From Armatimonadota bacterium (lineage in GTDB: Bacteria > Sysuimicrobiota > Sysuimicrobiia > Sysuimicrobiales > Kaftiobacteriaceae), in NCBI GenBank assembly GCA_016193565.1, contig JACPRY010000045.1, positions 1-38,259 on the forward strand: 38,259 bases of DNA, given 5' to 3'. This document shows, piece after piece, positions 1 to 38,259 of the stretch. Position 1 is the stretch's first letter, and each line of letters begins with the position of its first letter. The notes beneath the pieces were generated by a model. The model searched no databases. It saw nothing but the letters and a program-made list of their open reading frames with translations, and was not told the origin of the DNA. Both the position numbers and the translations under genes were made by a program.

Positions 1-90
1 ACCAGTTTCCAGCGGTCGGAAACGCTGACCGGCGCGCGAGTCGAAGTTGACGGCCGAGTGGTTGCGGAGAACGGGCGCGTTCTAGTCTAG
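1..90 (+). CDS. C-terminal fragment of a truncated-at-window-edge CDS (possibly amidohydrolase-like tail, ...VEVDGRVVAENGRVLV*)
   Basis: Frame 1 is open from base 1 to TAG at 88-90 and is followed directly by a strong intrinsic terminator; the family call is only suggestive. Confidence 0.45.
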   Translation, partial: TSFQRSETLTGARVEVDGRVVAENGRVLV

Positions 91-107
91 AGCATTTCCA
101 GAGACCG

Positions 108-148
108 AACCCAAGCGGGGAGCTTCTCTCCGCTTGGGTCTTCTTTCT
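108..148 (+). terminator. Rho-independent terminator
   Basis: CCCAAGCGGGGAG-loop-CTCTCCGCTTGGG followed by TCTTCTTTCT. Confidence 0.8.
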
Positions 149-157
149 GGCCTCACT

Positions 158-185
158 ACTTCCGATAATGGCTGCGGTTCAAACT
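158..185 (+). other. dif-like half site (XerC arm + central region, degenerate XerD arm)
   Basis: ACTTCCGATAATGGCTG is identical to the first 17 nt of the dif-like site at 2507; the last 11 nt (CGGTTCAAACT) diverge except for the terminal AAACT. Confidence 0.6.
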
Positions 186-290
186 TGGGCGGAGTTGACA
201 TATCCGCAGGCTACGAGCTTTGCAGGTGGCGTGGCCCATTGACATCTATAATGACCGTGTTGCGGTGAGCGAAGTGGAAAGGGGAGGATG

Positions 291-320
291 TTGACCCGGT
301 AGTCGCGAACTTGCTATAGT
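291..320 (+). promoter_or_regulatory. sigma70-type promoter
   Basis: TTGACC - 18 nt - TATAGT. Confidence 0.6.
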
Positions 321-325
321 AGGGC

Positions 326-396
326 TGCAAATTTCATAGCGCAGTAAGGGTTTGGCAGAGGGTCTGACCGCCACGGTCAGGCCCTTTTGGTTTCTT
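326..396 (+). ncRNA. putative small RNA or leader/attenuator ending in an intrinsic terminator
   Basis: Promoter at 291-320, then ~60-70 nt ending in GGGTCTGACCGCCACGGTCAGGCCCTTTT; no ORF in between. Confidence 0.4.
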
Positions 397-452
397 GATA
401 TGATTTCGAGTCCAATGCGTGACCGTCTGTTACGAGGTAAGGAGGCTGGATC

Positions 453-827
453 ATGCTGAAATGCGAGCTCGTAGAACTATCCGAGGCCGTCGTCCTCGAA
501 TTGCATGGGGAGATTGATCTGGGAGCGACGATGACGTTTCGTCGATACCTCGGCATAGCGGCCAGTTGTCAAAAGCCGATTCTCCTAGACATGAAGCATC
601 TGCAGTACATTGATTCAGCGGGTGCCCGCGTGATCGAAATGTTCCTTCCGCAGGCGTGGGACCAGGCTGGGCCGGTCGCCATCATTTCACCGGCGCCAAT
701 GCTGCGCCGCGGCCTGCAGTTGTTGGAGGTCGACCGGCAGGTTCCGCTCTTCGGGTCTGTGGGCTCAGCTTTGGCCTGGCTGCGCACGTCACCACTTGAG
801 CTGGACGATGAGCCGAAACAGCCGTAG
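453..827 (+). CDS. STAS domain protein (anti-sigma factor antagonist-like)
   Basis: VVLELHGEIDLGAT...LLDMKHLQYIDSAGARVIEMF is typical of STAS. Confidence 0.8.
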   Translation: MLKCELVELSEAVVLELHGEIDLGATMTFRRYLGIAASCQKPILLDMKHLQYIDSAGARVIEMFLPQAWDQAGPVAIISPAPMLRRGLQLLEVDRQVPLFGSVGSALAWLRTSPLELDDEPKQP

Positions 828-1083
828 AGCCGCACAGTTGCTGACGCTGGACGAGAACGTCGTAATCTGCCTTCGGTTGGGGCTCGATCGCCAAGAACCG
901 CGTACCGTAGAGGAGGTCGCGACGGAACTCGGTTTCACGCGCATGCGCATCCGTCGACTTGAGCGGAGTGCCATGCAGAAGCTCTCCACTCACGAGGGAC
1001 TACGAGTGCTTGCGGAAGCGCTAAATGTGGTCCAATCGGGGATGGTTGGCGGAGGTGGCAGCCGCCCTGACGGTAGTAACTGA
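808..1083 (+). CDS. Stand-alone sigma-70 region 4-like protein
   Basis: LTLDENVVICLRLGLDRQEPRTVEEVATELGFTRMRIRRLERSAMQKL matches the RpoD-type region 4 pattern; ATG at 808 overlaps the STAS gene stop. Confidence 0.7.
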   Translation: MSRNSRRAAQLLTLDENVVICLRLGLDRQEPRTVEEVATELGFTRMRIRRLERSAMQKLSTHEGLRVLAEALNVVQSGMVGGGGSRPDGSN

Positions 1084-1215
1084 GCGGATAGAATCGCACG
1101 TTATCCTTTGCGTCACCATCCGGGAAACGACCCTCACTATGCATCAGACCAAGTGATCTGCTTTTGAAGGGTACCTCCTCTCGCGCCGGAAAGGTTCACA
1201 CGAAACCGATGAAAC

Positions 1216-2475
1216 TTGAGGCGCGTTGTGCACGTTGAGCACACCCATCTCCTTTCGTTCCTTCTTCTGCTTGCTCTAATCATCGCGGCCGCGAAGGCTG
1301 CCGGGTGGGTAAGTTTGCGGTTCGGGCAGCCTGCGGTGCTTGGGGAGATCCTGGCCGGAGTGCTCCTGGGCCCGTCTTTGTTTGACATCCTCAATTCGCC
1401 CGTGTTTCGGGAGGCCGAGCTGGGCTCCGTCGTGGCGCATCTGGCGAATGTCGGCGTGATCTTCCTGATGTTCATTGCTGGGCTCGAGACGAATCTGGAG
1501 CAGGTGCGGAAGGTGGGAAAGGTCGCGACGCTCGCTGGCATCTCGGGGGTTTTTGCTCCACTCCTGCTTGGCCTGCTGGCGGCGTTGCTCTTCGACTATC
1601 CGTTCGAGCAGGCGATGTTCTTCGGCATCGTGCTGACGGCAACGAGTGTGAGCATCACGGTGCAGACGCTCATCGAACTCGGCCGACTGGAATCCAAGGA
1701 GGGGACCGCGCTGCTGGCGGCCGCGGTGATCGACGATGTTATTGCCATCGTCGTCCTATCGGTGTTTATCGCCATGAGTGACGCAGCCGGAGGAGGGTCG
1801 GCCGTTGGGCTCACGCTCGTACGCATGGCTGCATTTTTTGTCATCTCGATTTGGGTCGGGATGAGGTTGATGCGTCGCCTGCTACCTCAAGCCGGGCGGT
1901 GGCCGGTCAGCGAGGGGCTGCTGGCGCTGGTGGCGGTGGCGGTCCTCGTCCTTTCCTGGATGGCGGAAGCGTTCGGCCGGGTCGCCACGATTACCGGAGC
2001 GTACATCGCGGGCGTACTTGTGGCTGTAGTGGGATATCGTGAGCAGGTCGAGAATCGCCTAAAGGCGTTTGTCTACGCGCTTCTCGTGCCGGTTTTCTTC
2101 ATCAGCATTGGTCTGCAGACTAATGCCCGCCTCCTCAATCCGCAGGACATTCCCTTCGCTGCTGTGATAATTTTGGTGGCAGTGTTCGGGAAGGTGCTCG
2201 GGAGCGGTGGAGGAGCGCTCGCCGGCGGCTTCGCTCCTCGCGAAGCTCTCCGGATTGGTGTCGGGATGGTCAGCCGAGGCGAGGTAGGGTTGATTATCGC
2301 AGCCATCGGCGTTCAGAGTGGTTTGCTGAACGAACGCGGCTTCGCCGTTATGGTCATCATGGTTCTCGTAACCACCGTGATCACGCCAGTACTGCTAAGG
2401 GCGACCTTCCCCAGACCTCTGCAACCGCTCACCGAGGCCGAGGCGGTGAGTGCGGTAATAGGTGAAAAAGAATGA
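1216..2475 (+). CDS. Cation:proton antiporter (CPA2, Kef/NapA-like)
   Basis: Multi-TM protein with LGEILAGVLLGPS, FMFIAGLETNLEQ, TATSVSITVQTLIELG and SRGEVGLIIA motifs; actual start may be GTG 1228. Confidence 0.88.
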   Translation: MRRVVHVEHTHLLSFLLLLALIIAAAKAAGWVSLRFGQPAVLGEILAGVLLGPSLFDILNSPVFREAELGSVVAHLANVGVIFLMFIAGLETNLEQVRKVGKVATLAGISGVFAPLLLGLLAALLFDYPFEQAMFFGIVLTATSVSITVQTLIELGRLESKEGTALLAAAVIDDVIAIVVLSVFIAMSDAAGGGSAVGLTLVRMAAFFVISIWVGMRLMRRLLPQAGRWPVSEGLLALVAVAVLVLSWMAEAFGRVATITGAYIAGVLVAVVGYREQVENRLKAFVYALLVPVFFISIGLQTNARLLNPQDIPFAAVIILVAVFGKVLGSGGGALAGGFAPREALRIGVGMVSRGEVGLIIAAIGVQSGLLNERGFAVMVIMVLVTTVITPVLLRATFPRPLQPLTEAEAVSAVIGEKE

Positions 2476-2506
2476 CCCTACGGCGTCCTGGGTGTCCGCC
2501 CCCTTG

Positions 2507-2534
2507 ACTTCCGATAATGGCTGTTATGTAAACT
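2507..2534 (+). other. dif: Chromosome dimer resolution site dif (XerC/XerD recombination site)
   Basis: ACTTCCGATAA-TGGCTG-TTATGTAAACT has 11-6-11 architecture; the right arm equals the B. subtilis dif right arm as remembered, and the left arm is very similar. Confidence 0.82.
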
Positions 2535-2612
2535 AACTGGTCTCAAGACGCGGCCGACTCTGCTGAACCATCCCTGCCCTGCCACGCGTAGCGGTCTCTG
2601 GCTGTGAGAAAA

Positions 2613-2813
2613 CTACTTCGATCCCTGTCCGATGAGCAGGTCGAAATCCGGGTGGTTCCTGTCGGGCGCCATCCGCCACGGATGATCCGGACACATCCAC
2701 CAGCCATAGGGAACCGGCGCCATCCACTTGCTGCACTCCGGACACCTCGGAATGCGATTTGTGGCTTCTCTGGGGACTGCATCCGATCCGACAGGTCTTT
2801 CGGTGGGCTCCAT
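2613..2813 (-). CDS. Small zinc-ribbon-like hypothetical protein
   Basis: RCPECSKWMAPVPYGWWMCPDH has paired CxxC/CxxH motifs; plausible upstream purine-rich RBS. Confidence 0.5.
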   Translation of the reverse strand: MEPTERPVGSDAVPREATNRIPRCPECSKWMAPVPYGWWMCPDHPWRMAPDRNHPDFDLLIGQGSK

Positions 2814-2826
2814 GTTCAGCGCGACC

Positions 2827-3030
2827 TCAGGAGAGTGCTTCCACCTCGGAGCTCTGATACATCCGTTCCGCCTTCCCCTTCTGGTCGATCAATACCGTGA
2901 CCACGTCGTAGTCCCCGACCAGGCGCACGATCGTCCCCTCAGGCTGCCCGTCCGTTCCCACCACGCGCACCTTCATGCCCGGTAACAGCGGCCGACCGTG
3001 CCTATCGGTGGCTTGCTCGCGCATCTTCAT
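2827..3030 (-). CDS. Small hypothetical protein (KOW/SH3-like composition)
   Basis: PLLPGMKVRVVGTDGQPEGTIVRLVGDYDVVTVLID; tightly packed between neighbours on the same strand. Confidence 0.5.
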   Translation of the reverse strand: MKMREQATDRHGRPLLPGMKVRVVGTDGQPEGTIVRLVGDYDVVTVLIDQKGKAERMYQSSEVEALS

Positions 3031-3042
3031 GCAAGCACTCTG

Positions 3043-3522
3043 TCAGTCTGCCGGTGGTGACTTGAACCGTTCAATCGGGTTTCTGCAGTTGTTGCAGTAG
3101 TGGATCGCTCGGCACAGAGTCGGGCCGAACGGGTTTTCGAGCACCGTATTCGATGAGCCGCAGAACGGACACTCAACCGCTTCGAGCCGCAGCTTTGACG
3201 GGAGGCTGAGCCCGTGCTGAATCAACCGCTGGCGTCCGCGGTCGGTCATCCGGTCCATCGTCCAGGGCTCCTCGAACGACAGGTCCACTTTCACCTCGTC
3301 GACATCCTGGATCTCGAGCAATCTCTGCCGGATGTCCCCCCGCATGACCTCGATCGCAGGACAGGCGCTGTAGGTGGGGATCATCCGTACGCGCACAGAG
3401 CGCCCCTCGACGGTCACATCCTGGATTAATCCCAGGTCTGTGACCGAAATCGGCAGCTCAGGATCCTCGACCCTGTCGAGCGCCTCCCAAATTCGCCTTT
3501 CCAGACTCAGTGTCGTCTGCAT
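3043..3522 (-). CDS. paaD: 1,2-phenylacetyl-CoA epoxidase subunit PaaD
   Basis: DUF59/MIP18-like N-terminus (DPELPISVTDLGLIQDV) plus C-terminal Cys pattern CPFCGSSNT...CNNCRNPIERFK. Confidence 0.9.
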   Translation of the reverse strand: MQTTLSLERRIWEALDRVEDPELPISVTDLGLIQDVTVEGRSVRVRMIPTYSACPAIEVMRGDIRQRLLEIQDVDEVKVDLSFEEPWTMDRMTDRGRQRLIQHGLSLPSKLRLEAVECPFCGSSNTVLENPFGPTLCRAIHYCNNCRNPIERFKSPPAD

Positions 3523-3534
3523 GTGTCAGTGACC

Positions 3535-3562
3535 GTTCCCGGTTCCCCGTTCCCGGTTCCCC
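3535..3562. repeat. Heptad tandem repeat (GTTCCCS)x4
   Basis: gttcccg gttcccc gttcccg gttcccc between the paaC stop and paaD start. Confidence 0.9.
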
Positions 3563-3566
3563 TCTG

Positions 3567-4349
3567 TTACCATTTGGCCCCCGTCTCCATCCTCCGCACG
3601 GAGGTCATCTCATCTAATAGTACACGAAGGTCGTCAGTATGCCGGCCGGATCTCCCCCCTACCCCGTCTTCGCCGGCGTCGGGGATCGTCAGCCCGAGTT
3701 CTTCCAGCATAGGAACCACAGATGCCCTCCACTGGTTCGTCTGCGCGTCGAGCGCCGCTGCGAGGAAGCGAGCGTCGACCAACGTGTCGATACCTTCCAT
3801 AGGCTCGAAGATCCCCAACGCGTCGGGCCACGCCGAGTTGAGGGCTTCCTGGATCCGGGTCCGGCTGTCGGTTGTCGCGGTGGCGAGCCGGCGCAGCCAC
3901 TCCCCGCCGTACTTCTGGTGGTACTTTTCCTCGCGGCGCAGCGTCTTCGCCAGGTCTGACACCGGTGACACGGCACCGGCCGCCAGCGCGTCCAGCCGGG
4001 CTGCGTCCGCCCGATCGTAGAGGTACAGGCGCACGAGGCTGTAGCCCCAATCGCCGTTTGCCCGCTCAGTCAGCACCGCGTTTCGAAACTCTCCGCTCGG
4101 CCTGCTGAACGCCAGTGTGTCCGGGTCGCCACCCGCCAGCTCGCCGACGCGCTCGTAGAAGAGACGGGCGTGACCGATCTCTTCCTGGGCGATGGATGAC
4201 AGGGCGACGTCAGATTCGATGTCCGGGGCGAACCCCGTCCATTCCGAGTGGCGGTGCCCCAGGATGAGTTCATCGTCCGCAATGGATAGAAGGTAGCCGG
4301 CCAGCGCGTTGCGGAGTGCGGGCGGGGCGATGTCAGAGATCGAGCTCAT
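3567..4349 (-). CDS. paaC: 1,2-phenylacetyl-CoA epoxidase subunit PaaC
   Basis: LADDELILGHRHSEWTG, EEIGHAR, LRREEKYHQ motifs; position in paa operon. Confidence 0.92.
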   Translation of the reverse strand: MSSISDIAPPALRNALAGYLLSIADDELILGHRHSEWTGFAPDIESDVALSSIAQEEIGHARLFYERVGELAGGDPDTLAFSRPSGEFRNAVLTERANGDWGYSLVRLYLYDRADAARLDALAAGAVSPVSDLAKTLRREEKYHQKYGGEWLRRLATATTDSRTRIQEALNSAWPDALGIFEPMEGIDTLVDARFLAAALDAQTNQWRASVVPMLEELGLTIPDAGEDGVGGRSGRHTDDLRVLLDEMTSVRRMETGAKW

Positions 4350-4353
4350 CCGA

Positions 4354-4686
4354 CTAGCGGGATTCGCGGCGACGGGGCTTCATGATGCGCTGCTGCTCGC
4401 GGTACGAGCCGCCGAACCGGTAGCTCTTGTCGGTGGCGGATTCAAACATATCGGCGTCATCGTATGTGGTCGCGCCGATCGCCGTGTACGGCACCACCCA
4501 GAGATTCACGCAGGGATCACGGCGGGCAAACTGCTCTTTGGCGAACACCAGCGCCATCTCCGCATCGGTGGCGTGGACGTCGCCGACGTGGACATGCGGA
4601 TCGTTCTTCGTATCCTGCCGGAACACCGCAAAGATGTGGGCGGCTTCAGTCTCGTGCTTGCCCAGGAGCTTCCAGAGCGCGGGCAT
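4354..4686 (-). CDS. paaB: 1,2-phenylacetyl-CoA epoxidase subunit PaaB
   Basis: MPALWKLLGKHETEAAHIF...ALVFAKEQFARRDPCVNLWVVP...DKSYRFGGSYREQ; start re-set from the longer ORF. Confidence 0.85.
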   Translation of the reverse strand: MPALWKLLGKHETEAAHIFAVFRQDTKNDPHVHVGDVHATDAEMALVFAKEQFARRDPCVNLWVVPYTAIGATTYDDADMFESATDKSYRFGGSYREQQRIMKPRRRESR

Positions 4687-4714
4687 CGTGTCCCTACCAC
4701 CTACCGGAGAATGT

Positions 4715-5248
4715 CTACTCCGCCAGTTGTTCCCGCTTAAACATAATGAGCGAGTAGTCGAGATTCTGGGCGGCGATGCCGAGCTGCCGCAGCATCGCCA
4801 TCGCCTGGGCGCGGTGGTGCACCTCGTGCAGCGCGAGCTGCGTGGCGATGCCACCAGCGGTTGTGCTGATCCGCACCGCCGGCTGGTTCGCCGGACGGGC
4901 CACGTACTCTACCGGAGCGGACCAGTCAGTAATCTCGCTCAGCGCCCGCCGGGTCTCTTCAACCTGCTCCTGCCAGGCGCGTTCGAGCGAGGCGAAATCC
5001 GTCTCGTAGAATCGCTGCAAGGGCCGGTCCTCCGGCGGGGGCACCTGTTCACCTCTCAGCCGCCTGGTGTAGGCATACTCTCCCATCGCAATCTCGACCA
5101 TGGTCTTGCGCAGTGTCTTGAGGCCAAACGGAAACTCTTTGGTGTACTGCTCCAGAGAGATCGGCCGGACCCAGTCGAACAGTTTGGCCCGCGCCTTCAG
5201 GAGGTACTCGTAAATCGCGATCGGATCGAGACCTCGGACAACGCTCAT
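4715..5248 (-). CDS. DinB/YfiT-like family protein
   Basis: MSVVRGLDPIAIYEYLLKARAKLFDWVRPIS...LHEVHHRAQAMAMLRQLG; start re-set, 4-nt overlap with paaA stop. Confidence 0.8.
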   Translation of the reverse strand: MSVVRGLDPIAIYEYLLKARAKLFDWVRPISLEQYTKEFPFGLKTLRKTMVEIAMGEYAYTRRLRGEQVPPPEDRPLQRFYETDFASLERAWQEQVEETRRALSEITDWSAPVEYVARPANQPAVRISTTAGGIATQLALHEVHHRAQAMAMLRQLGIAAQNLDYSLIMFKREQLAE

Positions 5249-6189
5249 GCCGCCAACCCCCATGCGTTCATGGCCTCGCGCACCCACTGGTTCCGCCGCC
5301 AGTAGTCGTTGCGCAATTCGAGCCGGGCCTTCGATTTGGGCCCCTCGCCCCGGATCACTCGCTTGAACTCGTCCCAGTCAGGCTCGCTGAACTCGTAGCG
5401 CTGCTCAGCCTCGTCCCACCGCAGGTGAGGGTCGGGCAGGCGCAGGTGGTAGTCAGTGATCAGCGGGACGAACTGCTTGAGGAACTGCTGGCGCAGCTCG
5501 TCGTTCGTCTTCACCTTGATGCGCCAGCGCATCATCGTCTCCAGGTGGGGTGAGGCCTGGTCGCGAGGCCCGAAGAAGTGCATGATCGGCTGCCACCAGC
5601 GATCGATGGCATCCTGCAGCATCTCGCGCTGCCGCGGGGTCCCCTCGGCCAGGGTTTTGTGGATGTCGATGCCGAGGCGAATGTGAAAGTCTTCTTCGTA
5701 GCAGATGCGCTTGAGGACCCGGGCGTAGGGCGCGTAGCTGCAGGACCGCAGCGACCCCTGCGTCTGCATGGCGGCGCCGTCTACGAACACCTGGATGACC
5801 GCGACGTCGGCCCAGGTCTCCGCCGGATAGTGGAAGACGTTGTGAAACTTGCTCTTGCCGGCGAGCAGCTCTTCAATCATCTGCTGGCGCGGCTTCCCCA
5901 GATCCTCGGCGACGCGGTACAGCAGCTGCGCGTGGCCGACCTCATCCTGCACTTTGGCGACCAGAGCCATCTTGCGGGAGAGGGTCGGCGCGCGCGGGAT
6001 CCATTCGCGTTCGGGGAGCGCGCCCATCAGTTCGGAGTTGGCGTGCATCTGGATGAGACGCAGGCACTCAAAGCGGTACTGTTGGGGCATCCACTCCCCG
6101 GCTTCGATGCGGTCGCCCGCGGCGATCTGTACTTCAAATTCCGCGAGCCGCTTGGGATCGTCTGGGGCCTGCGTCGTGGGACTGGTCAT
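5245..6189 (-). CDS. paaA: 1,2-phenylacetyl-CoA epoxidase subunit PaaA
   Basis: Diiron motifs: MALVAKVQDEVGHAQLLYRVAEDLG, ICYEEDFHIRLG; start re-set to MTSPTTQ. Confidence 0.92.
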   Translation of the reverse strand: MTSPTTQAPDDPKRLAEFEVQIAAGDRIEAGEWMPQQYRFECLRLIQMHANSELMGALPEREWIPRAPTLSRKMALVAKVQDEVGHAQLLYRVAEDLGKPRQQMIEELLAGKSKFHNVFHYPAETWADVAVIQVFVDGAAMQTQGSLRSCSYAPYARVLKRICYEEDFHIRLGIDIHKTLAEGTPRQREMLQDAIDRWWQPIMHFFGPRDQASPHLETMMRWRIKVKTNDELRQQFLKQFVPLITDYHLRLPDPHLRWDEAEQRYEFSEPDWDEFKRVIRGEGPKSKARLELRNDYWRRNQWVREAMNAWGLAA

Positions 6190-6248
6190 GGTGTGCTGCG
6201 CGAGTCCGCTTTGTAAATTGTATCCTCGCGCGGAGAAGACCGTCAAGC

Positions 6249-6288
6249 GAAGCTCTTCGACTCGCCTCGCTCAGGACATTCGACTTGG
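6249..6288. repeat. Dispersed repeat of the CTTCGACTCGC..CGCTCAGG type
   Basis: gaagctcttcgactcgcctcgctcaggacattcgacttgg resembles the reverse complement of 22496-22535. Confidence 0.5.
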
Positions 6289-6343
6289 TGCACCGGAGGA
6301 CTGGCACGTGGTGCGCGGAAATGCAGTGCGGGGAGGCGATGCG

Positions 6344-7675
6344 ATGGAATTGTCGGCGACCGCGGTAGGCTTACGCCTGCTGGCGGTGTTGGCGCTGGTC
6401 GCCGCCAACGGACTGTTCGTGGCGGCGGAGTTTGCAATCGTGAGGGCACGACACACTCGGGTTGCTCAACTGGTCCGGCAGGGTCGTCCGTTCGCGCGCG
6501 TTGTCCAGCGGGCGGTGCAGAATCCGGATCCGTACGTGGCCGCGACGCAGCTGGGGATCACGATGGCGAGCCTCGGGCTGGGCTGGATTGGCAAACCAGC
6601 CGTGGCCACGGTGATCGAGCCGCTGCTGCTCAGCCTTCCCGGCACGTTGCGCGAGGTCACGCTGCACAGCATCTCCGCCACGCTCGCGTTCACCTTCATC
6701 ACGGTGTTGCACATCGTCCTCGGCGAGCTCGCGCCCAAGAGCCTGGCGCTGTGGAACGCAGAGGCCACCGCCCTCGTCGTCGTCCCGCCGACCGACGTCT
6801 TCTACCGCGTCTTCCGGCCGTTCATCTGGGCGCTCAACACGATCGCCAACCGGACGCTGAGGATTTTCGGCCTGCGCGCCCCCGGTGGCCGGCATGTGGC
6901 ATTCGGACGCGAGGAGCTCGTCATGCTGGTCGGCGAGAGCCGCCGGGCCGGCACGGTCGAGCACGAGGAGGAGTCGCTCGTCCGCCGCGTCTTCCGCCTC
7001 ACCGACCGGACGGTGGGCGAGGTCATGGTGCACCGGATGAATGTGATCTCCGTCTCGCAGACCGCCACCGTCACAGACGCGATCGAGATCATCCGACAGC
7101 AGAGGTTCACGCGCCTGCCGGTCTACGGCGAGCATCGCGAGAACATCGTCGGGACGATACATGCCATAGACCTGCTCCTGGCGCTCGCGGGCGGGCGCGG
7201 CTCCGACCCGCTCTCTGCGATGATGCGCAATGTGATCTTTGTTCCCGAGACCAAGCTCGTGGTCGATCTCCTCGAGGAGATGCGCCGCGGCGGGTCGCAG
7301 CTCGCTGTTGTCATCGAGGAGTACGGGAGCATGGCCGGCATTGTCACGATCGAAGACCTGCTGGAGGAGATCGTCGGCGAAATCCCCGGTGAGTCGCGGC
7401 CGAGCAAGCCTCTCGTTCACCTCCAGCAGCCGGACCGGATCGTGGTGGACGCAACGATTGACCTGGCCACGCTTGCCGACCTCTTCGACGTCCGGCTGCT
7501 CGATGCAGAGGCGAACACGCTCGGAGGCTTCATCTTTCACCACCTCGGGTCCATTCCCGAGCCGGGGACCAAGTTTTCGGTGGGTGACCTTGAATTCACG
7601 GTAGAAGCGGTCGTGGGCCGGCGGATCGGCCGCGTGCAGATTCAGCGGAGAGGGCCCCGCGGGTCGCAGTCCTAG
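6344..7675 (+). CDS. HlyC/CorC family transporter (DUF21-CBS-CorC_HlyC)
   Basis: AANGLFVAAEFAIVRARHTRV, TRLPVYGEHRENIVGTIHAIDLL, VVIEEYGSMAGIVTIEDLLEEIVGEI; ATG at 6344 in frame with the ORF. Confidence 0.9.
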   Translation: MELSATAVGLRLLAVLALVAANGLFVAAEFAIVRARHTRVAQLVRQGRPFARVVQRAVQNPDPYVAATQLGITMASLGLGWIGKPAVATVIEPLLLSLPGTLREVTLHSISATLAFTFITVLHIVLGELAPKSLALWNAEATALVVVPPTDVFYRVFRPFIWALNTIANRTLRIFGLRAPGGRHVAFGREELVMLVGESRRAGTVEHEEESLVRRVFRLTDRTVGEVMVHRMNVISVSQTATVTDAIEIIRQQRFTRLPVYGEHRENIVGTIHAIDLLLALAGGRGSDPLSAMMRNVIFVPETKLVVDLLEEMRRGGSQLAVVIEEYGSMAGIVTIEDLLEEIVGEIPGESRPSKPLVHLQQPDRIVVDATIDLATLADLFDVRLLDAEANTLGGFIFHHLGSIPEPGTKFSVGDLEFTVEAVVGRRIGRVQIQRRGPRGSQS

Positions 7676-8970
7676 CGGTTCGCCAGTTCCAGTGCGGTCC
7701 CCGCGGCCAGCGATGCGGCCTGTGCGACCAGCTGCGGGCTGACACGGTCGAAGACATCGCCCGGCGTGTGGAGGGCCTCGTCGTCGCCGGTATGGAGGAA
7801 GACCGCCGGAATCCCCGCCTGCTCGAAGGAGGAGTGGTCGCTGGCGGCCTCCCGAAGCCTGAACCGGCTCACCCGGATCTCAAGGCGCGTCGCGACGCGC
7901 TCAATCAGCTCGACGATCGACGTATCATTTCCGGCATTCCCGACCATCAAGCTGGGGCCGCGTCCGACCATATCCATGTTCACCATCCCGATGACGGTAC
8001 CCATCCGATTCTGCACGTAGAAGCGCGAGCCGATGAGCCCGATCTCCTCCGCCCCGAACCCAATGAAGTGAATCGTCCGCGCGGTCGGAACTGCCGCGAG
8101 GATCCGGGCGGCCTCGAGGACGGCGGCAATCCCCGACGCGTTGTCGTTCGCGCCGGGGCTCTGCTTCACCGAGTCCGCGTGCCCGCCAACGACCACGATC
8201 TCGTTGGGACTGCGGGTGCCGCGCTTGATGCCGATAACGTTCTGTGAGGTGCGGCGTTCTATGATCGTGTTGACGTGCACACGCACCCGCACCGGGCCCG
8301 CCCGCAGCAGCTGCTGCAGGCGCTGTCCATCATCCTGCGAGACCATGACCGCGGGGATCCGCGATGGCTCGACGAGCGTCCCGGCCTGGGGCGGCCCTGG
8401 CTGGTTGTTGGAGACGATAACCGCCTGCGCGCCCGCGGCCGCGGCGTTGGCCACCTTGATGCTAAAACGGACCTCGCCGCGCTGCACGAGCGCAATCTTC
8501 CCCTCCAGCCGTCTCCCCTGGCGATCCTCCTCCCTGCCGAGGCCTGCATCGACCAGTTCGGCGTCCAGACCCTCCGCAGGCGTCGGGGCTGAGAAGATGA
8601 GCGCGAGCGCGCGCAGCGTGGCGGCCTGGGGGGCGGTCACCGTGACCGTCGGAGGCGAGAGTTCGTCAAAAAACAGGATCGGGAAGGTCTGCCGCTCGAC
8701 CGCATACCCGAATCGCCGGAACTGCTCAGCGATGTAGTCGGCGGCGCGCGCATCGGCCGCACTTCCCGTCGGCCGGGGACCAATCTGCTGGCTGAGGACC
8801 TGGACGTGCTGGATCGCCGCCGCGGCGGACGCCTGCGGCAGCGTTTGCGACGGAGCGGCCGCGAGCGGAGCGAGGGGCACGGCCCAGGCCGCGATCGCCG
8901 CGACGAGGATCAGCGCAAGCACGCGGAGATCACTCAAACCTTGGGCTGGACGCATTGAGACCACCTTCAT
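7672..8970 (-). CDS. M28 family aminopeptidase with PA domain and signal peptide
   Basis: VVVGGHADSVKQSPGANDNASGIAAVLEAAR, GFGAEEIGLIGS, DHSSFEQAGIPAVFLHTG. Confidence 0.9.
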   Translation of the reverse strand: MKVVSMRPAQGLSDLRVLALILVAAIAAWAVPLAPLAAAPSQTLPQASAAAAIQHVQVLSQQIGPRPTGSAADARAADYIAEQFRRFGYAVERQTFPILFFDELSPPTVTVTAPQAATLRALALIFSAPTPAEGLDAELVDAGLGREEDRQGRRLEGKIALVQRGEVRFSIKVANAAAAGAQAVIVSNNQPGPPQAGTLVEPSRIPAVMVSQDDGQRLQQLLRAGPVRVRVHVNTIIERRTSQNVIGIKRGTRSPNEIVVVGGHADSVKQSPGANDNASGIAAVLEAARILAAVPTARTIHFIGFGAEEIGLIGSRFYVQNRMGTVIGMVNMDMVGRGPSLMVGNAGNDTSIVELIERVATRLEIRVSRFRLREAASDHSSFEQAGIPAVFLHTGDDEALHTPGDVFDRVSPQLVAQAASLAAGTALELANR

Positions 8971-9009
8971 GTTGATCTATCTGACTGACTGGGGGCGGGC
9001 AGCGCGCGT

Positions 9010-10284
9010 TTAGACGGGCGTAGGCAGCATCCGGGCCAGCGTCCGGTTCATCGCCTTGAGCGTGGCTTTGACGATCGTCTCCTGCACGTCTTCGCTGGTG
9101 AGCGTAGAACCCAGCAGCAGCTGCTCCTCGCCGGTCGGTGAGCCCAGAACCAGCAATACGTGTACCACGTCGCCACCGACCCGCGGAGTCCTCGTCACCT
9201 GCTCGACGGCCAGCTCCCATCCTTTGGGCAACAGCTGGCGCATCGCGGCGACCGCCGCTTCCACGAGGAGGCGCAGGCCCCCGCTCCCGAGCGCTGGCCC
9301 GCGCGCTTCACCCAGCCATCGCTGATCGTCCCGCCCCAGTTCGACCGTCGCGGTGCCTTTGCCGTCGGCGATCTCCAGGTGGATACGCCGGATGGCCAGG
9401 CGGCGCTCGTTGTTTTGGGCGGAGCGTTCCGTCTCGAGCGCATGGCCGTGCACCACGCGCCGGTCGGTGGCTTTCGCCACGGTGGAGGCCCGGCTGGCCA
9501 TGGTAATCAGATCGTCGACCGTCGCCTCATGGTGGATCGCCTCGCGCGCGGTGGTGCGGGTCCCGCCGGCGATCCCGACCGAGGCGCTGACGATCCCCTT
9601 GGGGATGCCCGGCACGGTGAGGGCCGCGATCTCCTCGCGCAGGCGCACGGCCAGCTGCTCGCAGTCCGCGGCCGAGCGGGTGGTGATGATCGTGAACTCA
9701 TCACCGCCGTAGCGGCAGACGAAGTCGGTCTGTGGATCCGTCAGGGCCAGCAGCGTATCCGCGATCGCCCGGATCACCCGGTCGCCGATCACGTGGCCGT
9801 ACTGTTTGTTGACGCTGCCGAACCCATCCAAGTCGATGAAAATGATACTCACTTCGCGGCCGGTGCGCAGGAGGTTCGCGGCCTGCTGGCGCAGCGCGCC
9901 GGCCCATGGCAGTTCCGTCAGCGGATCGGTCAGCTTGCCAAGTTCGTGCATCAAACCTGCACGTGTGACGAGGCCCACCAGGACGCCCTGATCCACCACC
10001 GGGAGCTGATCGAGCCGGTATTCGTCCATCAGAGCGAACGCGGAGGTGATCGACTCGGTCGGAGGCACGGTCACGATCTGACGGCTCATGACTTCGCGGA
10101 CCGGGCGGTACGAAGGCTGGCCGAGCAGGTCGCGGAGCGTCACGATCCCCACGACCTGGCTGTCATTGATGACCGGCATCCCGCCGACCTCATGGGCGCG
10201 GAAGCGCTCCACGACGGCAGACACGGTCTCATTCGGCCGGGCCGTGACGACCGGCTTTGCCATCAATTGTGACACACTTTTCAT
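9010..10284 (-). CDS. CBS-pair + GGDEF (diguanylate cyclase) protein with extra C-terminal domain
   Basis: Two CBS motifs in the N-terminus; FVCRYGGDEFTII; ~120-aa C-terminal region beyond GGDEF. Confidence 0.88.
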   Translation of the reverse strand: MKSVSQLMAKPVVTARPNETVSAVVERFRAHEVGGMPVINDSQVVGIVTLRDLLGQPSYRPVREVMSRQIVTVPPTESITSAFALMDEYRLDQLPVVDQGVLVGLVTRAGLMHELGKLTDPLTELPWAGALRQQAANLLRTGREVSIIFIDLDGFGSVNKQYGHVIGDRVIRAIADTLLALTDPQTDFVCRYGGDEFTIITTRSAADCEQLAVRLREEIAALTVPGIPKGIVSASVGIAGGTRTTAREAIHHEATVDDLITMASRASTVAKATDRRVVHGHALETERSAQNNERRLAIRRIHLEIADGKGTATVELGRDDQRWLGEARGPALGSGGLRLLVEAAVAAMRQLLPKGWELAVEQVTRTPRVGGDVVHVLLVLGSPTGEEQLLLGSTLTSEDVQETIVKATLKAMNRTLARMLPTPV

Positions 10285-10350
10285 TTAATGTTTCTCCAAA
10301 CAGAACCCACCGGCCGCTCCGCGGCAACACTGGAGGGTCGCCACCTGCAA

Positions 10351-10875
10351 CTACGCACCGCCGTGCTTCGTCCGGCGGGCGGGCTCAGCCTGGGTCAACG
10401 CAGCGAAGGCGTCGCGCAGCCGCTGGTAGGTGGCCTCGAGGTGCTCGGGGATCACCTTGGTGTCTGTGAGCACCGGCATGAAGTTCGTGTCACCGACCCA
10501 GCGCGGCACGACGTGGACGTGGAGATGGTCCTCGATGCCGGCTCCGGCTGCCCGCCCGAGGTTCATGCCGACGTTAGTTCCTTCGGGGTGGAACGCCATT
10601 TCCTGCGCCCGGATCGACAGGTCGACGAGGCGCACGAGATCGAGCGCCTCGGCATCATTGAGCTCGCTCAACCGTGCGCGGTGCTGGTACGGCACCACCA
10701 TGAGGTGCCCTGAGTTATACGGGAACAGGTTCAGGATGGCAAACGCGAGGGTGCCGCGGTAGACGATCAGCGACGCCCGGTCATCGCCGCCGGCTGCCGC
10801 CGCACAGAAGATGCAGCCCTCTGCCTTTGGCGCCGCAACGTACTGGAGGCGCCAGGGCGCCCAGATCTGTTTCAC
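10351..10875 (-). CDS. HIT family protein
   Basis: [12 protein letters not shown]...[12 protein letters not shown]...HVHVVPRW. Confidence 0.9.
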
Positions 10876-11717
10876 GGGGCACGGCGCCCCCTGGGTCCCG
10901 CCCCGGGCCGTGTCCCTTGCTCCGGACCTGGTCGAGGGGCCCCTGGCCGCTCCGGCTGGGGGGCCCTCTGAGGTCGCCGGCGCAGGTACTCCAAGGCCGC
11001 CTGCGCCGCGGCCTGCTCAGCCTGCTTCTTGCTGAGCCCTCGTCCTTCGCCGAGCACCCGGCCGCCGGCCTCGACGGTCGCGACAAACACCTTGGCATGG
11101 TCAGGTCCTTCCTCGTGCCTGATCCGGTACCGCGGGAGGCGTCGCTCTCGCTCCTGCAGCAACTCCTGCAACGCGCTCTTGTAGTCGTCGCTCGGCGTCT
11201 CGAGGTCTTCAAAGGTCTCCTGGAGCCACTGCGTCGTGATGGCGTGCGACACGCCAAACCCGGCGTCGACGTACACCGCGCCCAGCACGGCCTCGAGCAC
11301 ATCGGCGAGCAGCGCGGGCCTGGCACGGCCTCCGGCCTTCTCCTCGCCCTTGCCCAGCCTGATGTATCGGCCCAGGTCGAGGGTCTGCCCAATCTTGGCC
11401 AGCCACGGTTCGCTCACGATCCGCGCGCGCAGTTTTGCCAGCTCGCCTTCGGGAGCCTCAGGGTATCGGTGGTAGAGGTGGTCGCAGACGACGAGGTTGA
11501 GCACGGCGTCGCCCAGCAGCTCGAGCCGCTCATACGACTCGCGCCGGCCGCCGCGGCCCTCGTGGCCGAACGAGCCGTGCTGGAGCGCCAGATTCAACAG
11601 GTAGCGATTCCGGAAACGGAGATCGAGTTTGCGCTCCAGTTCCTCGAGCAGCGGCTGGCGATCCGGTTCAATCTGCGGTGGTTCGTGAGGCAGTGGGACG
11701 TCGCGTTCAGTGGCCAT
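10872..11717 (-). CDS. rnc: Ribonuclease III
   Basis: [43 protein letters not shown]-terminal dsRBD; start re-set to MATERD. Confidence 0.92.
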
Positions 11718-12963
11718 CGTACCTGCGCGCGATGAGGGTCGCGTTGTGCCCGCCGAACCCAAATGCGTTGGACATCGCCGCCCGCACCGGGGCTTTCCGC
11801 ACGGTGTTCGGGACGTAGTCCAGGTCGCAGTCCGGATCCGGAAACTCGTAGTTGATCGTCGGCGGGATCGCGCCTTCTTCGATGGCCAGCACGCAGGCAA
11901 TCAGCTCCACGCCCCCGGCCGCCCCCAAGAGGTGACCGGTCATCGACTTCGTGGAGCTCACCGCCACGGTGTGTGCGTGCTCCCCAAACACCCGCTTGAT
12001 GGCCAGCGTCTCGGTCCGATCATTGTACGGCGTGCTGGTCCCATGCGCGTTGATGTACTCGATCTCGCTCGGTTTCATCTTCGCGTCATGCAGAGCATTG
12101 CGCATGCTGCGGCTCGCGCCGTCGGCTTCAGGATCGGGCTGCGTGATATGGTACGCGTCCCCGGACATGCCGTACCCGACGAGCTCGGCGTAGATGTGCG
12201 CTTCGCGGCGTTTCGCGTGTTCAAGCTCCTCCAGCAGGACGATGCCCGCGCCCTCCCCCATGACGAAGCCGTCTCGTTTGGCGTCGAAGGGTCGTGAGGC
12301 TTTCTTCGGCTCGTCGTTCCGTGTGGACATCGCCTTCATCGAGCAAAACCCGGCGATGCTCAAGGGGGTGATCGCCGCTTCGGACCCGCCCGCGAGCATG
12401 GCGAGTGCCTCACCGCGCTGAATGATCCGGCCCGCATCGCCGATGGCGTTGCCGCCGGTCGCGCAGGCGGTGACGACCGAACTGTTCGGTCCCTTGGCGC
12501 CGAGCAAAATCGAGATGATGCCCGACGCCATATTGATGATGATCATCGGGATGAAGAACGGGCTGACGCGGTCGGGGCCACGTTCGATCAGCGTGCGGTG
12601 CTGCTCTTCCCAGGTCGTCGCCCCTCCGATGCCGGAGCCGATCAGCACCCCGACCTGCGTCGCGTTCTGCGGGGTAATAGCGAACCCGGCGTCCTCCAGC
12701 GCCATCCGGCCTGCGCCGAAGGCAAAATGCACGAAGCGATCGTTGCGGCGGATCTCCTTCTTGTCCATGTAGTCGGCCGGGTCGAAGTCGCGCACTTCGG
12801 CCGCAATCTTCGAATCGAACGCGGCGGCATCGAACCGGGTGATCCGGTCCACCCCGCTGCGTCCAGCCATCAACCCGTCCCAGAACCGGTCCTTCCCGAT
12901 GCCGATGGGACTGACAAGGCCGAGGCCAGTGATCGCGACGCGCTTGAGCTCCATACCCTGCAT
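11707..12963 (-). CDS. fabF: Beta-ketoacyl-ACP synthase II
   Basis: [55 protein letters not shown]. Confidence 0.95.
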
Positions 12964-12982
12964 GACGTGGGCTGAGTGGGGT

Positions 12983-14027
<1,045 letters not shown>

Positions 14028-14045
14028 CAGAAAACCTCGACCATC

Positions 14046-14996
14046 TTAGCGCGCTGGCTGCGCTTTCTTCTCGAGTGCCTTGAGTGTTTCGGCCAAGGAC
14101 TCTTTATCTTCGACGTGGAGTACCTGAACGCCTGAGACGGTCTTCCGGATCAGGCCGGAGAGTGTGGTTCCGGGTCCGAGCTCGACAAAGGTTGTGACCC
14201 CCCGTCCAGCCATGGTCTGGACCGACTGTTCCCACCTGACCGGACTGGCCACCTGAGCGATCAGGAGCTTTCGGATCTCATCGCCCTGCCGCACCGGCTG
14301 GGCCGTCACGTTGCTCACTACCGGGATCCGTGCGCGCCGGATGGTGACCTGTTCCAGGACGGCAGCGAACCGGTCGGCGACGGACCGCATCAGGCTCGTG
14401 TGAAACGGCGCGCTCACGGCGAGTTTGACGGCGCGCTTCGCGCCGGCGGCCTTCGCCAATTCGATCGCGTGATCGACCGCCTCCGCTTCGCCCCCGATGA
14501 CGATCTGCCCGGGGCTGTTGAAGTTGGCGGGCTCGACGACGCCGTGGGCTCTCGCCTCGGCACAGATCCGTTCGACCGTCGGACCGTCGATTCCCATCAG
14601 AGCCGCCATCGCCGTCTCGATTCCCGAGGCGGCGTCTGCCATGTACTCCCCGCGCCGGCGGACGACCCGCACCGCATCGGGGAACTCCAGCGCACCGGCG
14701 CACACGAGCGAGGTGTACTCCCCCAGACTCAGCCCCGCAGTGATCGCCGGTGCCGGGATGCGCGCGCGGATCACTTCAAGCGAGGCGAGGCTGGCCGTCA
14801 AGATCGCCGGCTGTGTGTTCTCGGTGTGTTTGAGCTGGTCGTCGGGGCCTTCCCATGCAAGCCGGGTCAGGTCGAATCCCAGAACCGTCGACGCGGTGGT
14901 GAACGCTGCGCGGGCTTCGGGGTAGGCGCCCGCAAGTTCTTTGCCCATGCCGACATACTGGGCCCCCTGCCCAGGGAACACGAAGGCAATCGTCAT
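14046..14996 (-). CDS. fabD: Malonyl-CoA:ACP transacylase
   Basis: IAFVFPGQGAQYVGMGKEL, GLSLGEYTSLVCAGAL. Confidence 0.94.
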   Translation of the reverse strand: MTIAFVFPGQGAQYVGMGKELAGAYPEARAAFTTASTVLGFDLTRLAWEGPDDQLKHTENTQPAILTASLASLEVIRARIPAPAITAGLSLGEYTSLVCAGALEFPDAVRVVRRRGEYMADAASGIETAMAALMGIDGPTVERICAEARAHGVVEPANFNSPGQIVIGGEAEAVDHAIELAKAAGAKRAVKLAVSAPFHTSLMRSVADRFAAVLEQVTIRRARIPVVSNVTAQPVRQGDEIRKLLIAQVASPVRWEQSVQTMAGRGVTTFVELGPGTTLSGLIRKTVSGVQVLHVEDKESLAETLKALEKKAQPAR

Positions 14997-14997
14997 C

Positions 14998-16005
14998 CTA
15001 TTGCCGGCTGGTCTGTGTCTTCATGGTCCAGCGGATCGCGCACGATGCCCAGGTGAGCCCACCGCCGAAAGCGACCATGACCGCGACATCCCCTTTCTTG
15101 ATGCGTCCGGCACGGACCGCTTCATACAGCGCGACCGGCACCGACGCGGAGGAGGTGTTGCCATAGAGCTCCACGTTCACGAAAAACTTTTCTTTCGGCT
15201 GGCCGAGCCGTTCGGCGGCCGCGTCGATGATGCGGATGTTCGCTTGATGCGGGATGAACAAGTCGACGTCCTCGATCGCAAGCCCGGCGCGCTTCACCGC
15301 CTCCTCGATCGCCCTGGGGATGCAGCGCACGGCAAACTTGAACACCTCGCGGCCGTTCATCGTGAGGTAGTGCTGTTGGCGTTCCACCGTCTCGTAGCTG
15401 GCCGGCAGCCGCGACCCTCCGGCCGGCAGCGCGATGAGCGACCCACCTGATCCGTCGGATCCGAGGTGAAACGAGAGAAATCCCGTCCCCGGTTCGGAGG
15501 CCGTCATGACGACGGCGCCCGCGGAATCGCCGAACAGCACTGACGTGCCGCGGTCCTTCCAGTTGGTGATCTTGGACAGCGTTTCCGCACCGACGACGAG
15601 CACAGTGTCGGCCTGACCGCTCGCGACGTAGCCGTGCGCGACCGCGGCGCCGTACGCCCAGCTGCTGCACGCCGCCGACACATCGAAGGCGCCGGCCCGT
15701 CTGGCGCCGAGCCGGTCCTGAAGGATGCAGGCCGTCGCCGGGAAGAGCATGTCCGGCGTCGCGGTGCCGACGATGATGAGATCGATCTGGTCCGGCCGGA
15801 TCCCGGCGTCTTCGAGGGCTTCTTTCGACGCTTCATAGGCGAGGTCGGAACTGGCTTCATCCGGCTCGGCGATGCGCCGCTCGCGGATCCCCGTGCGACT
15901 CACGATCCACTCGTCGGTCGTGTCGACGAACTTCTCGAGTTCGGCGTTGGTCATGATCCGCTTGGGCACGTACCGGCCCAGGCCGCTGATCGTTGAACCT
16001 CTCAC
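14998..16005 (-). CDS. fabH: Beta-ketoacyl-ACP synthase III
   Basis: TDEWIVSRTGIRERRIA, FDVSAACSSWAYG, LFIPHQANIRII. Confidence 0.94.
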   Translation of the reverse strand: MRGSTISGLGRYVPKRIMTNAELEKFVDTTDEWIVSRTGIRERRIAEPDEASSDLAYEASKEALEDAGIRPDQIDLIIVGTATPDMLFPATACILQDRLGARRAGAFDVSAACSSWAYGAAVAHGYVASGQADTVLVVGAETLSKITNWKDRGTSVLFGDSAGAVVMTASEPGTGFLSFHLGSDGSGGSLIALPAGGSRLPASYETVERQQHYLTMNGREVFKFAVRCIPRAIEEAVKRAGLAIEDVDLFIPHQANIRIIDAAAERLGQPKEKFFVNVELYGNTSSASVPVALYEAVRAGRIKKGDVAVMVAFGGGLTWASCAIRWTMKTQTSRQ

Positions 16006-17036
16006 CGCTCCCCTCCCGAAGTGGTCCCTGCTGCATCCAGCGCCGCCAGTTGTGTTCGGATCTCCTGGACGAAGTCATGCGCCACGGCCTCTGTGGCCGC
16101 GCGAATCGCATTGCGGATCGCCCGCGCGTTGCTGCTGCCGTGGGCGATGATACACACGCCGTTGATGCCCAAAAGCGGCGCCCCGCCATATTCCCGGTAG
16201 TCGATACGGCGGTACAAGCGCCTGACCTTTCCCACGAGCGGCGCCACGTAGAGTTTGAGCAGCCGGCCTCGCCACCCGATGAGCTCACCTTTGACAATGC
16301 TTCGGATCGCAAGGGACAGGCCTTCGCCGATTTTCAGCGCGACGTTCCCCACGAAGCCATCGCAGACGACGACATCAGCAACTGCACTGAAGATATCTCG
16401 CGCTTCGACATTGCCGACAAACTGCAGTCCGGGCGACGCGCGAAGCAACTGGCTGGTGGCGTTGGTCAGGTCGTTGCCCTTCCCCTCCTCGGACCCGTTG
16501 CTGAGCACGCCGATGCGCGGTGCGGCGATCCCGAGTACGCGGTTCGCGTAGACGGATCCCATCAACGCGAATTGCTGCAGGTGATGCGGCCTGCAGTCGA
16601 CATTGGCACCGACGTCCAGGAGAATGACAGGGGTCGTGGCGAGCGTCGGCAGGACCGCGGCGATGGCCGGACGGTCTACGCCGGAGATCCGCCCGAGTCC
16701 CAGCAGTGCCGCACCCATCGCGGCGCCCGTATGCCCAGCGCTCACCACAGCATCGGCACGACCGTCCCGGATCAGTTCCACCGCGACCGAGATCGACGCC
16801 CGCCGCTTGCGGCGCAGCGCCATCGCTGGCGACTCGTGCATCTCGATGACCTCAGGAGCGTCCGCAATCTCGATCCCGGGGCCATCGGCCCGGTGCCGGA
16901 CGAGCTCTGCCCGAACCCTGGCTTCCGGGCCGACCAGCACGATCTGTGTGCCGAGCTCGCGCGAGGCGGTGACCGCGCCTGCGACCACGACGGCCGGCGC
17001 GTGGTCGCCCCCCATCGCGTCTACTGCGATCTTCAT
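16002..17036 (-). CDS. plsX: Phosphate acyltransferase
   Basis: MKIAVDAMGGDHAPAVVVAGA, SAGHTGAAMGAAL, LSNGSEEGKGN. Confidence 0.95.
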   Translation of the reverse strand: MKIAVDAMGGDHAPAVVVAGAVTASRELGTQIVLVGPEARVRAELVRHRADGPGIEIADAPEVIEMHESPAMALRRKRRASISVAVELIRDGRADAVVSAGHTGAAMGAALLGLGRISGVDRPAIAAVLPTLATTPVILLDVGANVDCRPHHLQQFALMGSVYANRVLGIAAPRIGVLSNGSEEGKGNDLTNATSQLLRASPGLQFVGNVEARDIFSAVADVVVCDGFVGNVALKIGEGLSLAIRSIVKGELIGWRGRLLKLYVAPLVGKVRRLYRRIDYREYGGAPLLGINGVCIIAHGSSNARAIRNAIRAATEAVAHDFVQEIRTQLAALDAAGTTSGGER

Positions 17037-17056
17037 TGGATGGTTAGCGCTCCGAT

Positions 17057-17123
17057 GGGTTGAAGGTTGAATGTTGAAGGCACAATGCTTTCACCTTCAA
17101 CCTTGGACCTTCAACCTTCAACG
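17057..17123. repeat. Heptad-repeat hairpin (GGTTGAA)n / (TTCAACC)n
   Basis: ggttgaa ggttgaa tgttgaa gg ... ttcaacc ttggacc ttcaacc ttcaacg; the rpmF stop codon lies inside. Confidence 0.9.
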
Positions 17124-17315
17124 TCTCTTGGGTTCCTCTTCTTCGATCTTGATTACCTCTCGTCCGGCGTAGTAGCCGCAGTTCGCGCACACCCGGTGCG
17201 AACGCATCTGCGCGTGGCACTTCGGGCACTCGACCAGCGCGACAAGCCGAGCCTTCCAGTGCGCGCGCCGGTTTGCTCCACTCTTTCTCGAGCGTCGGTG
17301 TTTTTGGATTCCCAT
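17118..17315 (-). CDS. rpmF: 50S ribosomal protein L32
   Basis: MGIQKHRRSRKSGANRRAHWK...CPKCHAQMRSHRVCANCGYYAGREV. Confidence 0.95.
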   Translation of the reverse strand: MGIQKHRRSRKSGANRRAHWKARLVALVECPKCHAQMRSHRVCANCGYYAGREVIKIEEEEPKRR

Positions 17316-17329
17316 GCTCTACCCTCCCA

Positions 17330-17872
17330 CTACTTTTCCGGGAATCGATCCGTCCATTTCAGCAGCGGCGCCAGACGCGGATCGACCGCTGGCACCTGGT
17401 GGCTGCACGTTGTCTCGTTCCAGTTTGCGCCGCACTGCGGGCACAAGCCCCGGCAGTCCGGCCGGCACAGCGGCACCATCGGCAGCGACAGCAGGAAATG
17501 CTGGCGGGCAACCTCGTTGACGTCGAGGATGAGGTCGGGTCCGAGGTGCAGCATGAAGTCCTGGGTTCCTAACTGGTGCTGCCCCGTCCCCGTGGCGTGC
17601 ACGGGCACAGGGTCGACGAGAAACTCCTCATCTAAGTCTGCCCGCAGCGGCTGCTGGAAGACCGTCAAGCAGCGTCCGCAAGTCAACGGCGTCGTGGTTT
17701 CGAGATGACCGAGCAGGCGCACGGTCCTCCGGTCCCGCGCGATTTCGACGTCGCCCGTGACCGGACGGTCGAACACGACCTCCCCGGCCTGACTCTCAAT
17801 CGTCTCCGCAAAGGCGGCGCGCACCACCTGTCCAACCTCAAGCGCCGCGACCTCGATTCGCACTTCCATCAC
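17330..17872 (-). CDS. DUF177 / YceD family protein
   Basis: TCGRCLTVFQQPL...CRPDCRGLCPQCGANWNE; upstream of rpmF. Confidence 0.9.
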   Translation of the reverse strand: MMEVRIEVAALEVGQVVRAAFAETIESQAGEVVFDRPVTGDVEIARDRRTVRLLGHLETTTPLTCGRCLTVFQQPLRADLDEEFLVDPVPVHATGTGQHQLGTQDFMLHLGPDLILDVNEVARQHFLLSLPMVPLCRPDCRGLCPQCGANWNETTCSHQVPAVDPRLAPLLKWTDRFPEK

Positions 17873-17962
17873 CCCTGAACATGGAGGCGCCGCGTCCCGT
17901 CATCCGGTGCGCGGCGATGACCTTTTATTATAGGCAGAGCCGATGATACCTTTCAACACGCG

Positions 17963-18448
17963 CTAACGGGTTCGAGGGAACTTCTCACGGAGACCCTGTT
18001 CGACCTTCTCGGGCACCAGGCCTGAAACCGAACCACCAAGGCGGGCGACCTCGCGGATCAGCGTCGAACTCAGAAAATAATAGGCCGGCGCCGTCATGAA
18101 GAAAATCGTATCGAGCTCCGGTGCGAGCCGCTGGTTCATCGATGCCTGCTTGAGTTCGTATTCGAAGTCGACGACGGCGCGGAGCCCCTTCACGAGCACT
18201 GATGCCCGGCGTTCGCGCGCGAACGCGACGGTTAGCCCAGTATATTCGGCGATCGTCAGGTTCTTGAGATGCGCCGTCGCCCCACGCAGCAGCTCGATGC
18301 GCTCGGCAACGGAGAAGAGCGGCTCTTTTTCGGAGTCCCTGGCCACCGCCACGATGACGGCGTCAAAGACCCGCGCCGCTCGCTCGATCACGTCCAGGTG
18401 CCCGAGGTGCACCGGATCGAAGCTGCCGGGATAGACGGCCACTGTCAT
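17963..18448 (-). CDS. coaD: Phosphopantetheine adenylyltransferase
   Basis: VAVYPGSFDPVHLGHLDVIERAARVFD, VLVKGLRAVVDFEYELKQASMN. Confidence 0.95.
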   Translation of the reverse strand: MTVAVYPGSFDPVHLGHLDVIERAARVFDAVIVAVARDSEKEPLFSVAERIELLRGATAHLKNLTIAEYTGLTVAFARERRASVLVKGLRAVVDFEYELKQASMNQRLAPELDTIFFMTAPAYYFLSSTLIREVARLGGSVSGLVPEKVEQGLREKFPRTR

Positions 18449-19011
18449 CTAGACTGCGCCTCCGGATGTTTATAGAACCAGAGCGTTGTCTCTCCGTACC
18501 GCGCCTCGCGGTAACTCGTGAGCCCCGGCTCCGGCCCCGGCCGGTCGCGCCAGTGGCCTTCAACGATGAGGACGCCGGAAGGCGCCAGGATCTCCGACGT
18601 CACGACGGCGCGCAACACGCGTGGAATCCAGTCTTTACCATAGGGTGGATCGGCCACCACGATGTCGAACTGGCGGCCGGTGCTTCCCAGTTCGCGGACG
18701 GCGGTCAGCGCATCCCTGCGCCACACCTCCGCGCGCTCGCCAAACCCTTCGGCTGCGAGGGACGTGCGAATCTCGGCAGCGAGCTCACGGTCCTGTTCGA
18801 CAAACACGGCAAACCGCGCGCCCAGGCGCAAAGCCTCGAGTCCCAGGCTGCCCGTACCTGCGAAGAGATCCAATACCCGCGATTCCTCCACACGTGCCGC
18901 GAGGCTGTTAAACAGCGCGTCCCGCACGACATGCTGGGTCGGCCGTACGCGGTTGCGCGTACGTCTCCGGCCTTTCTTGCGCCCGGTCTCCCCGCGCAGG
19001 TTTCGTATCAC
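18445..19011 (-). CDS. rsmD: 16S rRNA (guanine966-N2)-methyltransferase
   Basis: VRPTQHVVRDALFNSL, DLFAGTGSLGLEALRLGA, VADPPYG. Confidence 0.93.
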   Translation of the reverse strand: MIRNLRGETGRKKGRRRTRNRVRPTQHVVRDALFNSLAARVEESRVLDLFAGTGSLGLEALRLGARFAVFVEQDRELAAEIRTSLAAEGFGERAEVWRRDALTAVRELGSTGRQFDIVVADPPYGKDWIPRVLRAVVTSEILAPSGVLIVEGHWRDRPGPEPGLTSYREARYGETTLWFYKHPEAQSR

Positions 19012-21122
19012 CCCGCGGACACCGCTTCTGTCTGGCGCCCGAACGCGCGTGTGACCTCCTCACGCAGCCCGGAAAGTTCGGACCGGCGCAGCTCGGGATC
19101 GTCGCCGAGGAGGTGCTGTGCTTCTGCGCGCGCCTGTTCGAGCAGACGCGCGTCGGCAATGAGGTCCGCGACCTTGAGATCGGGCAGGCCGTGCTGCCGG
19201 GTGCCGAAGAACTCGCCCGGTCCGCGCAGTTCCAGGTCACGCTGCGCGATGACGAATCCATCCCGTGTCTTTTCGATCGTCTGAAGGCGCGACCGACCCG
19301 CGTCGGTGGTCGCGTCGGCAAGCAACACACAGTAGGACGTCTCTGATCCCCGGCCGATCCGGCCCCGCAGCTGGTGCAGCTGCGCGAGCCCGAACCGGTC
19401 GGCATCTTCGATGACCATGATCGTCGCCTGGGGGACGTCGATCCCGACCTCAATCACCGGCGTGGCCACGAGCACCTTGATCTCACCCAGCCGGAATCGC
19501 TCCATGGTCGCATCCTTCTTGTCAGGACGCAGTCTTCCGTGGATCAGCCCGACGGGGATCTCCCCGAACACTTCACGCTGCAGCCTGCCGGCCAGGGTCA
19601 CCGCCGCCTCAGCCTGCAGCTTCTCGGAATCCTCGATCAACGGGCAGACGATGTATGCCTGGTGTCCCCCGCGCACCTTCTCGTTGACCCAGACATACAC
19701 CTCCGGACGTTTCTCAGGTCCCCGGACGTATGTCTTAATGACACCGCGCCCCGGGGGCATCTCATCGAGAATCGACACGTCGAGATCGCCGTACAGCGTC
19801 ATCGACAGCGTCCGGGGAATCGGCGTTGCGGTCATCACCAGGACGTCGGGATGAAATCCTTTTTGCCGCAGGGTGGCGCGCTGTGCGACGCCGAACTTGT
19901 GCTGCTCATCGACCACGACCAGTCCCAGCCGGTGAAACATCACGCCCTCTTCGATGAGCGCGTGCGTCCCGATCGCCACGTTCGTCGTTCCGGTCCGCAG
20001 ATCGTCGCGTATCGCCTCCCGGTCGCGCTGCCTGCCGCCGCCGGTCACGAGTGCCAGCCGGATGCCGAGCGGCTCCATCAGGGGTCTGAGCGTCAGGTAG
20101 TGCTGTTCAGCCAGGATCTCGGTCGGCGCCATGAGTGCGCCCTGGTAGCCTCCCCCGACGCACAGCGCCATGGCGGCTGCGGCCACCACCGTTTTGCCGG
20201 AACCGACATCGCCCTGCAGCAGCCGGTGCATCGGTCGACCCCGCTGCAGGTCATCGGCAATCTCCTGGATGACGCGCTGCTGCGCGGCCGTGAGGGCATA
20301 CGGCAGAGTCCCCTCAAACCGGGTCAGCAGTGTGGTCGTTGGCGCATAACGGAAACCTTTGTCGATCGCTTCGAATACCCGCTTCCGAAGGAGCAGACCC
20401 ATTTGCAGGATCAGCAGTTCGTCGAACGCAAGCCGCCGGCGGGCGCGCTCTTCCTCACCCCAGGTGGGGGGAAAGTGTAACGCGTGAAACGCGGCAGCGC
20501 GGTCCATCAATGCATGCCGCCGGCGAATGCCATCGGGCAAGATCTCAGGAACGTCGCTCGCCACAGACGTCAGGGCCGCGGCGATCACCGTGCGCAGGAC
20601 GCGCGGGCTGAGCCCTTCGGTCGCGGGATGGATCGGGACGATCCGGCCGGTGTGTAGCCGGTCCTCTTCGTCCCCGGTGAGAACCTCAAACTCCTCCACC
20701 GTCATCCGCAGTCCGCCGACCCGCTCGACCTTCCCGTGGACGATCAGGCGCATGCCGCGTCGGATCATCTTCCGGAGATAGCGCTGCCCGAACCAGGTGG
20801 CCTGTAGCACGCCGGTCGTATCGCTCAGGGCGGCGTGGAATTGATACACACCGTGCCTCCGCTCGCTCACGGCGACGACCGTGCCCAGTGTCGTCGCCTT
20901 CTCCCCGGGGATCAGTGCGTTGATGCTGGCAAGATGGCTGCGGTCCTCGTAGCGGTGCGGCCGGTGGTAGAGGAGATCCCCGACCGTGTGGAGACCGAGG
21001 CGCGCCAGCTGCTGCGCCCGGGCGGGACCGACACCTTTGATGAACTGGGCTGGGGCCGAGAGATTGGAGCCGCGCGTCCGGCGGGGCGCCGGAGCCGCGG
21101 TGCGGGTGCGCGTCGAACTCAT
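19008..21122 (-). CDS. recG: ATP-dependent DNA helicase RecG
   Basis: [77 protein letters not shown]; start re-set (alternative upstream starts possible). Confidence 0.95.
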
Positions 21123-21211
21123 TCGCGACTGTGTTCGCCGCACCACTACCCTTTCCTTGCGAACGGAGGTTGTGTTACAATCCCAAAGGTTCGGCAATAC
21201 TGGGGGTAGTG

Positions 21212-21403
21212 ATGGCAAGACAGTGTGCAATCTGCGGCAAGCGACCGGCGACCGGGCACTCGGTCAGTCACTCGGCGGTCAAAACCCGACGGCGGTTTCT
21301 TCCGAATTTACAGAGGGTTCGCGTCCTCGTTGGAAGATCGCCACGCCGCCTCGCGGTGTGCACGACCTGTCTGCGATCCGGACGCGTGAAAAGAGCTGTC
21401 TAA
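21212..21403 (+). CDS. rpmB: 50S ribosomal protein L28
   Basis: [38 protein letters not shown]. Confidence 0.94.
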
Positions 21404-21413
21404 CACTAACTGA

Positions 21414-21478
21414 CGGGAACCGGGAACCGTAATGGTATTTACCGTTCACCGTTCACCGTTCCCCGTTCCCGGTTCCCG
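21414..21478. repeat. Heptad-repeat hairpin (CGGGAAC)n / (CCGTTCM)n
   Basis: cgggaac cgggaac cg ... ccgttca ccgttca ccgttcc ccgttcc cggttcc cg between convergent rpmB and hslO; the right arm extends into hslO. Confidence 0.9.
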
Positions 21479-22351
21479 CTTGCCCCACCTCTCGATTAGC
21501 GCATGGACATCCGCTTCATCAAGCAAGTAGCGTCGTCCGCAGAAGTTGCAGCGGACTTCGACCTGCCCCTGTTCTTGCACGATCTCGCGTAGCTCCCGCT
21601 CGCCCAGGCTGACCAGCACGCCCTCCACCCTTCTCCTAGAGCACCGGCAGGCAAACCGCACGACCTGCCTGGCGACGACGCGCGTGCGGACCTCGCCAAG
21701 CGCGGTATCGAGGATTTCCTCGGGACTGCGGCCGGCCGATACCATTGACGTAATCGTGGGCAGCACCTTGGCCCGTTCTTCGAGGTATGCTGCCGTGTGG
21801 TTATCGGCGCCCGGCATCAACTGGACGATCAGCCCGCCGGAGGCGATGACACGTTCGTCGGGCGACACCAGCACGCCGAGCGCCACCAGCGAGGGAATTT
21901 GCTGTGACCGCACAAAGTACGCGGCCAGGTCCTCACCGATTTCTCCTGAAACGAGCGGGACGCTGCCGTGATACGGATAGCGCATGCCGAGGTCCATGGT
22001 GACGTGGAGGGTCCCCCGCCCTACCGCGCCGCCGACATCGAGTTTCCTGCTCGGCGTGAGCGGCAGATGCACTCCCGGATTCGCCACGTATCCGCGGACC
22101 GACCCCGCGGCATCGCCGGTGGCCAGGACGCCACCGAGCGGTCCATCGCCGAGGATCCGGACGGTAACGGTCTGCCCTGATTTCAGCATCGCGCCAATGA
22201 GCCCCGCCGCGGTCAGCGTGCGGCCCAGTGCCGCCGTCGCCGTCGGCGCCGTGCCGTGGCGCCGGCGTGCCTTCTCCACGGCTGTTGTGGTGATGGCAGC
22301 GAGGGCCCTGACGGTCCCATCTTCAGTCATTGTGCGAACCCAGTAGTCGGT
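21446..22351 (-). CDS. hslO: Hsp33 redox-regulated chaperone
   Basis: FACRCSRRRVEG...VRCNFCGRRYLLDEADV; start MTDYWVRTM. Confidence 0.93.
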   Translation of the reverse strand, partial: TDYWVRTMTEDGTVRALAAITTTAVEKARRRHGTAPTATAALGRTLTAAGLIGAMLKSGQTVTVRILGDGPLGGVLATGDAAGSVRGYVANPGVHLPLTPSRKLDVGGAVGRGTLHVTMDLGMRYPYHGSVPLVSGEIGEDLAAYFVRSQQIPSLVALGVLVSPDERVIASGGLIVQLMPGADNHTAAYLEERAKVLPTITSMVSAGRSPEEILDTALGEVRTRVVARQVVRFACRCSRRRVEGVLVSLGERELREIVQEQGQVEVRCNFCGRRYLLDEADVHALIERWGKREPGTGNGER

Positions 22352-22382
22352 CATAATAACCACCACTGATTATACCTTTGCC

Positions 22383-22535
22383 CACTCGACTCGCCTGCTG
22401 CCGCAGCCGTTCGACCGGCTCACGGTGGCAATAGCGCTCAGCAAGAGGAGGTGGCGAGCCCTGTCGAGCCAGCTCGCTCGTGGCCTTCGGCCCATCGAGT
22501 CGAGTGCCCTGAGCGAGCGGAGCGAGTCGAAGGGC
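22383..22535. repeat. Palindromic intergenic repeat containing CACTCGACTCG/CGAGTCGAGTG and GAGCGAGCGGAGCGAGTCGAAGGGCC
   Basis: Perfect 11-nt inverted repeats at 22383-22393 and 22496-22506 around internally repetitive sequence. Confidence 0.6.
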
Positions 22536-23198
22536 CTAGTGGTGAGTGACGACTACGAGGAGGCGGCCGCGCTTGAACCGGATGGTCGCCGGTGAGCGGT
22601 CGATGACATTGCTGATCGTGCGCGTCGAGCCTTGGCGGGCCGTCGCGTTCTTCAGGGGATATCGGAAGCCCGTCAAGGTGATGCCGGTCACGGTAGGAGT
22701 CATCGGTATCAGGGAGACGATGTCGCCTCGCCGCCCCGGCACTGCGGTCTTCCTGCGCGCAAGAAAGAGTTGCTGCTCCCCGTCAACAATTCTCGCGCGG
22801 ATACCCTTGGCTTCCGCCTGAACAAGCAGCGCGACGTTCGCCAGCGAATGGTCGACGTTCCCTCCCAGCACGCCCAGGAACTCCACTTCACTGGCGCCGC
22901 CCTCGATGGCCGCATCGAGTGCGAGCTCGGTGTCGCTTTTGTCCTTGCGCGCGGGGTGGCGGATCAGGCGCGCGTCATGCGCCTGAGCCCACCGCAGCAG
23001 CCCAGCCGGAGCGGAGTCGAAATCCCCGATCACGATTTGCGGCGGCACTCCGACGCGGCGCGCGATGCGGAGCCCCCCGTTTGCGCAGATCAGCAAGTCT
23101 GCGCGGCGCAACCGGGCTGCTGCATCCTGGATCGAGGGTGCATGCCCGTTGGCGATCACAACCGCGAGGCGGCCGGATCGCGGCGCGCGGCAGCTCAT
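22536..23198 (-). CDS. thiN: Thiamine diphosphokinase
   Basis: VVIANGHAP...LLICANGGLRIARRVGVPPQIVIGDFDS...DKSDTELALDAAIEGGASEVEFLGVLGGNVDHSLANV. Confidence 0.9.
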   Translation of the reverse strand: MSCRAPRSGRLAVVIANGHAPSIQDAAARLRRADLLICANGGLRIARRVGVPPQIVIGDFDSAPAGLLRWAQAHDARLIRHPARKDKSDTELALDAAIEGGASEVEFLGVLGGNVDHSLANVALLVQAEAKGIRARIVDGEQQLFLARRKTAVPGRRGDIVSLIPMTPTVTGITLTGFRYPLKNATARQGSTRTISNVIDRSPATIRFKRGRLLVVVTHH

Positions 23199-23205
23199 CC
23201 GCCGG

Positions 23206-23727
23206 TCACGCCTGCTGCATCGGCCGGATCCGCTGCATCGCCCGCAGGACGACGAGCGTGAGAATCACGCTAATGACAACCTCCGGCAGCATGTAGCTCC
23301 CGTTGTAGACGGCGGAGTACACTGCCGGGGATGTCCCTTTGGGAGCATACGTCGCAAAGTAGACGACGCCCGAAACGAAGTGGGCCAGCCAGCGTCCGGC
23401 ACCGCCGACTATGATCCCGACCACCGGCTGGCGGGCGAAGAGTCCGGCGAGCCCCAGCGCCCCAAAGGCAACCGGGTAGTCCAGCAAAACCTGTACGGGG
23501 TGCACGAAGAACGGCTCAAAGACATAGTTCACCACGCCTGCGAGGATGCCGGCGATGATGCCCCACTTCGCGCCCCACCGCAGGGCAACATAGAAGATCG
23601 GGACCATGCTGCCTGCCGTGACCGATCCACCCTGCGGCAGCTTGTAGATCCTGACGTTGCTCAGCACCACTACCAGGGCGATGGCGATACCCAGCTCAAC
23701 GAGCCGCTGCAGACTCTGTCTGTTCAT
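23206..23727 (-). CDS. thiT: ECF transporter S component ThiT (thiamine)
   Basis: LPQGGSVTAGSMVPIFYVALRWGAKWGIIAGI...; downstream of a TPP riboswitch and upstream of thiN. Confidence 0.9.
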   Translation of the reverse strand: MNRQSLQRLVELGIAIALVVVLSNVRIYKLPQGGSVTAGSMVPIFYVALRWGAKWGIIAGILAGVVNYVFEPFFVHPVQVLLDYPVAFGALGLAGLFARQPVVGIIVGGAGRWLAHFVSGVVYFATYAPKGTSPAVYSAVYNGSYMLPEVVISVILTLVVLRAMQRIRPMQQA

Positions 23728-23742
23728 CGATTGTCCCTCCCA

Positions 23743-23771
23743 AAATTGAAACCGCCAGCCCAGGCTGGCGG
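23743..23771 (-). terminator. Intrinsic terminator in thiT leader
   Basis: CCGCCAGCC-tg-GGCTGGCGG followed by TTTCAATTTT on the minus strand. Confidence 0.7.
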
Positions 23772-23783
23772 TCATTGCTCTCT

Positions 23784-23873
23784 ACTGCTCCCCACGCCAG
23801 TATTACCTGGTTCGGGTCCAACGGGTCTGCACCAAGGGGTGCATTCTCAGCCCGGCTATCCCGAGCTCCCCAG
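23784..23873 (-). ncRNA. TPP riboswitch (THI element)
   Basis: Minus strand: ggggagctcgggatagccgggCTGAGAatgcacc...ggtgcaGACCCgttggacccGAACCaGGTAATACTGGCGtGGGGAGC. Confidence 0.92.
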
Positions 23874-23917
23874 TTGCTACACTATTCAACTGTCAGAACT
23901 ATTCTAGCACCTGCCTT

Positions 23918-24907
23918 TCAGCTTTTCACCTCAAGGAGGCGCCACAGTTCATCGCGCTCCGGCGGCACCAGGGGAGCCCGTGAGCCGCCGCGCACCACGA
24001 CACGTTCCCTTGCAGTCGTCACACCGATCTGCCGCACAGCTATCCCTGCGTCATGAAGAGGCGGAGTGACGCGTTTCGCATCCGGTGCGGTAATGAGCAT
24101 TGCCCCGCTGCTGATGAGTGCCAGCGGATCAACCTCGAGGACACGGCAGATCGCTTGAGTTTCGGGCTGTACCGGCACCTCATCGGCCCACAACACCACG
24201 CCGATCCCGGCTGCCTCCGCCAGCTCCCAGGCCCCGGTCAAGACTCCGCCCTCAGTAACATCATGCATCGCACTGGCACCTGATCGCGCCGCGATCCGAC
24301 CCTCAGGAACCACGCTGATCCTGTCGATGAACGCGCGGGCTCTGGCGAGCGTGGCATTATCGACTCGCCCTTGCAGCCGGTCAGCGAGATCCGTGGCCAG
24401 GATGGCCGTCCCCTCAATGCCGGCGCCCTTTGTCAGCAGCAGCGCATCACCCGGCCTGGCCCCCCGGGCGCTGAGTACTCGACTCTTCGGCGCTTTTCCA
24501 AGGGCGGTCACTGTCGCCATGGAACGGTCAATTCCGGCCGTCACCTCAGTGTGGCCTCCGACGATCTCCACGCCGAGACCGGCCGCGGCCGTATCAGCGT
24601 CGCGCATGATCTCCTCGAGCTCGCTTTCCGTCGTGCCTTCTGAGAGCAGCAGCGTGAGCAAGAGCGCCACGGGTTCCGCTCCCGTCGTGGCCAGATCGTT
24701 GCAGGCGATGTGCACGGCGTACCAGCCCAGGCGGTTTGTCGCGCCGGTGATGGGATCGCATGTGATGACCGCGACCCACTCGCCGAAGTCGATGACTGCA
24801 CAGTCTTCGCCGACGCGTGAGCGCACGAGGACCTCAGTGCGTCGCGCGCCGAGGTGGGTGTAGACCAGCCGCGTCAGGAGTTCCGGTGAGACCTTGCCGG
24901 GACGCAC
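23918..24907 (-). CDS. AIR synthase-related / HypE-like protein
   Basis: VGEDCAVIDFGEWVAVITCDPITGA, ACNDLATTGAEPVALL, VGGHTEVT, GGVLTGAWELAEAAGIGVVL. Confidence 0.85.
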   Translation of the reverse strand: MRPGKVSPELLTRLVYTHLGARRTEVLVRSRVGEDCAVIDFGEWVAVITCDPITGATNRLGWYAVHIACNDLATTGAEPVALLLTLLLSEGTTESELEEIMRDADTAAAGLGVEIVGGHTEVTAGIDRSMATVTALGKAPKSRVLSARGARPGDALLLTKGAGIEGTAILATDLADRLQGRVDNATLARARAFIDRISVVPEGRIAARSGASAMHDVTEGGVLTGAWELAEAAGIGVVLWADEVPVQPETQAICRVLEVDPLALISSGAMLITAPDAKRVTPPLHDAGIAVRQIGVTTARERVVVRGGSRAPLVPPERDELWRLLEVKS

Positions 24908-24912
24908 GGGTC

Positions 24913-25431
24913 CTATCGCGAAGACGGCGCGAGGTTACGCAGCAACAGCGCCGTGGGAAGCGCCACGATGAGCCCGCCCACGACCTGAAAGATGTTTCCC
25001 GGCACCTCCGCGCCCGCCGCCGCCACACCGATCCGCATGATGTAGGCCTCCGCCAGGAAGTACCCCAGTACCATCACAGTCCCACCGGCGGCGATGGCAC
25101 CGATTGCGCGCGCCACACCGGCGGCCGTTGGCGCAGGGGCCCGGGCAGCCTGCCAGGCGATCAGCCCGACGATCAGCCCTTCCAGTCCCTTGATGACAAG
25201 CGTGTACGGGGCGAACTGCCCGTACCCACCGATGAGGTCGGCCAGCGCGGAGCCGATACCCCCGGCCAGCAGGCCGGCCAGCGGGCCAAACAGCAGTGCC
25301 GAGATGTACACCATGGAATCGCCCAGGTTGATGTATCCCTGCGTCGCTGGGACCGGGATGCGGATCACCAACGTCGCCACCGTGGTCAGCGCGATCAGCA
25401 GTGCCGTCAGTGTCAATTGTCTCGTGCTCAT
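24913..25431 (-). CDS. ECF transporter S component, probably riboflavin (RibU function inferred from FMN riboswitch)
   Basis: Small 5-6 TM protein YINLGDSMVYISALLFGPLAGLLAGGIGSALADLIGGY; leader carries an FMN aptamer. Confidence 0.8.
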   Translation of the reverse strand: MSTRQLTLTALLIALTTVATLVIRIPVPATQGYINLGDSMVYISALLFGPLAGLLAGGIGSALADLIGGYGQFAPYTLVIKGLEGLIVGLIAWQAARAPAPTAAGVARAIGAIAAGGTVMVLGYFLAEAYIMRIGVAAAGAEVPGNIFQVVGGLIVALPTALLLRNLAPSSR

Positions 25432-25465
25432 GGATGCCTCCCCGTTCTTCTTGTTGAGTTGCGCG

Positions 25466-25497
25466 TAAAATCAAAGACGCCCGAACTCGGGCGTCTT
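25466..25497 (-). terminator. Intrinsic terminator (expression platform of FMN riboswitch)
   Basis: AAGACGCCCGAgtTCGGGCGTCTT followed by TGATTTT on the minus strand. Confidence 0.85.
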
Positions 25498-25591
25498 AGG
25501 GGCGACTCAGGCGCCTGATCCCCGCAGCCGTCACCTCATACGGACTGTACCGTCGACCCCGGAATTCCACCGGGCCACGACCCTAACCACC

Positions 25592-25667
25592 GGTCGTAGG
25601 TCGTGGGTCATTGGTCGTGGATACTGCTTAGCCATTCCCACGACCTACGACCTACTACCTACGACCC
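25592..25667. repeat. Heptad-repeat hairpin (GGTCGTA)4 / (ACGACCT)4
   Basis: ggtcgta ggtcgtg ggtcatt ggtcgtg g - loop - cc acgacct acgacct actacct acgacc. Confidence 0.93.
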
Positions 25668-25708
25668 GCAGTCAGGACCTCACGGGCTGTCACCGCCGAT
25701 CGGGAATT

Positions 25709-25812
25709 ACCCTAACTGACGATCGTCGATGGTCGTTTGTCGATGGTCGATCCTACCTGGTGTCGTTCTATCGACGATCGACTAGCGACGAACGACAAAC
25801 GTCTGTCAGGGC
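25709..25812. repeat. Heptad-repeat hairpin (GTCGNNN)n / (CGACNNN)n inside FMN riboswitch P2/L2
   Basis: gtcgatg gtcgttt gtcgatg gtcgatc ... cgacgat cgactag cgacgaa cgacaaa; ends accctaactgacg / gtctgtcagggc pair. Confidence 0.9.
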
Positions 25813-25933
25813 TCACCCTGCCCCAGAAGGCTGCGAGCCTTCGGTACTTCAACCCTCATAATACACAAGTCTGCGTGGCGTGCACAGTCGAACAGTCTAC
25901 ACAGCCGCGGCGCACAGGACTCATCAGAACCCA

Positions 25934-26110
25934 TTGAGAAATTTGGGGGCGTTCGCCGGTGTGATCGACGCTCACGTGACGATGGGTGAGTTCGACATCA
26001 TCGCCCTGGTTGAGATGGACCACACCAAGTACATCCCATCTGTCGCGGCGGCGATTCAGAAGATCGAAGGGGTTGCGAAGGTCTCGACCTGTGTGGTCGT
26101 GCGACCCTAG
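25934..26110 (+). CDS. Lrp/AsnC ligand-binding (RAM) domain protein, N-terminally short
   Basis: GVIDAHVTMGEFDIIALVEMDHTKYIPSVAAAIQKIEGVAKVSTCVVVRP; start uncertain (TTG 25934 or upstream). Confidence 0.65.
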   Translation: MRNLGAFAGVIDAHVTMGEFDIIALVEMDHTKYIPSVAAAIQKIEGVAKVSTCVVVRP

Positions 26111-27045
26111 ACGCGGACCGGCGGCGCGACCACCGCCATCCGCTCGGTAAGATCGAGGGTGATCTCGAGGGCGCGCAGGCCGGCCTCGCCGGTGACGAGC
26201 GGCCGCTCGAGCCCCTGCACGCAGTTCATGAAGTGCCGCAGCTCCGCACGGAGCGGCTCGTCGCCGCGGATGAGCATCCGCTCGGTCTCCCCGCCGAAGG
26301 GATGGATGGTGATCTGCTGCCGGTGGTAGTCGAGGCGGATGCTGCGGTCGGCCGTCGTGACTTCGATCTCGGCGACCTTTTCGGCCGACACGCGGCTGGC
26401 CATGAGCCAGGCGACGCAGCCCGATGCCATCTTGATCTTGGCCACGGCGAGGTCCTCGTGGGCATTGTGGATGCGCACGCCCATGCCTTCGATCTCGACC
26501 ACCCGCCCGCCCGTGATGGACAGGACGATGTCGATGTCATGGATCATGAGGTCGAGCACGACGCCGACATCCATGACCCGCGAAGCATCGTACGGACGCA
26601 TGCGGCGGGTCTGGATGAAGACGGGCTCTTTCGCGAGCTCGACCAGGCGGCGCACGGCTGGCTTGAACCGCTCGACGTGACCGACGAGGAGCATCAGTTC
26701 CCGTTGGTCGGCGAGGCGGACGAGATCGGCCGCCTCCTCGGTGGTGGTGGTCATGGGCTTTTCGACCAGGACGTGGACGCCGGCGTCGAGGAAGTCGCGG
26801 GCAACCTCGAAGTGTAACGCCGTCGGCACGACCACGCTGACGGCGTCCACTCGACCGATCAACTTACGGTGGTCGTTGAACGACTCCGTTTTGTAGCGGT
26901 GGGCGAAGCTGCGCGCTTCGTGATACGCCAGGTCGACGACACCGACCAGGTTGACGTCCGGCAGACCGGCATAGATGCGGGCGTGATGCTTTCCCCACTG
27001 TCCGAGCCCGACGACCCCCACGTTCGTCTTGCGGCCCACAGCCAT
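26107..27045 (-). CDS. Gfo/Idh/MocA family oxidoreductase
   Basis: VGVVGLGQWGKHHARIYAGLPDVNLVGVVD, HVLVEKPMTTTTEEA. Confidence 0.92.
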   Translation of the reverse strand: MAVGRKTNVGVVGLGQWGKHHARIYAGLPDVNLVGVVDLAYHEARSFAHRYKTESFNDHRKLIGRVDAVSVVVPTALHFEVARDFLDAGVHVLVEKPMTTTTEEAADLVRLADQRELMLLVGHVERFKPAVRRLVELAKEPVFIQTRRMRPYDASRVMDVGVVLDLMIHDIDIVLSITGGRVVEIEGMGVRIHNAHEDLAVAKIKMASGCVAWLMASRVSAEKVAEIEVTTADRSIRLDYHRQQITIHPFGGETERMLIRGDEPLRAELRHFMNCVQGLERPLVTGEAGLRALEITLDLTERMAVVAPPVRV

Positions 27046-27053
27046 CCCCTCGG

Positions 27054-28169
27054 TCAGCCCCGGTCGCGGAGGAATTGGACCACCGTGTCTGTGATTCGAG
27101 TCAGGTCGTCCTCATGGAGCGCCGGGTGAACCGGCAGCGAGACGACCTCCTTCGCCAGTGTCTCCGCAATCGGGTACGTCCCGCCGAATCCCAGCTGCCG
27201 GTACGCCGGCGAGTGCGGTACCAGGTGCGGATAGTAGACTCGGCTGCCGACGCCGTTGCTGTTGAGGTGACGGACGAAGCGATCCCGGTGCTCGGGTACA
27301 CGGACCGTGTACTGGTTGTAGACGTGAAGGCAGCGGGGTGGCTCGACCGGGGTCATGAGCCACGGCAGCCGGCCGAGTCCCAGTGTCAGGCGCGCGGCGT
27401 GCACCCGGCGCTGCGCGTTGTACTCGTCCAGGCGCTCCAGTTGCCCGAGGCCCAGCGCCGCAGCGAGATCGGTCATGCGGTAGTTGTAGCCGATGACCTC
27501 GTAGACATAGTCGCCGGTGCCGTTCTGTCCGACATTGACCAGAAGACGGGCGCGCCGCTCGACCGCCTCATCCGAGGCGACGATCATGCCGCCCTCGCCG
27601 GTGGTGATGTTCTTGGAGGGATAGAAGCTGAAGATGGCCGCGTCGCCGAAGGTGCCGACCTTCCGGCCGTCGTACTGCGCGCCGTGGGCCTGCGCGCAAT
27701 CTTCAATGAGGAGCACGTGGAATTTCCTGGCCACCTCCGCGAGTTGCTCCAGATCGGCCGGGAGCCCGTAGAGGTGCACGCAGAGGATCGCGCGCGCCCG
27801 TTCCCGCTTCACGGCGTCCTCCACCGCCTGCGCGTCGAGGTTGTACGTGCGCGGGTCAACATCCACGAAGACCGGCCGCGCGCCGGCGTGGAGGATGGCG
27901 TTGCTGGTCGCGACAAAGGTGAACGGAGTCGTGACCACGACATCGCCGCGACCGATGCCGAGTGCCTCGAGTGCCACCTGAAGCGCCGTCGTCCCTGAGG
28001 ATGTGGCCACGGCCGCTTTCGCGCCGATGTAGCCCGCAAACGCCTGCTCGAACTCCTCAACCTTCGCTCCGGCCACGAGCTGGCCGGAGTCCAGGACATC
28101 CATCACGCGGCGCTTCTCGTTTTCGGTGATGAGGGGCTTGGCGATGGGGATGTAGTGCTGAGTCTTCAT
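27054..28169 (-). CDS. DegT/DnrJ/EryC1/StrS family aminotransferase
   Basis: IPIAKPLITENEKRRVMDVLDSGQLVAGAKVEEFE, IEDCAQAHGAQYDGRKVGTFGDAAIFSFYPSKNITTGEGGMI. Confidence 0.94.
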   Translation of the reverse strand: MKTQHYIPIAKPLITENEKRRVMDVLDSGQLVAGAKVEEFEQAFAGYIGAKAAVATSSGTTALQVALEALGIGRGDVVVTTPFTFVATSNAILHAGARPVFVDVDPRTYNLDAQAVEDAVKRERARAILCVHLYGLPADLEQLAEVARKFHVLLIEDCAQAHGAQYDGRKVGTFGDAAIFSFYPSKNITTGEGGMIVASDEAVERRARLLVNVGQNGTGDYVYEVIGYNYRMTDLAAALGLGQLERLDEYNAQRRVHAARLTLGLGRLPWLMTPVEPPRCLHVYNQYTVRVPEHRDRFVRHLNSNGVGSRVYYPHLVPHSPAYRQLGFGGTYPIAETLAKEVVSLPVHPALHEDDLTRITDTVVQFLRDRG

Positions 28170-28310
28170 GGTGTGTATTCTGACATAGTGTCCTGAGATG
28201 CCTCCCCTGCTTCTCGTACCCTACTTAGGCAACAAGCAAGACCCTCGCCTGCCCGACCGGAAGCCCTGGGGAAGGCCGAATTTTGCCGACGAATTCGCGC
28301 CCGGGCATAG

Positions 28311-28342
28311 AAAGGCCTTCGGGAGCAGTGCTCCCGAAGGCC
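28311..28342 (-). terminator. Strong intrinsic terminator
   Basis: GGCCTTCGGGAGCA-ctg-CTCCCGAAGGCC followed by TTTCTAT on the minus strand. Confidence 0.85.
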
Positions 28343-28360
28343 CATGCTCGGCTCACTCGG

Positions 28361-28504
28361 TTACTGGACGACGACCCTGCGGCCCTGCACGATCAACCAG
28401 AGGAGGAAAATGATGATGAGAAGTACGATCACTTCCGCCTGTCCGCGCTCGCCGCGCGTGCGGCTCAGCAGGTAGGCGCGAAGCCAGGTGAAGAGCGGGT
28501 CCAT
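28361..28504 (-). CDS. 47-aa single-TM membrane protein (below ORF-track cutoff)
   Basis: MDPLFTWLRAYLLSRTRGERGQAEVIVLLIIIFLLWLIVQGRRVVVQ*; strong RBS AGGGAGGTGAACAG-ATG; followed by a terminator. Confidence 0.7.
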   Translation of the reverse strand: MDPLFTWLRAYLLSRTRGERGQAEVIVLLIIIFLLWLIVQGRRVVVQ

Positions 28505-28561
28505 CTGTTCACCTCCCTGAGGCTGTGTGTCTTAGATACACTGAACGCTATTCAATGTATT

Positions 28562-29029
28562 TTACCCTGAAATTCCTTCCGCGGTCGGACGGGCGCCACC
28601 TTCCAGCCGTTCCTTCAGCGCCTGCAGCATGCTCTCGATGTTCTTCCGCATCAGGACCTTGAGGAGATTGCTGAGCAGCGCCCCGGCCAGCGGAATGCTG
28701 ATCTCGAACTCCACGACCAGCGTCATCTTCGTTCCACCGGGCACGGCCTCAAAACTCCAGGTGCCCTGGTACACGGTGAAGTCGCCTTCACGCTGGTGGA
28801 ACCGGCCCACATGGGCGGCGTCATCCCACTCGTCTTCTTCCACCCACCGGATCTTCCGGCCTTGGACGATGCCGACCCACTCGCTGACCGTGTCACCATT
28901 GCGCCGCTCCAGAATCCGCACCGATTCCAGATCCGGCATGAACTCCGGAAAGCTTTCCACGTCCTTGGCGAGCGCGTAGACCTGATCAAGCGGCGCGCGG
29001 ATGACGGCTGTGGCTTCGACCTGTGCCAT
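28562..29029 (-). CDS. SRPBCC family (polyketide cyclase/START-like) protein
   Basis: AQVEATAVIRAPLDQVYALAKDVESFPEFMPDLESVRI. Confidence 0.88.
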   Translation of the reverse strand: MAQVEATAVIRAPLDQVYALAKDVESFPEFMPDLESVRILERRNGDTVSEWVGIVQGRKIRWVEEDEWDDAAHVGRFHQREGDFTVYQGTWSFEAVPGGTKMTLVVEFEISIPLAGALLSNLLKVLMRKNIESMLQALKERLEGGARPTAEGISG

Positions 29030-29050
29030 GCGCGATGACCTCGCTTTATG

Positions 29051-29509
29051 TCACTGGTGGTCTGATGTTCCGCGCCGTCGCGCGGTGAGAAACTCGATGT
29101 ACGCAAGTACCGCCTCGAGCGTTTGCGGCGAGGCGCCGCGTAGGCGTTCCACCTCGCGGGACAGCCGGGTCCACAAGACCCGGCCGGTGCTCCCCTCACG
29201 TGCCGACGTCACGGCCGCCAGGTCCTCGCGGGTCAGCGTCGCCGCGACGCGCTTCATCACCGCAGACCGCACGCCGAGATGCGGGGCGATCCTCTCGAAG
29301 TATTCAGGGCGCCGCAGGTCCTGCAGCCCTCGCTCCCCGCGCGACAGCACGCTCGGCGCGATTCCCGTGTCACGTGCCAGCCGGCGCAGGCTCTTCCCGC
29401 GGCCCGGGCCATCGACGTTTTCCCGCAGGAACCTCACATAGGCGCCAAACGCTGCGGCGCCCGCACGGTCAGCCGGCGGATTGCCCCTGTGGGGATCGGG
29501 TTTGCCCAT
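29051..29509 (-). CDS. HTH (XRE-like) transcriptional regulator
   Basis: KSLRRLARDTGIAPSVLSRGERGLQDLRRPEYFERIAPHLGV. Confidence 0.65.
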   Translation of the reverse strand: MGKPDPHRGNPPADRAGAAAFGAYVRFLRENVDGPGRGKSLRRLARDTGIAPSVLSRGERGLQDLRRPEYFERIAPHLGVRSAVMKRVAATLTREDLAAVTSAREGSTGRVLWTRLSREVERLRGASPQTLEAVLAYIEFLTARRRGTSDHQ

Positions 29510-29515
29510 CTTGAC

Positions 29516-29621
29516 TTACTCCTGGGCCTTCAGCAGCAGCCCTCGCTCCTGAGATGTCGTCCACGGCCAGGGTGCGGTTAAAGGTCTTTGTGAGGTGCGA
29601 GACCTCGATGACGGGCTGCAT
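29516..29621 (-). pseudogene. Remnant of ABC transporter ATP-binding protein (N-terminus fused to possible C-terminal tail)
   Basis: ATG CAG CCC GTC ATC... = MQPVIEVSHLTKTFNRTLAVDDIS, then the frame breaks; the +1 frame reads ERGLLLKAQE*. Confidence 0.55.
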
Positions 29622-29646
29622 ACCCTCCGTATCATACACGTCTGCA

Positions 29647-29678
29647 AAAGAAAAGGGGCGCCCGGTGGACGCCCCTCT
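29647..29678 (-). terminator. Intrinsic terminator downstream of solute-binding protein gene
   Basis: GGGGCGtccaccgggCGCCCC followed by TTTTCTTTT on the minus strand. Confidence 0.85.
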
Positions 29679-29696
29679 CTCCGTTCGAACAAAGGC

Positions 29697-31070
29697 CTAC
29701 ATGAGCCCGCGTCCCTTCCATTTCGCGTAGACCGGCCGCATCTGGCGCTCGGCCCATTGGACCGCCTCTTCCGGACTCATTCGGTCCGTGGCCGCAACCG
29801 CGAACATCTGCGGGATGATGAAGGTGTCGAAGATCTCCGCCTCGGCCGCGTTTGCGAATCCGGGGTGGCCGACGTTGGTGCTCCACTTTAACGTGCTGGC
29901 CAGCGGCCTGTACTTGTTCGGCTGGCCCAATCTGGCAGCCACGGGATCGTTGAGCACCTGCTGGGTGATGTCCGGGACGGTTCCCGGGAACGATGGAAAC
30001 TCGTAGAGCTCGGCGTGCGTGAACGCGGGGCCCCAGTTGTTGATGAAGTCCACCAGGAACTTCTTGGCCAACGCCTTGCGGTCGTTAGGGGTGAACTTCC
30101 AGATCATGTAGGCCAGGATAACGTGCTGCGCGCCGAGGCGCTTGCCCCCCAGCATCTGCGGTCCGCGCGGCGGGACCCAGATCTGGATGTGCCGTGTGAG
30201 ATGATCGTTGGCCTTCTCTGAGGTGCGGGCGATCGAGATGGCGTTGAAGACGAATGAGACGGCCCCCGCCAGCATGGCGCGGTTGTTGGAGCTGGCATCC
30301 CACGCCAGGACCTCGGGCGTCATCGCCTCCTTGAACAGCGCACGCACATACTTGACCGCCTCGACCGTATTCTTGCTGTTGATCGTGACCTCATTGCTCT
30401 GGTTCTGCGTAGTCCCCCCAAAGCTCCAGATGATGTCACGCAGGACGTAGTTGGCGTCGATGTCGTTCCCCAGACCGATCCCCACCGGAACGCCCTTCGC
30501 CTTCAGCTTCCGGCCAGCCTCCAGGACGCTGAACCAGGAATCCGGCTCGAACCCCGCCTCAGCGAAAAGGTCCTTGCGGTAATGGCTGGGGTCGGGGACC
30601 CAGGAGTTGGAAAATGCGAACCACTTCTTGGTCTTGGGGTTGTAGGTACTCTTCCGCTCGATGATGTCACCCATGTCTTCGGTCTCAGGCTCGAGGGTGG
30701 CCGCGGGTGAGATATGCTGGTAGAGGTCGTGCCCGCTGCGGGCGGCCACCTCGGCGGCGGCGCGCGCTGGCACCTGACCGAAAGGAATGTGGTCAACCAC
30801 GACCTCCACGTCGTTGGCCCGTCCCCACTGCGACGTGTAGACCTTGTCGAACCAGTCGTCGTAGCCTGGGACGAAATGGGCCCAGTGGAGGATGGTCAGT
30901 CGGCGCCGCTGGGCCCATACGGAGGGGACATTGATGTACGGCCACAGGCTCCCTGCCACCGCGCCGGCGGCAGCTATCTTGAGAAACTCGCGTCTGGTGA
31001 CTCGCCTCCAGCGGTTATCGGCCGTGCGAATCCACTTCGCTTCTTCGTGCTCGCCCACAGCCTCATCCAC
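29697..31070 (-). CDS. Extracellular solute-binding protein (sugar ABC transporter), Tat-like signal
   Basis: RRVTRREFLKIAAAGAVAGSLWP; LTILHWAHFVPGYDDWFD; next to two permease genes. Confidence 0.88.
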   Translation of the reverse strand: MDEAVGEHEEAKWIRTADNRWRRVTRREFLKIAAAGAVAGSLWPYINVPSVWAQRRRLTILHWAHFVPGYDDWFDKVYTSQWGRANDVEVVVDHIPFGQVPARAAAEVAARSGHDLYQHISPAATLEPETEDMGDIIERKSTYNPKTKKWFAFSNSWVPDPSHYRKDLFAEAGFEPDSWFSVLEAGRKLKAKGVPVGIGLGNDIDANYVLRDIIWSFGGTTQNQSNEVTINSKNTVEAVKYVRALFKEAMTPEVLAWDASSNNRAMLAGAVSFVFNAISIARTSEKANDHLTRHIQIWVPPRGPQMLGGKRLGAQHVILAYMIWKFTPNDRKALAKKFLVDFINNWGPAFTHAELYEFPSFPGTVPDITQQVLNDPVAARLGQPNKYRPLASTLKWSTNVGHPGFANAAEAEIFDTFIIPQMFAVAATDRMSPEEAVQWAERQMRPVYAKWKGRGLM

Positions 31071-31099
31071 CTCCCGGATCTTCTCGTAAGGGATACCTT

Positions 31100-31960
31100 C
31101 TATTTTAACGCGCCGGCTGTTAATCCTGCGATAAAGCGGTCAAGGAACAGGCTGTACAGGATCGCCGCCGGGACGGCGGATACCAGCGCACCGCCCATCA
31201 GCGAGCCCCAGTAGAAGACGTCGCCCCGGATCAGGTCGGTGGGCACCCCGATGCTGACGGTTTTCTGCGATGATGGCGAGATGAACGTGAGCGCGTACGT
31301 GAACTCCTGCATCGAAAGAGCAAAGGCGAAGATGGTTACGGTGAGGATGCCGGCCACGGATATCGGCAGCACAATATGGCGCAGCGCCGCCAACCGGGTG
31401 CACCCATCAACCATCGCCGCCTCTTCCAGTTCCCCGGGGATCGATTTGAAGAACCCCATCATCAGCCAGGTGCAGAAGGGGATGGTGAACGTCGGGTAGA
31501 CCAACACCAGCGCCCACAGGTTGTCCTGCAGCCTCAACTCGGCGACCACCCGCGACAGCGGGATGAACAGCAGCGTCGGCGGCACCAGGTAGGTCAGGAA
31601 AATGGCGATCCCCAGCCGCCGGCCCCATGCGCGCGCGAGACGGGCCAGACTATATCCCGCCGGGACCGCAGCCACCAGTGTGATGATCACCACCATCAAT
31701 CCGACGAACCCGGTGTTCCAGAGCCACCGCAGAAACGGGGTCCCCTCAAAGAGCAGCCGCATGTGTTCCAGCGTGGGCGGCTGGTTGAACAGAAAGGGGT
31801 TGTTCTTGACGTTGTACAGATCGCTGTTGCGCTTAAAGGCGGTGATGAGCATCCAGACGAATGGAAACGCCGCGTAGAAGGTGAACCATGCGACCGCCAG
31901 GTACAGAGCGATGCGCCCGATAATCTTCCGCGAGGAGCGCGACCGCAGCGCCACTGGCAT
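31100..31960 (-). CDS. Carbohydrate ABC transporter permease (MalG-type)
   Basis: EAAMVDGCTRLAALRHIVLPISVAGILTV (EAA loop). Confidence 0.92.
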   Translation of the reverse strand: MPVALRSRSSRKIIGRIALYLAVAWFTFYAAFPFVWMLITAFKRNSDLYNVKNNPFLFNQPPTLEHMRLLFEGTPFLRWLWNTGFVGLMVVIITLVAAVPAGYSLARLARAWGRRLGIAIFLTYLVPPTLLFIPLSRVVAELRLQDNLWALVLVYPTFTIPFCTWLMMGFFKSIPGELEEAAMVDGCTRLAALRHIVLPISVAGILTVTIFAFALSMQEFTYALTFISPSSQKTVSIGVPTDLIRGDVFYWGSLMGGALVSAVPAAILYSLFLDRFIAGLTAGALK

Positions 31961-32890
31961 CTAGACTCCGGTTTCCCGGCTCGCGATCCGCAGCATGGTG
32001 ATGGCGGCCACCAACAGCACAGGGAGCATGAAGACGGCAACGGCGGCACCTTGCGCCAGGTCGCCGGCGACGATCCCCACCTGGAACGCCCAGCTCGAGA
32101 GCACATGGGTGCTGTTGAACGGTCCGCCAGCGGTAAGGATGTAGACGGCCCCCATATCGGTGAAGGTAAATACCGTCCCGAAGAGGACCGCCACCGTGAT
32201 GATGGGCAGCAGCATCGGTAGCAAGATGTAGAACAGCCGGTGGAAGAATCCCGCGCCGTCCACCGACGCCGCGTCAAGCGTCTCCTGTGGGATTGAGGTC
32301 AAACCCGCCAGAATCACCACTGCCGAGAAGGGGAACGTCCGCCACACATGCACCGAAATGACTGCGGGGATGGCCAGACTGGGGAACCCCAACCACTGGG
32401 GAAAGTCAGTCGGCCCCAAGATGTGGACGGCCTTCAGCATCCAGTTCACGACGCTGTAGAGGGAATCGTACATCCACTTCCAGCCGATCGCCGCCAGCGA
32501 AACCGGCGTCGCCCAGGGCAGGAGGATCAAGAAGCGCACGATCGACCGCCCGCGGAACCTCTCTTGCAGGGCGAGTGCCAGCATGTTGCCAAAGATGATG
32601 ACTATGATCTGCGAGACGATCGTAAAGATGAATGTGTTGGCCAGCGCGGTGCGAAAAATCGAGCTCTGGAGCGCGCGGACAAAGTTTGCGAGGCCGACAT
32701 ACTCCAGCGTGTATTCGCCGGTCGTCGCGTTGCTCACACTGAGATAGATCGCAAACAGGAGCGGACCGGCAACGAGCAGCACGATGTACAGGATGGCGGG
32801 AGCGAGCATGAACGTGCCCAGCCACCGGTCACTCGTGATCCCGCCGCGACGGATGACTTTGTAGCTTTCCGCAGTAGCGATCTTGGCCAT
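31961..32890 (-). CDS. Sugar ABC transporter permease (MalF/UgpA-type)
   Basis: ETLDAASVDGAGFFHRLFYILLPMLLPI (EAA loop). Confidence 0.92.
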   Translation of the reverse strand: MAKIATAESYKVIRRGGITSDRWLGTFMLAPAILYIVLLVAGPLLFAIYLSVSNATTGEYTLEYVGLANFVRALQSSIFRTALANTFIFTIVSQIIVIIFGNMLALALQERFRGRSIVRFLILLPWATPVSLAAIGWKWMYDSLYSVVNWMLKAVHILGPTDFPQWLGFPSLAIPAVISVHVWRTFPFSAVVILAGLTSIPQETLDAASVDGAGFFHRLFYILLPMLLPIITVAVLFGTVFTFTDMGAVYILTAGGPFNSTHVLSSWAFQVGIVAGDLAQGAAVAVFMLPVLLVAAITMLRIASRETGV

Positions 32891-33020
32891 AGTCAGCGGT
32901 CAGCCAATGTCATTCCGCCCGCAGGGCGCAAGACTCCTGCCGCGCCGAGACTGCACAGCGCAGGAGTTGACCTCTGGTGGGGAGAACCCTCCGGCGCAGT
33001 CGAAGCCGGGGTGTGCAGTC

Positions 33021-33449
33021 ATGCCGATGACGAGGGCGCAGAAAGTCGCTCGATTAAAGAACGTATCGCTGTTTTCTGAGCTGAGCCCCCGAGCGCTGGC
33101 GAGCATCGCCGACCTCGCGTCCGAGATCGAGTTCCAGGCCGGTCGCTACATCGTGCGCCAGGGGCAGGTCGGCACAGGTTTCTATCTCATCGTGAACGGC
33201 ACGGCTCGGGTTGTGCACAATGGCAAGGTGCTGGCGCAGCTCGGCCCGGGCGAGTTCTTCGGCGAGCTGTCCCTGCTCGACCAGCAGCCCCGCATGGCCC
33301 ACGTCATCGCGGAGGAACCCACGGCGTGCCTCGCGCTCGCCTCGTGGGACTTCACACGGCTGCTTGAGAAGACCCCGAAACTGACGCTGAGCGTCCTGCG
33401 GGAAGTCGCGCGGCGCCTACGGGCGCTTTCCGAGCAACATCAGCACTAA
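33021..33449 (+). CDS. Cyclic nucleotide-binding domain protein (no HTH)
   Basis: LFSELSPRALASIADLASEIEFQAGRYIVRQGQVGTGFYLIVNGTARV...LGPGEFFGELSLLDQQPRMAHV; start re-set. Confidence 0.88.
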   Translation: MPMTRAQKVARLKNVSLFSELSPRALASIADLASEIEFQAGRYIVRQGQVGTGFYLIVNGTARVVHNGKVLAQLGPGEFFGELSLLDQQPRMAHVIAEEPTACLALASWDFTRLLEKTPKLTLSVLREVARRLRALSEQHQH

Positions 33450-33454
33450 CCCCA

Positions 33455-33568
33455 CGTCCATTGCGTCCATTGCGTCTATTGCGTCCGTTGCGTCTTTTGC
33501 GTTACCTGCGTTCAATAGCTAGAGACGCAATAGACTCAATGGACGCAATAGACGCGACAGACGCAGTT
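33455..33568. repeat. 9-nt-repeat hairpin (CGTCYATTG)7 / (GACGCAATA)5
   Basis: cgtccattg cgtccattg cgtctattg cgtccgttg cgtcttttg cgttacctg cgttcaata gctaga gacgcaata gactcaatg gacgcaata gacgcgaca gacgcagtt. Confidence 0.93.
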
Positions 33569-35096
33569 AGTAGAGATTCAAGCTGTCCTTCAGCAGCGCA
33601 GATAGTTGCACTCGGTGATCGGGCGACTGGAAGTTCAGCAGTGGATCGCCTGCGAGGACGTGCTCGCTCACGCGGCCATCGCGCCGGACATAGACCGCTG
33701 GATGGTGGTCGCCCTGTCCATCAGTTTCGAGCACCGCGGCCACAGCGTCATGTCCCGAGGTGTCGACGAAATACGCCAGTGGCTGGATCCCTTCGTCTCT
33801 GATCCCGTCCTCCTTGGTCACACTGATGACCCGCGCGAGGTACGACCGCTGGTTCCATAGCTCCGAGGCCGAACTCACTTCTGACAGCAGGTACGGTACG
33901 ACATCCGCCGGCTTGATCGCAGGCCGGGGCATCGTCATCCCGAATCGAGTGCGGGCGAGATACGCTGCCAGGACACGCGCGTTGTGGCGGAACCCTCCGA
34001 CCCCGCCGGAGTTGCTCGGCACCCCGTGCTTCTTCAGTCCGACCGCACCCTGGGTGGCAGCCCCTGCGAAGAAGATCCCCGGCACCGAGGTACTTTCCCA
34101 ATACGGGGTCAGGGCGGGAATCCGGTCCTGGTGGAACGTCGCGAGCCCGAGCGCGCGAAGGTCACCGAGCGGCGTCGTCCACCCTGTCGCCGCCACGACT
34201 GCATCGACGGCGAACACGTAGTTTCCGGGCCGGGTCGTCCCAACCGCTGAGACGCGATAGCCCCTGGCCGTTCGCTCAATCCGCTGGGTGGCCGCATCGA
34301 GCATGAACACTCCCCCGCCCAGCACGTGGTCTTCGTACGGTAGGAGGTAGCGGGCCCGCACGCCGGCCGTGGAGTGACTGTGGATCGCCAGCAGCGGCGG
34401 CCGCGGCGAAACGAGAATGATCTGCGAAGCCCACGCCAGGAGCGCATCGGCCATCTCGAACGCCGAGGTTCGCTTCCCCAAGATCAAGACGCGCTTCCGG
34501 GCATACCGGGGAGACGGTCGGGCCTCAGCGTAGTGCGGCACCTGTTCAATCCCCGAAATGTCCGGCTTCCATGGTTCCGCCATGCCGATCGTAAAGATGA
34601 CGACGCGGCACGTGTACTCACCGTCGGAGGTGCCGAGCACGACCGCGCCGTCCATCCGGCGGGTCGACTCCCACCGGCATCCGTATCGCACGTGAATGCC
34701 CGCCCGCTTGGCGTAGGCCACCAATCCCCGTTCCATCTCAGCGCGCATTGGGAAGTAGGACCCACCTTCCATGAATTCTGGCACCAGGGCCAGATGCGCC
34801 GGATCGTCGGCGAGGAGACTGTTCCAGTCGAACCAGGCGTAGTGCCGCGAAGTCGGCTCCACCGGCGGGTACGGCTTGGACCAGCTGTTTAACCGCTCAA
34901 ACAGCGGGAACGTCCGAAACATCCCTCCGGGTCCAGGATCTGCGGAGATCACGGCGTGCGGGAGACGCCAACGATTCAGGAAATAGCTCATCTGCAGACC
35001 GCCGGGTCCGCTACCGACGACAACGATGGGATAATTTCCGGGCGGAGACGGCCGCGATCGCGGCCTGGTTCGGGTCGCCCTGCGCTTCAACGCCAC
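33567..35096 (-). CDS. FAD-dependent / flavin-monooxygenase-like oxidoreductase
   Basis: PIVVVGSGPGGLQMSYFLNRW, VLILGKRTSAFEMADALL, VVAATGWTTPLGDL. Confidence 0.85.
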   Translation of the reverse strand: MALKRRATRTRPRSRPSPPGNYPIVVVGSGPGGLQMSYFLNRWRLPHAVISADPGPGGMFRTFPLFERLNSWSKPYPPVEPTSRHYAWFDWNSLLADDPAHLALVPEFMEGGSYFPMRAEMERGLVAYAKRAGIHVRYGCRWESTRRMDGAVVLGTSDGEYTCRVVIFTIGMAEPWKPDISGIEQVPHYAEARPSPRYARKRVLILGKRTSAFEMADALLAWASQIILVSPRPPLLAIHSHSTAGVRARYLLPYEDHVLGGGVFMLDAATQRIERTARGYRVSAVGTTRPGNYVFAVDAVVAATGWTTPLGDLRALGLATFHQDRIPALTPYWESTSVPGIFFAGAATQGAVGLKKHGVPSNSGGVGGFRHNARVLAAYLARTRFGMTMPRPAIKPADVVPYLLSEVSSASELWNQRSYLARVISVTKEDGIRDEGIQPLAYFVDTSGHDAVAAVLETDGQGDHHPAVYVRRDGRVSEHVLAGDPLLNFQSPDHRVQLSALLKDSLNLY

Positions 35097-35506
35097 AGGT
35101 TCGCGGTTCGGACGCGTCTGGCTTCAGCCTGCAGCATGCGATACGTGACCCGCGGATAGGTCTGCAGGAACGCCTCGACGTCTACCGCGGGCAGCACCAG
35201 ACAGCGGAGGGGGTGTACGGCGACGACATCTGCGGCCGGCGGTTCGCCCAGCAGCACGGAGATCTCGCCGAAGAAATCGCCGCGAGCCAGCGTGGCGCGC
35301 TGGGTACCGTTCACGTAGACGGCCGCCTCTCCGGAAAGGACAATGTACAGATTTGAGCCGCTGAAGCCCTGCCGGAGGATGCGCTGGCCTTCTGCAAAGT
35401 ACTCGTCCTCAAAGGTATGCGCGACTGCCTCAAGCTGGGGCCGTGAGAGGTCCGCAAAGAGGGTGAGGCTCGCCAGCGTGTTGATGAGTTCGTCTCTGCC
35501 GTCCAT
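35087..35506 (-). CDS. Cyclic nucleotide-binding domain protein (no HTH)
   Basis: LFADLSRPQLEAVAHTFEDEYFAEGQRILRQGFSGSNLYIVLSGEAAVYVNG...ARGDFFGEISVLLGEPPAADV. Confidence 0.85.
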   Translation of the reverse strand: MDGRDELINTLASLTLFADLSRPQLEAVAHTFEDEYFAEGQRILRQGFSGSNLYIVLSGEAAVYVNGTQRATLARGDFFGEISVLLGEPPAADVVAVHPLRCLVLPAVDVEAFLQTYPRVTYRMLQAEARRVRTANLWR

Positions 35507-35657
35507 CGCCGTGGGAATCCGTCTCGGTATTCGCCACCCGGCAACCCCGAATCCTCGCAGCGAAATCTCCACGAGATTGCCGCCAGGAGGTTTAAGGAGC
35601 GAAGAAGGTGGGGAAAAGCCCTGTGGCGGCCTGCCGTGCCGCCTGCCTCGCCGAAGT

Positions 35658-35697
35658 GGGCGACCTGGTGCCCCGCCGGGTCGCCCGATCTTTATCT
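35658..35697 (+). terminator. Candidate terminator/attenuator in leader of the GlpD-like gene
   Basis: GGGCGACC-loop-GGTCGCCC followed by GATCTTTATCT. Confidence 0.4.
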
Positions 35698-35732
35698 AAG
35701 GAATCGACTCGGGGCCGTCGAACGAACGGCTC

Positions 35733-37430
35733 GTGTCCAACCCGCTCGCTCAACGTGCGCAAGTCTTCTCTGCCCTTGAGCACGGCGTGGATGTCCTGGT
35801 GATTGGTGGCGGTATCACCGGCGCCGGGGTCGCCCTCGATGCAACCACGCGAGGGTATGCTGTTGGTCTCGTTGAACGCTCCGACTTCGGGAGTGGGACC
35901 AGCAGCCGCTCGACAAAACTCGTCCACGGCGGGCTTCGATATCTTCCTCAGTGGCAGTTCGGGCTGGTCCGGGAAGCAGCGATCGAGCGAGACCGGCTCC
36001 GCCGGCTCGCGCCGCACCTAGTCACCCCACTGCCGTTTCTCGTGCCGCTCTATTCCGGGATGCGGCGGCCTCTCGGCGTGAAGATTCCCTCCCCGCTTCT
36101 TTCACTGACAGGACCCATCATCCGGACGGGGCTGTGGCTGTATGACCTGCTGGCCTCAGCAGATCTCCGGCATACCAGAGTAGCCCCCGAAGTGCTCCTC
36201 GCGGAGATTCCCGGCATTCGGACCGACGGGCTGTCGGCCGCGTACCGGTACCACGACGCGCAGACCGACGACGTCCGCCTGACCTATGCCGTCCTGTGGG
36301 CCGCGCGAAAGGCCGGGACGCTGCTCCTGAACTACGCTGAGGTCATCGCAATCGACCCGGGACCCCCGGCGGCCGTGACCGTTCGCGACCGCCTGGGTGG
36401 CGGCGAGGTCCACATCCGCGCTCGGCATGTGGTCAACGCGGCGGGGATCTGGGCGGAAGCCGTCGCCCGCCTGGGCGGAGACGTACCGTTCCGCATCCAA
36501 CACAGCAAGGGGGTTCACCTCATCCTGGAGCTTCCACTTCAGGCGATCTCGGCGTTGGTGATCCCTGAGACCGACGACGGTCGACTGGCGTTTCTCGTCC
36601 CGTGGCGAGATCGTTGGATTCTGGGGACGACCGATGAGTCCCACGATGCCGCCCTGCACTCGCCGACGACAACGGCTGCAGAGGCCAGATACCTGCTCGA
36701 CCACCTGAACCGGTACCTACATGTGCCCGTGGGTCCAGACGCGATTGTGGGTGCCTACGCGGGGCTACGATCGCTCGTCCGTCGCGGGGACGCGCGACCG
36801 GCAGACCTCTCCCGCAGCCATGAAGTCATCGAACACCGGAACGCGATGGTTTCCATCATCGGTGGGAAGCTCACGACGTACCGCAAAATGGCCGAAGACA
36901 CTGTCGATGCGCTCGTGCGGCGCGACGGCCGACAGATCGCGTGCCGGACATCAACGCTGCCCCTCGATCCGGAGGCCGATGCGGACCGGATCACCGCGGC
37001 CGCGCGACAGGCCGGACTGGACGCTGAACAAGCCCTCCACCTGCTGGCGTCATATGGAAGCGGGACGCTGAGGATCTGTCAGATCCTGGGCGAAGATCCC
37101 TTACTGCGGCGGCGGTTGGTTCCTGATCTCCCGGTCATCGCCGCGGAAGCCGTCTACGCCTGCCGCGAGGAACAGGCCGTGTCGCTCGCCGACTGGATGC
37201 TGATCCGCAGCAGGCTTGCGGCGCTGGACCGCAGGCGTGGAGAGGGCTGCGCCGACGACGTCGCTGCGATCATGGGCGGGGAACTGGGCTGGACCAAGAC
37301 TGAAATTGCGATGCAGCTGCAGGCGTTCAGGCGCGCCGTTGCCGCGGAGATGGCCTTTGCCGACGAGTTGCGTTCGAGCCCCGTCTATTGGTCTTCCGGT
37401 TCTATAGACCCACCAAGCACGATCCGGTAG
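35733..37430 (+). CDS. glpD: Glycerol-3-phosphate dehydrogenase (FAD-dependent)
   Basis: DVLVIGGGITGAGVALDATTRGYAVGLVERSDFGSGTSSRSTKLVHGGLRYL. Confidence 0.93.
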   Translation: MSNPLAQRAQVFSALEHGVDVLVIGGGITGAGVALDATTRGYAVGLVERSDFGSGTSSRSTKLVHGGLRYLPQWQFGLVREAAIERDRLRRLAPHLVTPLPFLVPLYSGMRRPLGVKIPSPLLSLTGPIIRTGLWLYDLLASADLRHTRVAPEVLLAEIPGIRTDGLSAAYRYHDAQTDDVRLTYAVLWAARKAGTLLLNYAEVIAIDPGPPAAVTVRDRLGGGEVHIRARHVVNAAGIWAEAVARLGGDVPFRIQHSKGVHLILELPLQAISALVIPETDDGRLAFLVPWRDRWILGTTDESHDAALHSPTTTAAEARYLLDHLNRYLHVPVGPDAIVGAYAGLRSLVRRGDARPADLSRSHEVIEHRNAMVSIIGGKLTTYRKMAEDTVDALVRRDGRQIACRTSTLPLDPEADADRITAAARQAGLDAEQALHLLASYGSGTLRICQILGEDPLLRRRLVPDLPVIAAEAVYACREEQAVSLADWMLIRSRLAALDRRRGEGCADDVAAIMGGELGWTKTEIAMQLQAFRRAVAAEMAFADELRSSPVYWSSGSIDPPSTIR

Positions 37431-37612
37431 CGCTCAGGCAAGAGCTCGAGCACGTCCCCGAGTTGATAGTACGCCACAGCGATTTTCGTTCGGTCCGCGT
37501 CGCTATCGTTCAGTTCGCGGATCTTCCTCCAGAGGTCCGTGACCGCTCGCATCCGGGCGTCTGTTTGTGCCGCCGGCGCGGTCCACGCTTCCCTAGTAGT
37601 GTGGACTGCCAT
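37385..37612 (-). CDS. Small hypothetical protein
   Basis: 75 aa ORF with RBS GGGAGGGAGCAT upstream; overlaps the glpD 3' end antisense by 46 nt. Confidence 0.55.
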   Translation of the reverse strand: MAVHTTREAWTAPAAQTDARMRAVTDLWRKIRELNDSDADRTKIAVAYYQLGDVLELLPERYRIVLGGSIEPEDQ

Positions 37613-37836
37613 CGTTTATGCTCCCTCCCCCACTGTGAATAAATCACCACGCATCCGCCGATCTTGGTAACGGATTCTAGCACACCTCTGTTCCCTCGAA
37701 CAGCGAACAATTCAGTAGTCATAAATTCATTGGAAGATTGATGGAAGGATTCGCCACCGCCTATCTGACGAACGAGGGAACCGGCGGACGCTGAGTTCTA
37801 GTTGCTGATGAACGGGGCTGTGTTCAGACGTTCCAC

Positions 37837-37912
37837 TGGTCGGGCCGGCCGGACTTGAACCGGCGACCTCATCCACCCCAAGGATGCGCGCTACCACCTG
37901 CGCTACGGCCCG
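37837..37912 (-). tRNA. tRNA-Pro(GGG) with encoded CCA
   Basis: CGGGCCGTAGCGCAGGTGGTAGCGCGCATCCTTGGGGTGGATGAGGTCGCCGGTTCAAGTCCGGCCGGCCCGACCA folds as a cloverleaf; anticodon loop TTGGGGT. Confidence 0.93.
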
Positions 37913-37925
37913 ACACTCAACAATA

Positions 37926-37961
37926 ATCTACACGATCTCCACCATCTACACAATCAAGCTA
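37926..37961. repeat. 9-nt tandem repeat (ATCTACACV)x4, degenerate
   Basis: atctacacg atctccacc atctacaca atcaagcta. Confidence 0.7.
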
Positions 37962-38035
37962 CATTTCCCGTGGTGTCCTACTTTTGAATGCAAAGTACGT
38001 TTGGTTTCTTCTGTTGGATTCACGCTCGATCGGAC

Positions 38036-38126
38036 GGCGGGATGGGGACCTTGGATCGGGGACCAGGAGAGCGGCTAAGGAGTGGCTCAGTTACTGGTGA
38101 CCTTTGTCCAATGTCCCCATCCCGCC
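38036..38126. repeat. Inverted-repeat element (MITE/REP-like)
   Basis: GGCGGGATGGGGAC at 38036-38049 and perfect complement at 38113-38126, with similarity extending inward (..TTGGA..ACCAG). Confidence 0.6.
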
Positions 38127-38259
38127 GCCGTTCAACTCAGACGTCCACGCTCGATCCATGGCGAGATCGCGCGGATTCATGTGCAGGCCTCCCTGCGCTT
38201 CACGGTGCGCTCCGCGGGCGAGCCGACTCGGAGCGAAGCGGCCCTCCAATGTAGGAAAC

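Follow-up and report, generated by a model that had tools for sequence, protein, structure and literature searches.

The FMN riboswitch on the minus strand of the window (the whole 38,259-nucleotide stretch of Armatimonadota DNA analysed here) is very probably a regular member of its class, in which two arms, P2a and P4, appear to have been enlarged by hairpins of a kind that is dispersed in the genome; from comparison with the switches of relatives, the hairpins are predicted to be passive and the switch to be still in working order.

The aptamer extends from P1 to P1 over positions 25524-25834 (GCAGCC at 25829-25834, GGCTGC at 25524-25529), and its identity, proposed in a sequence-only reading of this DNA, was confirmed with Infernal: the covariance model RF00050 matches at 25526-25724 on the minus strand over its full length (model positions 1-138), with 53.3 bits and an E value of 1e-10. 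This score is below the RF00050 gathering score of 66.2 because the inserts described below incur penalties, and for this reason scanning the window against Rfam with default settings yields a TPP riboswitch and a tRNA, and misses the FMN switch. Owing to the same inserts, the Infernal alignment takes insert bases for P1. The only Rfam-type matches in the window are FMN, TPP, one tRNA and a chance microRNA-hairpin; the TPP riboswitch (23772-23882, minus strand) lies ahead of thiT, shortly downstream of the gene that follows the FMN switch.

The conserved core can be recognized in full. The junction and T-loop blocks (GGGGCAGGGTGA/AATTCCC, CGGCGGT, AGCCCG, CCGGTG..TCCGG and GACGGTA.AGTCCG) are identical to those of the ribU switches of relatives, and both P5 with its L5 T-loop (CCGGTGGAATTCCGG, 25558-25573) and P6/L6 (GACGGTACAGTC, 25543-25554) are intact on the minus strand, as judged from the sequence, the RF00050 match and the block comparison. 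On the 3' side of the aptamer there is an intrinsic terminator with a 10-bp stem and a T-rich tail (25474-25497, minus strand), which is also seen in the centroid structure; the ribU leaders of relatives carry the same terminator hairpin. The regulated gene (24913-25431, minus strand) encodes a RibU-like S component of an ECF riboflavin transporter (PF07155, E = 1.6e-41; the NCBIfam matches of its product are all under the cut-off), and thus the switch has both a flavin-related gene downstream and a terminator as expression platform. The claim of the earlier reading that the other aptamer elements, P1 and the terminator are intact is borne out by these comparisons. Since the core, P1, the terminator and the gene are all intact, the switch probably still binds FMN and still switches. 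A single-strand fold of the whole leader prefers a global structure in which parts of the core are paired otherwise. Energy models often mispair multi-junction aptamers in such a way.

The switch is split after GGGGCAGGGTGA by 104 nt (25709-25812), beyond which the minus strand continues with AATTCCCGATCGGCGGT. The insertion point is exactly in L2, with GGGTGA before the insert and AATTCCC after it, and removal of the insert produces GGGGCAGGGTGA-AATTCCC, the exact consensus of the relatives, just as had been read from the sequence. It folds end to end into a single hairpin, to which we refer as P2a (L2 T-loop, UGA|AA), with an energy of -50.1 kcal/mol and a z-score of -7.5, a value that none of 200 shuffles equalled; GTCG and CGAC tetrads pair in register, as also claimed earlier, and each symmetrical internal loop is made of 3-nt spacers. 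The four outermost base pairs, GCCC/GGGT, are probably the riboswitch's own short P2a, and the heptad hairpin proper, TGACAGACG...CGTCAGTTA (25713-25808, minus strand), would then be the part within them, as its ends suggest when compared with those of other copies. The lag-7 identity of the insert is 0.51. The insert, a simple hairpin built from degenerate heptads, partially matches 13 other places in its own genome, mostly with a single arm, and has no identical copy elsewhere in that genome.

The precision with which deletion restores the consensus is also what would be expected of a self-removing element, intron-like or a ribozyme, or of an assembly artefact; this we consider extremely improbable. 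A self-splicing or catalytic insert was rejected, as no intron, ribozyme or other catalytic RNA family is matched in the window (Rfam/Infernal), while the degeneracy of the heptads and the lack of an identical copy make the collapse of repeats during assembly unlikely, and independent genomes show the same design. An extra known aptamer was likewise not found in the insert. Among the four options that the sequence-only reading had offered, evidence was obtained neither for an additional sensor nor for a self-removing element, and the intactness of the core makes a broken switch less likely; the option with the strongest support is the tolerated peripheral stem.

A second heptad hairpin, which was absent from the earlier reading, fills P4 (25582-25676, minus strand) with the unit GGTCGTA/GGTCGTG. 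For the stretch 25582-25690 the folding energy is -63.4 kcal/mol (z = -7.0), and lag-7 arrays are found within the hairpin at 25591-25620 and 25634-25670. The hairpins in L2 and P4 resemble each other at their ends, where TGAC...GTTA is enclosed by a C-rich/G-rich base.

It had been proposed that L2 is an unexpected place for such an insertion, and this view is not supported by our data. We took the 32 FMN switches of the order (from this genome and its relatives) that could be divided into core blocks and loops, and found a hairpin at exactly GGGTGA|...|RATTCCC in 30 of them, with a length of 10 to 109 nt, usually 13 to 33; the two exceptions are the other FMN switch of the same genome (L001) and one further switch (L053). 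In a set of 20 distinct P2a bases, in which 97.5% of the cells of the scored structure are paired, all 5 P2a pairs vary on both sides, and the covariation score of 0.541 compares with 0.155 for shuffled data (0 of 500 shuffles as high). A pattern search of 291 genomes listed 36 exact matches, 33 of them with an L2 hairpin, among which are 5 genomes outside the order. Helices that interrupt the L2 T-loop were already described in 2007, within its GNR triloop (PMC2258182). Occupancy, covariation and the genomes outside the order rule out L2 as an abnormal insertion site: a P2a hairpin at this exact position is the rule in the order. As a separate observation, two FMN switches, L076 and L080, have an enlarged L5 (72 and 17 nt, versus 6); since these are enlarged too, L2, L3, P4, L5 and L6 all accept extensions in the order.

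That the insertions might have broken the switch, leaving ribU unregulated or off, was considered in view of the score under the gathering threshold and of the part that L2 takes in the L2-L6 contact. In this contact the adenine A90 of L6 intercalates between A21 and A22 of L2, that is, between positions 4 and 5 of the T-loop UGAAA (PMC3764141). The insert of the window falls between T-loop positions 3 and 4, and because the adenine gap is between 4 and 5 the contact may well persist. The low score is accounted for by the insert penalties, the conserved blocks, P1, terminator and ribU reading frame are all intact, and equally long inserts persist in two genomes of a related genus (G006 and G008 of genus g4) with intact cores; loss of the switch is thus very improbable.

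Neither of the two hairpins is peculiar to the riboswitch, an aspect that was also missing from the earlier reading. By pattern searches of the genome and a 0.45-Mb sample of its contigs, we found 75 matches (37+38) to GTCGNNNGTCGNNNGTCG in the 1.74-Mb genome, where the reversed pattern gave 0; the frequency is similar in the single other genome of the genus (42+32 matches), and other genomes of the same family have 0 or 1 match. G058, from an unrelated lineage, is also rich in GTCGNNN (67+45 matches versus 8+7 for the reversed pattern). Tandem arrays in the 0.45 Mb number 52 at lag 7, 15 at lag 8 and 10 at lag 9, versus 0 or 1 at lags 4 to 6 and 10 to 13. The reverse complement of a 9-mer occurs within 120 nt for 38 of 66 lag-7 arms, 11 of 15 lag-9 arms and 3 of 19 lag-8 arms (control, 1-4%). 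The units are varied (GTCGNNN, GTGAATG, GGGAACG, GGGCTTC, GTTGAAG, GCGGTAAC, TATTGAATC), and the hairpins are about 50 to 140 nt long. Many copies end like TAACTGACG...CGTCAGTTA; in a strict search, AACTG/AACTA adjoins 5 or 6 of the 52 arrays per side, versus a background of 2%. The genome sample (L100-L138) also contains dispersed arrays of 8 nt (GCGGTAAC) and 9 nt (TATTGAATC, GTGTAGACT), several of which are hairpins. These copies rule out an insert unique to the riboswitch of the window.

Within the window the other copies are located in intergenic gaps or at the end of a gene. Tandem-unit arrays, mostly hairpins, can be recognized at 3530-3565 and 21414-21478 (both GGGAACC), 17057-17117 (TTGAAGG) and 33460-33567 (the 9-mer TATTGCGTC); the GGGAACC heptad hairpin at 21446-21488 extends over the 3' terminus of the Hsp33 gene, whose last residues, KREPGTGNGER, it encodes. 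Open frames at the sampled arrays are shorter than those at random positions (median 254 versus 480 codons). Strong targeting of riboswitches was set aside on a judgement by eye, in which the two hairpins of the riboswitch fit this general intergenic preference. Long hairpins occur at about 1 per 10 kb in this genus, 0 to 0.25 in most other sampled genera, and 1.0 to 2.6 in genus g4. As for a mobilizing activity, the genome contains four candidate Y1-type transposases; in the sequence examined, around some of the four, there was neither adjacency to the hairpins nor sharing of their ends, and a RAYT/Y1 link was set aside. Neither a target-site duplication nor a transposase could be assigned to them.

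The history of the L2 extension is best seen in the orthologous FMN switches of three species of genus g4, which have common flanks and differ in the length of L2: 14 nt in G004 (GACCCTTCGGGGTC), 99 nt in G006 and 91 nt in G008. The long loops of G006 and G008 have a period of 7 nt (lag-7 identity 0.55-0.56) with different units, and occur together with intact cores. Heptads of this type (CAGTNRN) are dispersed in both genomes; in G006 the reversed control is not neutral, being similar to the complementary arm. In the G006 hairpin the outer pairs, GACC/GGTT, match the basal pairs of the short P2a in G004, and the GCCC/GGGT of the window corresponds to the short P2a bases of its relatives; from this matching of the outer pairs, the tip of P2a appears to be where the hairpins are inserted or grow. 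In G001, of the same genus as the window, no ribU match was found, and because of this there is no empty site within the genus for the switch of the window.

Six FMN switches of genus g4 (L169-L174, at G004:C109; G006:C32 and C103; G008:C13, C156 and C246) carry in L6 a hairpin of 69-71 nt with an almost invariant 20-bp stem (AGCCCCGTTCCAAGTCGGCAG...), and all its matches fall within FMN switches or immediately beside them. L2 of the G008 ribU switch and L3 of G006:C16 hold a similar hairpin. The 69-nt L6 hairpin, found only in or beside FMN switches, and the recurrence of long hairpins in several loops among the FMN switches of three species would agree with the large P2a and P4 hairpins being selected functional additions, such as an extra sensor, a thermostable clamp, or a site for a protein or RNase. 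We regard this as improbable for the insert of the window, because like hairpins occur at many unrelated intergenic sites, neither the sequence nor the length of the insert is conserved between orthologues, and the other FMN switch of the same genome is without the extension.

Our preferred reading is that of passive enlargement. A short additional hairpin, P2a, is usual in the L2 T-loop of this order, and the P4 stem is variable; in this lineage the apical loops of both would have received, or given rise to, copies of a tandem-unit hairpin that is dispersed in the genome, by transposition or slipped replication (both were considered), enlarging each arm to about 100 nt. The enlarged arms are predicted to be directed away from the FMN pocket, so that the aptamer would still fold, bind FMN, stabilize P1 and let the terminator form: in the FMN-bound state transcription would terminate and the riboflavin transporter would be off, with the large hairpins carried along as passengers.

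These results can be compared with known systems. FMN riboswitches with a helix in the L2 T-loop share with the one described here all the conserved blocks, P1 to P6 and the point of insertion in the GNR triloop (PMC2258182); they differ in that the insert of the window is about 100 nt long and consists of dispersed tandem-unit repeats, and in that P4 holds a second one. The inverted heptamer repeats of Xanthomonas are intergenic pairs of convergent imperfect arrays of a 7-nt unit, GGGAATC, with the capacity to form stem-loops, at about 70 per genome (PMC4692102). The hairpins of the window are similar to these in design, with convergent 7-nt units in both arms and an intergenic dispersal, but belong to a different family: the units here are GTCGNNN or GGTCGTA rather than GGGAATC with its G-quadruplex potential, many units occur including 8- and 9-mers, the ends are often near TAACTGACG...CGTCAGTTA, and copies are found inside a riboswitch. 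REP and REPIN elements, GTAG/CGTC-tagged palindromes of 20-40 bp without internal tandem heptads (PMC3733652), are likewise short, dispersed and intergenic, and the genome encodes Y1-type transposases; the present hairpins differ in their length of about 50-140 nt and their tandem heptads, and no transposase could be linked to them. Thus the riboswitch class, the L2 extension and the paired inverted heptamer arrays (in Xanthomonas) were already known; in the literature searched we found no mobile hairpins inside riboswitches, and no dispersed repeat hairpins in two riboswitch arms recurring in sister lineages.

Enlarged switches of this type drop under the Rfam reporting threshold and are therefore overlooked in annotation. 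As L2 hairpins range naturally from 0 to 109 nt while the core is nearly constant, they make it possible to measure how much extension the T-loop contact tolerates. It is also conceivable, if rather unlikely, that the loops of FMN switches are preferred sites for the landing or growth of hairpins in this family, and that the hairpins become lasting structural domains; if so, the L6 module of genus g4 would be a captured, sequence-conserved domain. More generally, the present case shows a possible source of the variable outer domains of riboswitches, namely dispersed repeat hairpins caught at the tips of stems, with sister species supplying the short and the long states of one and the same switch.
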